Shown: positions 1 through 64,000 of the stretch, in pieces
Position numbering within the stretch: the first letter of the stretch is position 1
Layout of the letters: every line of letters starts with the position of its first letter
Source of the DNA: Cytophagales bacterium
GTDB lineage: Bacteria; Bacteroidota; Bacteroidia; Cytophagales; Microscillaceae
Direction of reading: 5' to 3'
Length of the DNA stretch: 64,000 bases
Assembly: GCA_013298075.1 (NCBI GenBank)
Contig: JAAFJG010000007.1
Span: 1 to 64,000 of the forward strand
Notes under the pieces: model-generated
The model's database searches: none
Told to the model about the DNA's origin: nothing
What the model saw: the letters and a program-made list of their open reading frames with translations, nothing else
Translations under genes and position numbers: made by a program

Positions 1-1
1 A

Positions 2-307
2 TAAGGGACTAAATAAAAAATAATATACCTAAAAAAACTCCCTCACCTTCGGGGAGGGCTGGGGTCAGTGTTGTTAAATTCTTTTTTTTTAACAAATAAA
101 ATAGAAATTAACTTGTATAATATTCTCTAAAAAATCTATAATTTTTTGAAAATCTTATAGATTTGGCAAATTATATTTTGATTTGTAAAATAATTTACCT
201 GACAAATATTAGAACTTAACAACACTGCACCCTAACCCTCCCCAGCGGTGAGGGAACTAAAAATAAGTTTTTTTGAGTGGGTAATTTATTTTTTAGATGT
301 TCCCTTA
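2..307. repeat. MITE-like element, family A copy 1
   Basis: Non-coding element of about 300 bp with long inverted arms. The inner arms (about 37-80 and 211-256) contain CTCCCTCACC and GGTGAGGGA and pair imperfectly over about 45 bp. The outer ends read AGGGACT... and ...GTTCCCT. Both ends are flanked by the dinucleotide TA, as expected for a TA target-site duplication (IS630/Tc1-mariner type). The second copy lies at 39609-39774 in inverse orientation. No transposase is encoded, so any mobilisation would be in trans. Confidence 0.7.
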
Positions 308-349
308 AAACTATAAATTTTAAAAAATTTAAGTTGAAAATTCATGAAT

Positions 350-597
350 TAGGGGACTAAGTAGCAAATAATATACCCACCGAGTACGATTCCTTCAAGG
401 TAGGCTGTTCAGAATGTGGCAATTTTTGATAAATTTCTTGATGCAAATCTTTACTCTAATCCTCGGTCTGTGTCACACAGACCGAAATAAAAGTTACTAA
501 GCTATTTCGGTCTGTGTGACACAGACCAAGAAGAAAGGAATAATAAAATAAATATTTATTGACAAAATCAAAAAGTCGTTATCAAACTTAGTCCCTA
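350..597. repeat. MITE-like element, family B copy 1
   Basis: Element of about 248 bp with terminal inverted repeats TAGGGGACTAAG and CTTAGTCCCTA, bounded by TA. Its left end (GGACTAAGTAGCAAATAATA) closely resembles the outer end of family A copy 2, so both families may use the same transposase. Inside are two strong hairpins on the core GGTCTGTG...CACAGACC (463-485, a perfect 10-bp stem, and 509-527). The right end is repeated at 4175-4226. No open reading frame of note lies inside. Confidence 0.7.
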
Positions 598-687
598 AAT
601 TTATTTTTAGAAAATAATTATTCAATAAAATAATGATAAATTCATTTATATTTCATAATTTTGTATCATTCAATTTAATTAAAAAAA

Positions 688-1173
688 ATGGCTAAAACTC
701 TTATCATTACCACTACTTCACGTCAAGAAAAATACATAGATTTAATTCCTCAATTACAAAGTTTACTCGAAAATGAAACTGATTTAATTGCCAATTTAGC
801 CAATACTGCGGCTGCTTTGCGACAAACTTTTGGCTTTTTTTGGGTTGGTTTTTATTTGGTAAAAGACAATCAATTAGTGTTAGCACCTTTTCAAGGCGAT
901 ATTGCTTGCACACGCATACCTTTTCATAAGGGCGTTTGTGGAGCGTGTTATACGCAGGAAAAAACTTTGATTGTCCCTGATGTAGAAAAATTTGAAGGAC
1001 ATATTGCGTGTAGTTCGCTTTCAAAATCCGAAATTGTAATACCAATTATTCAAAATAATAAAGTAGTGGCAGTGTTAGATGTGGATAGTGATGAATTAGA
1101 TGATTTTTCGGAAATAGATAAAAAATATTTAGAGGAAATAGGCGTTATTTTGGCTTCTATTCTTCATTTCTAA
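688..1173 (+). CDS. msrC: Free methionine-(R)-sulfoxide reductase, GAF domain
   Basis: A GAF-domain enzyme that reduces free L-methionine-(R)-sulfoxide in the cytoplasm and so takes part in oxidative damage repair. The 161-residue length and whole-chain pattern match the family. Three cysteines, C74 (DIACTRIP), C84 (GVCGAC) and C108 (GHIACSS), keep exactly the 10- and 24-residue spacing of the three conserved cysteines of E. coli fRMsr, and an extra C87 is present. The SEIVIP and DVDSD stretches are also typical. The start follows an A-rich leader without a Shine-Dalgarno sequence, which is normal in Bacteroidota. It is 12 nt upstream of the DUF434 gene and probably co-transcribed with it. 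Confidence 0.93.
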   Translation: MAKTLIITTTSRQEKYIDLIPQLQSLLENETDLIANLANTAAALRQTFGFFWVGFYLVKDNQLVLAPFQGDIACTRIPFHKGVCGACYTQEKTLIVPDVEKFEGHIACSSLSKSEIVIPIIQNNKVVAVLDVDSDELDDFSEIDKKYLEEIGVILASILHF

Positions 1174-1185
1174 CCATATATTACA

Positions 1186-1899
1186 ATGCCCAATCATCAA
1201 AAACATAGAGGACAACAATCGAAAGATAAAGATATTTTTAATCTGAAATATCAAAAAATAATGTCAGAAGCAATCGATGATATGTGTTTTTTATTGGAAA
1301 AAAATTATGCTGAAAATGCAAGCCTGAAATTAGTAGGCGACCATTATCAAATCAACGAAAGGCAAAGAAAAGCAATTTTTAGATGTGCTTGCCCAACTTC
1401 TACTATCAAAAAAAGGCAAGAAAAATCGATGTCTTTGGCAGATATTGAACAAAAAACGTTAGCCATCGATGGCTATAATTTATTGATAATTGTCGAAAGT
1501 ATGTTGTCAAAAGGCTATATTTTTCAAGGTAGAGATAGTGCGTATCGAGATGTAGCAAGTATTCACGGAACGTATAAAAAAGTAGAAGAAACTTTGCCCG
1601 CTTTAGAACTAATAGCCAATAGTTTGATAGAATTAAAAGTAAAAAATGTCATTTGGTATTTAGATTCTCCCGTTTCGAATAGTGGAAGATTAAAATCTAT
1701 GATGCTCGAATTAGCCGAAAAAAATTATTGGAATTGGGAAGTTGAATTAGTCAATAGTCCTGATAAAACCTTAGTAGCATTGAATTTTCCAGTCATTACG
1801 GCAGATGCTTGGATTTTAGATAATGTTTCAAATTGGTTTAATTTATCAGATTATTTAATAAAAAATAAAATAAAGGACGTAAATTTGCTATCTTTATAA
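1186..1899 (+). CDS. DUF434 domain-containing protein
   Basis: Uncharacterised conserved protein of 237 residues. The N-terminal part (about residues 5-75) has the DUF434 pattern HRG...D...F followed by LKLVGDHYQINERQRKAIFR. The C-terminal part (about 90-237) begins with LAIDGYNLLI, has an acidic residue in a strand-like segment, and shows a further conserved ITADAWILD. This layout recalls NYN/PIN-like nuclease folds, which is inference only. It follows the methionine sulfoxide reductase by 12 nt. No experimentally established function is known to me for this family. Confidence 0.8.
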   Translation: MPNHQKHRGQQSKDKDIFNLKYQKIMSEAIDDMCFLLEKNYAENASLKLVGDHYQINERQRKAIFRCACPTSTIKKRQEKSMSLADIEQKTLAIDGYNLLIIVESMLSKGYIFQGRDSAYRDVASIHGTYKKVEETLPALELIANSLIELKVKNVIWYLDSPVSNSGRLKSMMLELAEKNYWNWEVELVNSPDKTLVALNFPVITADAWILDNVSNWFNLSDYLIKNKIKDVNLLSL

Positions 1900-1917
1900 A
1901 AATAAAATATATTTTTG
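1884..1917 (+). promoter_or_regulatory. Bacteroidota-type promoter for kup
   Basis: TTTG at 1884-1887 and an exact TAnnTTTG box (TATTTTTG) at 1910-1917, 22 nt apart and 39 nt before the kup start. The spacing is slightly longer than usual. It suggests that kup has its own promoter although it follows the DUF434 gene closely. Confidence 0.5.
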
Positions 1918-1956
1918 CAAATCAAAAACTTAAAACAAAACTTATCTTAAAAAATT

Positions 1957-3912
1957 ATGAGTCATTCTCACGAAAATTTTAATAAAGCAACCTTAGCAGG
2001 AATGCTTATCACGATTGGAATTATTTTTGGCGATATTGGAACATCACCTTTGTATGTAATGAAAGCCATTGTAGGCGAAAAAAATCCTATTACTGAATTA
2101 GTCGTTTTGGGTGGAATTTCTTGTGTATTTTGGACACTTACTTTGCAAACAACTTTCAAATATGTTATCTTGACTTTGCAAGCAGACAACAATGGCGAAG
2201 GTGGAATTTTTTCTTTATACACGCTCATACGTAAGCAAGCGAAATGGCTTGTTTTTCCTGCGATGTTGGGTGGTGCAGCACTCTTGGCTGATGGAATTAT
2301 TACACCACCGATTTCGGTTGCTTCTGCGATTGAAGGTTTACGAGTCATTTATCCAAAAATAGAAGAAAACACCATTATTACGATTGTAATTATTATTATT
2401 AGTATTATTTTTGCGTTTCAACGTTTCGGAACGGCAGTAGTTGGGAAGGCTTTCGGACCTATGATGTTGGTTTGGTTTGTGATGTTGGCGGGTTTAGGAA
2501 TAGGTGGAATTATGCTCAATCCACACGTATTAGTGGCATTAAGTCCACATTATGCGTTCAATTTATTATCACAACATCCTGAAGGTTTTTGGTTATTAGG
2601 AGCAGTATTTTTATGTACCACAGGAGCAGAAGCATTGTATTCTGATATGGGACATTGTGGGCGTGGCAATATTCGTATGGCTTGGATTTTTGTAAAAATA
2701 TCTTTGATTTTGAATTATTTGGGGCAAGGCGGTTGGTTAATTTCACACTTAGGAAAAACATTAGAAAAACAAAATCCATTTTATACTATTATGCCTGAAT
2801 GGTTTTTGGTAATTGGTATTATTATCGCAACTTTTGCTGCAATTATTGCCAGTCAAGCCTTAATTACAGGTTCATTTACGTTGGTAAGTGAAGCAATTCG
2901 ATTGAATTTGTGGCCAAAAGTTTTGTTAGATTATCCGAGTGATATGAAAGGGCAATTATACGTTCCGAGTGTTAATTTTATCCTTTGGATTGGTTGTATT
3001 GGCATTGTTTTGTATTTTAGAGAATCGAGTGCCATGGAAGCGGCTTATGGTTTGGCGATTACTTTGGCAATGTTAATGACAACGGTTTTATTGGCGTATT
3101 ATCTCAAAATGAAAAAAGGAAATACCATTTTTATTGGTATATTTTTAGTGATTTATATCATTATCGAAATTTCATTTATGGTTGCTAATCTAACCAAATT
3201 TATGCACGGTGGTTTTGTAACTTTGATTGTGGCTTTTGCGGTGATTTTGGTGATGTTGATAATGCATTATTCATCAAAAATAAAAAATCGTTTGACAGAA
3301 TATACTAATTTATCTGATTATACGAGTTCTCTTGTTGGTTTGAGTAAAGATACGGACATTCCAAGATATGCGACTAATTTAGTTTATTTGACAGGTTCTA
3401 CTGATTTGCATACGATTGACTCGAAAATTGTTTATTCTATTTTCCAAAAACAACCCAAAAGAGCCGATATTTATTGGTTTGTACACGTGGATATTGATGA
3501 TGCACCTTATACGATGGAATATTCTGTGGATATTATTGCAGATGAAGATATTGTTTGGGTGGCTTTTAAATTGGGTTTTAGAGTAGAGCAAAGATTAGAT
3601 TTATACTTCAAAAAAGTGGTAGAAGATATGGTTTCTAAAAAAGAAATTAATATTACTAATCGTTATAATTCTTTGAAAAACCTTGATATTTCTGCTGATT
3701 TTAGGTTTGTGGTCTTGAAAAGATATTTATCCAACGAAAATGAATTGCCTTTGACAGAGCAATTAATTATGGACGGATATTTTTTATTGAAAAATTATTG
3801 GTCAACTTCAGACCAAAGATGGTTTGGATTAGACCCAGGTTCAGTTACCGTAGAAGAAATTCCTATGCTAATTCGCGCTTCGAATGATGTGGAATTGAAA
3901 AGAGTTTCGTAA
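1957..3912 (+). CDS. kup: KUP/HAK/KT family potassium uptake protein
   Basis: Inner-membrane K+ transporter, probably a proton-coupled symporter like other Kup proteins. At 651 residues it is close to the usual length (E. coli Kup 622). The family signature GDIGTSPLY is at residues 25-33, followed by NNGEGGIFSLYTLI and a run of about twelve hydrophobic segments through residue 430. The last roughly 200 residues are a soluble cytoplasmic domain (VYLTGSTDLHTIDSKIVYSI) as in the family. The start gives the first membrane segment directly before the signature. It stands alone, with a dense repeat region downstream. Confidence 0.95.
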   Translation: MSHSHENFNKATLAGMLITIGIIFGDIGTSPLYVMKAIVGEKNPITELVVLGGISCVFWTLTLQTTFKYVILTLQADNNGEGGIFSLYTLIRKQAKWLVFPAMLGGAALLADGIITPPISVASAIEGLRVIYPKIEENTIITIVIIIISIIFAFQRFGTAVVGKAFGPMMLVWFVMLAGLGIGGIMLNPHVLVALSPHYAFNLLSQHPEGFWLLGAVFLCTTGAEALYSDMGHCGRGNIRMAWIFVKISLILNYLGQGGWLISHLGKTLEKQNPFYTIMPEWFLVIGIIIATFAAIIASQALITGSFTLVSEAIRLNLWPKVLLDYPSDMKGQLYVPSVNFILWIGCIGIVLYFRESSAMEAAYGLAITLAMLMTTVLLAYYLKMKKGNTIFIGIFLVIYIIIEISFMVANLTKFMHGGFVTLIVAFAVILVMLIMHYSSKIKNRLTEYTNLSDYTSSLVGLSKDTDIPRYATNLVYLTGSTDLHTIDSKIVYSIFQKQPKRADIYWFVHVDIDDAPYTMEYSVDIIADEDIVWVAFKLGFRVEQRLDLYFKKVVEDMVSKKEINITNRYNSLKNLDISADFRFVVLKRYLSNENELPLTEQLIMDGYFLLKNYWSTSDQRWFGLDPGSVTVEEIPMLIRASNDVELKRVS

Positions 3913-3919
3913 AAATAAA

Positions 3920-4040
3920 GGTTCTTAGAAAATTTGTGCGGAAAATGATTTTTTTTTGAAATGTGTTTTTTGAATTGCCTCCAGATTTATCTGGAGGATA
4001 ATATAAAATTCAATTGTTGGCTTTAGCCAAAAATCTCTAC
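3920..4040 (+). repeat. Interspersed repeat, family C copy 1
   Basis: About 120-bp repeat starting GGTTCTTAGAAAATTTGTGCGG. It contains a near-perfect palindrome CCTCCAGATTTATCTGGAGG (3978-3997) and a second hairpin TTGGCTTTAGCCAA (4017-4030). Further copies lie at 18119-18222 and 33561-33675 (both inverted) and 54898-55014 (same strand), with a relic at 58464-58485. All copies lie just 3' of a gene, so folding as a transcript end or REP-like site is plausible. Confidence 0.75.
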
Positions 4041-4226
4041 GTTTTTCAAATTGATATTTTAATCCTCGGTCTGTGTGACACAGATCGAGGAGAAAGATAA
4101 AAAAGGCAGAAAATTAGATTGATTTTAGATGAAAAAATAAACGTTTTTTTAGCAAATTCTAAACAGCCTACCTTGAAGGAATAATAAAATAAATATTTAT
4201 TTCCAAAATTAAAAAGTCGTTATCAA
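4041..4226. repeat. Family B element, partial copy 2
   Basis: It directly abuts the family C copy. It carries one hairpin of the family B type (CCTCGGTCTGTGTGACACAG followed by ATCGAGG, 4064-4090) and the right-end sequence GGAATAATAAAATAAATATT through AAAAAGTCGTTATCAAACT that ends copy 1 at 534-588. The stretch AACAGCCTACCTTGAAGGAA (4163-4182) is the reverse complement of 391-410 near the left end of copy 1, so it belongs to the subterminal inverted repeat. The left part is lost or rearranged. Confidence 0.6.
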
Positions 4227-4261
4227 ACTCTTATTAATATTTTAAAATCTTGATAAGAGTT
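4226..4261. other. Imperfect 36-bp palindrome upstream of prs
   Basis: Two 18-bp arms (AACTCTTAT... and ...ATAAGAGTT) pair with only two mismatches around the centre ATTTTAAAAT. It lies 65 nt before the PRPP synthetase start. It could be an operator, a stem-loop in the leader, or the end of the adjacent repeat; the sequence alone does not decide. Confidence 0.4.
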
Positions 4262-4325
4262 AAAATTTCAAATTTCAAAAAAAAAAAATCACCTAAAAAA
4301 AAGGAAAAAAACAACACACAAAAAT

Positions 4326-5240
4326 ATGAAAAAATTATTATTTTCAACGAAAAATTATGCTTATTTATACAACGAATTATTAACCATTGGCGATTATGAA
4401 GCAGGCAGTACTGAACTAAAAATATTTCCAGATGGCGAATGTTACAAAAGATTATTGACAGATGTAGCAGGGCGTGATGTCGTGTTGGTGGGTGGAACTA
4501 TTGGCGATATTGACACCTTAGAATTATATGATTTTGCTTGTTCTATCGAAAAACAAGGGGCAAATTCGTTGGTTTTGGTGGTACCTTATTATGGTTATTC
4601 GACGATGGAAAGAGCCGTTAAACAAGGTGAAGTAGTAACTGCCAAAACGAGAGCAAGATTACTTTCCTCTATTCCTAACACAGGCAAAGGTACGCATATT
4701 ATTTTGTGTGATTTACATTCTGAAGGTATTCCCCATTATTTTGAAAGTAATATTATTCCTGTTCATCTATATTGTAAACCGTTGATTATAGAGGCGTGTA
4801 GAGAATTGGCGGGAGAGGATTTTATTTTGGCTTGCACAGATGCAGGGCGTGCCAAATGGGTAGAATCTTTGGCAAATGATATGAAAGTTGATGCTGCTTT
4901 TGTGTTCAAAAAAAGATTAAGTGGCGAAAAAACATCGATTACAGGCATCAATGCTGATGTAAAAGATAAAAAAATAATTATTTATGATGATATGATTCGA
5001 ACAGGTGGCTCGTTGATGCAAGCCGCAAAATCATACATAGAGGCAGGAGCAAAAGAAGTGTTTGCTATCACAACTCACGGACTTTTTAGCAATAATGCGC
5101 TAGAAAAATTAGAAAACTCTAAACTTTTTTCTAAAATTATAGCCACCAATACACACCCAAACGTATTAGCAATAGCCAGTGATTTTTTGCAAATAAAAAG
5201 CGTTGCGAATTTATTGGATACAAAAATTAAAGAAATTTAA
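4326..5240 (+). CDS. prs: Ribose-phosphate pyrophosphokinase (divergent type)
   Basis: Transfers pyrophosphate from ATP to ribose 5-phosphate to make PRPP for nucleotide, histidine and tryptophan synthesis. The 304-residue length fits the family. The PRPP-binding loop is DDMIRTGGS at residues 221-229, in a strand KIIIYDDM, and the N-terminal half keeps KIFPDGE and YYGYSTMERA in the positions of the usual F-DGE and PYFPYARQDR. The catalytic-flexible-loop and metal-site region reads ILCDLHSEGI instead of the common VDLHA-Q-QGFF. It therefore resembles the plant class II branch more than classical bacterial Prs. This may be the only Prs or a second, specialised one. It is 21 nt upstream of the dnaJ-like gene. 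Confidence 0.85.
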   Translation: MKKLLFSTKNYAYLYNELLTIGDYEAGSTELKIFPDGECYKRLLTDVAGRDVVLVGGTIGDIDTLELYDFACSIEKQGANSLVLVVPYYGYSTMERAVKQGEVVTAKTRARLLSSIPNTGKGTHIILCDLHSEGIPHYFESNIIPVHLYCKPLIIEACRELAGEDFILACTDAGRAKWVESLANDMKVDAAFVFKKRLSGEKTSITGINADVKDKKIIIYDDMIRTGGSLMQAAKSYIEAGAKEVFAITTHGLFSNNALEKLENSKLFSKIIATNTHPNVLAIASDFLQIKSVANLLDTKIKEI

Positions 5241-5261
5241 AAGAAAAATAAACTAAAAAAA

Positions 5262-6128
5262 ATGAAATATAAAGATTATTATAAAGTTTTGGGCGTAAGC
5301 AAAAATGCTTCACAAGACGAAATTAAAAAAACGTATAAAAAATTAGCCATACAATTTCATCCTGATAAAAATCCAGGAAACAAACAAGCAGAAGAAAAAT
5401 TTAAAGAAATTAGTGAGGCATACGATGTGTTGGGTGATGTGGATAAAAGAGCAAAATATGATGGTTTGGCTGGAAATTGGCAACAATTTCAAACTGAATT
5501 TTCATCTCAAAAAGATTTCGAATTTAAAGATGTTTTTTCGGGATTTAATGACGTTTGGTCGTCTATATTTGGGCAAGGTGAATTTACAAATATCAATACA
5601 AAACAAGGAAATGACCTCAATTCTGACGTAACTCTTACTTTGGAAGAGGCTTATCTTGGCACAGAAGTACAAATTCCTACGCCTTATTCGATGGAAAAAC
5701 TGATCATAAAAGCAGGTGTGGTTGATGGAAAAAAATTTAGATTTGCAGGAAAAGGAGAAAAAGGAAGTGCAACCAATTTGAATGGACATTTATTTTTGAC
5801 CATTAAAATACAAGAACATAAAGACTATAAAAGAAACGGAAATGATTTAACTAAAAAAGTTTTTGTCGATATTTATACGTTGATTTTAGGTGGAAAAATA
5901 GAAGTTGAAACATTAAAAACTAAAAAAATTTCTATCAATATCGTAAAAGGTTTTGAAAGTGGTGGAAAATTACGTTTAAAAGGTTTCGGAATGCCAATTT
6001 ATGATAAAGAAAATGAATTTGGAGATTTATATTTAGAAATTACGGCTCAATTACCTAAAAATTTGAGTGCAGAGGAACTCAATTTATTCGAAAAATTGGC
6101 TGAAATAGATAGAAAAAAAAGAAAATAA
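5262..6128 (+). CDS. DnaJ/CbpA-like J-domain co-chaperone
   Basis: Type II (DnaJB/CbpA-like) Hsp40 that would stimulate a DnaK ATPase. The J domain occupies residues 4-70 with the HPD motif at 33-35. A short linker rich in Phe and Gly follows (about 70-120: [11 protein letters not shown]). Two C-terminal substrate-binding beta domains follow (about 125-285, with [14 protein letters not shown] and [12 protein letters not shown]). There are no CxxCxGxG zinc-finger repeats, which excludes DnaJ proper. The gene sits between prs and a VWA gene with gaps of 21 and 9 nt, so the three are probably one operon. Confidence 0.9.
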
Positions 6129-6137
6129 AAAGGCATT

Positions 6138-7103
6138 ATGTTTAATTGGCAATGGTTTTATAGTTGGGGAACAAGAGAATATATTTTTTTATTTCTTTTT
6201 TTGGGTGGAATGTTTTTTTATCTAAGAAGATTGATTGTTTTGGCAAAAGAACTCAAAAAAAGTCCCCAAAATTTATGGTGGAAAGCACCTATTAGAATAC
6301 TTATTTTTTTATCTTTATTGATTGCATTGCTCGGACCTTCTTTTGGATTTGGGCAAAAATCGGTGCAACTTATCGGAAAAGAAATTTTTTTTCTGTTGGA
6401 TTTATCTAACTCGATGGACGCAACAGACGTAAAACCTTCTCGATTAGAAAAAGTAAAATATGAACTTAAAAATCTTTGGCAAACTTTGACAAACGATAGA
6501 ATTGGCTTGATTGTTTTTGGACAAACTGCTTTTTTGCAATGTCCTTTAACCAACGATAAATCTGCCTTAGAATTATTTTTACAAACTATCAAAACACATT
6601 TATTGCCTTATCCCGGGACAGATTTTAGTCCGCCATTAGCATTGGCACAAAAAAAATTAGTCGCTTCACAAACGACAGAAGGTGCAAAAACAATCGTTTT
6701 GATAAGTGATGGCGAAAATTTTGGAGAAACAAATATCCAACTTTTAGAAAGTTTAAAAACACAAAATTTAAAAGTTTTTTGTTTGGGAATAGGTACAACC
6801 AAAGGCGGTTTAATTCCTTTGATGCAAGGTGGTTATAAATATGATAGACAAGGAAAATTGGTGCAAACTAAACTAAATTCTGCACCTTTGCAAGAAATTG
6901 CACGCATCACAGAGGGTGAATATTTTGTGTTAAACGATAACCAAAATGATATGCCAAAACTTCAAAAAGCCTTAGCAGAAATCAAAGGAACGCAATTAGA
7001 AAATAGAATTTTAGACGTAAGAGCCAATAAATTTGAATATTTTTTGTGGGTTGCGATTGGTTTAATTATTTTAGATATTATTTTAATTGTAAAGATTTTA
7101 TAG
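6138..7103 (+). CDS. VWA domain membrane protein, BatA/BatB-like
   Basis: Inner-membrane protein of 321 residues with two N-terminal membrane segments (about 15-32 and 51-66), a von Willebrand factor A domain (about 80-285) and a C-terminal membrane segment (about 303-321). The metal-ion site is complete: D88-L-S90-N-S92, PGTDFSPPL for the threonine, and LISDGENFG for the distal aspartate. This layout is that of the Bat (Bacteroides aerotolerance) proteins. The usual neighbours moxR, DUF58 and the second Bat VWA gene are absent here, so it is either a dispersed bat gene or a paralogue. Function beyond metal-dependent protein binding is not known. Confidence 0.82.
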   Translation: MFNWQWFYSWGTREYIFLFLFLGGMFFYLRRLIVLAKELKKSPQNLWWKAPIRILIFLSLLIALLGPSFGFGQKSVQLIGKEIFFLLDLSNSMDATDVKPSRLEKVKYELKNLWQTLTNDRIGLIVFGQTAFLQCPLTNDKSALELFLQTIKTHLLPYPGTDFSPPLALAQKKLVASQTTEGAKTIVLISDGENFGETNIQLLESLKTQNLKVFCLGIGTTKGGLIPLMQGGYKYDRQGKLVQTKLNSAPLQEIARITEGEYFVLNDNQNDMPKLQKALAEIKGTQLENRILDVRANKFEYFLWVAIGLIILDIILIVKIL

Positions 7104-7108
7104 GAATA

Positions 7109-7358
7109 TTTGATGCTATCCCAATTTATTGGCAAAATCATCTAATAAATTTTATTTTAATAATAATATGAACAGAAATTAATAAATCGAGTAAATTTTT
7201 AGATAAATTAAATACATTCTACGTGTAAAATTTTAAATATTTATATTTTTTTTGAGAAATAGTCATCTAGTAAAATAGGGATGCGGAAAATCGGATATAT
7301 CACTTATTTTCTTTGAAATTTGCAAATTTTTTTCGCAACGAATTTTGGACAGCATCAA
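7109..7358. repeat. MITE-like element, family D copy 1
   Basis: Fills most of the 364-bp gap between the VWA gene and dnaX. Inverted ends: TTTGATGCTATCCCAATTTA (from 7109) and, as reverse complement of the right end, TTTGATGCTGTCCAAAATTC. The interior is AT-rich and non-coding. A shorter copy with related ends (GTTGCCCCAATTTCGTTGCA) is at 12256-12414. Confidence 0.6.
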
Positions 7359-7455
7359 AAAAAATTAGCAAAAAAAAATCTAAAATAATTCATTGATAAT
7401 CAAATACTTAAAAAAATATTATCAAAAATATATTTTTTCTTTGATTTTTTTTATT

Positions 7456-7463
7456 TACCTTTG
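7456..7463 (+). promoter_or_regulatory. TAnnTTTG promoter box directly before dnaX
   Basis: Exact TACCTTTG. It ends only 4 nt before the dnaX ATG, so a transcript from it would be leaderless or nearly so. A TTTG at 7440-7443 is only 12 nt upstream, which is too close for the usual -33 element. Confidence 0.45.
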
Positions 7464-7467
7464 AAGT

Positions 7468-9177
7468 ATGGAAAATAAAGCTACACAAAATACTCAATTT
7501 GTCGTTTCTGCTCGTAAATATCGCCCTGCCGTTTTTAATACCGTGGTAGGACAAGCACATATTACCACGACATTAAAAAATGCTTTAAAAAATAATCATT
7601 TAGCACAAGCATTTTTATTTTGCGGTCCGAGAGGAGTTGGAAAAACAACTTGCGCAAGGATTTTAGCCAAAACTATTAACTGCAATTCGCCTACTGCTGA
7701 TTTTGAAGCCTGCGGAAAATGCGATAATTGTAAATCATTCGAAAATAATTCGTCTTTGAGTGTCTATGAATTAGATGCTGCTTCTAATAATAGTGTCGAA
7801 GATATTCGAGGATTGGTAGACCAAGTTCGTTTTCCGCCTCCTGCGGGTAGCAAACGCAAAGTTTATATTATTGATGAGGTTCACATGTTATCAAACGCTG
7901 CTTTTAATGCTTTTTTAAAGACCTTAGAAGAGCCGCCAAGTTATGTAATTTTTATTTTGGCAACCACCGAAAAACATAAAATTATTCCTACTATTCTTTC
8001 GCGTTGTCAAATTTTTGATTTCAAAAGAATAGAACCTTTTCATATTGCTGATCATTTGAAAAATATTGCAGAAAAGGAAAATATTAAATTTGAATACGAA
8101 GGTTTAGAATTGATTGCTCAAAAAGCCGATGGCGGTTTGAGAGATGCTTTGTCTTTGTTTGATATGCTTTCGACTTTTGGAAATGAGGAAGGAATTACGT
8201 ATTTGAATGCGATTGAAAACTTGCATATTTTAGATTATGATTATTATTTTAAAATTACTGATGCGATTTGGCACGAAAATATTGCAAAAGCGTGGTTAGT
8301 TTTTGATGAAATATTAAGAAAAGGATTTGATGGACAAAATTTTATCATCGGTTTAGCAAAACATTTCAGAGATTTATTGGTCTGTAAAGATGAAAGTACG
8401 CTTAAATTATTAGAAGTAGGCGAAAAAATACGTGGAAAATATAAAACACAAGCAAAAATGGTTAGTTTGCCGTTTTTGTATTCTGCTTTGCAAATTTCGA
8501 CTAATTGTGAGGCACAATATAAAACAAGTAAAGCACCAAAATTGCACGTGGAATTGGCTTTATTAAAATTATCTCACGTAAAAACGGTTTTTAATTGGGA
8601 CGAGTTGGCTGAAGAAGTTGAAAAAAAAAAGCTAATACAGACTCAAACTAATGGAACTCAATTGAATCAAATTCAAGAACCCGAAGCAGTCTATCAAAAA
8701 ACCGTAGAAATAGAAAAGGAAATTTCAAAACCTACTATTTCTACGCCTAAAATAAATATGAGTTTGGCTGATTTATCAAAAACAGTCATAGAAGAAAAAA
8801 AAAATGAAATCGTAAAACAACCTACTCAACTATCAAACGATTTGGTCATGAAAGCTTTGGATAAATATAAAAGGTTGCAAAATAATCCAAAATATGACAG
8901 AGTTTTAGCAAAAATTCCAATTATTCAAGAAAATCAGACGTTACATTTTAAATTAGAAGACCAAGAAATTGAAATTTTTGATACATTTAAAGAAAATTTA
9001 TTAGAAAAAATTAGATATTATTTTTCAGATCCATCTATTAAAATCTCAATAGAAACTTATACGCCTGAGAAAATAGAACCTGTTTATACCAATAGAAATC
9101 GATATGATTATTTATCAAAAAGATTCGATATTTTAGAAAAAATTACAGAAGATTTAGGGTTGATGTTGGATATTTAG
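7468..9177 (+). CDS. dnaX: DNA polymerase III subunit gamma/tau
   Basis: Clamp-loader ATPase subunit of the replicase. Walker A GPRGVGKT is at residues 53-60, a four-cysteine zinc site at C72, C82, C85 and C88 (CGKCDNCK), Walker B with DEVH at 136-139, and the sensor region TTEKHK...LSRCQIF follows. The collar domain III ends near residue 365 (KLHVELALLKL). The remaining 200 residues are a low-complexity linker and a tau-like C-terminal domain. The start is supported by the family N-terminus VVSARKYRP at residues 12-20. The gene contains an A10 run right after domain III (see separate entry). It is monocistronic. Confidence 0.96.
   Translation: MENKATQNTQFVVSARKYRPAVFNTVVGQAHITTTLKNALKNNHLAQAFLFCGPRGVGKTTCARILAKTINCNSPTADFEACGKCDNCKSFENNSSLSVYELDAASNNSVEDIRGLVDQVRFPPPAGSKRKVYIIDEVHMLSNAAFNAFLKTLEEPPSYVIFILATTEKHKIIPTILSRCQIFDFKRIEPFHIADHLKNIAEKENIKFEYEGLELIAQKADGGLRDALSLFDMLSTFGNEEGITYLNAIENLHILDYDYYFKITDAIWHENIAKAWLVFDEILRKGFDGQNFIIGLAKHFRDLLVCKDESTLKLLEVGEKIRGKYKTQAKMVSLPFLYSALQISTNCEAQYKTSKAPKLHVELALLKLSHVKTVFNWDELAEEVEKKKLIQTQTNGTQLNQIQEPEAVYQKTVEIEKEISKPTISTPKINMSLADLSKTVIEEKKNEIVKQPTQLSNDLVMKALDKYKRLQNNPKYDRVLAKIPIIQENQTLHFKLEDQEIEIFDTFKENLLEKIRYYFSDPSIKISIETYTPEKIEPVYTNRNRYDYLSKRFDILEKITEDLGLMLDI
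8621..8630 (+). other. A10 run in dnaX, candidate slippage site for a gamma form
   Basis: Ten adenines after G8620 encode E385-K-K-K388. An 11-A transcript (or -1 ribosomal shift) would read EKKKANTDSN and stop after residue 394; a 9-A transcript would stop after residue 388. Both endings fall about 20 residues after clamp-loader domain III, where gamma forms end in other bacteria. In Thermus thermophilus an A9 run and in E. coli an A-rich -1 shift site make gamma from dnaX. Here the effect is inferred. Confidence 0.5.
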
Positions 9178-9406
9178 AAAATAAAATATGTCTAAACGAT
9201 TCAAATTTTATACACATTCATTGCGTCTACTATAAAAATTAAAATTACCTACAAAAAATTAGAAAGTACTTTTTCAATCTTTTATAACGTATCTAAAAAT
9301 GACGATATAAACCATTAGAATTGTATATAAACTAAAATAATTTTCATTCTTTAAACTTTGTATGTTTTTTTTATGTTATGAATAAAACATAAAATATTTA
9401 TTTGTA

Positions 9407-9883
9407 ATGATGACTCCACAAGTATTAGAAGAAATCAATAAAATTTTTATTGCTTATATCGAACAAAAACAACTGCGTAAAACTCCCGAAAGATTGGCTA
9501 TTTTGGAAGAGATTTATTCGCGTACCGACCATTTTGACGCTGACGAACTTTGGATAAGTATGGATAATAAAAATTATCGCGTAAGTAAAGCCACCGTTTA
9601 TAATACCTTAGAACTTTTGGTAGAATGTAATTTGGTCGTAAAACATCAATTTGGCAACGGAAAAAACTTAGCACAATACGAAAAATCTTACGGATATAAG
9701 CAACACGACCATTTGATTTGTATGAAATGTCATCAAGTAATTGAGTTTTGTGATCCACGCCTGCAAACCATTCAATCGAAGATTGGAGATATTTTGAATT
9801 TTAATATCTTACATCATTCTTTGATTTTTTATGGAGATTGTACCAAAGAAAATTGCGAAAAAAACAAAAAAGCAAACGTTTAA
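9407..9883 (+). CDS. Fur family transcriptional regulator
   Basis: Metal-dependent repressor of the Fur/Zur/PerR family, 158 residues (typical 140-160). The winged helix (about 20-85) has LRKTPERLAILEEIY and the recognition segment VSKATVYNTLELL. The metal/dimerisation domain follows with HDHLICMKCHQVIEF, providing the conserved HxH-type ligands and a CxxC, and a second pair near the end (CTKENC), so a structural zinc site is likely complete. Whether it senses iron, zinc or peroxide cannot be told. Alternative start ATG one codon later. A region of 228 nt without other features precedes it; the MFS gene follows after 140 nt. Confidence 0.93.
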   Translation: MMTPQVLEEINKIFIAYIEQKQLRKTPERLAILEEIYSRTDHFDADELWISMDNKNYRVSKATVYNTLELLVECNLVVKHQFGNGKNLAQYEKSYGYKQHDHLICMKCHQVIEFCDPRLQTIQSKIGDILNFNILHHSLIFYGDCTKENCEKNKKANV

Positions 9884-10023
9884 TTCTATTTATTGTTTAT
9901 TTTTCGTCATTATCAAAAAAAAATATAAAAAAATACAAAAAAATCTTGTTTTTATTACAATTTTGTATTTATTTAGTGCCTTTAAATTTAGCATTAAAAA
10001 AATATAACAATAAAAAGTAGATA

Positions 10024-11622
10024 ATGACAATTTTTAGCGAAAAACCACGCCTTTCTTTTTGGCAAATCTGGAATATGAATTTTGGGTTTTTGGGAATACA
10101 ATTTGGTTTTGCACTCCAAAATGCAAACGCCAGCCGAATTTTTCAAACATTAGGCGCAAATATTGATGACATCGCAATTCTTTGGATTGCAGCTCCGACC
10201 ACAGGATTATTAGTACAACCGATTATTGGTTATTGGAGTGATAATACTTGGAGTAAAACGTGGGGACGAAGGCGACCATTTTTTGCGATTGGTGCTTTGT
10301 TGGCATCTTTGGCTTTATTTGTGATGCCTCATTCCTCAACTTTATGGATGGCTGCGGGTATGTTATGGATTTTAGATGCGTCTATTAATGTGTCTATGGA
10401 GCCATTTAGGGCTTTTGTGGGTGATATGCTTCCCGAAAAACAAAGAACTTTAGGATTTGCGACACAAACTTTTTTTATTGGAGTTGGCTCTGTGATTGCG
10501 TCTGTGTTGCCTTATGTGTTGAGCGAATGGTTTATGGTTTCGAATGATGCAGGCGATGGACAAATTCCTGATTCTGTGGTTTGGTCTTTTTATTTGGGAG
10601 GAGCAGCGTTTTTTGGAGCGGTGATGTGGACAGTTTTTAGTACTAAAGAATATTCGCCACAAGAAATGCAAGCATTCAATGGACAAGAACATCACGAAGA
10701 AAAATCAAATTTTTCAGAAATATTTAGTGATTTTTGGAATATGCCCGCTACTATGCGACAACTTACTTTTGTGCAGTTTTTTTCGTGGTTAGCGTTGTTT
10801 GCTATGTGGATTTATACCACGCCAAGCGTTACAAGCACTGTGTATGATATGAAATTGGACAAAGAAATTATCGCAACTTTGGATAAAGCACATATTATTA
10901 TCGAAAAAAATCACGCAAGTTTACCAAAAGCAGCAGACGAAAAAGAAATCGAAAAGCGAAAAAAGGCAACTGAACAACTCGAAGAAACGAAAAAATTACT
11001 CGTAAAATACAAAGAAAAATTAGACAAAGGACAACCAAAAGTCATTGTTTCGATTAGTTTTGCTACTTTCTTTACCAAAAAAGAAAATGCAAGTTTGATA
11101 AATTTGAAAGATGGAGACAGAAAACAACTCAAAAGAGTTCAAGATGAATTTAATAAAGGCTCTGATTGGGTAGGGATTATGTTTGCGGCTTATAATGGAT
11201 TTTCGGCTTTATTTGCATTTATGTTTGCCCCTTTTGTGCGTATGACAAGTCGTAAAACGGTTCATACGGTTGGTTTAATTGCAGGAGGTTTGGGTTTATT
11301 GTCTATTTATTTTGCTACAAGTCCTGAAATGTTGATTTTATCGATGGCAGGCGTAGGTTTTGCGTGGGCGAGTATTTTGACGATGCCTTATGCTATTTTG
11401 ACAGGAGCTTTGCCACCACAAAAAATGGGCGTTTATATGGGAATTTTTAACTTTTTTATTGTGATTCCTCAAATTTTAGCAGCCGCTTTATTGGGTTGGG
11501 TTTTAAAATCATTTTTTAATGAAGAAGCTGTTTTTGCGATGGTGGTAGGAGGAATTTCTATGGTTATTGCTGCTACATTGGTATTTTTTGTGGACGATAA
11601 AGGAGATAAAAAAAGTATTTAA
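10024..11622 (+). CDS. MFS transporter, SLC45/sugar-type
   Basis: Inner-membrane major facilitator of 532 residues. The N-terminal half has the family pattern of the maltose/sucrose and glycoside-pentoside-hexuronide transporters: NMNFGFLGIQFGFALQ, a loop with WGRRRPFF (the motif A equivalent) at about residues 80-87, and a segment with PFRAFVGDMLP. About twelve hydrophobic segments can be counted. Between the sixth and eighth (about residues 280-380) is an unusually long charged, coiled-coil-like insertion (EKRKKATEQLEETKKLLV). No sugar-utilisation genes adjoin it, so the substrate is open. The start ATG is preceded by AT-rich leader. Confidence 0.85.
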   Translation: MTIFSEKPRLSFWQIWNMNFGFLGIQFGFALQNANASRIFQTLGANIDDIAILWIAAPTTGLLVQPIIGYWSDNTWSKTWGRRRPFFAIGALLASLALFVMPHSSTLWMAAGMLWILDASINVSMEPFRAFVGDMLPEKQRTLGFATQTFFIGVGSVIASVLPYVLSEWFMVSNDAGDGQIPDSVVWSFYLGGAAFFGAVMWTVFSTKEYSPQEMQAFNGQEHHEEKSNFSEIFSDFWNMPATMRQLTFVQFFSWLALFAMWIYTTPSVTSTVYDMKLDKEIIATLDKAHIIIEKNHASLPKAADEKEIEKRKKATEQLEETKKLLVKYKEKLDKGQPKVIVSISFATFFTKKENASLINLKDGDRKQLKRVQDEFNKGSDWVGIMFAAYNGFSALFAFMFAPFVRMTSRKTVHTVGLIAGGLGLLSIYFATSPEMLILSMAGVGFAWASILTMPYAILTGALPPQKMGVYMGIFNFFIVIPQILAAALLGWVLKSFFNEEAVFAMVVGGISMVIAATLVFFVDDKGDKKSI

Positions 11623-11624
11623 AA

Positions 11625-11712
11625 ATATTCTTTTTTTTTGGAGTTTGTCAAGTTTTTGAGATTGACAACTCCAAAAAAATGATGCTGTAATTTTTTATGT
11701 GATATGTAAATA
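11625..11712. repeat. Direct repeat flanking the toxin-antitoxin relic, copy 1
   Basis: About 85-bp repeat with an inverted repeat inside (GGAGTTTGTCAA ... TTGACAACTCC, 11640-11672) followed by AAAAAAATGATGCTGTAA and TGTGATATGTAAATA. The second copy at 12127-12211 is in the same orientation. The pair brackets the antitoxin and broken toxin genes. Confidence 0.7.
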
Positions 11713-11749
11713 TATCCTTCATTTTTATAAATTTTAATTTCAAAATAAT

Positions 11750-11971
11750 ATGGTAGAGTTCAAAATACAATTAGAAGAAAGTTTTGTACAAACAATGGGT
11801 TATCAACAAATAGAAACTTATTTACAAGAGTTTATGCAAAAAGCAATTCTCAAACTTGCCGCACAAGATATTTTAAAAGATTTAGAAAATATTGAGCTTG
11901 AAAACGATAAAGAATGGCAAGTGTCTAGAAATTTGGCTTGGCAACAAGAAACACATAAATATTTTGTTTAA
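11750..11971 (+). CDS. Probable antitoxin of a PIN-domain toxin-antitoxin pair
   Basis: Small acidic protein of 73 residues, predicted largely helical (VQTMGYQQIETYLQEFMQK). Its last residues (KEWQVSRNLAWQQETHKYFV) lie 2 nt before the start of a truncated PIN toxin gene, the normal gene order in type II toxin-antitoxin pairs. No DNA-binding motif is clear. I assign the role from position and from the recognisable toxin remains, not from a strong sequence match. With the toxin broken, the antitoxin may be a relic or may still silence related toxins elsewhere. Confidence 0.65.
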   Translation: MVEFKIQLEESFVQTMGYQQIETYLQEFMQKAILKLAAQDILKDLENIELENDKEWQVSRNLAWQQETHKYFV

Positions 11972-11973
11972 AA

Positions 11974-12091
11974 ATGATAGATTTTGTAATCGATGCAAAT
12001 ATTTTGATGAGTAATACAACTATATGAGGGATTGAAAAAACAAGGATTTAGAAAAGTTATACTTTTTAAAGACTTTTTAAAAGCACTTTGA
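11974..12091 (+). pseudogene. PIN-domain toxin, internal deletion
   Basis: The first 13 codons read MIDFVIDANILMS, the start of a PIN ribonuclease with its first catalytic aspartate (DANIL). The frame then meets a stop at 12025-12027. In another frame from 12020 the sequence continues LYEGLKKQGFRKVILFKDFL and KAL before a stop at 12091, which matches the C-terminal end of PIN toxins in Bacteroidota. The middle of the protein, probably about 100 codons including the other catalytic acidic residues, is missing and the join is out of frame. The product cannot be an active nuclease. Confidence 0.8.
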
Positions 12092-12126
12092 AACATAAAA
12101 TAAGCATTTTTTTGTACTTTTATTTA

Positions 12127-12211
12127 GATATTTTTTTTGGAGTTTGTCAAGTATTTGAGGTTGATAAACTCCAAAAAAATGATGCTGTAATATTTTGTGT
12201 GATATGTAAAT
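12127..12211. repeat. Direct repeat flanking the toxin-antitoxin relic, copy 2
   Basis: Matches 11625-11712 over its whole length with few differences (GGAGTTTGTCAAG, TTGATAAACTCC, GATGCTGTAAT, GTGATATGTAAATA). Recombination between the two copies would remove the whole toxin-antitoxin region. The rest of the gap to 12552 holds a family D element and AT-rich sequence with no gene. Confidence 0.7.
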
Positions 12212-12255
12212 AAAAATTTTATTTCTAAAATAATACACTTTTTATCTAAAAATTA

Positions 12256-12414
12256 GGTAGTGTTACAAATTAGTTGCAAAAAAATTTGTATTTTTTAAAT
12301 AAAATACAGTCGTGAAATATTTTTGATTTTACAATAAAAAAAATAAAATTTATCGGTAATGTATTTTTTACAAAAAATAAAAATAAATTTGCAACGAAAT
12401 TGGGGCAACATCAA
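12256..12414. repeat. MITE-like element, family D copy 2
   Basis: About 160 bp. Left end TAGTGTTACAAATTAGTTGC; right end, as reverse complement, TAGTTGATGTTGCCCCAATT continuing TCGTTGCAAATTT. The ends resemble those of 7109-7358 but the interior is shorter. Non-coding. 12415-12552 shows nothing further. Confidence 0.5.
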
Positions 12415-12552
12415 CTATTTCAAAAAATAATGTAACATAAAATTTATTTGAATAACTTTTTTTTCAAGGTTTTTTAATTAAATTTTACCTAATTATTTTT
12501 TTATAAAATTACTTAAAAAAATATTTAAAGTAATTCTATTTTTTTGTAAAAA

Positions 12553-13884
12553 TTATCTCAATTCACTTGCTTTGATTTCTCTTGTCCACACCTCTTTTCC
12601 ATCAGCATTAAAAACTATAATTTTTAAAATTCTTTCTTTTCTTTTTCCTGTGATTTCTAACATAGCAAAATTATTTTCACCATAATAAGTATTATCTACA
12701 CGATAAGAATTTTTATCACTTTTGCCTCTATCACCTGATGCACCCGCAGTGAGAGGCGAAATAGTCAAATCATATAAAGGATATAAACCTTCTCTTTTCA
12801 TCATCGAAAGTTCTGTGTTGTGTCTATCACCTGTTAAAAATATTACTCCAGATGGATTATCCAATTGTAAACGTTTTAAAAATTCGTCATACTCTTCTTT
12901 ATGTTTGCTAAACATTTCTAATTTATCATTCGCAGAATCATTTAACATTTGACTTCCATTGACTACAAATTTAAAAGTAGCATTACTGCTTTTTAAACTT
13001 TCTAATAACCATTCTAATTGTTGTTTGCCTAGCATTTCAGACTTTCCACCTTTATAATTATCAGGAGTTCGAAACCATCTATCATCTAATAAAAAAATTT
13101 CTACATCTCCCCAAGTAAATCTATTACTAATTCCGCCACCTGCTTGCGTAGTAGGATTTCCCCAAAATAATTCGAAAGTTTCTTTGGTTTCATTTTTTAA
13201 TTCATAAGTTCGGTCAGAGTCATTAGGTCCATAATCATGGTCGTCCCAAGTAGCATAATGATGGACAGAAGCCAGCAGAGGCTGTAATTCGGGTAAGGCT
13301 CTATCATTGGTAAAACGATGCCTAATTCCTGTGCGTGAATCCCAGTCAGATTCTCTCAAATACACATTATCGCCTGACCAAATCATAAAATCAGGTTTTT
13401 TTTCTGTAATACTTTTAAAGATTTGATGCCCTGAACCATAAGGTTTTCCTGGTCTATCATATATGGTTTCATTGACATAATTACAACTTCCCAACGCAAA
13501 TTTAATAGTAGGTGGTTCTGCTCTCCATTGCCACAAAGTTTGGCTCTGAAACTGCAAAGGATAAGGACGTTTGACTAATTTTTGGTTGATATATAATTCA
13601 TATTCGTATTTTTTATCAGGAATAACAGGCACAATGATTTTAGCAATAAAGGAATTTTGTTTGCTCGTTTCTATTGTTTCGCTTTTTTGTTTGGTTTTTG
13701 GATTGCCTATTTCAAAGTATTCAAAATGAACTTTGGCTTGTTCTTTGGTTTGTACCCAAAGTAATACTTCACGCATAGATGAATAACCTACCATAGGTCC
13801 CGATTGTAATAATTTTTCTTGTGCAAAAATCATTGGAAGATAACTGATAACAATCAGTAAAAAAAAGAGTGCGTTTTTTTTCAT
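12553..13884 (-). CDS. phoD: PhoD-like alkaline phosphatase/phosphodiesterase
   Basis: Exported metallophosphoesterase of the PhoD family, likely releasing phosphate from phosphomono- or diesters outside the inner membrane. With the start chosen here it has 443 residues and begins MKKNALFFLLIVISY, a signal peptide ending near FAQ. An N-terminal beta domain (about 20-110) precedes the catalytic part: FALGSCNY, WSGDNVY, HHYATWDDHDYGPND, FVVNGSQM and FLTGDRHNTELS carry the metal ligands. A longer start at 13905 would begin inside the promoter box at 13903-13910, so 13884 is preferred. Transcribed alone; phosphate regulation is not visible. Confidence 0.9.
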   Translation of the reverse strand: MKKNALFFLLIVISYLPMIFAQEKLLQSGPMVGYSSMREVLLWVQTKEQAKVHFEYFEIGNPKTKQKSETIETSKQNSFIAKIIVPVIPDKKYEYELYINQKLVKRPYPLQFQSQTLWQWRAEPPTIKFALGSCNYVNETIYDRPGKPYGSGHQIFKSITEKKPDFMIWSGDNVYLRESDWDSRTGIRHRFTNDRALPELQPLLASVHHYATWDDHDYGPNDSDRTYELKNETKETFELFWGNPTTQAGGGISNRFTWGDVEIFLLDDRWFRTPDNYKGGKSEMLGKQQLEWLLESLKSSNATFKFVVNGSQMLNDSANDKLEMFSKHKEEYDEFLKRLQLDNPSGVIFLTGDRHNTELSMMKREGLYPLYDLTISPLTAGASGDRGKSDKNSYRVDNTYYGENNFAMLEITGKRKERILKIIVFNADGKEVWTREIKASELR

Positions 13885-13902
13885 AATATTTTTATTTTTT
13901 TG

Positions 13903-13910
13903 CAAAGATA
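13903..13910 (-). promoter_or_regulatory. TAnnTTTG promoter box for the PhoD gene
   Basis: On the minus strand TATCTTTG, an exact match, 19 nt before the chosen start codon at 13884. It decides against the upstream ATG at 13905. Confidence 0.6.
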
Positions 13911-14003
13911 ATAAAATAAAAAAAAATATTGATATTTTTGAACTTTTTATTTTAAATCAATGTTATAACATTAAATAAAACAACATTTAATTTTTTTATA
14001 CAA

Positions 14004-14531
14004 ATGGCAAAATGGTCAATCGATACTACACACTCAGAGGTGCAGTTCAAAGTAAAACACTTGGTTATATCAACGGTTACAGGTTCTTTCAATGAATTTG
14101 GTGGAGAATTAACATCAGAAAAAGATGACTTTACAGACGTTCAAGCAAGTTTTTTTGCAAATGTTAATAGCATCAACACAAACAATGCACAAAGAGATGG
14201 GCATTTAAAATCAGACGATTTTTTTAGTGCTGATAAATTTGCTACTATCAATTTCGTTTCTTCACAATTAGTGAAAAAAAGTAGTGGAGATTATACAATG
14301 AAAGGAAATTTGACAATCAAAGACGTTACAAAAGAAGTAGAATTAGCCGTAGAATTTGGCGGAATTGCTAAAGACCCTTATGGACAAATCAAAGCAGGTT
14401 TTGAAATATCTGGAAAAATCAATAGAAAAGAATTTGGACTTACTTGGTCAGCCTTGACAGAAACAGGTGGATTATTGGTAGGTGATGATATCAAATTGGT
14501 TTTAAGCGTTCAATTTGTAAAACAAGCATAA
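14004..14531 (+). CDS. YceI family protein
   Basis: A 175-residue lipocalin-like beta barrel of the YceI family, which binds isoprenoid-type lipids in the proteins studied. Family features are WSIDTTHSEVQFKVKHLVIS near the N-terminus, GHLKSDDFFSADKFATINF in the middle, and FEISGKINRKEFGLTW near the C-terminus. There is no signal peptide, so unlike E. coli YceI it is probably cytoplasmic, as often in Bacteroidota. A strong terminator follows directly, so it is a single-gene unit. Confidence 0.92.
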   Translation: MAKWSIDTTHSEVQFKVKHLVISTVTGSFNEFGGELTSEKDDFTDVQASFFANVNSINTNNAQRDGHLKSDDFFSADKFATINFVSSQLVKKSSGDYTMKGNLTIKDVTKEVELAVEFGGIAKDPYGQIKAGFEISGKINRKEFGLTWSALTETGGLLVGDDIKLVLSVQFVKQA

Positions 14532-14537
14532 AAATAA

Positions 14538-14567
14538 AAAAGCAATTTGAAAAATTGCTTTTTTTTA
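14538..14567 (+). terminator. Rho-independent terminator of the YceI gene
   Basis: AAGCAATTT-GAA-AAATTGCTT stem followed by a T-run. The A-run on the other side lets it also end the convergent Rpn-type gene at 14586. Confidence 0.85.
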
Positions 14568-14585
14568 TTTCAAAAAATAATTTAT

Positions 14586-15455
14586 CTATTTATTTTTTTC
14601 GTTTAATTTACGCATTAATTCCTCAATGACTTTATCCTTTTCATTGATGACTTTTTTATTTTCATTGATGGTTTTATCCTTTTCTTTGAGAATTTTCTCA
14701 CTTTCGATCATTTTACTTCGTAAATCACCCATCATCACATCAATACTTCGCCATGCTTCTTGTTCATCTTCGAGGAGTTTGCGTTCATCTGGATTTGTAC
14801 CTACATAATGTAAAATTGTTGTTGTCGATTTTATATCATCATCACTTTCTTGATCATGCTTAAAATATTTTGTAGTTTCTTTGTCATCAACAAAATATTT
14901 TTGCTCAAAAAGACTCAACAATTTATCTAATTTTGTTTGATAACGATTAGTAATCCGTTTCACCTGAACAATAAAACTATCATGAGTTAATTTTTCTGCA
15001 AAATCACTCCTTTCAAGAATGAGTTTTTGATTGACTAAATCTTTATAATTTCTCTCGACTTTAAGACAAGGTGTTTCGATTTCAGGTAGATTAAAACCTA
15101 AAATATAAATCGTTGTAATCGGTAAAATGGTTGCTTTGTTATCAATCAAATCTTCTTTTTTGTATTGCTCCGCTAAATAATTTCTAAAACGCATCAAATC
15201 AATAAAATTTCTTGCTTTTTGAACTTCAATCAACACTTTTTTCAATTCACCTGTTTGAGTTTTTATAGTCGCAATAAAATCTAATCGAAAAACAGCAACG
15301 CCCACCAAATCATTCACATAAGTAAATTCTTGAGGTTTTACTTCTACATTTTCAATGACTTCATCTAAAAGAGTTCCAATAAAAAATTTAGCAACTTTGT
15401 CGCTTTCCATTAATTTTTTGAAAACAACATCATAAATTGGATTGGCTATTAACAT
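14586..15455 (-). CDS. Rpn-type PD-(D/E)XK nuclease / transposase-like protein
   Basis: Member of the Rpn/YhgA (PDDEXK_nuc_tra) group, whose studied members are DNA endonucleases that promote RecA-independent recombination. At 289 residues it is typical. The start resembles other members (NPIYDVVFKKLM). The catalytic core is D59 in FRLDFIATIK and E77-V-Q79-K80 in VLIEVQK. The C-terminal 50 residues (about 240-289) form a coiled coil built of near-repeats of KEKDKTINENKKV, and the DNA also repeats there (14629-14690). No terminal repeats or duplicated target surround it, so I do not call it a mobile element. Confidence 0.85.
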   Translation of the reverse strand: MLIANPIYDVVFKKLMESDKVAKFFIGTLLDEVIENVEVKPQEFTYVNDLVGVAVFRLDFIATIKTQTGELKKVLIEVQKARNFIDLMRFRNYLAEQYKKEDLIDNKATILPITTIYILGFNLPEIETPCLKVERNYKDLVNQKLILERSDFAEKLTHDSFIVQVKRITNRYQTKLDKLLSLFEQKYFVDDKETTKYFKHDQESDDDIKSTTTILHYVGTNPDERKLLEDEQEAWRSIDVMMGDLRSKMIESEKILKEKDKTINENKKVINEKDKVIEELMRKLNEKNK

Positions 15456-15519
15456 AGTTTTATTTTTTTTCGTTTAATTTATATTTAATTTCTTAATTTA
15501 TTTATTCTTTCAAAACGAA

Positions 15520-15891
15520 CTAATTCCCACCCGGCAAATCATATCCTGTAACTTGTTCTAAAACCACAGTTACAATCGTAAGAATTAAAGCAAAAGAAGT
15601 TGCCCAAATAATTTGAAATAATAAATCACCAAAAATAACAAAACCATCTATCAAAAAAGATAAAAACATCACCAAAAAAGTATTGATAAAAAATGGAAAA
15701 GTTCCCAAAGTCATTAACGTAACAGGGAAAGATAAAGCACGAATAATAGGCTTGATAAATACATTTATTAATGCCATACAACCTGCCACCATAAAACCTG
15801 CTTCATAACTTTTAAAAGCAACTCCAACCACCAAAAAATTGGTAACAAAAACCGCTACAATAAAAATAAAGGCTTTGATAAAAATATTCAT
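15520..15891 (-). CDS. Phage holin family (PF04020-type) membrane protein
   Basis: Inner-membrane protein of 123 residues with four hydrophobic segments (about 5-25, 30-48, 58-80 and 85-112) and the characteristic stretch NVFIKPIIRALSFPVTLMTL at residues 44-63. The family name comes from similarity to holins, but these are chromosomal proteins found in many bacteria and no phage genes are nearby. Function unknown. Confidence 0.85.
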   Translation of the reverse strand: MNIFIKAFIFIVAVFVTNFLVVGVAFKSYEAGFMVAGCMALINVFIKPIIRALSFPVTLMTLGTFPFFINTFLVMFLSFLIDGFVIFGDLLFQIIWATSFALILTIVTVVLEQVTGYDLPGGN

Positions 15892-15982
15892 AAAATTTGT
15901 TTGTTGTTTTTTATTGGTCTAATAATTTTTGAGAAATTATTAGACCAAAATTTTTAAGAAGAGATATGAATTTAACTAAGTT

Positions 15983-16441
15983 TTAATAAACTAATCCACT
16001 TTTTGATTGACTTCCATTAATTTCAACCAATTCAATTTCGAATACTAAATCTTTTCCTGCTAATGCGTGATTAGCGTTCAAAACTACATATTCAGGGTGA
16101 ATTTCTTTGATTGTTACTTGAAAAGGTCTTCCATCACCTGCATCTGCATTCAAAGGCAAACCTATTTCTATCGGCATACCTGCAGGTAAATCTGCTTTAT
16201 TAACAGGAAAAAGTTTAGTTTCATCTTCCATTCCATAAGCGTCTTCTGGAGCGATTTGAACGCTTTTTTTGTCGCCTATTTTCATACCTAAAATACCCGC
16301 TTCAAATCCCGGAATCATCATTCCTCTGCCCATTGTAAAGGCTAAAGGCTCACGTCCTTCTGAAGAATCAAAAATAGAACCATCAAGAAGGCGACCTGTG
16401 TAATGCACTTTTACTGCATCGCCATTATTGGCTTGTACCAT
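15983..16441 (-). CDS. slyD: FKBP-type peptidyl-prolyl isomerase, SlyD-like
   Basis: Peptidyl-prolyl cis-trans isomerase and chaperone of 152 residues. The split FKBP domain is seen at VKVHYTGRLLDGSIFDSS (about 10-27), then GRGMMIPGFEAGILGM and the end strand FEIELVEI. Between them (about residues 72-125) lies the SlyD insert-in-flap domain with the family hallmark VLNANHALAGKDLVFE. There is no histidine-rich metal-binding tail. No signal peptide, so cytoplasmic. A TAnnTTTG box (TAACTTTG, minus strand) is at 16474-16481, 33 nt before the start. Confidence 0.93.
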   Translation of the reverse strand: MVQANNGDAVKVHYTGRLLDGSIFDSSEGREPLAFTMGRGMMIPGFEAGILGMKIGDKKSVQIAPEDAYGMEDETKLFPVNKADLPAGMPIEIGLPLNADAGDGRPFQVTIKEIHPEYVVLNANHALAGKDLVFEIELVEINGSQSKSGLVY

Positions 16442-16473
16442 AACAAATTATATTAAAATTTATAAATATGATG

Positions 16474-16481
16474 CAAAGTTA
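16474..16481 (-). promoter_or_regulatory. TAnnTTTG promoter box for the SlyD-like gene
   Basis: TAACTTTG on the minus strand, 33 nt before the start. A clear -33 TTTG at the usual distance is not seen. Confidence 0.5.
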
Positions 16482-16608
16482 GTGTATTTTATCCAAAAAT
16501 TATATCTATTTTTTAGAAATTATTTGAGAATATTTAAAAAATAAGTAGAAAAAAAAAATTTTGATTTTATTTGTGATAAAAAATATTTATTTTTGTGAAA
16601 AAAATAAA

Positions 16609-17106
16609 ATGAAAAAAATAATTGGTGCTTTTTTATTGTTTTTATTGTGCCAAAGTTGCTCGGTTAGATATGGTTTTACAGGGGCAAATACTTTAGCAAA
16701 AACTATTTTTATAAGCAATTTTCAAAATCGTTCTACGGGAGGTCCGCCAAGTTTAAATATTGATTTTACCGAAAAATTAAAAGAATATTACCAAAGAAAT
16801 TCTTCTTTGAGAATTATGGACAAAAAAAACGAAGGCGAATTAGCAGTTTTAGGAACTATTTTGGGTTATACAATGTCTCCAATTGCTGCCACTGCTGACC
16901 AAGCCGCACAAAATAGATTAACTATTACAGTAGAAGTTGATTTTATCAATACATTGGAACAAAAAAAGAATTTTAAACAAAATTTTTCTTTTTATTCTGA
17001 TTTTCCACCCAATCAAAGTCTTTCACAAGTAGAAGGTGGAAAAATAAACGAAATTTTAGAGCAAATTATTTTAGATATTTTTAATAAAACGGTCGCAGAT
17101 TGGTAA
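16609..17106 (+). CDS. lptE: LptE family lipopolysaccharide-assembly lipoprotein
   Basis: Outer-membrane lipoprotein that would plug the LptD barrel in lipopolysaccharide export. The start at 16609 gives MKKIIGAFLLFLLCQSC, a signal peptide with lipobox ending at C17; the longer frame from 16561 adds 16 residues with no function. The mature part has YGFTGANT and ISNFQNRS, and a C-terminal segment with VADW, as in Bacteroidota LptE proteins. Length 165 residues. It precedes fabD by 48 nt and may share its transcript. No lptD is in the window. Confidence 0.82.
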   Translation: MKKIIGAFLLFLLCQSCSVRYGFTGANTLAKTIFISNFQNRSTGGPPSLNIDFTEKLKEYYQRNSSLRIMDKKNEGELAVLGTILGYTMSPIAATADQAAQNRLTITVEVDFINTLEQKKNFKQNFSFYSDFPPNQSLSQVEGGKINEILEQIILDIFNKTVADW

Positions 17107-17154
17107 TTATTTTAGACTATTTTTCATACACTTTTTATAAACTTTTTATTCAAT

Positions 17155-18030
17155 ATGAAAGCATATATTTTTCCCGGACAAGGCTCACAATTCAGTGGAA
17201 TGGGCAAAGACTTGTACGAAAATAATTCGAAAGCAAAAGAATTATTTGAGCAAGCAAACGAAATTTTAGGATTTAGTATCACAAATGTTATGTTTGGAGG
17301 TACTGATGAAGAATTAAAACAAACAAAAGTTACTCAACCTGCTATTTTTTTACATTCTGTTGTGATGGCTTTGGTGGCGGATAATTTTCAGCCTGATATG
17401 GTGGCGGGACATTCTTTGGGCGAATTTTCTGCTTTGGTTGCCAATAAAACTTTGTCTTTTGCTGATGGATTGCGTTTGGTTTCGCAACGTGCCTTAGCAA
17501 TGCAAAAAGCCTGTGAAGCAAATCCTTCTACCATGGCAGCAGTTTTAGGTTTGGAAGATGATATAGTAGAAAAAATTTGTGCAGAAATTACAGAGGAAAT
17601 TGTGGTGGCTGCGAATTATAATTGCCCAGGTCAATTAGTGATTTCGGGGACATTCAAAGGCATCGAATTAGCGGCAGAAAAATTGAAAGAAGCAGGGGCA
17701 AAAAGAGTTTTAACTTTGCCTGTTGGGGGTGCTTTTCATTCGCCTTTGATGGAATCTGCTCGAACAGAATTAGCCTCAGCGATTGAAAGTACGACATTTT
17801 CAAAAGGCGTTTGTCCCATTTATCAAAACGTAAATGCTTTGCCTTTTATTGAGGCAAAAGATATTAAAAATAATTTGATAGCACAATTAACGGGTGCAGT
17901 AAAATGGACGCAAACCGCCCAAAATATGATAAAAGATGGTGCTTTACAATTTATTGAAGTTGGACCTGGAAAAGTTTTACAAGGTTTAGTCAAAAAAGTA
18001 AATAAAGAAGCAGAAGTAAGTTCGCTTTAG
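17155..18030 (+). CDS. fabD: Malonyl-CoA:ACP transacylase
   Basis: Transfers the malonyl group from CoA to acyl carrier protein for fatty acid synthesis in the cytoplasm. At 291 residues it is of normal length. FPGQGSQFSGMG is at residues 6-17, the nucleophile serine at S87 in GHSLGE, an arginine in the SQRALAMQ segment, and the catalytic histidine in GGAFHSPLM. The C-terminal FIEVGPGKVLQGLVKK is also characteristic. Other fab genes are absent from the window. Confidence 0.96.
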   Translation: MKAYIFPGQGSQFSGMGKDLYENNSKAKELFEQANEILGFSITNVMFGGTDEELKQTKVTQPAIFLHSVVMALVADNFQPDMVAGHSLGEFSALVANKTLSFADGLRLVSQRALAMQKACEANPSTMAAVLGLEDDIVEKICAEITEEIVVAANYNCPGQLVISGTFKGIELAAEKLKEAGAKRVLTLPVGGAFHSPLMESARTELASAIESTTFSKGVCPIYQNVNALPFIEAKDIKNNLIAQLTGAVKWTQTAQNMIKDGALQFIEVGPGKVLQGLVKKVNKEAEVSSL

Positions 18031-18118
18031 AAATAATCAAAAATTTTGATTATTAGAAATTATTTTTAGTATCTATAAATTGAGTAGAAATAGTATTTCT
18101 CTGAAATAAAAAAATAAA

Positions 18119-18222
18119 ATTTCGGCTAAAGCCAAGAATTGAATTTTATATTATCCTCCAGATAAATCTGGAGGCAATTCAAAAAATACGTTTTCATTGC
18201 CCGCATAAATTTCCCAAGAACC
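18119..18222 (-). repeat. Interspersed repeat, family C copy 2
   Basis: Inverted copy of 3920-4040. It carries TTCGGCTAAAGCCAA, the palindrome CCTCCAGATAAATCTGGAGG (18155-18174) and ends TTTCCCAAGAACC. It lies between the convergent fabD and DUF4249 genes. Confidence 0.75.
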
Positions 18223-18246
18223 AAAAAAAATAAATTATAAAAAAAC

Positions 18247-18283
18247 AAAAATGGCTTTTTTATTTCCAAAGAAGCCATTTTTT
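18247..18283. terminator. Bidirectional terminator
   Basis: AAAAATGGCTT ... AAGCCATTTTT stem-loop with T-runs on both strands, placed between the convergent fabD and DUF4249 genes. Confidence 0.8.
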
Positions 18284-18311
18284 TATCTAAAATTTACTTA
18301 TAATCATTCAA

Positions 18312-19217
18312 CTAAATAGCCGTTTTTGTAACCACACTTACTGCTGCTACATTGAAAAAACCAACTGCTTTTTTGTTCGAATTATTATTTGTATTGATAA
18401 TATTGGTACGTACATTTGAAGGAGGACGAGCAAATAAACCGCCATTTTGAAGTTGATTAGATGTTTCTTTCAAAAAATAATAAGTTTGCTCACTGATAGA
18501 ATGAATCTCTGCACGAATTACGTCATTTTTATCAACAGGTGGAAGTCTTTCATTGACAGAGCGATTGCTATTATCCACAAAATCAAATGAATTTCTACGA
18601 ATAGGACGAATATATGTGATACCATCAATCCCACCACCAGGATCAAAGGTAGCATCATACGCGGTGGTAATGGCTGTTGGACGATTATTATATTTCCCAT
18701 TTTTAAAACCTTTTATCCAATAACAATCGCCCTTTCCTATCAAATCTCGGGCATATAATTCTGCAAAACGCCCCTTAATACCTGTTGGGTCATTACTTCT
18801 ATCTTCTATTTGTAAAGAATCAATCAAGGGTACACGATTCATTTTTGAAATTGCTGTATAACTTTCTCCTTGATGTGTAACGCTCAAAGTAAAAATATCG
18901 CCTACTATACCAATTTTTTGACTGCCTGTTGGAGTCCAAATATAGTTTCCATTGTTACCATTATCAGTAAAATTAAAAATATTTCCTAATTGGTCTGTTA
19001 CTCTTACAGTCGCATTTAACGCAGGTTTTGCGGGAGTATTATCCAAATAAGGAGAAGTAATCGTAAGCCTAATTGTTTGATTGCCATCTAAATTATTCAC
19101 AAAAGCATCAATGGCTAATTGTGGCTCTCCTTCGCCCAAATCTACTTTAATTACATCTTCACAAGAAAATAATAAAAAAATAATAGACATTGAAACGATA
19201 AAAAAAATCTTTTTCAT
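18312..19217 (-). CDS. DUF4249 domain-containing lipoprotein
   Basis: Predicted outer-membrane lipoprotein of 301 residues. The signal peptide MKKIFFIVSMSIIFLLFSC ends in a lipobox with C19. The mature start EDVIKVDLGEGEPQLAIDAF and a following beta domain with TVRVTDQLGN fit DUF4249, a Bacteroidota family usually encoded next to a TonB-dependent receptor with a carboxypeptidase-like domain. Here no receptor adjoins it, so it is an orphan member. Its molecular role is unknown. Confidence 0.8.
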   Translation of the reverse strand: MKKIFFIVSMSIIFLLFSCEDVIKVDLGEGEPQLAIDAFVNNLDGNQTIRLTITSPYLDNTPAKPALNATVRVTDQLGNIFNFTDNGNNGNYIWTPTGSQKIGIVGDIFTLSVTHQGESYTAISKMNRVPLIDSLQIEDRSNDPTGIKGRFAELYARDLIGKGDCYWIKGFKNGKYNNRPTAITTAYDATFDPGGGIDGITYIRPIRRNSFDFVDNSNRSVNERLPPVDKNDVIRAEIHSISEQTYYFLKETSNQLQNGGLFARPPSNVRTNIINTNNNSNKKAVGFFNVAAVSVVTKTAI

Positions 19218-19309
19218 ATAAAAAATAAAGTAAAAATAAGTTTAAAATAAAATTATAATTGTTCTGTTGATAAGTAATTATTTGCTCGAAAAAATTACAT
19301 TTTTTCTTT

Positions 19310-20671
19310 TTAATATTTCTTTTTCATATTTTTTTTGTGTCGTGGGTTAAAATTTTTACGCTCAGGTTTTTTCTTATCTTTGGGTGATTTTTTATCTGTT
19401 TTTTTAGTTACTTTTGGTGGTCTGTTGCTTTCTTTTTTCTCGTGAAAAGCCCCTTTAAAATCAGGATCCTCTGCCTTTTTATGGTCATCAATGGCTTTTT
19501 TCATCTCTTGCATCTCTTCATGAGGCGTATAAGTAATTTCGACTACGGTAGGTAATTCAAATTCAGTAATTTTAGTTTTGATTAAATTTTCTATTTTTTT
19601 GATGTGGTATTCTTCCGCCATATTGACAAAAGTAATTGCTTCGCCTGTGTGATTGGCTCTGCCTGTGCGACCAATTCGATGCACATAATCTTCATACACA
19701 ATCGGCACATCAAAATTAATCACGTGACTTACTGCTATCGCATCTATGCCTCTTGCCGCCACATCAGTGGCGACCAAAACTCTCACTTCTCCATTTTTGA
19801 AGGATTCCATCGCATTGATACGTGTGTTTTGACCTTTGTTAGCGTGAATAACTTTGATTAAATTATCATCATATTTTCTTACTAAATATTTATATAAATT
19901 TTCTGCATTTTTTCGAGTGCGTGCAAAAACCATTACTCTCGAAAATTTTTCTTCATCAGCCAAAAAATATTCTAATAAATTGATTTTGGTTTTCAAATTA
20001 GGCACTTTGTATAAACTTTGTGCGATGGTTTCGGCTGTCGTAGCAGAAGGCGTAATTTCAATTCTATGCGGAAATTCTAAAAATTCTTCTGTCAAACTAA
20101 TTACTTTTTCGGGCAGAGTAGCAGAAAATAATAAATTTTGTCTTTTTTTGGAAGGAATTACTTCTAATACTTTTCGAATTTGGTGCATAAAACCCATATC
20201 CATCATTTTATCGGCTTCATCGAGTACCAAAGTTTTTATTTCTTTAAAAAATAATTCTCCTTTCAAATAAATATCTAACAAACGCCCGGGAGTAGCCACC
20301 AAAATATCTATGCCTTGATTGATAGCCGCAATTTGTGCTTGAATACCTGTGCCGCCATAAATACTTAAAATTCGAATATCTGTATATTTTGCCAAGTCTT
20401 GTAAATTTTTTGCAATTTGCATCGCCAACTCACGCGTAGGGGCAAGAATCAAGGCTTTTGGATACATACCTTGTGCATATTTTATTTTCATTAAGATAGG
20501 CAAACCAAAAGCAGCCGTTTTTCCTGTGCCTGTTTGAGCAATGCCTAATACATCATGCCCCGCCAAAGCCAACGGAATTACTTCGGTTTGGATAGGAGTT
20601 GGCATCGAATATTCCAACTCTTGACAAGCAGTCAAGAGTTGTTTATTAAGTTTAAAATCTTCAAAAGTCAT
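19310..20671 (-). CDS. DEAD-box RNA helicase
   Basis: ATP-dependent RNA helicase of the RhlE/CshA type. From the start at 20671 (MTFEDFKLNKQLL) it has 453 residues. All motifs are present: the Q motif SMPTPIQ, Walker A AQTGTGKT, PTRELAMQ, TPGRLLD, DEAD in VLDEADKMMDMGF, SAT, then ARTRKNAE, TDVAARGID and HRIGRTGR. The C-terminal tail (about 385-453) is lysine-rich and disordered (KKTDKKSPKDKKKPERKN), probably for RNA binding. A longer frame from 20749 would overlap the promoter box at 20747-20754 and add only a hydrophobic stretch, so it was not used. Confidence 0.95.
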   Translation of the reverse strand: MTFEDFKLNKQLLTACQELEYSMPTPIQTEVIPLALAGHDVLGIAQTGTGKTAAFGLPILMKIKYAQGMYPKALILAPTRELAMQIAKNLQDLAKYTDIRILSIYGGTGIQAQIAAINQGIDILVATPGRLLDIYLKGELFFKEIKTLVLDEADKMMDMGFMHQIRKVLEVIPSKKRQNLLFSATLPEKVISLTEEFLEFPHRIEITPSATTAETIAQSLYKVPNLKTKINLLEYFLADEEKFSRVMVFARTRKNAENLYKYLVRKYDDNLIKVIHANKGQNTRINAMESFKNGEVRVLVATDVAARGIDAIAVSHVINFDVPIVYEDYVHRIGRTGRANHTGEAITFVNMAEEYHIKKIENLIKTKITEFELPTVVEITYTPHEEMQEMKKAIDDHKKAEDPDFKGAFHEKKESNRPPKVTKKTDKKSPKDKKKPERKNFNPRHKKNMKKKY

Positions 20672-20746
20672 ATTGATTGTAAATTTAAGGAAGTATATAA
20701 AAATAAAAATTAGGATAAGAAAATATATATTTCCTAAAAAAGTGTG

Positions 20747-20777
20747 CAAATATAAGCAAATAAAAATTGTTTTGCAA
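20747..20777 (-). promoter_or_regulatory. Promoter of the DEAD-box helicase gene
   Basis: On the minus strand TTG (20775-20777) and TATATTTG (20747-20754), 20 nt apart. It fits the Bacteroidota consensus and places the start of translation downstream at 20671. Confidence 0.6.
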
Positions 20778-20807
20778 CGATTTTGAAATAGAAATAAAAA
20801 ATTTCCT

Positions 20808-20870
20808 AAAAAAATATGCTTATTTTTTAGGAAGTTTTTTATAAATCTATCAAAAACAAAGAAAAACTAT
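20808..20870 (-). terminator. Terminator and duplicated 3' flank of the T9SS operon
   Basis: A stem made of TTTCCTAAAAA and TTTTTAGGAA arms follows the 904-residue gene. The sequence from the stop codon through the stem (minus strand ATAGTTTTTCTTTG...AAAACTTCCTAAAAA) is repeated almost identically after the stop of the DUF5689 gene at 27536. Confidence 0.65.
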
Positions 20871-23581
20871 TTAGTAACCATAAGTCTTTTGACTATTTTT
20901 TGATTTTTAGTTTCCAACACAACTAAATAAACGCCACTTTTCCATTGACTTACATCTGCCAAAACTTCTATTTTATTTTTCTCCCTATTTATTTGGTTAG
21001 AGAAATCAAATATTTTTACACCAGTCATATCAGTTACATATATTGTTGAAGTATTGTCGTTTTCGTCTTCATACATATAACTAAAAGTAACTTGTTGATT
21101 GGCAGGATTAGGATAAATGCTAAGTTCACTCCTGATAACATTGTCTCGTGACTCTGCTGCTTGTTCTTCTTTCACAGGTTTATTATAATAGTGTGATACA
21201 TTATATAAACCTTGTGAACAAGTAACTATCGGATTTGATGAAGACGCAGGTATTTCGCAATTTGAATACGTATTATCTTGATTTAAAGCCGGAATTATTT
21301 CAATTTCACTATTTATTTGTAATTCTGGATTTCCGTTAGGTAGTATCTCTACAGACATTCCAGCGAAAAATTTTTTATTAGGCAATGCCGCTGAAAAAGA
21401 AGGATTGATAGAAATGTCGATTGTTTGTTTAGCATATATATCAGTTGCCTCCCAACCTTCATAATCAATATGAACATTTTCTTGTTCTAAACTCATATTA
21501 TCCGTCCTGTATTTGAAATATTTTAGCCAATCATCGTTGTTTAAACTTTTATCTTCTACTAAGTTTACATTATAACGATTGACATATAATATTTTGTCCA
21601 TTTCTACGCCATTACTGTTTCTTGGTTGTAGTTTTGCTACTACTTTCACATAAACTTTTGGTAAGTTCTCTTGTGTAGATGAAGGCATAGTCCTAAAATA
21701 AACGGCATTTTGATAACGATTTTGATATGTACAACCCAATGGATAATAAGGGGTGTGATACATAGGAGTTGGTAAAGTTAAGGTTTTAAAGTTACCAAAA
21801 AGGCTTCCTCCTAATATTACTAGCTGATAATTTCCTACATAATTATCATTTATCATATTTTTAGCGTACATCTCACCTGTTCCATACAAACGTTGAGCAC
21901 TGAAAGCGAAAGTAGTAGTCAAATCTTTATCAAAACGATGTGGTATATTGTCAATACCTTCGAATTCATAAGAAACACTAATTTCAGACTTCTCCAAATC
22001 AACATTCAAAGCAGGATTGATAATTACTTTTGGTACTTCATCAAACATAAAAAAATTATATCCCCATAAATTTGAATTCCTCTGAGCATTAGCTGTAGGT
22101 AATAGCAAACTTGAATATAAATCACCTAATCTGCCAATATTAATACTACGAATAGGCTGAACACGTGAATATTTCACTTTAGGTGGCTCAAGAACAGATA
22201 AAACACCTCCCAAATTAGGATAAATCGTTTTTTCGGTATATTGTTTTGTGCCTGACAAAGGGAAAGCCCCATTGAAGTTTTCGCTTCTGCCTTTGATAGT
22301 TCCTTGAGTTACATAAGAAATAAAAGATTTTGTACCACCTTCTTCCTCTGTCCCTGTAAACATTTTGACAATAGAATACAATGTACTGACCCCAGCAGAG
22401 ATAGTACCTAATACTTCAACTACTTTACCCACACCATCTAAGACTTTTTTTAATGAAGCCACATTTTTTTTATGCTTATCATATTTTTTCATATAACTTA
22501 TAAATTTACCTGAAAAGGGAAAAGGAAAAGATGAATAGTAGTTAATATTGTTAAAATCAAAGGCTTGACCATTAAAAGTAGGTAAAAACGCTTTCTCATA
22601 CGCAGGTATAAAATCACCAAACCCTGATTTAACATCTTTAGAGACATTATAGGCTTCTTTGACAGTTTTTTCTACTGTCGAAGCAGTAGAAGCTATTTCA
22701 GAACCCAAACCCGCATTTTTTGTTTGATTGGCACCAACTCCTGACGGATTTAGTATCTCATTGCATTGCTGTTGCGGATCATTATAACTACATAAATTTA
22801 CATTCGAACCTGTATCTATAAACAAAGAAAAATCTATAAATGGTTGTTGTAAATCAGTATTATCTCTACAGGCACAAGGGTCATAAGAAGTCGAAAATTC
22901 GGCAAAAAGCCAATAAGGAACAAGCGAAAGTACCTTTTGTGGAAAGGATATTTCTTTGATATTGTCTTTTTCTATGACAGTGGGCGAAGGATTGGAAATT
23001 TCACCAAAAAAATTAGGGGTATAATTTTGTGAACTATTTCGCATTTTGAAAGTCAATGTAGCGTTGTTAGCAGACAAAGGATCGACATTAGTTAAGTTGC
23101 TATATATTTGAGTAAGCAACAAAAATACTCGATATTTGCCTGTATAAGCATTGTAAAAAACAAAATAAGGATTAGGGACAGGTGTAGTGGGCGTACCTAT
23201 GTTCTTTTTTATCAAACGCCAACCTTGTTCATAATAGAATATCCAAGGCACTTCCGTATTTACGCTACCTCTATTCAAATGCCTCACATTTACATTGTCG
23301 GGTGAAAAGAAAGGAGAGGCAAAAGTACTAAAAGTAGCACTTGTACTTGTATTTGTATATACTTCCCAATTTTTTGCGTTCAAAAAGTTATTGAGTTCTC
23401 TTTTCATTCCTTCTTCTTCATAAGGCAAAGTGCCTTGTCTTGTAACTACTCCGGGTGGCGGACCTGCATATTGATAAGGTTCGCAATCACCACCTGTGGC
23501 TGATTTTTCTTTTTTTTGCTGACTTTTTAAAATAGTTATGCTACATAAAAAGCATAACGAAACGATATATAAAAATTTCAT
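20867..23581 (-). CDS. T9SS-secreted protein with type A sorting domain
   Basis: Large secreted protein of 904 residues, the last gene of a five-gene operon. It has a signal peptide (MKFLYIVSLCFLCSITILKS). The C-terminal 80 residues form a T9SS type A sorting domain: LSIYPNPANQQVTFSY, VTDMTGVKIF, WKSGVYLVVLETKNQK and the basic end VKRLMVTK. This predicts export across the outer membrane by the type IX system and cleavage of the tail. Residues 20-820 match no family I recognise; they are beta-rich with a Gly/Thr/Ser-rich helical stretch near 290-400. Its first codons and leader are the same as those of the three lipoprotein genes upstream, so its 5' end probably shares their duplication history. 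Confidence 0.85.
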   Translation of the reverse strand: MKFLYIVSLCFLCSITILKSQQKKEKSATGGDCEPYQYAGPPPGVVTRQGTLPYEEEGMKRELNNFLNAKNWEVYTNTSTSATFSTFASPFFSPDNVNVRHLNRGSVNTEVPWIFYYEQGWRLIKKNIGTPTTPVPNPYFVFYNAYTGKYRVFLLLTQIYSNLTNVDPLSANNATLTFKMRNSSQNYTPNFFGEISNPSPTVIEKDNIKEISFPQKVLSLVPYWLFAEFSTSYDPCACRDNTDLQQPFIDFSLFIDTGSNVNLCSYNDPQQQCNEILNPSGVGANQTKNAGLGSEIASTASTVEKTVKEAYNVSKDVKSGFGDFIPAYEKAFLPTFNGQAFDFNNINYYSSFPFPFSGKFISYMKKYDKHKKNVASLKKVLDGVGKVVEVLGTISAGVSTLYSIVKMFTGTEEEGGTKSFISYVTQGTIKGRSENFNGAFPLSGTKQYTEKTIYPNLGGVLSVLEPPKVKYSRVQPIRSINIGRLGDLYSSLLLPTANAQRNSNLWGYNFFMFDEVPKVIINPALNVDLEKSEISVSYEFEGIDNIPHRFDKDLTTTFAFSAQRLYGTGEMYAKNMINDNYVGNYQLVILGGSLFGNFKTLTLPTPMYHTPYYPLGCTYQNRYQNAVYFRTMPSSTQENLPKVYVKVVAKLQPRNSNGVEMDKILYVNRYNVNLVEDKSLNNDDWLKYFKYRTDNMSLEQENVHIDYEGWEATDIYAKQTIDISINPSFSAALPNKKFFAGMSVEILPNGNPELQINSEIEIIPALNQDNTYSNCEIPASSSNPIVTCSQGLYNVSHYYNKPVKEEQAAESRDNVIRSELSIYPNPANQQVTFSYMYEDENDNTSTIYVTDMTGVKIFDFSNQINREKNKIEVLADVSQWKSGVYLVVLETKNQKIVKRLMVTK

Positions 23582-23599
23582 ACGTTAATTTTTTTTGAT

Positions 23600-24623
23600 T
23601 TAAGGGATTCGATTGCCTACAAAAGTACGTGGAGGCATGATAGCACCCGTTACAGGATGTCTAAGTTGGTAATAAATGGTGATTTTATTGCTGTTTTTTT
23701 CATCTAACTTACCCCAACCTCTATTTTCTTGTAAAACGGCTGTATAATTAGTATTTATATAGGTTACTTGATGATTGTTATTATAGGTTAGAATTTGAGG
23801 ATATAAGCATCTCATCAATGAAAAATATTTGTATTTTCCATCATCTCGAAAATTTATAGGTCCAACTATATACAATCCTCCTGACAAATTATCTATCCAA
23901 GTAAAATTCCCCCAATCATCAGCATTGTAACCACTATTCGGATTGCCTGCATAATAATCCCTATTATAAATATTAACATCGTAGATATTTGTCGGACTTT
24001 CTAAGTCATATCCTCTAAACTTACCAAAATAACGAGGATAAACAATCCTTTGCCCTTGATCATTACTATACTGAACAATCGTCAATTTTTTTATAAATAT
24101 TAACATCGTAGATATTTGTCGGACTTTCTAAGTCATATCCTCTAAACTTACCAAAATAACGAGGATAAACAATCCTTTGCCCTTGATCATTACTATACTG
24201 AACAATCGTCAATTTTTTCGTAATTTTTTCGGTTTTGTTGGGTATATCTTGGTGGCATTTGTCATCCTCTGCATACTTGACGGTCAAAGAAATATCAATA
24301 GTAGTAGGTAAAAACTGATAATCTACGGCAAATCCCAAGGTTACTTTTCTGCCCAATCTTTTGTTAGGTTCTATGCCTATCTGCCATTCATACGAAGCTG
24401 CTCTTACATCATTTGCCTCAAATGTAATGGGTTGAGTAAAATCAGAATAAATCGTATCTGCCTCTACAGGTTCTAAAACCTCTACACCACTAAAATTTTG
24501 GTAGAATAACTTCGCAGTGATAGTAAAGTCAAGTTTAGCAGGGCAAGGCTCCACAGGGTCGTTTTTAGAAGGTTTGCAAGCTGCAAAGAGCAAGCAAACC
24601 AATAAAATATATAAAAATTTCAT
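23600..24623 (-). pseudogene. Third tandem lipoprotein gene, frameshifted by a 127-bp duplication
   Basis: Nearly identical to the two genes upstream. It begins with MKFLYILLVCLLFAAC, and the frame is intact for about 177 codons up to SPTNIYDVNIY. It then breaks because 127 bp are present twice in direct tandem (23964-24090 and 24091-24217). As it stands the frame ends as a 185-residue protein. Removing one copy gives 1024-127=897 nt, exactly the 298 codons plus stop of the intact paralogues, and restores the normal C-terminus TFVGNRIP. The duplication is perfect, so it is recent, reversible, or an assembly error. Confidence 0.88.
23964..24217. repeat. Perfect 127-bp tandem duplication
   Basis: 23964-24090 and 24091-24217 are identical base for base by inspection. 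The unit starts TTATAAATATTAACATCG and ends CAATCGTCAATTTTT. Both junctions lie at TTTTTT/TTATAAA. 127 is not a multiple of three, so copy number switches the reading frame. Confidence 0.93.
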
Positions 24624-24642
24624 ACGTTAATTTTTTTTTGAT

Positions 24643-25539
24643 TTAAGGAATTCGATTGCCTACAAAAGTACGTGGAGGCATGATAGCACCCGTTACAGGA
24701 TGTCTAAGTTGGTAATAAATGGTGATTTTGTTACTGTTTTTTTCATCTAACTTACCCCAACCTCTATTTTCTTGTAAAACTGCTGTATAGTTGGTATTTA
24801 TATAGGTTACTTGGTTATTATTATTATAAGTTAGAATTTGAGGATATAAGCATCGCCCAAGTGAAAAATATTTAAATTTAACTCCATCACGAAAATTTAC
24901 AGGTCCGACTATATACAATCCTCCTGACAAATTATCTATCCAAGTAGAGTTTCCCCAATCATCAGCATTATAACCACTATTGGGATTACCAGCATAATAA
25001 TCCCTATTATAAATATTAACATCATAGATATTTGTCGGACTTTCTAAGTCGTACCCTCTAAACTTACCAAAATAACGAGGATAAACAATCCTTTGTCCTT
25101 GGTCGTTATTGAATTGAACAATTGTCAATTTTTTCGTAATTTTTTCGGTTTTGTTTGGGATATTTTGGTGGCATTTGTCATCTTCTGCATACTTCACGGT
25201 CAAAGAAACATCAATGGTCGTTGGTAAAAACTGATAATCTACAGCAAACGCCAAGGTTACTTTTCTACCTAATCTTTTGTTAGGTTCTATGCCTATCTGC
25301 CATTCATACGAAGATGCTCTTACATCATTTGCTTCCAGCGTAATACCTGCGTTGGCATTAGAATAAATCGTATCTACCTCTACAGGTTCTAAAACCTCTA
25401 CACCACTAAAATTTTGGTAGAATAACTTCGCAGTGATAGTAAAGTCAAGTTTAGCAGGGCAAGGCTCTACAGGGTCATTTTTAGAAGGTTTGCAAGCTGC
25501 AAAGAGCAAGCAAACCAATAAAATATATAAAAATTTCAT
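24643..25539 (-). CDS. Tandem lipoprotein paralogue 2
   Basis: Lipoprotein of 298 residues, function not recognised. The signal peptide MKFLYILLVCLLFAAC has its lipobox at C16. The mature protein is beta-rich; the part near residues 60-130 (EANDVRASSYEWQIG...DVSLTVKY) has the look of a PKD-like beta-sandwich. It differs from the neighbouring copies mainly in two patches, NANAGITLEAN near residue 66 and YIVGPVNFRDGVKFKYFSLG near residue 208, which suggests local exchange or diversifying change. It is separated from its neighbours by 19-20 nt with the same leader (AAAAAAAATTAACGT before the ATG). Operon context suggests it acts with the T9SS cargo protein on the cell surface. Confidence 0.8.
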   Translation of the reverse strand: MKFLYILLVCLLFAACKPSKNDPVEPCPAKLDFTITAKLFYQNFSGVEVLEPVEVDTIYSNANAGITLEANDVRASSYEWQIGIEPNKRLGRKVTLAFAVDYQFLPTTIDVSLTVKYAEDDKCHQNIPNKTEKITKKLTIVQFNNDQGQRIVYPRYFGKFRGYDLESPTNIYDVNIYNRDYYAGNPNSGYNADDWGNSTWIDNLSGGLYIVGPVNFRDGVKFKYFSLGRCLYPQILTYNNNNQVTYINTNYTAVLQENRGWGKLDEKNSNKITIYYQLRHPVTGAIMPPRTFVGNRIP

Positions 25540-25557
25540 ACGTTAATTTTTTTTGAT

Positions 25558-26454
25558 TTAAGGAATTCGATTGCCTACAAAAGTACGTGGAGGCATGATA
25601 GCACCTGTTACTGGATGTCTAAGTTGGTAATAAATCGTGATTTTATTGCTGTTTTTTTCGTCTAACTTACCCCAACCTCTATTTTCTTGTAAAACGGCTG
25701 TATAATTGGTATTTATATAGGTTACTTGATTATTATTATTATAAGTTAGAATTTGAGGATATAAGCATCTCATCAACGAAAAATGTTTAAATTTACCAGA
25801 ATCTCTAAACTTTATAGAACCAACTACATACAGTCCTCCTGACAAATTATCTATCCAAGTAGAGTTTCCCCAATCATCAGCATTGTAACCACTATTCGGA
25901 TTGCCTGCATAATAATCCCTACTATAAATATTAACATCGTAGATATTTGTCGGACTTTCTAAGTCATATCCTCTAAACTTACCAAAATAACGAGGATAAA
26001 CAATCCTTTGCCCTTGATCATTACTATACTGAACAATCGTCAATTTTTTCGTAATTTTTTCGGTTTTGTTTGGGATATTTTGGTGGCATTTGTCATCCTC
26101 TGCATACTTGACGGTCGAAGAAATATCAATCGTTGTAGGTAAAAACTGATAATCTACGGCAAACGCCAAGGTTACTTTTCTGCCCAATCTTTTGTTAGGT
26201 TCTATGCCTATCTGCCATTCATACGAAGCTGCTCTTACATCATTTGCCTCAAATGTAATGGGTTGAGTAAAATCAGAATAAATCGTATCTACCTCTACAG
26301 GTTCTAAAACCTCTACGCCACTAAAATTTTGGTAGAATAACTTGGCAGTGATGGTAAAGTCAAGTTTAGCAGGGCAAGGTTCTACAGGGTCATTTTTAGA
26401 AGGTTTGCAAGCTGCAAAGAGCAAGCAAACCAATAAAATATATAAAAATTTCAT
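25558..26454 (-). CDS. Tandem lipoprotein paralogue 1
   Basis: First of three copies, 298 residues, signal peptide and lipobox as in the next copy. It shares the patch DFTQPITFEAN with the broken third copy, whereas copy 2 differs there, and its own C-terminal patch is YVVGSIKFRDSGKFKHFSLM. The start periods of the three copies are 915 and 916 bp, so the array arose by unequal crossing-over of a gene-sized unit. The start is 6 nt after the stop of the S74-like gene, indicating a single transcript. No enzyme motif is visible. Confidence 0.8.
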   Translation of the reverse strand: MKFLYILLVCLLFAACKPSKNDPVEPCPAKLDFTITAKLFYQNFSGVEVLEPVEVDTIYSDFTQPITFEANDVRAASYEWQIGIEPNKRLGRKVTLAFAVDYQFLPTTIDISSTVKYAEDDKCHQNIPNKTEKITKKLTIVQYSNDQGQRIVYPRYFGKFRGYDLESPTNIYDVNIYSRDYYAGNPNSGYNADDWGNSTWIDNLSGGLYVVGSIKFRDSGKFKHFSLMRCLYPQILTYNNNNQVTYINTNYTAVLQENRGWGKLDEKNSNKITIYYQLRHPVTGAIMPPRTFVGNRIP

Positions 26455-26460
26455 ATATGC

Positions 26461-27297
26461 TTACTTTTTTTCTAATTGTTCCACTCTTTTTTTCAGTGCA
26501 TCATTTTCTTTTTTCAATTCAATCAAATACAAAGTCAATTCTTCAATTTTTTGCATTTGAATTTTGTGCATTTCTGTGAGTTCGTATCCTTCTTTTTTAA
26601 TTTCTTTTTCAGAAGGTACATCAGGAAGATGTTTATTTGTTTTGATAAATTTTTCTACTTCTTCGAGAGAGCGTAGTTTGTAACTTTCATCAAAAACAAA
26701 ATCTGCCCAGCCATTGGCTGCTGCCAAATCTACTTTTACTCTTTCTGTTCTGATACCATCTTTGACAAACAATCTATAAGTTCCTGAGCCAAAATTAGGT
26801 TTTACGCCTATACCTACAATCACGTCAGGATAGTCGGTTGCACTGGCTGACCCTGTTATGGTTTGTTTCACAATAAGACCTGTAGGATTTCCTTGTAAGC
26901 CAATGCCCACAATCCCAGTATTAGAACCTATGTAACCCATACCTGTTGGGATACCATTGGTGGTTGTTCCCCAAGTACCAATTTCTGTTTTACTTAGTTC
27001 TTGATTGGGTACAGGAGCAAATTCTTTTACGTTTGAGATTTCTATTTTTGCATTATAAAAACCTGTAATACCTGAAAACTCTGCAATAGGATAAACTCCA
27101 TTGGTAGTTCCTACTTTTAATGATGTACCCAAATTACTACTGGGTATATCTGTTCTGATACTTAACCTTTTATCAGTTTTGATATTGTTGGTAGTAGTAG
27201 GTGTTATTTCTGTAAAATATTGTTGTGCCATACCATTTTGACAACCGACAGAAATTAAATAAATAACAAAGATAAGACTGAAAACTAACTTTTTCAT
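26461..27297 (-). CDS. Secreted protein with S74/tail-fibre-like coiled-coil C-terminus
   Basis: Exported protein of 278 residues, first gene of the operon. The signal peptide is MKKLVFSLIFVIYLISVGC, followed by a beta-rich middle with Gly-rich turns (NTGIVGIGLQGNPTG). The C-terminal 80 residues have FDESYKLRSLEEVEKFIKTN, KHLPDVPSEKEIKKEGYEL and then a long heptad coiled coil to the end. This C-terminus is common in Bacteroidota surface proteins and resembles the region around the intramolecular chaperone of endosialidase (peptidase S74) tail proteins. It probably trimerises. A promoter box lies at 27350-27357. Confidence 0.78.
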   Translation of the reverse strand: MKKLVFSLIFVIYLISVGCQNGMAQQYFTEITPTTTNNIKTDKRLSIRTDIPSSNLGTSLKVGTTNGVYPIAEFSGITGFYNAKIEISNVKEFAPVPNQELSKTEIGTWGTTTNGIPTGMGYIGSNTGIVGIGLQGNPTGLIVKQTITGSASATDYPDVIVGIGVKPNFGSGTYRLFVKDGIRTERVKVDLAAANGWADFVFDESYKLRSLEEVEKFIKTNKHLPDVPSEKEIKKEGYELTEMHKIQMQKIEELTLYLIELKKENDALKKRVEQLEKK

Positions 27298-27349
27298 GGT
27301 TTTTTTTTAAGAAGATGAATATATTATTTTAACTAATTTTTTACAAGTG

Positions 27350-27357
27350 CAAAGGTA
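27350..27357 (-). promoter_or_regulatory. TAnnTTTG promoter box for the lipoprotein/T9SS operon
   Basis: TACCTTTG on the minus strand, 53 nt before the start of the first operon gene. No further box is seen before the tandem lipoprotein genes, consistent with one transcript. Confidence 0.5.
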
Positions 27358-27465
27358 AATATATAGATAGATATATCCAAAAAAAATGTATTTTTTTGTA
27401 AATAAATGAAAATTATTTTTGTTTTATGAAGAATAAGAGCCAGAATTAACTGCTTACTATACTAA

Positions 27466-27537
27466 AAAAACTTCCCAAAAAAATAGTTATTATTTTTAGG
27501 AAGTTTTTTATAAATCTATCAAAAACAAAGAAAAACT
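27466..27537 (-). terminator. Terminator of the receptor/DUF5689 operon, shared with 20808-20870
   Basis: AACTTCCTAAAAATAA ... TTTTTTTGGGAAGTTTTTTT type stem after the DUF5689 stop. The 50 bp nearest the stop are the same as those after the gene at 20867. Confidence 0.65.
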
Positions 27538-28609
27538 ATTGTAAATCGCTCGCTTTTCTTGGTAATATTTGTCTTGTCGTTGTTGTTGGTGGTGGTGTAG
27601 TAAATACAGACGCAATACCTTTTGGGCTTAAATTTGTGCCTGTTGGTAAAACGGTCATTGCCCACAAAACCGAAGATACACTTCTAAAAGTAGTGGTATT
27701 CATGCCATCTGACATTTGTACATTTCCGCTATACGTAAGTGTGCCATTTGCTGCTGGAAACCTTGCTCCTGTTACCATTACTAATTGTGATTCATATAAA
27801 CCAGCATTGATTTCAGAAATTGTAGCTGTTCTAAAAGACAATGGAGCGGTACCTACTTTTGTAGAATTTGTTAGAGCAATTCCCACTGTTCCTTTGGTAG
27901 CCTGCAATAATCCACTAAATAAACTTAAATCTTGCATTTGTAAACCAACTTCTATTTCATCGCCTTCTGTGTAAGGGTGAGCAGCCGCAAAACGTATCGT
28001 AATTCCTGCACTTCCATCTTGCATCGTTAAATTTTGTGCATTAAAATTTGTACCTGTTCCACTGATAGAAGTTACTACGCCACGAATTTTGATAGCATTT
28101 GAAATAGTTATAGAAGGGGCTAAAAACATCATTCTTACATCGGCAATATTGGTTCGAGTACCCGGTAATATGACAATCGGAGGTACCACAACACATCTTT
28201 CGCCTACTAAACCACTAAAATCAGTTTCCAAAATAACATTAATTTGTGCTACAGTTCCAAATCTTGAAACTCTACCTCGTATCGAACCAAAACCATTGGG
28301 TACTTTTGAGTTCGAATAATTGGAGTCAAAAGGTGTAAAAACAACAATCGTATTTCCTTGACAATCTTGTAAAGTTCTACTTCCGCCACCATTTCCACTC
28401 GTTCCGTTAAAAACTTTATTCGTATCTAAAGGAATAAATTGAACTCCATCAATCTGCACATAAGAGCCAATATATTTATCAGGATTTGCCTTTGCTTCTA
28501 ACAACGAAACATTTTGTGCAGTTGGTTCAGGCTCTACTTTATCAGCACAATTATAGAAACCAAAAGAAACTATAATGATGACCATAAAGATTAAAATATT
28601 TTTTTTCAT
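27536..28609 (-). CDS. DUF5689 domain-containing lipoprotein (second copy)
   Basis: Predicted surface lipoprotein of 357 residues. Signal peptide MKKNILIFMVIIIVSFGFYNC with lipobox at C21. The mature part has a first beta domain with IGSYVQIDGVQFIPLDTNKV and SRTLQDCQGNTIVVF (about 45-110), and a second with AIKIRGVVTSISG and LTMQDGSAGITIRF (about 165-260), both typical of DUF5689, an OB-fold-like module. The C-terminus ends RQILPRKASDLQ. It is a divergent paralogue of the gene immediately upstream and is the third gene of the receptor operon. Confidence 0.85.
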   Translation of the reverse strand: MKKNILIFMVIIIVSFGFYNCADKVEPEPTAQNVSLLEAKANPDKYIGSYVQIDGVQFIPLDTNKVFNGTSGNGGGSRTLQDCQGNTIVVFTPFDSNYSNSKVPNGFGSIRGRVSRFGTVAQINVILETDFSGLVGERCVVVPPIVILPGTRTNIADVRMMFLAPSITISNAIKIRGVVTSISGTGTNFNAQNLTMQDGSAGITIRFAAAHPYTEGDEIEVGLQMQDLSLFSGLLQATKGTVGIALTNSTKVGTAPLSFRTATISEINAGLYESQLVMVTGARFPAANGTLTYSGNVQMSDGMNTTTFRSVSSVLWAMTVLPTGTNLSPKGIASVFTTPPPTTTTRQILPRKASDLQ

Positions 28610-28643
28610 ATTATTTATAATTAAAAATTATTGAACAATTTTA

Positions 28644-29720
28644 TTATGGTAAATCACTTGTGTTTCGAGGTTGAATTTGTCTTGATGCTCCATTTCGTCC
28701 TCCAATTCCTTTTATATTGACCACAGTTGTTCGCAAAGGAATATTAGAAAAAGTAGCAGCAGTATTCGTTCTACAAACGCCTGTCAATGCACCTACGGTA
28801 AAGTTTTGATTGCCTGAATAAGTTCCTGCACCAAAAGTTACTCCATTGATTTGGATTAGTTGTGATTCGAAAGCATCAGAATTTAATTCTGTAATCGTAA
28901 TTACTTGTGGAGTTGGCATAGGATCAACTCCTGTACCTAAATCATTTACGTCAGAAATATCAATACTACCAATTTGCATTTGGTCGTTAAATTGTGCTAC
29001 TAATTTTCCTAATAAATTTACCTCTACCGTTTCTCCCATAGCAAAAGGAAAAGGACTTGAACCACTTGTTGCCGCACTCAAACGAAAAGTCATTCCGCCT
29101 GTCGCATCTTGAATTACAAAGTTTTGTCTTTGTGTAGAAGCGCCTGTTACATTATTAGCAGTCCAATCAGAAATAACTACGCCACGCACTCTCACACTAC
29201 CTATTACTGAACCTATTCCTAAATTTCTAATATTAGCAATCGTTTCAAGTGTAGTAGCACAAACCGTAGGTACAATATTACATCTGGCATTTGTCATACT
29301 CGAAAAATCACTTTCTTTCGTGATATTTAATTGTGGTTGTCCTGTCGGTCCGATACTAATCACACCTCTCAAAGTTCCACTTCCACTTGGCACAATAGAA
29401 CCCACAAAAGATGAAAGTACATCAGTATAAACTGTAAATGAATTACCCGCACAATCTTGAAATAAACGAGTGGCTACTCCATTTGGATTAGTTAAATTTT
29501 GACCTACATAAGAGCCACCAAAAAATTTTCCTACGTCATCTGCAATAAACTGCACATTATCAATCCTTACATATTTTCCTTTGTATTTACTAAGACTGCC
29601 TTTTAAATCACATAATGTAACTAATTGACCATCAGCAACTACTTCTGTGTCTTTACCACAAGCGGTTAAAAAGACTACTAAAATCAAAGTAATAAAGAAA
29701 AAATTAAAATATTTTTTCAT
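28644..29720 (-). CDS. DUF5689 domain-containing lipoprotein (first copy)
   Basis: Lipoprotein of 358 residues with signal peptide MKKYFNFFFITLILVVFLTAC (C21). It has the same two-domain build as its downstream paralogue: YKGKYVRIDNVQFIADDVGK, RLFQDCAGNSFTVY, VRVRGVVISDW, FVIQDATGGMTFRL, and the end RQIQPRNTSDLP. DUF5689 proteins are regularly encoded next to TonB-dependent receptors in Bacteroidota, as here (35 nt downstream of the receptor gene), and may act as its surface substrate-binding partner; the substrate is unknown. Confidence 0.86.
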   Translation of the reverse strand: MKKYFNFFFITLILVVFLTACGKDTEVVADGQLVTLCDLKGSLSKYKGKYVRIDNVQFIADDVGKFFGGSYVGQNLTNPNGVATRLFQDCAGNSFTVYTDVLSSFVGSIVPSGSGTLRGVISIGPTGQPQLNITKESDFSSMTNARCNIVPTVCATTLETIANIRNLGIGSVIGSVRVRGVVISDWTANNVTGASTQRQNFVIQDATGGMTFRLSAATSGSSPFPFAMGETVEVNLLGKLVAQFNDQMQIGSIDISDVNDLGTGVDPMPTPQVITITELNSDAFESQLIQINGVTFGAGTYSGNQNFTVGALTGVCRTNTAATFSNIPLRTTVVNIKGIGGRNGASRQIQPRNTSDLP

Positions 29721-29755
29721 ACATTTTTTATTTTTTTAAATGAATATATTTTTAA

Positions 29756-32449
29756 TTAAATTGACATTGTTGCTGTTATGCTGTATGTTCTTCCTAAATA
29801 ATATTGAGAGAACGGAGATAAATAGCCCGGAGTAGGTTCGTTTGAATCAATAATAAAACGTCTGTCTGTAATATTATTCAAATTAATTCTTAATTGGAAT
29901 GTGCTACGAGTTTTTTTATCTAATCTCCAAGATTTACCCATAAAAAGGTCAAAAGTAATGGCTTCAGGCAACGGTTTTAACGCATTGACATAACTATCAT
30001 TCGTCAAACGAGTTTCTGCATTAAAATCAGAATATAATCTTCCATAATAATTACCATTCAGACCAAGATACCAAAACTTTTTACCACGATAACGCAAATT
30101 GATAGAGGAAGTAGTTTGTGGAACTCCTCCTACTTTTAAATTATCAGCATAAACAGTCGCATTAGTTGCCAAAGGAACAGAAGTAACAGGGTCAGCCAAT
30201 ACTTGTGCCGTTGGATTACCTAAATAACGCCAATCTCCTACCGAAATCATACCTTGTACTGCCAAAGCGGGCATTGCTTGCCAATTAAAATCTAACTCAA
30301 TACCTCTATGCAAAGCATTTACATTCGATAATTGAAAGTTTACAAAATCCGAAACATTGCTAAATTGACTGGTTAAAAATCCTTGCGTATAAGAATGATT
30401 ACGCCATTCTGTGTGATAAGCATTGATATTGATAGCCAATTTTGGAGCGCGATAACCATATCCTAATTCAATAGAAGTAATTTCTTCGTTATTTAGATTG
30501 CCACGTACTAAATTTGTTACACGATTATCCACAAAAGCATTTTGGAAAAATGGTGCGCGTGTAAATCGTCCTACATTCAAAAACGTATTATGACGACCTG
30601 TAATTTTATAATTTGCTCCTGCTTTTAACGTATAATTATTGAATGTATAAAGCGGAGAAAGTCCAAAAGAATTATCAGGATATTTTCCGTTCCATACTTT
30701 TCCATTGCGTTGAAAATCATTATACACATAATTCGCAGTTAAAAATAAGTCTAAATTTTTGATAGGAGAATATTCGGCTTGCACAAAAGCCCCCAACCAA
30801 CGCACCGTTCCATTATAATCATACCCAATTCTATCGCCTTCTCTTGCTGTTCTGTTTGGTATTTGTAGATTATTATCAGAATTATTATTATTTCTATCCA
30901 CATCTAACCAAAAATCACCACCCAATAAATTATTCACTCTTTGATAGTGAAAACCACGATACCAACGCCAATCAAGCCCTCCTGTAATACTTAATTTATC
31001 GTTTATATCAGCATTTAAAGTCGTAATCGCTCCTGCCCATTGATGATTATTCACAGATTCACGAATCATATATTGTGAACGGTTGCCTGAAAGAGGTAAG
31101 CCCGAACCATTGGCATTTTGAATAGTTGTAAAGTTTGCTCTATTTTTTGATTCTAATAAATCAAAATTTAATTGAAAAAGGTCAGGATTACTATTAACAG
31201 TCGTAGGATTTGGTATTATATCAAAACGAAGTCCTGTAGATGTTCTATCCAAGCCTGTTCCACCTGCATTTGCCCAAGAATAATACAAAGCAGTAGAAAG
31301 TGTTATTTTACTTGTAATATCCCAATAATGATTCAAAGAAAACATTGGTTTACTACTACTGTTAATATTACTATTCATCGTTCCACCTCTATAATTTCCC
31401 CAGTTTGGATTATAAGTAGTGCGACCAACTGTGGCATAACTTTCATCTGTAGCACGTCCACCTCTGGCGTTATTTTGTAACACTCCAAAGCCTGTAAGCA
31501 TAAATTGATGATTTTTGACGCGTTTATGAACAGACAAAAAATAACTCCAAGAATCTACATTGGTGCCTTCTCTAAAACCATCTCCCCAACGACGTGCTAC
31601 AACGGCAGTGGCAGCCCAATCACTTTTTGATAAACCTGTTGAGTATCTCCAAGTACTTGCGTGTTGAAAAGCACGATTAGAAAAAGTTTGCGACATCCTC
31701 GCTCCTTTTCTATGTTCTGCAGGATTGGTGATAATATTCATCGTTCCACCTACTGAACTAATTGCCAATTTACTTACGCCCAAACCTCTTTGCACTTGTT
31801 GATTACGGGTTACATCTTGTAATCCGTTCCAATTTGCCCAAAAAACTCGTCCATTTTCCATATCATTCACAGGAATTCCGTTGAATAATGTGGCTGTATT
31901 TTCAGAGGTAAAACCACGCACACGAATTTGAGAATCTCCCCAACTTCCTCCGCCTGTATTGACAAATACGCCGGGCGTAGATTTTAATATTTCGGGGAAA
32001 TCTTGTGCGCCCATTTTTTCTTCAATTTCTTGTTGAGAAATGGTCGCAATCGGGGTAGGTGGTTGTCTTTTGCCATCTATCATACTGGCAAAAATTTCTA
32101 CTTCTTCTAATCCGAGTGCTTTTTCTTCTTTTAATAAAGTAGTAGGAATGATAGTTTCTACATTATTTTGGACTTGAATTCCTTTTAATGTATCTGAAAC
32201 ATAACCAATCAAAGATATAATTACATCATATCTTCCTGCAGACATACCTTTGATGATATAGTTTCCATCTAAATCGGTAACTGCTCCTTGCACTGTGCCG
32301 AGCAGACTTACGGTTGCTCCGACTGCATCTTCAGCTTGCCCTTGGTCAGAAATGGGGGGGGTCTGAATTTTCCCTTTGATGGCGGTTGATTGTGCTAATA
32401 AGTTTTGTGAAAAACAAATGATACACAAAAAAAGTAAAATTTTTTTCAT
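29756..32449 (-). CDS. TonB-dependent receptor with carboxypeptidase-like N-terminal domain
   Basis: Outer-membrane energy-coupled importer of 897 residues from the start at 32449 (MKKILLFLCIICFSQNLLAQ, signal peptide). Domains are a CarboxypepD_reg-like beta-sandwich (about 22-110, with VTDLDGNYIIKGMSAGRYD), a plug domain (about 130-260, with QIRVRGFTSENTATLFNGIP and GGTMNIIT), and a 22-strand barrel to the C-terminus, which ends in the aromatic-rich strand YYLGRTYSITATMSI. The longer frame from 32539 runs through the promoter box and was rejected. It heads an operon with two DUF5689 lipoproteins. No TonB or transport genes adjoin, so the ligand is unknown. Confidence 0.92.
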   Translation of the reverse strand: MKKILLFLCIICFSQNLLAQSTAIKGKIQTPPISDQGQAEDAVGATVSLLGTVQGAVTDLDGNYIIKGMSAGRYDVIISLIGYVSDTLKGIQVQNNVETIIPTTLLKEEKALGLEEVEIFASMIDGKRQPPTPIATISQQEIEEKMGAQDFPEILKSTPGVFVNTGGGSWGDSQIRVRGFTSENTATLFNGIPVNDMENGRVFWANWNGLQDVTRNQQVQRGLGVSKLAISSVGGTMNIITNPAEHRKGARMSQTFSNRAFQHASTWRYSTGLSKSDWAATAVVARRWGDGFREGTNVDSWSYFLSVHKRVKNHQFMLTGFGVLQNNARGGRATDESYATVGRTTYNPNWGNYRGGTMNSNINSSSKPMFSLNHYWDITSKITLSTALYYSWANAGGTGLDRTSTGLRFDIIPNPTTVNSNPDLFQLNFDLLESKNRANFTTIQNANGSGLPLSGNRSQYMIRESVNNHQWAGAITTLNADINDKLSITGGLDWRWYRGFHYQRVNNLLGGDFWLDVDRNNNNSDNNLQIPNRTAREGDRIGYDYNGTVRWLGAFVQAEYSPIKNLDLFLTANYVYNDFQRNGKVWNGKYPDNSFGLSPLYTFNNYTLKAGANYKITGRHNTFLNVGRFTRAPFFQNAFVDNRVTNLVRGNLNNEEITSIELGYGYRAPKLAININAYHTEWRNHSYTQGFLTSQFSNVSDFVNFQLSNVNALHRGIELDFNWQAMPALAVQGMISVGDWRYLGNPTAQVLADPVTSVPLATNATVYADNLKVGGVPQTTSSINLRYRGKKFWYLGLNGNYYGRLYSDFNAETRLTNDSYVNALKPLPEAITFDLFMGKSWRLDKKTRSTFQLRINLNNITDRRFIIDSNEPTPGYLSPFSQYYLGRTYSITATMSI

Positions 32450-32467
32450 TGACAATCTTTTTTTTTG

Positions 32468-32497
32468 CAAAAGTAATAAACTTTCTTTGAATACAAA
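32468..32497 (-). promoter_or_regulatory. Promoter of the TonB-dependent receptor operon
   Basis: On the minus strand TTTG (32494-32497) and TACTTTTG (32468-32475), 18 nt apart, 19 nt before the start at 32449. Confidence 0.6.
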
Positions 32498-32676
32498 AAT
32501 TAAGTGTATTAAATAATTGTGAAATAAAATGAAAATCATTTTTTAACGGATAAATTTCAAAAAAATAAAAATATGTTAAAAGTTTGGAACAATTTTAATT
32601 TGTTTTAGGTTATAGTTACGAGTTATGATTAACTTCTTCTTTTTTTTAACATAGATATTTAAAAAAATCTTTATAT

Positions 32677-33090
32677 ATGAGTATGCAATCTGTTATATCA
32701 GACAAAAATGTAGTTGTCAATTATATTCCTGAGAAATCTATTTTGATTTGCGAACTATTAGTTGAGTTTATCACAAAAGATAATTTTGTAAATTTATTTA
32801 CAGAAATGGGCGAGTTTATCAAAAAAAATCACGTCAAAAAAATGATTTTTGATAAAAGAAATATGAGAGTTTTTGACCAAAGTTCTATGGAATGGTACCA
32901 TATCCATTGGAAACCTGAGATGAAAAAATATGGTTTAAACTCATATAGAAAAATCCTACCTAATGATTTGATTTTTGAAACGAGTGTAAAATTAGGAAAA
33001 CAAAAAATTGCGAAAGAAAATCCAAATTTTAAATTCGAAGATTTTGATATTCAATATTTCAAAACATTAGAAGAGTCTATTGAAAATTAA
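32677..33090 (+). CDS. SpoIIAA/STAS-like protein
   Basis: Small cytoplasmic protein of 137 residues with no signal peptide. The succession of strands and helices (VVVNYIPEKSILICELLVEF, VKKMIFDKRNMRVFD, and a C-terminal segment with FKTLEESIEN) is that of a group of STAS-like proteins common in Cytophagales, often annotated only as hypothetical. A conserved phospho-acceptor serine of true anti-sigma antagonists is not evident. It is a single-gene unit between a divergent receptor operon and a terminator. Confidence 0.6.
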   Translation: MSMQSVISDKNVVVNYIPEKSILICELLVEFITKDNFVNLFTEMGEFIKKNHVKKMIFDKRNMRVFDQSSMEWYHIHWKPEMKKYGLNSYRKILPNDLIFETSVKLGKQKIAKENPNFKFEDFDIQYFKTLEESIEN

Positions 33091-33094
33091 ATTG

Positions 33095-33120
33095 AAAATG
33101 CAAACTTATGTTTGCATTTT
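33095..33120 (+). terminator. Rho-independent terminator
   Basis: AAAATGCAAAC-TTAT-GTTTGCATTTT followed by more T, 4 nt after the STAS-like gene. Confidence 0.85.
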
Positions 33121-33223
33121 TTTGGGTTTATTTAGATATTTTCTAATTAAAATCAAGTAAATTTTTAGATATTAAAAAAACTTCCAAATACATAAACTTT
33201 TTTCACTTATCATCCATTTATTG

Positions 33224-33430
33224 ATGCAATTAGTACATTTGAAGAATTTTTTTATATTTCTTTTTGTTGTGTTTTCTGTGATTGTTATATTTGTGTATAA
33301 TTCACAAAATTTACCAAAGTTACATTTTTTTCATTTTATGAGTATATTTTTAGGTATTTTAGGAGTAGTTCGTTCTATTTATTGCGTAGGATCGCCTAAA
33401 AAAGAAAAAACAAATATAGACCAAAATTAG
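33224..33430 (+). CDS. Small two-segment membrane protein, hypothetical
   Basis: Possible 68-residue protein starting MQLVHLKNFFIF at 33224 (a TTG precedes it in frame at 33221). It has two hydrophobic segments (about residues 8-25 and 38-56) and a charged tail PKKEKTNIDQN. I recognise no family. No clear promoter box precedes it and codon use is not informative at this length, so it may not be expressed. Confidence 0.4.
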   Translation: MQLVHLKNFFIFLFVVFSVIVIFVYNSQNLPKLHFFHFMSIFLGILGVVRSIYCVGSPKKEKTNIDQN

Positions 33431-33560
33431 GTCGGCAATAATTTCCTATGAACCTAAAAATTAAGAAAATATTGTAAATCAATCGTGGTTATTAATGTCT
33501 ATATATGAATATCTTTTTATTTTGAAAATATAGAAAATATCTATTTGAGAAACATAAAAA

Positions 33561-33675
33561 ATTTCGGCTTAAGATAAGAATTGAATTTTACATTAACCTC
33601 CAGATAAATCTGAAGGCAATTCAAAAAAAAACATTTCAAAAAAAAATTATTTTCTGCACAAAGTTCCCAAGAATC
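33561..33675 (-). repeat. Interspersed repeat, family C copy 3
   Basis: Inverted copy: TTTCGGCTTAAGATAAGAAT, palindrome with one mismatch at 33597-33616 and the end TTCTGCACAAAGTTCCCAAG. It lies 3' of the beta-CASP nuclease gene, again at a gene end. Confidence 0.7.
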
Positions 33676-33707
33676 AAAAAAAAATTACAAACTATTTTTT
33701 TCATAAC

Positions 33708-35156
33708 TTACAACTCAAAACTATCCCCGCGTTTAGGAACAATCGTATTTTCAAAGCCTTCATTGATGAATGTTTTTTGTAACTCTAACATAGTATTATA
33801 TTCGCCATGCACCAAAAATAATTTTTTCAATTTTTTTGTATCTTGATAGTGAGCAAATTTAATCAAATCATCTAAATCTGCATGCCCGCTAAAAACATCA
33901 CTTCCTTTTACTTGTGCTTTTACGGTAATATCACTTTTTTTTCCTTTGATAACTTTTTTGCCATTCATTAATTCATAACCCAAAGTTCCTTCTGCGGCAA
34001 ATCCAATCATAAAAATAGTTGCTTTTGGATTTTCTAAATTCATTCTTACGTGATGCTCAACTCTCCCGCCCTGAATCATACCTGAGGAAGAAATCACAAT
34101 ACAAGATTCATTTATTTTCGCTACTTTTTTGCTATCTTTCATATCTTCTACATAAATTAAATTCTCAAAATCGAATAAATTTACGTGATTTTTTGAAAAT
34201 TCTTTTGCTTCTTCATTCAACCAAGACACATATCTTTGATAAACTTGTGTACTTTTAACCGCCAAAGGACTATCTGCATAAATTTTGATAGGCGGCAATT
34301 TGCCAGCAACTCTTAATTTATGTAACGTATAAAGCATCGCTTGTGTACGCCCCACACTAAACGCAGGAATGATTAATTTACCTTTTTCGACCACACACGC
34401 ATTGTGAATAATATCAAAAATTGCCTCTTCGGGAGTTCTTTCGTCTTTGTGTTGTCTATTGCCATAAGTCGATTCACAAATCAAATAATCTACTTCGGGA
34501 ACTACCGCAGGATCAACCAATAAAGGATAATTATGCCTTCCAATATCTCCTGAGAAACATATTTTTTTAACTTCTCCTTTTTCTTTTACTTCTAAAAGCA
34601 AATGCCCAGCCCCTAAAATATGCCCTGCAGATATAAAAGTCATATCGATATTTTCGTTTAGTCTTATTTTTTTATCGAGTAAAACTGTTGTAAAATAATC
34701 TAATGTTTCATTTACTTGCTTTTGCAAATACATACCTTCTATATCGGCTGCTCTTTTGATTTCAATTTCGGGAGATGTTTTTTTATCTTTTCGGTTTCTT
34801 TTTTTACGTCCTTCGGCGTTTATTCTTTTTAATCTGCTTTGGTTTAAAGAAGCGGCATCTTCTAATAAAAGTTTTGTAAGTGCAAAAGTTGGTTCGGTAC
34901 AAATAATTTTACCCTCAAATCCTTCACGAATTAAATTAGGTAAATAACCCGTATGGTCAATGTGTGCGTGTGTTACAATCACCGCACTAAGCATAGAAGG
35001 CTCAAAAGGAAAAATACCGAAGTAGTCTTCTGGATTGTAGTCTTTGCGTTCCATATCTGTTCCACAATCAATCAGAAGCCTAATATCATCTTCCAATTCG
35101 AGTAAATACATACTACCACTCACTTGACGCGAAGCACCCCAAAATGTTAATTTCAT
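33708..35156 (-). CDS. Metallo-beta-lactamase fold ribonuclease, beta-CASP type
   Basis: Predicted RNA-processing nuclease of the CPSF73/YSH1-like group, 482 residues from the start at 35156 (MKLTFWGASRQVSGS). The zinc ligands are in THAHIDHTG, SAGHILGAGH and FSGDIGRHN. The beta-CASP cap follows with CESTYGNRQH, SVGRTQAMLY and SSGMIQGGR, and a C-terminal RNA-specificity (RMMBL) region has DVFSGHADLDDL and KLFLVHGE. This set separates it from RNase J. Target RNAs are unknown. A promoter box TACCTTTG at 35186-35193 rules out the start at 35198. Confidence 0.92.
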   Translation of the reverse strand: MKLTFWGASRQVSGSMYLLELEDDIRLLIDCGTDMERKDYNPEDYFGIFPFEPSMLSAVIVTHAHIDHTGYLPNLIREGFEGKIICTEPTFALTKLLLEDAASLNQSRLKRINAEGRKKRNRKDKKTSPEIEIKRAADIEGMYLQKQVNETLDYFTTVLLDKKIRLNENIDMTFISAGHILGAGHLLLEVKEKGEVKKICFSGDIGRHNYPLLVDPAVVPEVDYLICESTYGNRQHKDERTPEEAIFDIIHNACVVEKGKLIIPAFSVGRTQAMLYTLHKLRVAGKLPPIKIYADSPLAVKSTQVYQRYVSWLNEEAKEFSKNHVNLFDFENLIYVEDMKDSKKVAKINESCIVISSSGMIQGGRVEHHVRMNLENPKATIFMIGFAAEGTLGYELMNGKKVIKGKKSDITVKAQVKGSDVFSGHADLDDLIKFAHYQDTKKLKKLFLVHGEYNTMLELQKTFINEGFENTIVPKRGDSFEL

Positions 35157-35185
35157 ATCAAAATAAAAAATAATTACAATATATG

Positions 35186-35193
35186 CAAAGGTA
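35186..35193 (-). promoter_or_regulatory. TAnnTTTG promoter box for the beta-CASP gene
   Basis: TACCTTTG on the minus strand, 29 nt before the start codon at 35156. No well-placed -33 element is visible. Confidence 0.5.
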
Positions 35194-35327
35194 AGCATTT
35201 TTTTTGAAAAATAACTAATATTTTTGCTAACAATTTTTATTTTTTTATCGACTATAATTTTTTAACAAATTATTATAGAGAATATTATTTATATTTATTC
35301 TAAATTACAAAAAAATATTCCGTTTTT

Positions 35328-35359
35328 TTTGGTAATACCAAATTATAGTCTGACCTTTG
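35328..35359 (+). promoter_or_regulatory. Promoter with overlapping operator-like palindrome
   Basis: Perfect 15-bp palindrome TTTGGTAATACCAAA (35328-35342). Its first four bases form a TTTG -33 element 20 nt upstream of GACCTTTG (35352-35359, one base off TAnnTTTG). The 72-residue gene starts 33 nt downstream. A repressor binding the palindrome would block the promoter; no candidate regulator is adjacent. Confidence 0.45.
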
Positions 35360-35392
35360 TGCCATAGTTTAATTTTTTAAATATTTACTGAA

Positions 35393-35611
35393 ATGTTACT
35401 TATAAATATTCACAACAACACCTACTCACTGACAAGTGCATTTACTCAACCTAACATTGAGGCGTGTGCGGCTATGTTATGGTTAGATGTAACACGTGAT
35501 AAAAAATCAGTATTAAAAGGAAATAAACAGGGCGATGAAGTGCCAATCCATTTGAATTTAAAAACAATAAATTTAAAAACAATAAACATTAAAAGTTTAT
35601 TACATTGGTAA
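35393..35611 (+). CDS. Hypothetical protein, 72 residues
   Basis: Possible small soluble protein with no recognised family. The central part EACAAMLWLDVTRDKKSVLKG could form one helix and one strand. The end contains the near-repeat NLKTI-NLKTI-NIK, mirrored in the DNA as AATTTAAAAACAATAA repeats, so the C-terminus may be expanding by slippage. Support for a real gene comes from the promoter at 35328-35359 and the strong terminator at 35645-35692. Confidence 0.5.
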   Translation: MLLINIHNNTYSLTSAFTQPNIEACAAMLWLDVTRDKKSVLKGNKQGDEVPIHLNLKTINLKTINIKSLLHW

Positions 35612-35644
35612 CAACTTCTTTTTTTTATATGTATAGTAATATGC

Positions 35645-35692
35645 AAAAAAATAGCCCCAAACTTTAAATAATAAGTTTAGGGCTATTTTTTT
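35645..35692. terminator. Strong rho-independent terminator
   Basis: AAAAATAGCCCCAAACTT ... AAGTTTAGGGCTATTTTT stem of about 17 bp with a T-run, symmetrical enough to work on both strands. Confidence 0.85.
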
Positions 35693-35803
35693 GTTGGGTT
35701 CTTAACCTTTTTAAACGTAATCAATGATACAACACACAATTCCGTAAAAAAAACAATCAAAAATAAAACTTGTTTTTTTTGCAAAAAATTTTAATTTAAA
35801 ACT

Positions 35804-36196
35804 ATGTTAAGCTTTTTTAGCACAACACCGAAACAAAAAAAACAAATCGTAACAGCCGTAAAATTGACCGCAATTTGCTTGCACGCAGATTGGTGCGAAA
35901 ACAGTAGAGCGTTAATGAAATATTATGAAAACTTGAAAAATAAATTTGATGGACAAGACATCTTATTTGTTACGTTAGATTTCACAAACCGAACCACAAG
36001 GCATCAAGCTTCGTTATTGGCAACGGCTTTGAACGTCCATGAACAAGTAGTAGAATATGATGAAACAGGCATAATATTGTTGGTAACGCAAATACAAACA
36101 CGTAAAGCCACTATCAGAAAAACAAGTGGCATATTAGAAAGAACTATGACTTTTGACGAAATGGCAAGTGTAGTTAAAAATTTGTTGAACGACTAA
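35804..36196 (+). CDS. Thioredoxin-fold protein with single active-site cysteine
   Basis: Cytoplasmic protein of 130 residues without signal peptide. The thioredoxin-like core shows LTAICLHADWCENSRALM at about residues 22-39, where the usual CxxC reads CENS, so only the first cysteine remains. The downstream DILFVTLDFT strand and a glycine at GIILLV fit a thioredoxin fold; the cis-proline site is not clear. A monothiol form could act in glutathionylation-like chemistry or only bind partners. It is flanked by terminators on both sides. Confidence 0.65.
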   Translation: MLSFFSTTPKQKKQIVTAVKLTAICLHADWCENSRALMKYYENLKNKFDGQDILFVTLDFTNRTTRHQASLLATALNVHEQVVEYDETGIILLVTQIQTRKATIRKTSGILERTMTFDEMASVVKNLLND

Positions 36197-36243
36197 AAAC
36201 TAAATCATAATGGTAAAAAATTTAATTTGTTTTTTTAGATGAA

Positions 36244-36280
36244 AACTTCCCAAAAATTAAAAATAATGGGAAGTTTTTTT
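36244..36280 (+). terminator. Rho-independent terminator
   Basis: AAACTTCCCAAAAATT ... AATGGGAAGTTTTTTT, 48 nt after the thioredoxin-fold gene. Confidence 0.8.
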
Positions 36281-36400
36281 GTTTTTAATTTTGAGTATTT
36301 TTTGAAGTTAGATTGGTTAATTTTATTTACTTTCTTTCCTGATAAAATTTTTTAGTATAATTTTTTGTATGATAATAAATAAAGTAACAGAGATTTTATT

Positions 36401-36500
36401 TATAATTTTATGCCAATTAGTCCACTTTATTTGTTAAAAATTGTAATTATTTTGGTACAAAACAATTTTTCATGGTTTTAATGAGAGTAACAATTTTTTA
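36401..36500 (+). repeat. Interspersed repeat, family F copy 1
   Basis: About 95-100 bp: ATAATTTTATGCCAATTAGT, CTTTATTTGTTAAAAATTGT, ATTATTTTGGTACAAAACAA, TTTTAATGAGAGTAAC. Other copies lie at 39488-39590 (inverted) and 45836-45936. No open frame and no terminal inverted repeat. The rest of the gap (36501-36816) shows only AT-rich sequence with one TATTTTTG box at 36710-36717. Confidence 0.7.
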
Positions 36501-36816
36501 GTTGGGTAGAGTAGCGTTTTTATCAAAACATTTCGTAATTTTTGGTAAAATATTATAAAATTAAACCTTTTCTCAAAATAAAAAAATATTAAAAATCAAG
36601 GTATTACAAAAGATTATATAAAAGTATTTTTTGTCTTTTTTATCGATTTTTTATCAAAAAATATAAATACTAATATTTTAAAATAAAATATTTTTAAAAT
36701 TTTTGGATATATTTTTGCAAAAACAAAAAAAAGCTTACATCTTTGTACTTTATATAAAATAAATACATTTTCACACAAAAATATCTATACTTATTTTTTT
36801 CTTACATATATAAAAT

Positions 36817-38265
36817 ATGGCAAAACTTAAAAATATTATCCGACAATTAGCACAGGAAGATTTTGAGAATATCTATCAAGATTTAGCAAAAAACAATGCT
36901 GAAAAATCTGCTTTCTTACTCAAATATATTTATCAAGAGCAACTTTCTGATAGCAAAATCATGAAAGAATTGAACGTCAATACAAATGCTTATTACACAT
37001 TACGCTCTCGATTAAATCAAAAAATTGAAGAATATTTATTGCAACAAATCGAAAGCCCACGCACAGATGTATTGCGTAAAGTAGCCAATATCAACGAAAT
37101 TATTTTTACTAAAAAAAGAACGATTGCGATTGCAACGCTCAAAAAATTAGAAAAAGAATTGTTAGATTATGACCTTTCTAACGAATTGATGCTGGTTTAT
37201 AAGACTTTAAAGAAACTTCATATCCACACGCCTGAATATTTTGAATATTCACAATTTTATAATCAACACGTGGCTTATACGTTAGATGTAGATAAAATTG
37301 AATTTTATATGGCAGAATATTTTAAAAAATATGGGGCATATAGTTTCACTTTTGAGGAATCTGAAAAATTAGAATTGGTTTTATTGAATAAAGAAATTAT
37401 TACTATTTGTAAAAAATATCCAACTTCACGCCGTTTGTATGTGTATCAAAGTTGCGTCAATATTTTTCATCGTTTGTTTGTAGAAGCAGAAGACGAAATG
37501 ATAGACGATGGTATCGAACCTATCGAAGATATTTTGACCTCTGTAGAGCAAACTTTTTCGCAGTACGGTATGGATAGTATTTATTTTCATTTAGGTATTG
37601 TGTTCCAATATTTAAGATTAGAGTATTACAATCATTATAAATTATATCGCAAAGCCGAGAAATTTTTTGATGAAGTTAATGATTCGTCTGCGTCATTACT
37701 TTCTTCTTATAGTATGTTTACTTATCCTGCTCGTTTTTTATTTACAAAATTAGAAAGACACACAAGAGCGGGTACTTTGGACACGATGTATGAAGAAAAT
37801 CACGGTTTGTTTATTGATTTTGAGGCAGATATTGAAAATACGCCACAATATGTCAGTTATATTTGTTATAGAGCCATTTGCCAATTTTATGCGGGCAAAA
37901 ATGATGAGGCTGTGCGTTGGTTGAATAGACTTTTGAATGATGTAAGCCTTAAAAAATTCCCTTATGTGAGTTTAGAAATTAAATTATTTTTGGGAATTTT
38001 ATATGTTTTGGTCAAAGATGAAGAACTTTTATCACAACTTTTGACAAGTTTACAAAGACAAGTCAGAATTTTAAGCAAAGAAACTTGCATTCATGCTGTT
38101 TTGATTACAAAATTATTAAAATTAGCTACTCAACCCAACAAACTCGAAAGAGAAACACGTATTGGTTATTTATTTGAAAAAATAAAAAAGACGTTGCCAA
38201 CCAATGTTTTTTGCATCACAAAATACTTAAAATTTGATGAAGAATTATTGAAAAAAGTATTGTAA
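36817..38265 (+). CDS. Conserved helical-repeat protein, function unknown
   Basis: Soluble, almost entirely helical protein of 482 residues; I do not recognise a named family. The first 75 residues (LLKYIYQEQLSDSKIMKELN, then NTNAYYTLRSRLNQKIEEYL) look like a helix-turn-helix of the kind seen in sigma-factor region 4. The rest resembles degenerate TPR-like helix pairs (CYRAICQFYAGKNDEAVRWL near residue 350). A regulatory or scaffold role is possible but unproven. It has its own terminator and is followed 67 nt later by the LptF/G permease gene. Confidence 0.7.
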   Translation: MAKLKNIIRQLAQEDFENIYQDLAKNNAEKSAFLLKYIYQEQLSDSKIMKELNVNTNAYYTLRSRLNQKIEEYLLQQIESPRTDVLRKVANINEIIFTKKRTIAIATLKKLEKELLDYDLSNELMLVYKTLKKLHIHTPEYFEYSQFYNQHVAYTLDVDKIEFYMAEYFKKYGAYSFTFEESEKLELVLLNKEIITICKKYPTSRRLYVYQSCVNIFHRLFVEAEDEMIDDGIEPIEDILTSVEQTFSQYGMDSIYFHLGIVFQYLRLEYYNHYKLYRKAEKFFDEVNDSSASLLSSYSMFTYPARFLFTKLERHTRAGTLDTMYEENHGLFIDFEADIENTPQYVSYICYRAICQFYAGKNDEAVRWLNRLLNDVSLKKFPYVSLEIKLFLGILYVLVKDEELLSQLLTSLQRQVRILSKETCIHAVLITKLLKLATQPNKLERETRIGYLFEKIKKTLPTNVFCITKYLKFDEELLKKVL

Positions 38266-38287
38266 TTGCACTAATTTTATTCCCATC

Positions 38288-38320
38288 AATCCGCAAAATT
38301 TATCTCAATTTTGCGGATTT
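38288..38320 (+). terminator. Rho-independent terminator
   Basis: AATCCGCAAAATT-TATCTC-AATTTTGCGGATT followed by TTAT. It lies only 13 nt before the LptF/G start, so that gene either needs read-through or a promoter within this region. Confidence 0.8.
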
Positions 38321-38332
38321 TATACAAAAAAA

Positions 38333-39409
38333 ATGAAAATTTTAGATTGGTATATTCTGAAAAAATTTCTCTCTACTTATATTTTTATTATTTTAGTTTT
38401 TTCTGGTATCTTGATTGTGATTGATTTAGCAGAAAAAATTGAAAATTTTAGAAAGCCTGATTTAACGGCTTGGCGTATTTTTTCTGAATATTATATTTAT
38501 TTAATTCCACATTTTACAAGTCAATTAAGTCCTCTTATTATTTTTATTACGGCGGTTTTTGTAACTTCTCGATTGGCTTCTCACACCGAAATTGTGGCTA
38601 TTTTGAGTTCGGGAACGAGTTTTTTTAGAATTTTAAGACCTTATTTTATTGGCTCATCTGTGATTGGATTGATGATTTTTTATTTGTATGGATATTTGGT
38701 GCCACATACCAACAAAAAAAGACACGATTTTGAAAATAAATATGTGCGTGATAAATTTATTTTTAAAGATATAAATATTCATCGACAATTAGCCCCCAAT
38801 ATTTTTGCTTATATTCATTCTTATGATAATCCAACGCAAACAGGTTATCGTTTTACTTTGGAAGAAATAAAAGGCAAAGATTTAGTTGCCAAAATAGAAG
38901 CACCAAGAATTATTTGGAATCAAAAAAAACAAAAGTGGTCAATGGAAAGCTATAGATTAAGAACTATCAAAAATGGAGAAGAAAAAATGACTTTTGGCAC
39001 TGCCTTAGATACTACTTTGGCAATGACTCCCAAAGATTTTGAATCAAAACATTTACAAAATGAGCAATTAACGATTACAGAATTATCAGAAATGATAGTA
39101 GAAATGAAAGCAAGGGGAGAAGCAAATATAGAAAATTTGATTATTGAAAAATATTTGAGATATGCGTATCCTTTTTCTATTATCATTTTGACGGTGATTG
39201 GAGTGATTATCTCTGCGCGTAAAGTGCGTGGCGGGACAGGAAAACAGATTGCAATTGGCTTTGCTTTGGCAATTTTATACGTTTTTTTGATAATTGTATT
39301 TAAGAATTTTGCTCAAAAAGAAGGTTTCCCACCTATTTTAGCGGTTTGGTTGCCTAATATTATTTTTGGAATGATTGGATTTTATTTGTATTTTAAATTA
39401 CCAAAGTAA
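38333..39409 (+). CDS. LptF/LptG family lipopolysaccharide export permease
   Basis: Inner-membrane permease subunit of the LPS transport bridge, YjgP/YjgQ family, 358 residues. It begins MKILDWYILKKFLSTYIFI with the first membrane segment at about 12-30, two more near 55-80 and 100-120 (FFRILRPYFIGSS lies between), a periplasmic beta-jellyroll of about 140 residues, and three C-terminal membrane segments (about 275-355) with GGTGKQIAIGFALAILY. Whether it corresponds to LptF or LptG cannot be told. Other lpt genes are not adjacent, apart from lptE at 16609 far upstream. Confidence 0.92.
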   Translation: MKILDWYILKKFLSTYIFIILVFSGILIVIDLAEKIENFRKPDLTAWRIFSEYYIYLIPHFTSQLSPLIIFITAVFVTSRLASHTEIVAILSSGTSFFRILRPYFIGSSVIGLMIFYLYGYLVPHTNKKRHDFENKYVRDKFIFKDINIHRQLAPNIFAYIHSYDNPTQTGYRFTLEEIKGKDLVAKIEAPRIIWNQKKQKWSMESYRLRTIKNGEEKMTFGTALDTTLAMTPKDFESKHLQNEQLTITELSEMIVEMKARGEANIENLIIEKYLRYAYPFSIIILTVIGVIISARKVRGGTGKQIAIGFALAILYVFLIIVFKNFAQKEGFPPILAVWLPNIIFGMIGFYLYFKLPK

Positions 39410-39487
39410 ATATAAAACAAAAAAATAATTACAAATATTATCGATAATATTTGTAATTATTATAAAAAAATACTATATTTGTTAAAA

Positions 39488-39590
39488 AAATTAGATACTC
39501 TCATTAAAAGTGTGGAAAAATTATTTTGTACTAAAATAATCATAAATTTTTAACAAATAAAGTCTATTTATTTATATAAATTTACAACTA
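39488..39590 (-). repeat. Interspersed repeat, family F copy 2
   Basis: Inverted copy of 36401-36500 (GATACTCTCATTAAAAGTGT, TTGTACTAAAATAATCATAA, TTTTTAACAAATAAAGTCTA). It stands 20 bp from a family A element. Confidence 0.7.
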
Positions 39591-39608
39591 AATATCCTAT
39601 TATTTGTT

Positions 39609-39774
39609 TAGAGAGCATATAAAAAATAAACTACCCAGTCAAAAAAACCTATTTTTAGCTCCCTCACCGCTATGGAGGGTTAGGGTGAGGCTTTTTGCTA
39701 AAATTATGCCCCGCCCTAGCACTCCCGAGGGTGAGGGAGTTTTTTGGGTATAATATTTTCTACTTAGTCCTTTA
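39609..39774. repeat. MITE-like element, family A copy 2
   Basis: 166-bp version of 2-307 in inverse orientation, bounded by TA on both sides. Its end CTTAGTCCTT matches the family B end, and the inner arms CTCCCTCACCGC and GGTGAGGGAGT are more G+C-rich than the surroundings. The interior differs from copy 1 (GGTGAGGCTTTTTGC). Confidence 0.7.
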
Positions 39775-39803
39775 ACACACAAAAAATTAACAAGTAACAA
39801 AAT

Positions 39804-42020
39804 CTATTTTACTTTTTTGACATAAGAAATTTCGACTTCTACTTTTTCAGTGCCATCAATGCCTAATTTTTGATACACAGAAGGAGAAACTTGCAAAATA
39901 ACATCTTCACCTACGCCTGTAGGATTTAATTTTGCTGCCACTTCTACCATTGTAATCTTACCATTTTGCATATTTTTTACCACCAAAGTAGTACCAGGTT
40001 CAATATCTCTATGCAAAGCCGCTTGATTTTTTGGACTTGGAATATCAGGAATCACTTGTGCATATCCTGTTTGCAAAATTGTGTTCAAATCAGTAGGCGT
40101 TATTACTTGATTATTGCCTCCAAAACTTGGATTGATAACTGTATTTTCATCTTTTTTAGGTAAATTATCTGCTACCACATTCCCACTACCACGTAATAAT
40201 GGAGTTTTGTTTTCATCATTGACTGCAAAAGCATCTTTTTCATCATTTTTTTCCTCTAAAGGTTTTTGTTTGATTTCATTATTGATAATTGGCACATCTT
40301 TTTTGACAACAGAAGTTTCCTTTTTAATTTCAGGTGCTTTTTCTGGGGTTTTTTCTACCACAGCCGTATAAATTTTCAATTTTTGTCCTGTTTTGATACC
40401 ATTATCTTTCAAATTATTCCATTTTAAAACATCTTCAGTCGAAACTTTGTATTTTTTAGTAATAGAATATAAACCTTGTCCTTTTTCAACTGTATGTTCA
40501 ATTAATTTAGATTTAGGATTTTTTTCATTAGGATTTTCACCTAATTTTTTAGGGTCTTCATTGGGTTTAATAATAGCCATTTCCCCCTTATTTTTTTCTA
40601 TTTGTTCTTCGATTACTTGTTTTCTTTTCAAATATTCGGCATCAGGTTTTGGTCCTGTTGGTTCATAAATAGTAAAAGTTTTACCCACTAAAGCAGGTTG
40701 TTCGTGTTGCAAATTATTCCAAATTTCAATTTGTCTTACTTTTACATGGTATTTATCGGCAATACTTTTCATTTTCTCACCTGCTGTTACCTTATGAGAA
40801 ACAAATTTTGGTTTATAAACTACAATTTGTTGTCCTACTTTTAGTTTATTATTATCCCATTCATAGTTATTCCAATACTTCAATTCAGTACGGCTTACAT
40901 TATAAATTTGTCTAATAGATTCGAAACTTTCATTTGATTTGATAGTATGATAAACGGGTTCTTCACCATTTGTTGGCAATTCTTTTTCTACCTTTTCCTC
41001 TACTTTTTTTGCTTCTTTTTTAGCAATTTCAGCAACATCTTTTTTGTTATTAGGAACTACTTTTTTAGATTTTTCCTTTGCATAATCTTCTGTGATTGGT
41101 TCATCTCCAAAAGGATTACCACCTATTTCCACAGGCGTTATAGGAGTAGAAACACCTTTGGTTTCTGTAGATTTTTTAGCGTTTTTATCTGCAGGTTTTT
41201 CTACTGATTTTTTTGGAGTTTCTTCAACCTCTTTGTCAGTTTTTTCAGTTTCTTTTTCTACTTTTTCGACTGGTTTTTTATTAGCATTGACAGGAATTAA
41301 AATACTTTTTCCTTCTGTAATTTTATCCTCGTGCAAATCTTCATTGATAGCTAAAATATCATCAGTTTTTATACCGTGTTCTTTTGCAATCGAAAATAAA
41401 GTTTCCCCTTTTTTGATGGTATATTCTTCAGGTTCTGCTTTTGGAGTTGCTTTTAAAGGAGTTTTTGGACGTTGAGCAATTACTTCTTTTTCCTTTTTAT
41501 CTTTATTTTTTGCCATCGTATTAACGCCTTTTGTTTCTGCTAATTTTCCTTCTTTTTTACGTTTCGAAGTACTTACGATGAGTTCTTGTCCTGGTCCGAT
41601 TTTATTATTTTCCAAATTGTTCAATTCTTTCAACTCATCAATGGTCATATCATATTTTTTAGCAATAGAAAACAATGTTTCAGTTGCTCCTGTTATGTGT
41701 GTTTGAGTAGTAGGTGCTTTTAAAACAGGCGTTTTTTTCTCCTCTACTTTTGCTACTTTTTCTATTTTTTCATCAGTAGGAATAAATAAAGTATTGTCTG
41801 TTTTTAATACAGCTACATTTGGATTAGCCGTTTGAATATCTTTTGGATTAGCCTTATATTCTTTGGCAATAGAGTAAAAAGTTTCACCTTTTTGAACTTT
41901 ATGAACGATATAATTTTTCCCATTTCGCACTTCAGTTTTTACTTTTTGTGCTTCTGCGATTTGGTTGCTCATCATTATTGCCATGAATGAAGCAAGGGCA
42001 GTTTTTAGTATTTTTTTCAT
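39804..42020 (-). CDS. Six-LysM secreted protein with double-psi-barrel-like C-terminus
   Basis: Exported peptidoglycan-binding protein of 738 residues. Signal peptide MKKILKTALASFMAIMMSN... ends near AEA (24). Six LysM motifs are visible at about 37-81, 108-149, 200-243, 357-402, 408-452 and 508-551, joined by long Lys/Glu/Pro-rich linkers. The last 75 residues (HRDIEPGTTLVVKNMQNGKI, VEVAAKLNPTGVGEDVILQV, YQKLGIDGTEKVEVEI) look like the RlpA-type double-psi beta-barrel, though the catalytic acid is not obvious. It could anchor or cut cell-wall glycan. A promoter box lies at 42160-42167. Confidence 0.85.
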   Translation of the reverse strand: MKKILKTALASFMAIMMSNQIAEAQKVKTEVRNGKNYIVHKVQKGETFYSIAKEYKANPKDIQTANPNVAVLKTDNTLFIPTDEKIEKVAKVEEKKTPVLKAPTTQTHITGATETLFSIAKKYDMTIDELKELNNLENNKIGPGQELIVSTSKRKKEGKLAETKGVNTMAKNKDKKEKEVIAQRPKTPLKATPKAEPEEYTIKKGETLFSIAKEHGIKTDDILAINEDLHEDKITEGKSILIPVNANKKPVEKVEKETEKTDKEVEETPKKSVEKPADKNAKKSTETKGVSTPITPVEIGGNPFGDEPITEDYAKEKSKKVVPNNKKDVAEIAKKEAKKVEEKVEKELPTNGEEPVYHTIKSNESFESIRQIYNVSRTELKYWNNYEWDNNKLKVGQQIVVYKPKFVSHKVTAGEKMKSIADKYHVKVRQIEIWNNLQHEQPALVGKTFTIYEPTGPKPDAEYLKRKQVIEEQIEKNKGEMAIIKPNEDPKKLGENPNEKNPKSKLIEHTVEKGQGLYSITKKYKVSTEDVLKWNNLKDNGIKTGQKLKIYTAVVEKTPEKAPEIKKETSVVKKDVPIINNEIKQKPLEEKNDEKDAFAVNDENKTPLLRGSGNVVADNLPKKDENTVINPSFGGNNQVITPTDLNTILQTGYAQVIPDIPSPKNQAALHRDIEPGTTLVVKNMQNGKITMVEVAAKLNPTGVGEDVILQVSPSVYQKLGIDGTEKVEVEISYVKKVK

Positions 42021-42159
42021 AATATTTTAATTTGATGAATCAAAAAAATGTTCTGTAGTATATGATTTAAACAATATTTAGTTTTTATATTTGATAAGAA
42101 AGTAAAATATTATTTGTCATTTTTATTATTTTGCGAATGTTATAATTTATTTATGTGTG

Positions 42160-42167
42160 CAAAGGTA
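42160..42167 (-). promoter_or_regulatory. TAnnTTTG promoter box for the LysM gene
   Basis: TACCTTTG on the minus strand, about 140 nt before the start, giving a long AT-rich leader. Confidence 0.45.
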
Positions 42168-42296
42168 AATATAATTTTTCAAAAAAACAACAATTTTTTC
42201 GAAAAACTTTACAATATTATACTCAAAAATTTTACCAATGTTACAAAAAACGAGTTTTATTTTTTTAACATTTCAAATCATTTACAAGATATTAGA

Positions 42297-43304
42297 TTAC
42301 CATTTATCGCTTTGCGACAAAAATTCGAGTGTATCAATTTTATCTGCATAATCAAATAAAGTAGGCGTTTGTGCTGTTCCAAACGGAATACTATTTGGAA
42401 AATCTCCATTTTTTGAAACAATCACTTGAATTTTTTCTTCCCATTGTGCTAAATAAGTATTCAATTCAGTTTCATTTTTATACGATTGATAATAAATTAC
42501 TCCCGTAGGTGCGACTAATTGCTCATTTTCTCTTAATAATAAAAAACCATTGTCAAAATGTTTTATCATATTCACCAAATAAACGGCTCTTTGATATTCA
42601 TAATTATTAAAATATTTATGATGATGAGCGAGTTCTTGTTGTATAAAAATTCCTTCAAAAAAATCTTTCAAATCATAATTTTCAGGCACTAATAATTTAC
42701 AAACATTTCGACAACCTAATCCAAAATAAGTAAAAATATCTTGACTCAAATCTTCAAAATCTTGTTGGGTTTCATTGCCATTGATGATTGCCAATGAATG
42801 TCTATTTTGTCTAATAATGGTTGGTTTGTGTCCAAAATATTCTTTAAAATATCTCGAAGAATTATCGCTTCCTGTCGCAATATACGCATCACAACCTTTT
42901 AAACGCAATTCAAAATTAACTTTATTTTCTAATTCGGGAGCAATTTCAAACAATATTTTGGCAATTTCAGGAATTAAAACTTCGTCTTGTGTACTTAATT
43001 TGATATACGAATGATGTCCACTTACCAAAACCGCCAAAAAATCTGCCCAACCAACTGCGGGAATATTTCCAGCCATAATGATTCCTATTTTTTTGGGAGA
43101 TTTTGTGGGGAGATGAGGATATTTTTCGAGCCATTTTTCTATGCTTTCTTTTTCTAAACTTTTGATAATTTGTTGAAAACTAAATTGAATATTTTGGGGT
43201 GTAAACCATCTATTTTTTTCGTTTGCCCAAGTAAAAGGTTGCCAATCTTCGTGTTGAATTTTTTGAAGTTTTTTGCCTAATTGAATCAGAATATCACTTA
43301 TCAT
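42297..43304 (-). CDS. LuxC-type acyl-CoA reductase
   Basis: NAD(P)H-dependent acyl-CoA reductase of the LuxC/aldehyde dehydrogenase superfamily, 335 residues, cytoplasmic. Features are KIGIIMAGNIPAVGWADFLA (about 70-90, cofactor-site region), YIATGSDNSSRYFKEYFG, IIRQNRHSLAIING, and the likely nucleophile cysteine in TYFGLGCRNVCKL. Similar stand-alone genes are widespread in Bacteroidota and often simply called acyl-CoA reductase. No other lux-like gene is present, so bioluminescence is not implied. The acyl substrate is unknown. Confidence 0.88.
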   Translation of the reverse strand: MISDILIQLGKKLQKIQHEDWQPFTWANEKNRWFTPQNIQFSFQQIIKSLEKESIEKWLEKYPHLPTKSPKKIGIIMAGNIPAVGWADFLAVLVSGHHSYIKLSTQDEVLIPEIAKILFEIAPELENKVNFELRLKGCDAYIATGSDNSSRYFKEYFGHKPTIIRQNRHSLAIINGNETQQDFEDLSQDIFTYFGLGCRNVCKLLVPENYDLKDFFEGIFIQQELAHHHKYFNNYEYQRAVYLVNMIKHFDNGFLLLRENEQLVAPTGVIYYQSYKNETELNTYLAQWEEKIQVIVSKNGDFPNSIPFGTAQTPTLFDYADKIDTLEFLSQSDKW

Positions 43305-43330
43305 TATTTTTTTGTTTTATATTTTTTCTG

Positions 43331-43338
43331 CAAATATA
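43331..43338 (-). promoter_or_regulatory. TAnnTTTG promoter box for the acyl-CoA reductase gene
   Basis: TATATTTG on the minus strand, 27 nt before the start. Confidence 0.5.
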
Positions 43339-43412
43339 CACATAAATATTCAAAATAAGGTTAAATCTGTGTTAAAACTAAATAAATATTATGAAATATA
43401 AAAATATAAAAA

Positions 43413-43420
43413 TAACTTTG
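43413..43420 (+). promoter_or_regulatory. TAnnTTTG promoter box for the thioredoxin-family gene
   Basis: TAACTTTG, 42 nt before the start at 43462. Confidence 0.5.
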
Positions 43421-43461
43421 CTACCTAAAATTGAACATAAATTAAAACTAAAATTAAAAAA

Positions 43462-44058
43462 ATGAAAAAAATAGCTTTCGTATTTTTATTTGTATTTGCA
43501 TTGGCTTTGTTATCGATGAGAAATACAGGTTATCAAGTCGGAGATACTGCCTCTGATTTCAAATTAAAGAATATAAACGATAAAAAAGTATCTTTAAAAG
43601 ATTACAAAAAAGCCAAAGGTTTTATCGTTATTTTTACTTGTAATCATTGCCCTTTTTCTGTGGCGAATGAAGATAGAATTATCGCATTGCACAAAAAATA
43701 TGAATCACAAGGCTATCCTGTGGTGGCTATCAATCCAAATGACCCTGTGGCTTATCCCGATGATTCTTTTGAGAATATGAAAGTAAGAGCAAAAGAAAAA
43801 GCATTTTCGTTTGCCTATTTATTTGATGAAACACAAGAAATTGCCAAAGCGTATGGAGCAACTAAAACGCCACATATTTTTGTGTTAGATAAAAAATTAG
43901 TCGTTAAATATATTGGTGCGATTGATGATGCAGCCAAAGATGAAACAAAAGTAACTGAGAAGTTTTTGGAAAGTGCGATTGATGCGTTGGTTGCTGGCAA
44001 AAAAATTGAAAAAACATCTACCAAAGCCGTAGGTTGTGGTATTAAATGGAAAAAATAA
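43462..44058 (+). CDS. Exported thioredoxin-family (AhpC/TSA-like) protein
   Basis: Protein of 198 residues with an N-terminal signal or anchor segment (IAFVFLFVFALALLS). The fold is that of the peroxiredoxin-like thioredoxin family: VGDTASDFKLKNINDKKVSL, then IFTCNHCPFSVANEDR with a CxxC pair, a strand VVAINPND, and the cis-proline in ATKTPHIFVLD. The CNHCP motif marks a subgroup common in Bacteroidota. It probably exchanges disulfides outside the cytoplasm. The C-terminal GCGIKWKK adds another cysteine. Single-gene unit with a terminator at 44112-44140. Confidence 0.85.
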   Translation: MKKIAFVFLFVFALALLSMRNTGYQVGDTASDFKLKNINDKKVSLKDYKKAKGFIVIFTCNHCPFSVANEDRIIALHKKYESQGYPVVAINPNDPVAYPDDSFENMKVRAKEKAFSFAYLFDETQEIAKAYGATKTPHIFVLDKKLVVKYIGAIDDAAKDETKVTEKFLESAIDALVAGKKIEKTSTKAVGCGIKWKK

Positions 44059-44111
44059 AAGATAGAAAATACAAAAAATAACTTGGTTTCATAGATTAGT
44101 TATCAAAAAAT

Positions 44112-44140
44112 CCATTTCTTATATTGAGATGGCTTTTTTT
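44112..44140 (+). terminator. Rho-independent terminator
   Basis: CCATTTC ... GAGATGG stem (one mismatch) followed by a run of nine T. Confidence 0.65.
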
Positions 44141-44221
44141 TTGTTATTTATTTAGTTACACAACTTATTAAAAATTCCATAAAAAAATATTTCTAAAATA
44201 AATAGATTTTATGCTATTATT

Positions 44222-44253
44222 TTTGTTTTTTCAATCAAAAGTAACTATTTTTG
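44222..44253 (+). promoter_or_regulatory. Promoter of radA
   Basis: TTTG (44222-44225) and TATTTTTG (44246-44253) separated by exactly 20 nt, 24 nt before the radA start. It is among the best matches to the Bacteroidota consensus in the window. Confidence 0.65.
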
Positions 44254-44277
44254 TACATAATTTAATCAAAAATTAAA

Positions 44278-45687
44278 ATGTCAAACAAAACAAAAAACGC
44301 TTACTTTTGCCAAAGTTGTGGTTATCAAACTCCCAAATGGCTTGGAAAATGCCCTTCTTGTGAGGCGTGGAATACTTTTGTAGAAGAAATTTTACAGAAA
44401 GAAGAACCCAAAAAAGGAGAATGGAAAACTTCTACTTCTACCAAAATTGCCAACAAACCGCGAGCTTTGACTGAAATAAATCCTTTGAATGAAACTCGAA
44501 TCATTACGCCTGACAAAGAATTGAATCGTGTTTTGGGAGGTGGAATTGTGCAAGGTTCTTTAATTTTGATAGGTGGCGAACCCGGAATAGGAAAATCTAC
44601 TTTATTATTACAAATAGCATTACAATTAAACAAACATAAAGTATTGTATGTTTCGGGAGAAGAAAGCGAACAACAAATCAAAATGAGAGCAGAAAGACTT
44701 CGTTTTGGTGGTGAAAAAGCAAGTTTTTCTACTGTTGATGGCGATAAAGGTTGTTTCATTCTCACAGAAACAGGTACGCAAAATATATTTAAACAAATCG
44801 AACAATTTAGACCTGATATTTTGGTAATTGATTCGATACAAACGTTACAATCTGCTTTTATTGAGTCAGGAGCAGGAAGTGTATCGCAGGTGCGTGAGTG
44901 TACGGCTGAATTGATGAAGTTTGCGAAAGAAAGCGGTACGCCTGTTTTTTTGATTGGACATATTACAAAAGATGGCTCTTTGGCTGGACCAAAAGTATTA
45001 GAACATATTGTCGATACAGTTTTGCAATTTGAAGGCGATAGACATTTAGTTTATAGAATTTTGAGGGCTACAAAAAATAGATTTGGCTCAACTTCTGAAT
45101 TAGGAATCTATGAAATGTTGGGCGAAGGCTTGAGAGAAGTAAGCAATCCATCAGAAATATTAATTTCTCAAAGAGAAGAAGCAATTAGTGGCATTGCGAT
45201 TGGCGCAAGTTTAGAAGGAAATAGACCTTTGTTAATAGAAATACAATCTTTGGTTAGTATTTCGAGTTATGGCACACCACAAAGAAGTTCTACAGGTTTT
45301 GATGGAAAAAGATTGAATATGTTGTTGGCGGTATTAGAAAAAAGAGGTGGTTATAAATTAGGTACACAAGATGTTTTTTTGAATATTACAGGCGGTTTAA
45401 AAATAGAAGACCCTGCGATAGATTTGGCTATTTGCACGTCTTTAATTTCGAGTTATGAAGATATAGTTATTCCTGCGGATACTGCTTTTGCGGCAGAAGT
45501 AGGTTTGGGAGGAGAAGTGCGGGCGGTCAATAAAATAGAACAACGTATTTCTGAGGCTGAAAAATTAGGTTTTAAAACTATTTATGTATCTAAATTTTCG
45601 ATGAAAAGTGTTATTGTTGATAACTATAAAATCAAAATAAAAGCCGTTGGAAAATTAGAAGAAATTTTTACAGATTTATTTGTTTGA
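44278..45687 (+). CDS. radA: DNA repair protein RadA
   Basis: ATP-dependent branch-migration factor in homologous recombination, 469 residues. The N-terminal zinc finger is CQSCGYQTPKWLGKCPSC (about 11-28). Walker A is GGEPGIGKSTLLLQ (about 99-112), the RadA signature is KNRFGSTSELGIYEM, and the C-terminal Lon-protease-like domain (about 295-469) has LNITGGLKIEDPAIDLA and AEVGLGGEVRAV. All parts are complete. It is monocistronic with its own promoter. Confidence 0.96.
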   Translation: MSNKTKNAYFCQSCGYQTPKWLGKCPSCEAWNTFVEEILQKEEPKKGEWKTSTSTKIANKPRALTEINPLNETRIITPDKELNRVLGGGIVQGSLILIGGEPGIGKSTLLLQIALQLNKHKVLYVSGEESEQQIKMRAERLRFGGEKASFSTVDGDKGCFILTETGTQNIFKQIEQFRPDILVIDSIQTLQSAFIESGAGSVSQVRECTAELMKFAKESGTPVFLIGHITKDGSLAGPKVLEHIVDTVLQFEGDRHLVYRILRATKNRFGSTSELGIYEMLGEGLREVSNPSEILISQREEAISGIAIGASLEGNRPLLIEIQSLVSISSYGTPQRSSTGFDGKRLNMLLAVLEKRGGYKLGTQDVFLNITGGLKIEDPAIDLAICTSLISSYEDIVIPADTAFAAEVGLGGEVRAVNKIEQRISEAEKLGFKTIYVSKFSMKSVIVDNYKIKIKAVGKLEEIFTDLFV

Positions 45688-45835
45688 TACATGTAGTTTT
45701 TTAGGTGAACACTTTATATATTCGTTCATTTCTAAATATAAAATAGGTAATGTCTGAGAACTTAGGAAATCTTTTTTAACCGAAATGGTCGTTATTCTAA
45801 TTTTTCGTATGTTAAACAAATAATAGGAAGCTTAC

Positions 45836-45936
45836 TTGTAATTTTATGCAAATAAATTGACTTTATTTGTTAAAAAATTGTCATTATTTTAGCACAAAAT
45901 AATTTTCCACATTTTTAATTACAGTAACTAACTTTT
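45836..45936 (+). repeat. Interspersed repeat, family F copy 3
   Basis: Copy of 36401-36500: GTAATTTTATGCAAATAAAT, GACTTTATTTGTTAAAAAAT, TCATTATTTTAGCACAAAAT, TTTAATTACAGTAAC. The same gap also holds CTGAGAACTTAGGAAAT at 45754-45770, whose exact reverse complement recurs at 58765-58781 and which resembles the end of family C. Confidence 0.65.
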
Positions 45937-45997
45937 CCTACTTTTTTCTAAAATATCAAAAGTGGCACTCGTGTTATAAACAGAGAATAATTTTTAT

Positions 45998-46510
45998 TTA
46001 TTTTCCTATCCAACTCCCATACATTGGATACGCGTTAGCAATTCTTTGTATTTCAGTAATAGCCAAATCGCCTGTTTTTTTGATGAATTTGGCAGGATTT
46101 CCCGCCCAAATTTCTCCTGATTCTATGATTTTATTTTGGGTAAGGACTGCACCCGCCCCAATAATTGCCCCACTTTTTATCACACAATTATCCATAATAA
46201 TCGCTCCCATACCTATCAAAACGTCATCTTCTATCGTGCAACCATGCACAATCGCATTGTGTGCTATCGAAACATTGTTGCCAATCGTGGTTTGATTGCG
46301 TTGATAAGTGGCGTGAATAATTGCCCCATCTTGAATATTGACTTGATTGCCCATAATAATAGGACTTACATCGCCTCGAACTACTGCATTAAACCACACA
46401 CTGCAACGATTTCCCATAGTTACTTGCCCAATAATTGTCGCATTTTGAGCAAAAAAACATTCTTCTCCATAGCTTGGCACAATGCCATTAACTGATTGAA
46501 TAATTGCCAT
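45998..46510 (-). CDS. Gamma carbonic anhydrase family protein
   Basis: Left-handed parallel beta-helix protein of the YrdA/gamma carbonic anhydrase family, 170 residues from the start at 46510 (MAIIQSVNGIVPSYG). Hexapeptide repeats run through residues 20-130. The three zinc-ligand histidines are present in GAIIHAT and SIAHNAIVHG, and the RGD-like VVRGDVSPI and IQDGAIIH segments are conserved. Carbonic anhydrase activity is possible but not certain for this group. A TATCTTTG box at 46538-46545 rules out the longer start at 46540. Confidence 0.9.
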   Translation of the reverse strand: MAIIQSVNGIVPSYGEECFFAQNATIIGQVTMGNRCSVWFNAVVRGDVSPIIMGNQVNIQDGAIIHATYQRNQTTIGNNVSIAHNAIVHGCTIEDDVLIGMGAIIMDNCVIKSGAIIGAGAVLTQNKIIESGEIWAGNPAKFIKKTGDLAITEIQRIANAYPMYGSWIGK

Positions 46511-46537
46511 TTTAATTGAAATAATTTTGTATTTTTG

Positions 46538-46545
46538 CAAAGATA
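46538..46545 (-). promoter_or_regulatory. TAnnTTTG promoter box for the gamma carbonic anhydrase gene
   Basis: TATCTTTG on the minus strand, 28 nt before the start at 46510. Confidence 0.55.
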
Positions 46546-46656
46546 AGTTTTTTTTATTAGTTTTGCATAAAAAAATAAAAGGATTTTTTTGAATTATTGT
46601 TTTGGTATGATAATTATTCTGTTTTCCTTCGAAATATACACATTTATCAATAAAAA

Positions 46657-47523
46657 ATGAATATGATTTTAGGATTAAAAATTAGTTTCATAGAAATTGG
46701 CTGGCTCAATGTTTTAGACATTTTGTTGGTAGCCATTTTATTGTACCAATTATATTTAATCTTAAAAGGAAATTTTGCGTTAAAAATTATTTGGGGAGCA
46801 GGGGCAATATTTGGTGTTTGGCTGATTGTAACTGCGTTAGAAATGGAACTTTTGAGCAAAATATTAGGACAATTTATAGGCGTAGGCGTAATAGGTGCGT
46901 TAGTTTTGTTTCAAACAGAGGTCAGAAAATTTTTATTATTGGTAGGAAAAGCAGAATATTTTAAAGATAATTGGTTTTTGAGATTATTTTTAAAAAAACA
47001 AAAAGTATTAGATATAGATTTAGACCTTTTTATAGATGTTTGTTTTGAATTAGGCACAAATAGCACAGGGGCATTAATGGTATTTGGGCGAAACAGTGAT
47101 TTATCACAATTTCGAGAAACAGGCGATATATTAGACGCACTTCCTTCTAAAAGATTGATTACTTCTATTTTTAATAAATATGCTCCTTTGCATGATGGAG
47201 CAATGATACTCAATAGATATGGGCGAATTGAGTCAGCCAGATGCGTTTTGCCGATTAGTGATGATGCAACTTTACCTGCTGAGTATGGTTTGCGTCATAA
47301 ATCTGCGGTAGGTCTTACGGAGGTTACAGATGCACTTGTTTTGGTGGTATCAGAAGAAACGGGGCAAGTTTCTTTGGTGGCGTATGCGGAGGTAATGAGA
47401 GGAATGACCAAAAGAGAAATAAAGAAAAAAATGATATACTTTTTGACTAATCAAAATGAAAAAGAAGAAAATCAAACACAAAATCCAGAAAAAAATGATG
47501 AGAATGAAGTATCAATTTTATAA
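46657..47523 (+). CDS. cdaA: Diadenylate cyclase, CdaA type
   Basis: Membrane-bound enzyme that makes the second messenger c-di-AMP from two ATP. The 288-residue protein starts with three hydrophobic segments (about 10-35, 40-58 and 66-84), then the DAC domain (about 115-265) with LHDGAMI (DGA motif) and LRHKSAVGLTE (the RHR motif, here RHK). The C-terminal tail is acidic. ATG codons at 46657 and 46663 are both possible. The usual Firmicute partner genes cdaR and glmM are absent. c-di-AMP often controls potassium uptake, and a Kup transporter is in the same window, but no direct link is shown. Confidence 0.93.
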   Translation: MNMILGLKISFIEIGWLNVLDILLVAILLYQLYLILKGNFALKIIWGAGAIFGVWLIVTALEMELLSKILGQFIGVGVIGALVLFQTEVRKFLLLVGKAEYFKDNWFLRLFLKKQKVLDIDLDLFIDVCFELGTNSTGALMVFGRNSDLSQFRETGDILDALPSKRLITSIFNKYAPLHDGAMILNRYGRIESARCVLPISDDATLPAEYGLRHKSAVGLTEVTDALVLVVSEETGQVSLVAYAEVMRGMTKREIKKKMIYFLTNQNEKEENQTQNPEKNDENEVSIL

Positions 47524-47571
47524 TTTTGGTTTTTAGAAATTTATTGTAGAATTATAAAACAAACAAACTTT

Positions 47572-47664
47572 TTAAAAACGAACCCTATATTCTTGCATGC
47601 TTTGCACATTTTGTTGCATCAAATCACTTACAACCGCTTGCATTTTTTTAATTTTTTCTTTCAT
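47572..47664 (-). pseudogene. Truncated third copy of the metallopeptidase C-terminal module
   Basis: A 30-codon remnant: MKEKIKKMQAVVSDLMQQ continuing NVQSMQEYRVRF, then a stop where the copy at 48278 continues. Leader and hairpin are almost identical to those of that copy, with a period of 763 bp. It is the decayed end of a tandem duplication. Confidence 0.75.
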
Positions 47665-47678
47665 ATTTTTATAAATAA

Positions 47679-47703
47679 CCTCTCTATTTTTGAGATAGAG
47701 AGG
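47679..47703. repeat. Hairpin between tandem units, copy 2
   Basis: CCTCTCTAT-TTTTGAG-ATAGAGAGG, a perfect 9-bp stem after the lipoprotein gene. The same sequence is at 48442-48466. On the minus strand it is followed by TTATTTAT, so it could be a weak terminator. Confidence 0.7.
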
Positions 47704-47715
47704 TATTTTTTATTT

Positions 47716-48288
47716 TTATTCTACGATAAAGGCATAGCTCTCATTAATTTGTGAACTTCCGATTGTTCCATTAGGAAGAATATGTAAATTATTATCGTTG
47801 GTATCAAACCTAATACTAGCTCCAACCGATGTTCTGTTATTAAACAAATTACCTCTTGAGAACTGAATGAAAAAGGTATCTTTCTTTTGCGGAATAATAT
47901 AAAAATCTATATTGTATTGATCGTTCACACAATTCGACATAGCTTTGGCGAACATTTTGTCGCCTGTATTACGTTCAATTGTCCCCTTTTTAGAGTATAT
48001 TTTAAATGATTCATCATACGAGATTTTGGTATCATTTCTTTCAGTTTCCGCAATAAAAAATGGCACAAAGAAAGTTCCATCGTTAAATAAATATGTTCCA
48101 CCATCTATTGTAGGAAAATTAGCATTTGCATTTAGATTTAACCTTAAAGTATCACCTAATCTAATACTTTTTGTATTTGGGGTAACTTTAAACGAAGCAT
48201 TGACTATAATATCTAAGTTAGGTCTTGGTTTACAAGCATTTAATAGTATTATAGACAAGACTATAACAATTATTTTTCTATAGTCCAT
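47716..48288 (-). CDS. Small lipoprotein, downstream copy
   Basis: Lipoprotein of 190 residues starting MDYRKIIVIVLSIILLNAC, lipobox at C19. It is a paralogue of the gene at 48479: both continue with (K)P.PNLDI.VNASFK and later RLGDTL and GNLFNN. The protein is beta-rich; the family is not recognised. Its ATG lies inside the last codons of the 49-codon gene upstream (11-nt overlap), so the two are probably translationally coupled. The identical arrangement at the upstream unit points to a functional link with the metallopeptidase-type protein. Confidence 0.75.
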   Translation of the reverse strand: MDYRKIIVIVLSIILLNACKPRPNLDIIVNASFKVTPNTKSIRLGDTLRLNLNANANFPTIDGGTYLFNDGTFFVPFFIAETERNDTKISYDESFKIYSKKGTIERNTGDKMFAKAMSNCVNDQYNIDFYIIPQKKDTFFIQFSRGNLFNNRTSVGASIRFDTNDNNLHILPNGTIGSSQINESYAFIVE

Positions 48289-48427
48289 AACGTTCAAATA
48301 GATCTCGTGTATCTAAATTTGCTCCGTAAGTTCTTTCAAAACGAACCCTATATTCTTGCATACTCTTTACTTTTTGTTGCATTAAATCACTTACAACCGC
48401 TTGCATTTTTTTAATTTTTTCTTTCAT
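48278..48427 (-). CDS. Orphan C-terminal module of the HELGH lipoprotein
   Basis: A 49-codon open frame (MKEKIKKMQAVVSDLMQQ..., ending TRDLFERYGL). From residue 14 on it matches the last 37 residues of the 689-residue protein at 49047 (FDLMQ, SMQDFRARF, TYG, LF..YGL; about 58 % identity by eye). It ends in the same overlap with a downstream lipoprotein start. It may be a real peptide needed for coupling or just the leftover of duplication. No signal peptide. Confidence 0.6.
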   Translation of the reverse strand: MKEKIKKMQAVVSDLMQQKVKSMQEYRVRFERTYGANLDTRDLFERYGL

Positions 48428-48441
48428 ATTTTTATAAATAA

Positions 48442-48466
48442 CCTCTCTATTTTTGAGATAGAGAGG
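48442..48466. repeat. Hairpin between tandem units, copy 1
   Basis: Identical to 47679-47703. It lies between the first lipoprotein stop (48479) and the start of the orphan module (48427). Confidence 0.7.
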
Positions 48467-48478
48467 TATTTTTTATTT

Positions 48479-49057
48479 TTATTCTACAATGAAACCATAA
48501 AAAATAGACCTATCAGCACCACCCAGCGGAACAAGTTCTAAATTTTGATTATTACCATTAAAATCAATTTTAGCACCAACAGAATAGTTATTATTGAATA
48601 AATTCCCTCTTGAGAGTTGAATGATAAAGGTATCTCTTTTTTGCGGAACAATAAACATATCTATATTATATTGATTATTAACGCAGTTTGTCATTATTTT
48701 GCCAAACACCCAAGGACCTGGATTACGTTCAAAAGTTCCTTTAGTTGTGAAAATTGTAAACATATCTTGCCGAGAGTTTATAAAACCATTTGAATTGTTT
48801 GAATCCATTTCTGCAATAGCTACTGGAGCAAAAATTGTTGCATCATTAGCAAGATAAGTTCCACCACTACTTGTTGGAAAATTAGCGTTGGCAGTTAGCG
48901 AAAGTTTTAATGTATCTCCTAACCTAATTTTTTTTGTATTAGGCATTATCTTAAAAGATGCATTGACTACAATATCTAAGTTAGGCTGTGGCTTCTTGCA
49001 ACTACCTAATAATACAAGAGATGTTATAATTATAACAACTATTTTTTTATAGTCCAT
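48479..49057 (-). CDS. Small lipoprotein, upstream copy
   Basis: Lipoprotein of 192 residues starting MDYKKIVVIIITSLVLLGSC, lipobox at C20; a longer frame from 49108 has no signal at its start. The mature part is beta-rich with PNLDIVVNASFKIMPNTKKI and RLGDTLKLSL, similar to the downstream copy. Its ATG overlaps the final codons and stop of the HELGH gene by 11 nt (ATGGACTATAA), so expression likely depends on translation of that gene. It may be a partner or inhibitor of the metallopeptidase; this is inference from coupling only. Confidence 0.75.
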   Translation of the reverse strand: MDYKKIVVIIITSLVLLGSCKKPQPNLDIVVNASFKIMPNTKKIRLGDTLKLSLTANANFPTSSGGTYLANDATIFAPVAIAEMDSNNSNGFINSRQDMFTIFTTKGTFERNPGPWVFGKIMTNCVNNQYNIDMFIVPQKRDTFIIQLSRGNLFNNNYSVGAKIDFNGNNQNLELVPLGGADRSIFYGFIVE

Positions 49058-51116
49058 AATGAAAAAATAGTTTTTGTGTATTTGTGTTAGATCCATAAGT
49101 GCTTTCAAAACGAGCCCTAAAGTCCTGCATACTCTGTACTCTTGGTTGCATCAAGTCGAATATTTGCTTAGTGGTATAACCAGAAATTTCATCGTGAACC
49201 CTTTCATCTGTATTTGCAAATGTATTAGGATCTACATCCATCAAATCATAAAACAAACCACAAGGAATAAAAGTATTGAAGAATCTTTCGTTTATTTCGG
49301 CGTGTTCTACCAATGTTCTTGATTGCCAACCTCCCGCTAAAGCATCAGGCATAAGAAATTGTTGTGTTGGATAATATTGCATACCTACTTGATATAGCAT
49401 ATATTGCGCCCACGCTTCAGGTAATGCACAAAAACGACCAGGTTGACTATTGATGTTAGTACCATAAATAGGTCCATTATAGTTCGAACTTACAGTATAT
49501 CCAATAAATTCTGTCCAATAAATAGGACCTACTTGGAAAAAATGGCTTGTGTGTCCTAATTCGTGGTAAGTCAACGCTTTGACATAAGAAGTGCTTGAGA
49601 TAACATCGTCTTGGTCTGAGCCATCTGAAATAACAACATCAGGCAAAAATCCATTCAATGCGTTTGCAAAAGATGAACTAAGAAAATTAGGGGTATTGGT
49701 TAGCCTTCCCATAATATCTGCTAAATAATTTACACTATTTAAATAACCAAACATAGGGGCGCTTCCTGCGTTTCTTTTCCATCCCCAAACAGCAAAGATA
49801 GTTAATTTACTTGGGTTTCTTATATTTTTTTGTTGAGCAACAGTTCTATATTCATGTAGTCCGTTCAAAATAGTACTCCACATTTTTGATTGTTTGTGGT
49901 CTGTAAAAGCAACTTGTAAATTTGATAAAGCAGAAGATGACCTAAACCCAACTACATGTAATGCGTTAGGAAGTACAAATGCTCCCACTGCCGCAAGCCC
50001 AGCCCAAGCCCCTCTAATATCTAAAGGTATAATGGTTGCGTTTTGATTATGGAAACTCACAAAAAATAAACTACCAAATAACAAACGAACAGGGATGAAA
50101 TAATTACCGTTAGTAGTTGTTCTCGCACTTACAATTCGTCCCCAATGAATAACATTGACCGTTACATTGACAACAGGTACATTTTGTCCTCGAACATCAT
50201 CTCTTACTTGTATCGACCCTGCAGGATTTCTTCCCCAACCAAATATATTAGACACTCCGTTAATAAGTGGGCTAAAAATTCCTACTGCATTGCTAAATAC
50301 TCTTATTATGTTACGAATAAATGAGCGAAATCTTTTTTGTTTATTTTTTTGGAAACCTCCTGCAAGAAGTCCTTCTCGAACAGAAGTATAAAGTTCAGGA
50401 TAGTCCAAAGATAAAGTCATCATTGTCTTTTCATCGATATTGTTTGATACCAAATGAGTAAAAAACTCGAGCATAACTTCGTTTTCTTTTGGAAAATATA
50501 AAGTATCTAATACTTCTGCGGGTGTTTGTAAATTTAGGCTTGCTAATTTTTGAGGTGTAAGAATAGCATAAATTTTTCCATTGTTTTTGAATGTACTCAA
50601 ATAATCGTTTACTTCGTCTTCTCCCTCCATTTCTTGTGTGGTATAAGAAGTACTATCTAAAGGAAAAGGCAATACACGAATCGTACTGTCTGATTTGAGT
50701 ATTTGAGCAAAATTCTCAGTTTGAGATTTTACACTTGGTTGCCAACTCACATATAATTGTAAATCTTGTGGGTCAATGGGTGTATTTGCCAAATTTTGAG
50801 CAATATCTTGTCTCAAATTATCAAATTCCTTAATATCATTGGCTGAAAGCATAGATATTTCTCTGAACGCATCTTTTGCTTCTCTTATACTTTTGAGAGA
50901 GTAAGGATTTTGTTTACCACCTAATTTAGGGCTTGGAACATAATTTTCCCCCGCATTTTTATTTTTTGCGGTTTGTTTTTCAGGTGCTAATTCTTCCGTT
51001 TTAGGACGGCAAGAAGATAGCATTAATAATGAGCAAGCCATAATAAAGACAAATTGTTTACATTTGACGTAAAGATGGCGGCACGATGGCACGATGGCAC
51101 GATGGCACGATGGCAC
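49047..51116 (-). CDS. Lipoprotein with HELGH metallopeptidase motif, probably phase-variable
   Basis: Up to 689 residues. The signal region reads VKCKQFVFIMACSLLMLSSC with the lipobox at C36 (numbered from the GTG at 51116). Residues about 300-365 resemble a carboxypeptidase-regulatory-like beta domain. A zinc-peptidase motif HELGH lies at 518-522 (ALTYHELGHTSHFF), and a glutamate in ALPEAWAQYM downstream could be the third ligand, so a surface metalloprotease is likely. The true start is unclear. The best-placed ATG (51130, about 27 nt after the expected transcription start) is out of frame because of five octamer repeats; in-frame choices are GTG 51116 and ATG 51041. The stop overlaps the next lipoprotein gene. 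Confidence 0.75.
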   Translation of the reverse strand: MPSCHRAIVPSCRHLYVKCKQFVFIMACSLLMLSSCRPKTEELAPEKQTAKNKNAGENYVPSPKLGGKQNPYSLKSIREAKDAFREISMLSANDIKEFDNLRQDIAQNLANTPIDPQDLQLYVSWQPSVKSQTENFAQILKSDSTIRVLPFPLDSTSYTTQEMEGEDEVNDYLSTFKNNGKIYAILTPQKLASLNLQTPAEVLDTLYFPKENEVMLEFFTHLVSNNIDEKTMMTLSLDYPELYTSVREGLLAGGFQKNKQKRFRSFIRNIIRVFSNAVGIFSPLINGVSNIFGWGRNPAGSIQVRDDVRGQNVPVVNVTVNVIHWGRIVSARTTTNGNYFIPVRLLFGSLFFVSFHNQNATIIPLDIRGAWAGLAAVGAFVLPNALHVVGFRSSSALSNLQVAFTDHKQSKMWSTILNGLHEYRTVAQQKNIRNPSKLTIFAVWGWKRNAGSAPMFGYLNSVNYLADIMGRLTNTPNFLSSSFANALNGFLPDVVISDGSDQDDVISSTSYVKALTYHELGHTSHFFQVGPIYWTEFIGYTVSSNYNGPIYGTNINSQPGRFCALPEAWAQYMLYQVGMQYYPTQQFLMPDALAGGWQSRTLVEHAEINERFFNTFIPCGLFYDLMDVDPNTFANTDERVHDEISGYTTKQIFDLMQPRVQSMQDFRARFESTYGSNTNTQKLFFHYGL

Positions 51117-51119
51117 GAT
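51080..51119. repeat. Octanucleotide tandem repeat (GGCACGAT)x5
   Basis: Five perfect copies at the 5' end of the HELGH lipoprotein gene. The unit is much richer in G+C than its surroundings. Eight is not a multiple of three: 4 or 7 copies would join the ATG at 51130 to the gene's frame, while the 5 copies present do not. Confidence 0.95.
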
Positions 51120-51162
51120 GTATTATTCATGATTTTTAATTATAATTTTTTTAAATACAATG

Positions 51163-51170
51163 CAAAAGTA
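51163..51170 (-). promoter_or_regulatory. TAnnTTTG promoter box for the HELGH lipoprotein operon
   Basis: TACTTTTG on the minus strand. Transcription would start near 51157 and include the ATG at 51130 and the octamer repeat. The remaining gap to 51581 is AT-rich with nothing recognised. Confidence 0.55.
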
Positions 51171-51581
51171 AAATACTTTTTTTATATATCCAAATAATTT
51201 TTAAAATATTTTTTGTTAAAATAATTCAACGAAATATTTGTTTTGTTCTATTTTTAGGTTATTTTTGTTTAAGGAAAGTGAAAAATTGGTTAAATAAGAA
51301 AAAAATGAGGTATTTTTAATTTATACATAAAAATATCACTTCATTCGTTTTTGAGTATTAAGCAAAGCGTTACTTAAATATTTTTATTTTCTGCACAAAT
51401 TTTATAAAAATTATAATTTTTAAACCTTATTTTCGTTACAATGAAGTTAGTTTTTTATATAGTAATACTTGAAGTAGTTAGTTTTATATTTTTTAAGATA
51501 TAAATAATTAAAAATCAGTCTTGTAAATCATTAAAATCATATAAATCTTGGCATAATTTCAAAACATAACTTTTAAACACA

Positions 51582-53684
51582 ATGAAAAATACAAAAATAT
51601 TTTATTTTATTTTCTTGATATTATTTTTATTTCATATCAATATTCAAGCACAAATATCGGTTTCAAAAACTTTAAAAAAAGTTGATGAAGCATTGATAGA
51701 ACTCAATTTTCATGATGCCATCGAAAATTGCGAATTAATTTTAAAACAAGAACCTGATAATATTGCCGCCAATTTCAAATTAGGTTTTGCTTATCAACAC
51801 TCGATTCATAAAGAAAAATCGTTGCCTTATTTAATTAAAGTCTATCGAAAAGACCCTATTTATGTCGGAAATTTAGAAGATTTAATGGATGCCAATCCAC
51901 AATACGTGAGTAGTTTGGATTATTTTTTGGCGGTTGGTTATCATCATAATAATATGTTTAGAGAAGGAATTAAGTTTTATGAAAAATCAAAAAGATATTT
52001 TGAGGCAGTCAAAAAAGATACAAAAAATAAAGACTTATTGGCTTTATTGAACGCAAAAATCAAGGATACTGATAAAAAAATTATAGAGTGTAAATATGGT
52101 GAAAAAGCAATTTCTGAACCTGTTAATGCCCAAATCGAAAACGTTGGTAGTATTATTAACGGAAAATATAGCGATTATGCACCCGTTATTTCCTCTGATG
52201 AAACTATGTTGGTTTTTACCTCTCGAAGAGAAGGCACCACAGGTGAAAAAAAAGATAAAGATGGCGAATATTTTGAGGATATTTATATTTGTAGAAAAAA
52301 TGATTTAGGCGATTGGACTGCTCCCAAAAATATTGGAACGCCTATCAATACAAAATTTCATGATGCCACTATCGCCATCGCTCCCGATGGAAAACAATTA
52401 TTTATTTATAAAGATAACAGCAGAGGAATGGGAGATATTTATTACTCTGAATTAAAAGGAAATAATACATGGACTGAACCCAAAAGTATGGGCGAAAATA
52501 TCAATTCTGAATTTCACGAAACGTCTATTTCAATGTCATCAGACAAAAAAACAGTTTATTTTTCGAGTAACAGAACAGGCGGTTATGGCGGATTAGATAT
52601 TTATACATCAAAATTAGGCATCGATGGAAAATGGGAAAAAGCAGTTAATTTAGGACTTTCTATCAATACAGAATATGATGATGATGCCCCATTTATTAGT
52701 TTTGATGGCAAACATTTATATTTTGGCTCAGAAGGACATAGCTCGATGGGCGGTTTTGATACATTTAGAGCCACTTGGAATGGAAACAAATGGGAAATGC
52801 CCGAAAATTTAGGCTTTCCTATCAATACAGCCGATAATGATATTTATTTTGTATTGACTGCTGACGAAAGAACAGCTTATTATGCTTCTGCCAAAGAAGG
52901 TGGAAAAGGTGAAAAAGATATTTATCAAATCAGAATGCCTAAAACTAATTTTAATATTTTGGCAAGAGAAGACAAATTAAATATCGATATTCCAAAAGTA
53001 ATTTTTAGTAGTGCAAAAATTGAAAACGCACCCAACAGACCCAAATTATTGCTCAAAGGAATTATCAGAGATATTCAAACTAAACAAGTCTTAGAATCAA
53101 ATATAGAACTAATTTTATTCGAAACCAACAACAATCTCCAAAATTTTACGTCTAATAAAGAAGGAAAATTTAGTTCTACTAAAGTAATGTGGAATAATCG
53201 ATACATTATCGCAGTCCAAAAAGATGGTTATTTGTTTCATTCTGAATCTTTTAATATCCCAACTGAAACCGATGAAAACAAAGAAATTGAACTTTTGATT
53301 GAGTTAGTGCCTTTGAAAGTAGGGGCAAAAATCAATCTTACTTTATTTTTTGATTTTGATAAAGCAAATATCAGAAAAGAATCGAATAGCGAACTCAAAA
53401 GATTACAATTATTTATGAAAAAATATCCACAAGTAAAAATTGAAATTGCAGGACATACAGATAATATTGGCACAGACCAAAGAAATCGTATTCTTTCACA
53501 ACAAAGAGCAAAAGCAGTCGTAAATTATTTACAAGACAATGGCATAGACGAATACCGAATGATTTATAATGGATATGGTGCCTCAAAACCTATTGCCAAT
53601 AACAAAAAAGCAAACGGAAATGATGACCCAACAGGACGACAAAAAAATCGTAGAACTGAATGTATTGTAACAGCCGTAAAATAA
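51582..53684 (+). CDS. PorE-like OmpA-family protein
   Basis: Periplasmic or outer-membrane-associated protein of 700 residues whose domain order is that of PorE of the type IX secretion system. It has a signal peptide (ending IQA), TPR-like helices (about 25-170), a PD40/WD40-type propeller (about 185-460; YSDYAPVISSDETMLVFTS, ISMSSDKKTVYFSSNRTGGY), a carboxypeptidase-regulatory-like domain (about 485-575) and a C-terminal OmpA domain (about 580-700; FFDFDKANIRKES, EIAGHTDNIG, QQRAKAVVNYL). The OmpA part would bind peptidoglycan. Bacteroidota carry several such proteins, so it may be a paralogue rather than PorE itself. A T9SS cargo protein is encoded at 20867. Confidence 0.82.
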   Translation: MKNTKIFYFIFLILFLFHINIQAQISVSKTLKKVDEALIELNFHDAIENCELILKQEPDNIAANFKLGFAYQHSIHKEKSLPYLIKVYRKDPIYVGNLEDLMDANPQYVSSLDYFLAVGYHHNNMFREGIKFYEKSKRYFEAVKKDTKNKDLLALLNAKIKDTDKKIIECKYGEKAISEPVNAQIENVGSIINGKYSDYAPVISSDETMLVFTSRREGTTGEKKDKDGEYFEDIYICRKNDLGDWTAPKNIGTPINTKFHDATIAIAPDGKQLFIYKDNSRGMGDIYYSELKGNNTWTEPKSMGENINSEFHETSISMSSDKKTVYFSSNRTGGYGGLDIYTSKLGIDGKWEKAVNLGLSINTEYDDDAPFISFDGKHLYFGSEGHSSMGGFDTFRATWNGNKWEMPENLGFPINTADNDIYFVLTADERTAYYASAKEGGKGEKDIYQIRMPKTNFNILAREDKLNIDIPKVIFSSAKIENAPNRPKLLLKGIIRDIQTKQVLESNIELILFETNNNLQNFTSNKEGKFSSTKVMWNNRYIIAVQKDGYLFHSESFNIPTETDENKEIELLIELVPLKVGAKINLTLFFDFDKANIRKESNSELKRLQLFMKKYPQVKIEIAGHTDNIGTDQRNRILSQQRAKAVVNYLQDNGIDEYRMIYNGYGASKPIANNKKANGNDDPTGRQKNRRTECIVTAVK

Positions 53685-53686
53685 AT

Positions 53687-53720
53687 TAAAACTTTTAAAA
53701 CTTTTAAAACTTTTAAAATT
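53687..53720. repeat. Short tandem repeat between the PorE-like and AlkB genes
   Basis: Three copies of AAAACTTTT in a row, non-coding. A simple slippage product; no function seen. Confidence 0.8.
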
Positions 53721-53741
53721 AAAATAAACATCAATAAAATT

Positions 53742-54857
53742 ATGAAATTAGTTAAAAAAATGGGCTTTTTAGCCCCGTTTATCATTCCTATCTTAGTCGT
53801 TTTAGGCTATTATTTAGGTAGTTTTTGGAATTTTTCCGCTTTCTTTTTTGCTTACACCTTGATTCCTATTTGTGATGAAATGATAGGAAGAGATAAAACT
53901 AACGTAGAAAAAGAAGATTTTGAAAAGGTTTTTGATAATAAATATTTTGAAATGTTGGTGCATTCGATGGTTTATGTGCAGGTTGCGATTATTATTTGGG
54001 CTTTGTATGTGTTGGCTTTGTATCCACTTTCGACTCTGGCATACATTGGATTTTTGTTGAGTATGATGAGTTTTACGAGCAATGGCATCAATGTAGCTCA
54101 TGAATTAGGTCATAAAAAATCATCTTTTGCTAGATTTAATGCTAAACTAAATTTGATGACGACTTGTTATATGCACTTTTATGTGGAGCATAATCGCGGG
54201 CATCACGTACACGTAGCTACGCCTTTAGACCCCGCAACGAGCAAAAAAAATCAAACTTTTTATGCGTTTTGGGTGCAGACTGTTTTTGGTGGTTTTAGAA
54301 GTGCTTGGAAAATAGAAAAGGAAAGATTAGCCAAAAAAGAATTACCTTTTTATTCTATTTATCACAATGAAATGTTGCGAGCAATTATTTTTCCTTTGTT
54401 ATTTATTACTATTTTGACTTCGATATTAAGTTTTCAGGTAGGATATTTTGCTTATGTAGTGCCTTTATTTTTCTTTTCGCAAAGTATTATGGCTTTCTCT
54501 TCGTTAGAAGCTGTTAATTATATCGAGCACTATGGTATGACAAGGCGTGAAATTTCTCCTAATAAATATGAGCGAGTCAATCCGTTACATTCTTGGAATT
54601 CGAGTCATTTAATCAGTAATTTGATGTTATTTCAATTACAAAGACACTCAGACCATCACGCCTATGCCTCGCGTCCGTATCAAGTTTTAAGACATTTTGA
54701 TGAAAGTCCGCAGTTACCTTTTGGTTATCCTGTGATGATAATGATTGCTTTGGTGCCGCCTTTGTGGTTTATGTTGATGAATAAAAAATTAGAAACTTGG
54801 AAAAGTTTGGCTATTCAAGAAAGCGAAATAAGACGAAGAGTTGAAGCAACAGCCTAA
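53742..54857 (+). CDS. alkB: Alkane 1-monooxygenase / AlkB-type hydroxylase
   Basis: Integral-membrane di-iron hydroxylase of 371 residues that inserts oxygen at the terminal carbon of alkanes or similar chains. Six hydrophobic segments are visible. The histidine boxes are complete: HELGHKKS, EHNRGHHVHVATPLDPATS and LQRHSDHHAYASRPYQVLR, plus NYIEHYG before the last. Rubredoxin and rubredoxin reductase genes, the usual electron donors, are not nearby. Substrate could also be a fatty acyl or terpenoid chain. It follows the PorE-like gene after 57 nt. Confidence 0.9.
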   Translation: MKLVKKMGFLAPFIIPILVVLGYYLGSFWNFSAFFFAYTLIPICDEMIGRDKTNVEKEDFEKVFDNKYFEMLVHSMVYVQVAIIIWALYVLALYPLSTLAYIGFLLSMMSFTSNGINVAHELGHKKSSFARFNAKLNLMTTCYMHFYVEHNRGHHVHVATPLDPATSKKNQTFYAFWVQTVFGGFRSAWKIEKERLAKKELPFYSIYHNEMLRAIIFPLLFITILTSILSFQVGYFAYVVPLFFFSQSIMAFSSLEAVNYIEHYGMTRREISPNKYERVNPLHSWNSSHLISNLMLFQLQRHSDHHAYASRPYQVLRHFDESPQLPFGYPVMIMIALVPPLWFMLMNKKLETWKSLAIQESEIRRRVEATA

Positions 54858-54897
54858 GCATATTTATTTTTTTCTTTAGATATAGTTTTAAAATTTT

Positions 54898-55014
54898 TGG
54901 TTCTTAGGAAATTTGTGCGGAAAATGTTTTTTTTTGAAGTATATTTTTTGAATTCTCTCCAAATTTAATTAGAGAATAATATACAATTCAATCGTTGGAT
55001 TTAGCCGAAATCTC
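54898..55014 (+). repeat. Interspersed repeat, family C copy 4
   Basis: Same strand as 3920-4040: TGGTTCTTAGGAAATTTGTG, a decayed palindrome near 54956-54977 and TTGGATTTAGCCGAAATCTC. It lies 40 bp after the AlkB gene. Confidence 0.65.
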
Positions 55015-55131
55015 TGCTTATATCCGATTGATGTTTTTGTACATTTTCAAGATAAATGGTTATTCATATTAGAATAAAATTAGCTTCGCAATAATATCTC
55101 AAAAACCAGAATATTTTTATAGATTTGAAAA

Positions 55132-55168
55132 ACATATTTTATGCACATATTTTATGCACATATTTTAT
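55132..55168. repeat. 13-bp tandem repeat upstream of rsmH
   Basis: Nearly three copies of ACATATTTTATGC. It creates in-frame ATG codons before the true rsmH start; copy-number change would not alter the chosen start. Confidence 0.8.
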
Positions 55169-55203
55169 CAAAATATTTTTTTATTGTCCCAAAAAAACAA
55201 AAA

Positions 55204-56112
55204 ATGTCCACATATCATTCTCCCGTAATGCTTTCCGAATGTATAGAAGCGTTACGTATCAAGCCTGATGGCGTATATATAGATTTAACTTTTGGTGGAG
55301 GTGGTCATTCGAAAGCCATTTTATCACAACTTAATGACAAAGGAAAATTATACGGATTTGACCAAGACGCAGACGCAGCCACAGAATCTGCCCAAATCGA
55401 ATCTAAAAATTTTATTTTGATGCCTTATAATTTTAGGTATTTTTATAAGTATTTAAGAATGAATAACATTGAAAAAGTCGATGGAATTTTGGCAGATTTA
55501 GGTATTTCTTCTCATCAAATAGATACACCTGAACGTGGTTTTTCAACTCGTTTTGAAGGTTTTTTAGATATGAGAATGAATCAAAATGCAGAATTAACGG
55601 CTGCAAAAGTACTCAATTCATACTCAGAAGGCGAATTACATAAAGTTTTTGGTTTATACGGAGAAATCAAAAATGCCAAAACACTCGCCCAAGCAGTCGT
55701 GCGTGAGCGTATCAAAACGCCTTTTGAAACTTGCCAACAATTATGCAATTTTTTAAATAAATATGCACCATTTAGAAAAGAATTTAAGTATTACGCACAA
55801 GTTTTTCAGGCATTGAGAATTGTAGTCAATGATGAAATGTTGGCTTTGGAAGAAATGCTATTACAAACGCCACAAGCCTTGCAAAAAACAGGGCGTTTGG
55901 TGGTCATGTCTTATCATTCTTTGGAAGATAGATTGGTGAAAAATTTTATTCAAAAAGGTAAATTTTCGGGTGAACCAGAAAAAGATTTTTATGGAAATTT
56001 ACAAGTCCCATTCGAAAATATCACCAGAAAAATTATTATTCCAACAGACCAAGAAATAGAAACCAATCCAAGAGCAAGAAGTGCTAAATTGAGAATTGCA
56101 GAAAAATTATAA
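55204..56112 (+). CDS. rsmH: 16S rRNA (cytosine(1402)-N(4))-methyltransferase
   Basis: S-adenosylmethionine-dependent enzyme that methylates C1402 of 16S rRNA in the ribosomal P site. From the start at 55204 (MSTYHSPVMLSECIEAL) it has 302 residues, the usual length. Motifs: LTFGGGGHSKAIL for cofactor binding, GILADLGISSHQID, RGFSTRFEGFLDMRMN, and VVMSYHSLEDRLVKNF. The frame is open back to 55141, through the tandem repeat, but that extension is not part of the family. In most bacteria this gene sits between mraZ and ftsL in the dcw cluster; here neither neighbour is present. Confidence 0.95.
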   Translation: MSTYHSPVMLSECIEALRIKPDGVYIDLTFGGGGHSKAILSQLNDKGKLYGFDQDADAATESAQIESKNFILMPYNFRYFYKYLRMNNIEKVDGILADLGISSHQIDTPERGFSTRFEGFLDMRMNQNAELTAAKVLNSYSEGELHKVFGLYGEIKNAKTLAQAVVRERIKTPFETCQQLCNFLNKYAPFRKEFKYYAQVFQALRIVVNDEMLALEEMLLQTPQALQKTGRLVVMSYHSLEDRLVKNFIQKGKFSGEPEKDFYGNLQVPFENITRKIIIPTDQEIETNPRARSAKLRIAEKL

Positions 56113-56140
56113 GCATAAAAAAAGATAGTGTTATTTATAC

Positions 56141-56171
56141 CATCTGTGTTCTAAAAATAGAATACAGATGT
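56141..56171. terminator. Bidirectional terminator
   Basis: CATCTGTGTTCT-AAAAAT-AGAATACAGATG stem followed by TATTTTTT, between the convergent rsmH and the 248-residue gene. Confidence 0.8.
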
Positions 56172-56182
56172 ATTTTTTATGT

Positions 56183-56929
56183 TTACCAATAATCCCAGCC
56201 CAACAAATTTAATTCGAATACTACGCCATAATTTCCTTTTTGATTATTCATATTTGGAATAATTGCTCCCAAACAAAATTGTACTTTTTTGCTCGCAGGC
56301 ACCATCAAACCTATCACAGACACCGCTTGTGAGTTATTTCCTGAAATAAAATCACCCATCAGATAAAATTTATGAGGTACAATTGGAATTTCATAACCCA
56401 GCAAAATCCCCGCATCATTACCACGTCCTTTGATAATATCATTCGAATAATAGCCACCAAAAGTAAGTTTCCAATGATTAAATACTTCTAATAAACCCAC
56501 GCCATAACTATAATGAGCAAAACGAAGATTGTCAGAATAACGATTGATATTGCTTCCTACTTGCGTACCAATATTAAAATGAAATTTTTCTGAAATTTTA
56601 AAACTTTTTTGAGCCGTAAACAAAGCAATTGGCTGCAAAGGAGTTTCAGAAATCGGACCTTGTTCAAACTGAAATAATTGTCCTTTTTTTAACGAAAAAC
56701 CTGAATTAATCAAATTAAAACCAATGTCCCATCCTTTGCCTAATCCATACACAATATGAGATTTTGATTCAAATTTTCCTTCATAAAAATTAAGTTGATG
56801 TTGATAAAAAGCCTTTTTTTCTGGTGTAATATCTCCCGAAGGAATGTTAAAAAGATTTTGTTGTGCTGATAAAAGAGCAAAAAAATGATAAAAAATGATA
56901 AAAAGAAAAAATTTACAATAATAAATCAT
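56183..56929 (-). CDS. Outer-membrane beta-barrel-like protein, hypothetical
   Basis: Exported protein of 248 residues with a signal peptide (FFLFIIFYHFFALLSAQ). The mature part alternates hydrophobic and polar residues in strand-length segments (SHIVYGLGKGWDIGFNLINS, FHFNIGTQVGSNINRY, WKLTFGGYYSNDIIKG) and ends in an aromatic LLGWDYW, all typical of a small outer-membrane barrel. I recognise no named family. A single-gene unit. Confidence 0.65.
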   Translation of the reverse strand: MIYYCKFFLFIIFYHFFALLSAQQNLFNIPSGDITPEKKAFYQHQLNFYEGKFESKSHIVYGLGKGWDIGFNLINSGFSLKKGQLFQFEQGPISETPLQPIALFTAQKSFKISEKFHFNIGTQVGSNINRYSDNLRFAHYSYGVGLLEVFNHWKLTFGGYYSNDIIKGRGNDAGILLGYEIPIVPHKFYLMGDFISGNNSQAVSVIGLMVPASKKVQFCLGAIIPNMNNQKGNYGVVFELNLLGWDYW

Positions 56930-57166
56930 TGAATTTATTTGTTTTAGAATGAAAAAATAAAAAAACTCCTTTGAGATAGATTAAGAAGTTTTACTTTTTA
57001 TAACAAAATGTAGTCAAAAATGTTTTAAAAATGCTTCAAAAATGTGTTCATTTTTTATTTTGATTTGATAAATAGTGTTTTTTATGTGTAATTTCAATAA
57101 AAAAGCCTAAAAAATTTGTATTCTAAAAAATTATACTTACTTTTGAATTTTAAAAATAATATCACA

Positions 57167-58405
57167 ATGAAAAAAAATTATTACATTTTTTATTTTATAT
57201 TCATTATATTTCTTACCTCTTGTGCAAATCAACAACAAGAAACAATAAAAGTTGGAATTTTACACTCTCTCACAGGCACAATGGCTATCAGTGAAAAAGA
57301 TGTAAAAGATGCCACGCTGATGGCAATAGAAGAAATTAATAAAAATGGAGGAATTTTAGGGCAGAAATTAGAGCCTATTATAGTAGACGGAAAATCTAAT
57401 TGGGAACATTTTGCTAAAATGGCTGATAGTTTGATTTCAAAAGAAAAAGTAAAGGTTGTTTTTGGTTGCTGGACTTCGGCAAGTAGAAAAACGGTGAAGC
57501 CTGTTTTTGAAAAGTATAACAATATTCTTTTTTATCCTGTACAATTTGAAGGCGTAGAACAATCTAAAAATATTGTTTATACAGGTGCTGCTCCCAATCA
57601 ACAAATTATTCCTGCGGTTAAATGGTTTTTTGATAATGTAGGCTCAAAAGTTTTTATTGTAGGCTCTGATTATGTATATCCTCGAACCGCCAGCCAAGTA
57701 ATTCAAGACCAAGTCAAAATATTGGGCGGAAAAGTGTTAGGCGATGAATATGTGCCATTGGGAAGTTTGAAAGTACAAAGTATGGTCGAAAAAATCATCA
57801 AAACAAAACCTGATTTTATTCTTAATAATATCAATGGAGATACCAATGTAGAATTTTTTAAACAATTAAGAAAGGCAGGAATTACACCTGATAAAATTCC
57901 AACTTGCTCTTTTAGCGTAGCAGAGGCTGAGTTATTATCTATGAAAGTGGATGATGTGGTGGGTGATTATGCTACTTGGTCATATTTTCAAAGTTATACT
58001 TCTAACGAAAATAAAGAATTTGTAAAAAAATTTAAAGCAAAATATGGACAAAACAAAGTAACTGATGACCCCATGGAAACTGGTTATTTTGGCGTATATT
58101 TATGGGCGGAATCTGTCAAAAAAGCCAATTCTTTTCAACCCAAAGATGTACTTAAGAATTTAGCAGAATCAAGTTATTTAGCACCCGAAGGCTTGGTGTA
58201 TATTGACGGAGAAACACAACACACTTGGCGACCTACACGCATAGGAAAAATAAATCCAAAAGGGCAATTTGATATTGTGTGGGATTCTGAAAAGGCAGTA
58301 AAAGCACAACCGTATCCAAGATCACGTACCAAAGGAGAATGGGAGCAGTTTTTAGTAGGATTATTTCAAGGGTGGGGAGGAAAATGGGCAAAATCTGCAG
58401 ACTAA
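57167..58405 (+). CDS. urtA: UrtA-like urea/amide-binding lipoprotein
   Basis: Periplasmic-binding-protein fold lipoprotein of the UrtA/FmdD group, 412 residues from the start at 57167 (MKKNYYIFYFIFIIFLTSC, lipobox C19). It has VGILHSLTGTMAISEKDVKD, EEINKNGGILGQKLEPI, VFGCWTSASRKTVKPVFE, FYPVQFEGVE and THTWRPTRIG-type ends, all family hallmarks for urea or short-chain amide binding. The ABC transporter genes urtBCDE and a urease are absent from the following 6 kb, so it may work with a distant transporter or act as a sensor. The upstream frame to 57116 lacks signal features. Confidence 0.87.
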   Translation: MKKNYYIFYFIFIIFLTSCANQQQETIKVGILHSLTGTMAISEKDVKDATLMAIEEINKNGGILGQKLEPIIVDGKSNWEHFAKMADSLISKEKVKVVFGCWTSASRKTVKPVFEKYNNILFYPVQFEGVEQSKNIVYTGAAPNQQIIPAVKWFFDNVGSKVFIVGSDYVYPRTASQVIQDQVKILGGKVLGDEYVPLGSLKVQSMVEKIIKTKPDFILNNINGDTNVEFFKQLRKAGITPDKIPTCSFSVAEAELLSMKVDDVVGDYATWSYFQSYTSNENKEFVKKFKAKYGQNKVTDDPMETGYFGVYLWAESVKKANSFQPKDVLKNLAESSYLAPEGLVYIDGETQHTWRPTRIGKINPKGQFDIVWDSEKAVKAQPYPRSRTKGEWEQFLVGLFQGWGGKWAKSAD

Positions 58406-58887
58406 TTATTTTTTTTATAAATACTATTTTGTTTAAAAATATGTATGTTAATTTTTTTCAATATCCTCTATATTTATCTGGAGGATATTCTATAATTTAA
58501 TAGAATAATTTAACCTAAATCAATATGGGCGACATAATCATATAGGCTTATAAGGGCTTAAATTTAGTATAAAATTATTTTTTTGTGTTTAAAACATTAA
58601 TTAAAAATAGATACGACAAATTCATGTAAGTATTTTTAATTAATTTAACCAAATATTAAATATTCAAAAATGCCTTAATCATCTTTAAAAAACCTTTTTA
58701 TGTTAAATTCAAAATGTTACTCATATTGATACAAAGGTACATTCTTTTTTTTACAAAAAAATATTTCCTAAGTTCTCAGTAATTTGTTTTTTAGATGCTT
58801 ACTTATTTACCACACGAAAAATTAAAGTACAACTATTTTATTTTATTTATAAAATTTTCATAAAATTAAAAAAACAAACTAAAAAAA
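58406..58887. other. Gene-free region before the TamB-type gene
   Basis: AT-rich. It holds the family C relic at 58464-58485 (TCCTCTATATTTATCTGGAG), a stretch ATTTCCTAAGTTCTCAG (58765-58781) that is the exact inverse of 45754-45770, and a minus-strand TACCTTTG box at 58733-58740 with no gene behind it. No other feature seen. Confidence 0.5.
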
Positions 58888-58919
58888 TTTGTCTTTTTGC
58901 GTAATTTTTTATACTTTTG
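58888..58919 (+). promoter_or_regulatory. Promoter of the TamB-type gene
   Basis: TTTG (58888-58891) and TACTTTTG (58912-58919) separated by 20 nt, 29 nt before the start at 58949. A close match to the Bacteroidota consensus; it overlaps the upstream start candidate at 58889 and excludes it. Confidence 0.65.
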
Positions 58920-58948
58920 CAAATAAATTACATAAAAAACAGACCAAA

Positions 58949-61900
58949 ATGCAAAAAATATCTATTTCCAAAATTATCAAACTCACTTTCAGGTGGATTG
59001 GGAATACTATTGTGGTTATTTTGCTGTTTTTATTTGCTTTTTTGTTGGCGCTACAGTTTTCTATCGTTCAAACTTACCTTTCCAAACAAGCACTTTCTTG
59101 GCTCTCTCCCAAAATGAATTTTGATTTATCTTTATCAGAATTATATTTTGATGCTTGGAATGGTGAACTTTCTATCAAAAATTTATGCGTAAAAGACAAA
59201 CATAAAAATAAAATGTTGGACGTTCAAGAGGTTAAAATTGACATAGAATACAACAAATTATTAAAAAATGGTAATATCGATATAAAAAATATCAGACTAA
59301 AAAGAGGTGAACTCAATCTTATCACAGACGAAAAAACAGGTGTGATAAATATGGTCGATTTTATTAATACGATTGATTCATTGACTGCTCCAAAAGTTCG
59401 AAATCCAAACGCTCCGCCTACCATTGTCGATATTCGCCAAGCGAAGTTAATAGATGTGCGTTTTACGTTTACAGATGTACGAGAAAAACCTCACAATGAC
59501 AAAAGTTTAGATTATTTTCATTTGAAAATTAATGAGTTAAATACAGAACTAGACGATTTTCATTTGGCGGGAGATACTATTCAAATGCAACTCAAAGATA
59601 TGAGAGGAATCGATGAAAAAACAGATATGCAAGTCAAAAACTTGACTACTTTTTTTAGAATGACCCGAAAAACGATGGAATTTCATCAATTAAAATGCGA
59701 GGTAAATCATTCTATTATCAAAGATAAAATATTTTTGAGTTTTGATAAACAAAGACATTTAAGCGATTTTAATCATAAAGTTAATATTTTTGCGAAGTTG
59801 GATAGTAGCGTTTTGCATACCGAAGATTTGGCTTTGTTTTCTCCTGCTCTCGAAAAATATAAAGATATTTGGCGTATTTCTGGGCAATTTGAAGGAAAAG
59901 TAAATGATTTTATTTTCAAAAATTTTGATGGATATATTGGCAAAAATACGCATTTGAAAGGTTTAATGAGTATGAAAGGTTTGCCTGATGTCAAAAATAC
60001 TCTGATGAATTTTGAAATACCAATCGCAGATATAGACTTTCCCGAATTATTTCAATATATAGAACAACCAATAGCAGAGCCATACTTGAAAACTTTGGGG
60101 CGTGTGCAGTTTCAGGGAAATTATATAGGAACATTAGATGATTTCAAAACCAAAGGAACATTAATCACAAAATTAGGCAATTTGCAGGCTGATATTCATC
60201 TCAAACCTCAACAACAATACTATGATGCAATTTTAAATACGTCTAATTTTGAATTAGGAAAATTATTGCAACAACAAAAAATATTGGGTGATATTGATTT
60301 GAGCGGAAAAATAAAAGGCGTTGGATTTTCGTTAGATAAAGCAAAATTAGAAACTGATATGAAAATCAATCGAATTCGATTGTTAGATTATACTTACCAA
60401 AATATAAGAATTGATGGAAAATTAAGCCAAAAAAGTTTTGAAGGAGAATTTATCTCCAAAGATAAAAATTTAGAAGTAGATTTGAATGGAAATATTGATT
60501 TGTTTCAAGACAAAAAAGAGTTAAAATTCCCACCCGGAAGAATTAAATTTAAGTCAGATTTAAAACATATTGACCTCAAAAAATTAGGTTTTTTACCCGA
60601 TGAAACCATTATCAAAGGAAAATTAACAGCTGATTTATATGGTATGAATGCGGATAGTTTGGTCGGAACAGCCGAATTAGATAGTGCTTTTGTATTATAT
60701 AAACAAAAAGGTCTGGTGGTCAATCGTTTGAATTTTTTATCATTCAAAGATAGAGAAAAAGGAACACGATTGTTAGATTTGCAGTCTGATTATGCTGATT
60801 TGCATTTGGAAGGCAAATTTTTATTTACAGATTTATTTGATGATTTACAAAAATTAGTTTATGAATACGCTTTGAGTTTTAAAAATGAGCCTAAAAGTAT
60901 TAAAAAGTATTACGAAGAAAAAAATAAAAAAATACTCAAAACAAAATACGGAGTTGAATTTAATGCTAATTTCAAAGATGCCAATCCTTTGATTGCTTTA
61001 TTTGATACCAAATTATTTTTGGCAAAAAATACTTTAATTGATGGAAAATTTGGCGTTGGAAAAACAACTTTATTAGATATTTCTACTTCTCGAAAAATAG
61101 ATTCCGTTTTTTATGGTAATAATAAATTATATGATATTGATATTGATATTAATACTTCAAAATTGGCTGATAAACCTGAAATATTAGCAGAAAGCTCGAT
61201 TACTTCTTCACGACAAAAATTAGGCGGAATTAGTACAAAAAATTTATTGGCTACTGCGGTTTGGGGTGATAATTTAATCGATTTTGGCGTAAAAGCTCAA
61301 CAAGTTGGTACCACTAACTCGGTGGATTTGTCAGGTGATATTAAATTTAAAGAAGACACGACTTTGATTGCTTTCAAACCTTCTCGTTTGTATTTATTAG
61401 AAAAACAATGGGTTTTATCGAAAGATAATTTGATAAGTTTAGTGCCAAATGGCGTGTTAATCAAAAATTTACAATTATATAAAAAAGAAAATCCTGAATC
61501 TCAAATCAGAGCCAATGGCGAAATTTCAAATCGATTAGAACAACCTTTGGAAGTAAAAATTCAAGATTTTGATTTATTGGCTTTCGCAAATATTATCGGT
61601 TTTGACCTCAAAGGAACGCTTAATTCGCAACTATCAATGAAAAATCTCAAAGATAATCCCGAAATAAAAGGCAATTTAGGCGTAGAAAATATAATGTTTG
61701 GCGATATGTTGATTGGAGACATGGAAGGAAAATTAGATTGGGACGATAAAAATCAAGTGTTTACTTTCAATAATCAATTATATCGATTAGGAAGATTTAT
61801 TTTGGATATTGATGGTAATTATAAACCCAACGAAAAAACCAATCCGTTGAATGCCTTGATTGATTTTCGTAGGACTGATATTGTGATGTTAGAGCCATTT

Positions 61901-63754
61901 ACCAAAGGTTTGATTTCGAAATTGAGAGGAACAGCCGAAGGAAAATTACGTTTGGTAGGAAGTTTTTCAGACTTACATTTATTGGGTGATTTGAATATCG
62001 AAAATGCAAAACTTCGTTTAGATTATTTGAATACATTTTATAATGCTGATTTGATTGCGGTTAAATTTACACACAATGAAATTAAAATTAAACAAGCAAA
62101 TATTTTTGATCGTTCAGACCATTTTGCTTTGTTAGATATGTCCGTTTTTCATGATAATTTCAAAGATTTTTATCTGCAAACCAAAGCCATTATTTATGAT
62201 AATTTTCAATTTATGAACACAACTATCAAAGATAATACGGTATTTTATGGCGAAGCCTATGGAAAAGGAACGGTTGCTATTAATGGTTTTCTGAATAATT
62301 TGGTAATGGACATCAATGTAAAAACACAAAAAGGAACAAAAATTGTGATGCCAATGGACGGATTTGCAGAAGTTACAGACCAAAATTATGTGCAGTTTGT
62401 TCAAAAAGAAATCAAAAAAGATACGTTAGTCAAAAAAATAAATTTGGGTGGAATGAAACTCAATTTTAATCTTGATGTTACTAATGATGCTGAATTTGAA
62501 ATTGTATTTGATAAAAAAGCGGGCGATGTTTTGCAGGCAGTTGGGCGTGGAAATATTGAAATGAAAATAGATACGCAAGGTGATTTTGGAATGTTTGGCA
62601 CGTATATTATTGACAAAGGAAAATATAGTGTTACTTTGTTTAATTTTATCAATAAAGTTTTTGCCATTCGACAAGGTGGTTCTATCAATTTCAATGGCGA
62701 TTTATACAATAGTCAATTAGATGTCAATGCGGCGTATCAACGGAATGTATCTATGAAACCTTTATTTGAGGCAGAACTTCCTGATGTACCGCGTGAGGAA
62801 CAGGTGCGGGCTTATCCTGTTGCGGCAGTAATGAATTTGAAAGGGTCTTTATTTGCTCCTGATATTAAACTTAATTTAGATGTCAGTGATGCCAAAAGAG
62901 CCATTCCAAATGCTACCATTCGTTCTTCTGTGATGCAATTAGAAACCCGACTTTTGACCGATGAACAAGAGCGAAATAAACAAGTTTTTAGTTTGTTGAT
63001 GATAGGACAATTAGCGCCAAGGTCAGAATTTAGTGGCGTAGGAACGGCAGGAATTAGTAGTGTGAGCGAATTTATCACCAATCAATTGAGTAATTGGTTT
63101 TCACAAATAGACCCAAATTTACAAGTAAATCTAAATATTGACCCTGCCAATATGGGTATGTCCCAAGTGCGTGTTTCTTATAATTGGTTAGATGGAAGAA
63201 TACGCATTACCAGAGATGGTGGCTTTGTCAATACTCGAAATCAAGCCGATTTTGCGAGTGTAATTGGAGACTGGACGTTAGAATATTTATTAGGTACGAC
63301 AGGAAAATACAGACTAAAAATGTATAATCGAACCAATCAAACCGTTGCCAATGGTTTAAATTTGAATAGCCAAACCGCTATGTCTGCGGGAGTAAGTTTT
63401 GTGCAAACGGCAAGTTTTGATGGTGTTGCTGATTTATTCAAATCAAAAAAACAAAGAGATTTGGAAACAAAAGAAATAGAAGACCAGCAAAAAAGAATTG
63501 CAGAAGATTTTAAAGGAGATATCCCTACAAAAAGTAATAGTCCAATTAAAATCCAAAATAATGATATTTTTCCGCTCAAACATAGAGTTGACGTTTATAT
63601 TCCTAATGAAAATAATATAGTAGAAACGCCTAAAAATAAAAAATCAGACGATAAAAACAATGATAATGAACAGGATGAATTGAAAGAAACGAAAAAGGAA
63701 AAAGAAAAATCTAAAAAAAATATATTCCCAAGACCACATAGATTTGATGGATAA
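58949..63754 (+). CDS. TamB/DUF490-domain translocation and assembly protein
   Basis: Very large protein of 1601 residues anchored in the inner membrane by one N-terminal segment (about 15-35, TIVVILLFLFAFLLALQF). The rest is a repetitive beta-rich chain (AsmA-like, then TamB-like) expected to form a hydrophobic groove across the periplasm, by which TamB-family proteins move lipids to, or help assemble, the outer membrane. The C-terminal DUF490 domain (about 1090-1500) has KGKYSVTLFNFINKVFAIRQ, GGSINFNGDLYNSQLDV and LLMIGQLAPRSEF. The last 90 residues are charged and disordered. A TamA partner gene is not in the window. Confidence 0.93.
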   Translation: MQKISISKIIKLTFRWIGNTIVVILLFLFAFLLALQFSIVQTYLSKQALSWLSPKMNFDLSLSELYFDAWNGELSIKNLCVKDKHKNKMLDVQEVKIDIEYNKLLKNGNIDIKNIRLKRGELNLITDEKTGVINMVDFINTIDSLTAPKVRNPNAPPTIVDIRQAKLIDVRFTFTDVREKPHNDKSLDYFHLKINELNTELDDFHLAGDTIQMQLKDMRGIDEKTDMQVKNLTTFFRMTRKTMEFHQLKCEVNHSIIKDKIFLSFDKQRHLSDFNHKVNIFAKLDSSVLHTEDLALFSPALEKYKDIWRISGQFEGKVNDFIFKNFDGYIGKNTHLKGLMSMKGLPDVKNTLMNFEIPIADIDFPELFQYIEQPIAEPYLKTLGRVQFQGNYIGTLDDFKTKGTLITKLGNLQADIHLKPQQQYYDAILNTSNFELGKLLQQQKILGDIDLSGKIKGVGFSLDKAKLETDMKINRIRLLDYTYQNIRIDGKLSQKSFEGEFISKDKNLEVDLNGNIDLFQDKKELKFPPGRIKFKSDLKHIDLKKLGFLPDETIIKGKLTADLYGMNADSLVGTAELDSAFVLYKQKGLVVNRLNFLSFKDREKGTRLLDLQSDYADLHLEGKFLFTDLFDDLQKLVYEYALSFKNEPKSIKKYYEEKNKKILKTKYGVEFNANFKDANPLIALFDTKLFLAKNTLIDGKFGVGKTTLLDISTSRKIDSVFYGNNKLYDIDIDINTSKLADKPEILAESSITSSRQKLGGISTKNLLATAVWGDNLIDFGVKAQQVGTTNSVDLSGDIKFKEDTTLIAFKPSRLYLLEKQWVLSKDNLISLVPNGVLIKNLQLYKKENPESQIRANGEISNRLEQPLEVKIQDFDLLAFANIIGFDLKGTLNSQLSMKNLKDNPEIKGNLGVENIMFGDMLIGDMEGKLDWDDKNQVFTFNNQLYRLGRFILDIDGNYKPNEKTNPLNALIDFRRTDIVMLEPFTKGLISKLRGTAEGKLRLVGSFSDLHLLGDLNIENAKLRLDYLNTFYNADLIAVKFTHNEIKIKQANIFDRSDHFALLDMSVFHDNFKDFYLQTKAIIYDNFQFMNTTIKDNTVFYGEAYGKGTVAINGFLNNLVMDINVKTQKGTKIVMPMDGFAEVTDQNYVQFVQKEIKKDTLVKKINLGGMKLNFNLDVTNDAEFEIVFDKKAGDVLQAVGRGNIEMKIDTQGDFGMFGTYIIDKGKYSVTLFNFINKVFAIRQGGSINFNGDLYNSQLDVNAAYQRNVSMKPLFEAELPDVPREEQVRAYPVAAVMNLKGSLFAPDIKLNLDVSDAKRAIPNATIRSSVMQLETRLLTDEQERNKQVFSLLMIGQLAPRSEFSGVGTAGISSVSEFITNQLSNWFSQIDPNLQVNLNIDPANMGMSQVRVSYNWLDGRIRITRDGGFVNTRNQADFASVIGDWTLEYLLGTTGKYRLKMYNRTNQTVANGLNLNSQTAMSAGVSFVQTASFDGVADLFKSKKQRDLETKEIEDQQKRIAEDFKGDIPTKSNSPIKIQNNDIFPLKHRVDVYIPNENNIVETPKNKKSDDKNNDNEQDELKETKKEKEKSKKNIFPRPHRFDG

Positions 63755-63765
63755 GAATAAAAAAC

Positions 63766-63805
63766 AAAAAATGCGATAAGAAATTTTCCCTCGCATTTTT
63801 TTTAT
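63766..63805. terminator. Bidirectional terminator
   Basis: AAAAATGCGA ... TCGCATTTTT stem with T-runs on both sides, between the TamB-type gene and the convergent partial gene. Confidence 0.75.
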
Positions 63806-63823
63806 TTTTTTTAAGAATTTAAT

Positions 63824-64000
63824 TTACTTTTTTTTCGCTTTTTCAATCAATTCTTTGTGTTGTTTTACAAATTCTTTGTGGCGTTTTTCCATATCAACGT
63901 GCATTTTTGACATTTTATCGTGGTCTTCAAGCATACGTTTGTGGCTTGCTTCAAATTCTTCTTTTTTAATTTCTTGTTTTCCGAAGTTGATACTTGTTTC
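63824..64000 (-). CDS. C-terminal part of a charged coiled-coil protein (partial)
   Basis: The last 58 codons of a gene that runs off the window. The visible part is helical and highly charged with regular heptads rich in His and Lys (KRMLEDHDKMSKMHVDMEKR, HKEFVKQHKELIEKAKKK). The 5' end, and any domain there, are not visible. No family can be named. Confidence 0.75.
   Translation of the reverse strand, partial: ETSINFGKQEIKKEEFEASHKRMLEDHDKMSKMHVDMEKRHKEFVKQHKELIEKAKKK

Follow-up and report, generated by a model that had tools for sequence, protein, structure and literature searches.

A candidate octanucleotide-repeat phase-variation locus at the 5′ end of a peptidase-like lipoprotein gene in a Cytophagales bacterium

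Phase variation in Bacteroidota has been described mainly as DNA inversion. Surface proteins and capsules of Bacteroides are known to vary in phase by this mechanism (reviewed in PMC11868660). Octanucleotide repeats have been put forward as candidate switches in Haemophilus influenzae, where the positions described are upstream of or between genes (PMC2651432). Phasome surveys have retained 6- to 9-mers present in at least three copies (PMC5953494), or longer units present in at least five, with tracts near the cut-off possibly mutating at rates below 1e-5 (PMC6321876). Here we describe a locus of a type known from other bacteria and rarely described in Bacteroidota, which is, judging from its sequence, most likely a random on/off switch. 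Our searches of the open-access literature turned up no comparable slippage switch reported from Bacteroidota. The locus lies in a 64,000-nt stretch of contig JAAFJG010000007.1 from a Cytophagales bacterium (GenBank assembly GCA_013298075.1), referred to as the window in the rest of the text; all features of the locus are on the minus strand.

An earlier note, made from the letters of the window alone, had placed five perfect copies of an octamer behind an ATG, followed by the frame of a lipoprotein with an HELGH motif. Each of these elements was recovered. The candidate start codon (51128-51130, hereafter ATG 51130) has the A-rich context AATTAAAAATC-ATG and opens the leader ATGAATAATAC, which is kept in a paralogue of the gene. 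The first unit of the octamer, ATCGTGCC, begins 11 nt after the A of this ATG, the spacer between them being AATAATAC, and five perfect units follow one another (51119-51080, or 51080-51120 including a partial unit; 5.1 copies with a 100% match according to TRF). On the 3′ side of the array, GCCATCTTTACGTC leads into the lipoprotein signal peptide KCKQFVFIMACSLLMLSSC, within a long frame of 691 open codons that runs to 49047.

The unit is 8 nt long, not a multiple of three, and is free of stop codons in all frames, so that each frame reads a rotation of the peptide IVPSCHRA. By frame arithmetic, ATG 51130 enters the long frame when the number of copies (n) is 1, 4, 7 or 10. With five copies, the state found here, it opens an out-of-frame reading that stops after 35 codons (51023-51130), just as the earlier note had it when it assigned four or seven copies to the lipoprotein frame; with six, the copy number of the paralogue, the stop comes after 26 codons. 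The stop of the 35-codon frame overlaps the in-frame ATG of Met32 as TAATG (51025-51021). The locus has in this way the features of translational SSR phase variation: a perfect repeat of a unit length indivisible by three, located within the frame close to the start, and a full-length frame at some copy numbers with early stops at others.

We assessed the repeat background in a 0.81-Mb sample of the 4.71-Mb genome (29% GC). Units of 7 or 8 nt in at least three perfect copies occurred only in the array at 51080-51119 and in that of its paralogue, and the same held for units of at least 5 nt in at least five copies; a simple estimate from base composition puts the number of 8-mer arrays of such length expected by chance in the 0.81 Mb at about 7e-13. 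An assembly error in the array is unlikely, since its 41 bp are far below the apparent k-mer of 127. Elsewhere in the window, an exact two-copy tandem duplication whose period of 127 equals that k-mer (23964-24218) is probably an assembly artefact, and a perfect 9-mer, TTAAAACTT, repeated 3.7 times, occupies a short gap between an OmpA-like gene and the next gene (53686-53718).

Candidate translation starts were compared using a position-specific model of start context trained on 234 clear starts of the genome. ATG 51130, which the earlier note had taken as the start, has the best context of the candidates, above 96% of the training starts, the ATGs at 51041 and 51023 being far poorer (7% and 1%, respectively). 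In-frame GTG 51116 scored above 33% of the training starts and above 98% of internal ATGs, and GTG 51092 ranked at 0% of the training starts. Nine of 358 long frames have no ATG in their first 60 codons, suggesting that non-ATG starts are rare in this genome. Because the lysines of the signal peptide are located between the array and the next ATG, an interval that contains no ATG, a full signal peptide needs a start in or upstream of the array; initiation at ATG 51041 would remove these lysines together with part of the hydrophobic stretch. At n = 5, GTG 51116 could give low expression, and re-initiation at the TAATG would yield a protein devoid of signal peptide.

The promoter box claimed earlier at 51163-51170 was found as part of a Bacteroidota-type promoter-like motif, TTG-N20-TACTTTTG (51193-51163), whose TTTG has ATG 51130 32 nt downstream of it, with an A/T-rich leader in between. 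The pattern matches 47 times in the AT-rich window, and on its own the motif is weak evidence. It gains weight because the surrounding block of about 200 bp is repeated elsewhere in the genome, at the end of contig C75, and stops there at the equivalent position ahead of the ATG.

The main frame (49047-51116, 689 codons when counted from the GTG) codes for a predicted lipoprotein with an HExxH peptidase-like motif. Inspection of its N-terminus revealed the signal peptide up to the cysteine of an LSSC lipobox (51009-51065). The HELGH motif (49551-49565) has HEFAH as its counterpart at the same place in the paralogue, and downstream of it both proteins conserve PEAWAQYM; the Glu of ALPEAWAQYM (49416-49418) is a candidate third zinc ligand of gluzincin-like type. 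A distant relative from another family (L066), the sole one among 395 genomes of the phylum, carries HETAH and VAEAW, so that HExxH followed by a Glu in the position of a third ligand is found in both paralogues and in L066. The conserved motifs fit a putative gluzincin-like metallopeptidase. A single-sequence AlphaFold model of the protein had a pLDDT of 37 and was unusable. Of the designation "surface metallopeptidase" proposed earlier, the sequence shows the HExxH with its downstream Glu and the lipobox; neither Pfam and NCBIfam nor the PDB sequences returned a significant hit. No homologue of the gene was found in 36 relatives including two congeners, and a search of genome contigs confirmed none.

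A search of the whole genome revealed one further array, on contig C110, where the leader ATGAATAATAC is followed by six copies of the octamer. The 11-nt leader is identical at both loci, and the protein encoded on C110 is 58% identical in amino acids, over its length, to the peptidase-like lipoprotein. Neither array is in frame with its own ATG. The presence of five and six copies in paralogues of one genome indicates that the length of the array changed after the duplication. Over 580 codons compared in the gene bodies (codons 105-690), dS was about 1.25 and dN/dS about 0.31, and stop codons are absent from about 690 and 717 codons of the two bodies. Both long frames thus appear to be under purifying constraint and maintained as proteins, for which reason genes that are permanently off would be odd. 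Identity between the loci is mosaic: it reaches 95-97% in the upstream block of about 200-210 bp and 94.7% at the DNA level in codons 13-70, drops abruptly to 53-60% past codon 70 or so, and recovers to some 80% towards the 3′ end and across the lipoprotein genes that follow. The upstream 210 bp or so and the first 70 codons or so form a cassette common to both loci.

The second locus is split between two contigs. Its upstream block stands at the end of C75 and finishes with AAAAAT immediately before the ATG. A dispersed element begins at this contig end (CAATATGGGTGACAT...), and its other end (...ATGTCACTCATATTG) precedes AAAAATCATG on C110. The ends of C75 and C110 overlap by 12 bases, and the element reconstructed across them measures 215 bp, has terminal inverted repeats and is flanked by a 6-bp target duplication, AAAAAT. 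Because both contigs point to one insertion site, we infer that C75, the element and C110 are joined as one locus in which the element separates the promoter from the ATG. This MITE-like element, about 210 bp long and bearing the inverted ends CAATATGRGYGACAT, has matches at about 25 or more sites of the genome, one of them in the window at 58521-58728. We also considered the promoter block common to the window and C75 as a sign of an invertible promoter, an interpretation that was rejected since a duplicated locus split by the MITE-like element explains it. No invertible promoter was seen at the locus itself.

Downstream of the peptidase gene lie two lipoprotein genes. Lipoprotein 1 (48479-49057) shares 11 nt with the end of the peptidase gene, its ATG overlapping the peptidase stop, which makes translational coupling between the two plausible, and a 74% identical gene likewise sits behind the paralogue. 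A terminator-like hairpin (48441-48467) separates lipoprotein 1 from lipoprotein 2 (47716-48288; 60% identical to lipoprotein 1) and recurs after the latter (47704-47678). Between the two, a mini-frame (48278-48427) carries an orphan peptidase C-terminus with 58% identity to residues 652-689, and it overlaps the start of lipoprotein 2 as the peptidase end overlaps the start of lipoprotein 1. The orphan C-terminus, this overlap and the repeated hairpin indicate that a unit made of the peptidase end, the lipoprotein and the hairpin was duplicated. Standing behind a hairpin with a short leader frame of its own, lipoprotein 2 is not bound to switch together with the peptidase; the earlier suggestion that coupled lipoproteins switch along is hence plausible for lipoprotein 1 and does not extend to lipoprotein 2. 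The orphan C-terminal frame may act as a translational coupling leader for lipoprotein 2. Behind the second peptidase gene, three small-lipoprotein paralogues with 69-74% identity to lipoprotein 1 are arranged in tandem (G000:C110 113360-115254, in L008). In the two congeners, the neighbouring OmpA-like gene is kept at 84-86% DNA identity, but other genes stand upstream of it; the peptidase-lipoprotein cluster is accessory.

Three copies of the octamer were found in only 14 stretches when 84,980 species genomes were scanned. One of these, in a MAG labelled Rikenella microfusus (DYQK01000011.1, referred to as L057), has ATGAAAAATCAA followed by 3.4 units of ATCGTGCC, the octamer standing right behind an ATG that is in frame with a 239-aa protein whose lipoprotein signal peptide is KLLFVLLIAVTFASC; the gene is unrelated and belongs to Bacteroidales. 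The L057 scaffold contains a gap of 100 N at the array, with flanks that overlap by exactly 55 bases, the overlap ending just past the third unit. The base that follows is the point where the two flanks split, one leaving the array after three copies (C) and the other entering a further copy (G). The 55-base overlap matches, as expected, a branch in a k = 55 assembly graph, for which mixed array lengths in the population would be the simplest cause. The argument is indirect, since a branch might also stem from the leader being present twice in the genome, but a search of the L057 genome found no second leader locus.

In 395 genomes of the class, the octamer array occurred only in the source genome, besides one two-copy match inside another gene, and none was detected in viral contigs. 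Non-coding or degenerate arrays also exist in UBA4073, Psychrobacter and Slackia. Those of Bacteroidales UBA4073 (L058, L060, L063 and L065) are numerous, dispersed in one genome and degenerate, mixing ATCGTGCC, TTCGTGCC and ATCGTGCT, and they show no obvious placement at gene starts. On a Thermochlorobacteriaceae contig (L064, 52-81), the octamer array forms the spacer of a CRISPR whose repeats are ATTTCAATCCCACATTGGTGCAATTAGAAC, indicating that a CRISPR system once acquired DNA with ATCGTGCC arrays.

We consider it probable that the locus is a translational phase-variation (contingency) locus switched by the copy number of ATCGTGCC. Transcription would begin just upstream and ribosomes would initiate at ATG 51130, the number of units then fixing the frame in which they exit the array. 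With 1, 4, 7 or 10 copies they would enter the lipoprotein frame (ON), adding a short N-terminal extension of IVPSCHRA type that would be lost with the signal peptide. Five copies would lead to the stop after 35 codons, leaving the gene OFF, or expressed at a low level from weak GTG starts, and the six copies of the paralogue to the stop after 26. Strand slippage in living cells would add or remove a unit and thereby switch the peptidase-like lipoprotein, presumably an outward-facing protein, and lipoprotein 1 may switch along through the 11-nt overlap. If the locus is such a switch, the best reading of the present assembly is that both genes are OFF or low. Of the OFF state proposed in the earlier note, the part that stands is that n = 5 is out of frame with the ATG; complete silence is more than the moderate context of GTG 51116 allows one to claim.

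Both copy numbers reach the phasome-survey cut-offs for such units, which speaks for a switch. Against it, copy numbers of five and six are low and could mean a slow rate of slippage, both arrays of the genome are out of frame with their ATG, the two congeners are without the peptidase genes, and an in-frame GTG of moderate context is available. Phase variation appears nonetheless better supported than when it was proposed from the window alone, by the best-context start, the six-copy paralogue, the constrained frames and the recurrence in L057. A bolder version, in which a ATCGTGCC frame switch placed right behind the ATG of lipoprotein genes recurs in Bacteroidota, having arisen independently in unrelated genes, and gives graded output (high from the ATG, low from the GTG at n = 5, lowest from the GTG at n = 6), is tentative and on balance doubtful.

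Three other explanations compete with a copy-number switch. Every unit contains a GTG and the 8-nt period covers all frames, so that an in-frame start exists at any n of at least 3; a constitutive protein could then be made from a GTG inside the array, the length of which would be nearly irrelevant or would only grade the output. Such a frame-tolerant start would account for two frames that stay open while out of frame with their ATG, and at n = 5 it could use GTG 51116 with the context rank given above. However, ATG 51130 is only 14 nt further upstream and its far better context should capture the ribosomes. With six copies, the GTG that is in frame sits in the second unit and its equivalent context is weak (8% of training starts). 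Starts other than ATG seem rare (9/358), and L057 has its very ATG in frame. We thus regard a frame-tolerant start as unlikely.

The array might also be an accident, an expansion-prone octamer that grew behind the ATG of a dispensable gene, both copies of which are dying, with the MITE insertion as part of the decay. The non-coding and degenerate arrays of UBA4073, Psychrobacter and Slackia, the accessory nature of genes missing from congeners and the element that splits the second locus would all suit such a history. We nevertheless find it quite improbable, given that some 690 and 717 codons have remained free of stops despite high synonymous divergence, with dN/dS about 0.3, and that leader, array and signal peptide have been kept or homogenised between the copies. 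In a last alternative, the array would serve mainly as a recombination target for homogenising or exchanging the 5′ expression cassette (promoter, leader and signal peptide) between the paralogues, frame effects being secondary. The near-identity of the upstream 210 bp (95%) and of the codons up to about 70 (94%), followed by 53-60%, is what such exchange would leave behind. Yet there are just two loci, the cassette edges are far from the array, and ordinary gene conversion requires no tandem array, and we give this alternative very little credence.

Should the copy-number switch be real, slippage-based contingency loci would join DNA-inversion switches in Bacteroidota, and repeat-number contingency loci would also be at work in environmental members of the phylum. 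Like the lic and mod systems of Haemophilus and opa of Neisseria, the locus has a repeat of a unit indivisible by three that stands 5′ in a gene for an envelope protein and whose copy number sets the frame, and its paralogues differ in copy number. Unlike them, it relies on an 8-mer that is GC-rich within a genome of 29% GC, its copy number is low (5-6) and its switching is a candidate one; it also differs from the H. influenzae octamers (PMC2651432) in that the array lies inside the frame. The HELGH and HEFAH motifs and the downstream Glu conserved in both paralogues recall gluzincin-like HExxH metallopeptidases, from which the putative peptidase differs in having no significant counterpart in Pfam, NCBIfam or PDB sequences and one distant relative in 395 genomes. 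With the inversion systems of Bacteroides the locus shares a broad bacterial group and envelope proteins as targets. In contrast to their site-specific inversion, the switch proposed here would act by frameshift through repeat number, and would have no need of an invertible promoter.
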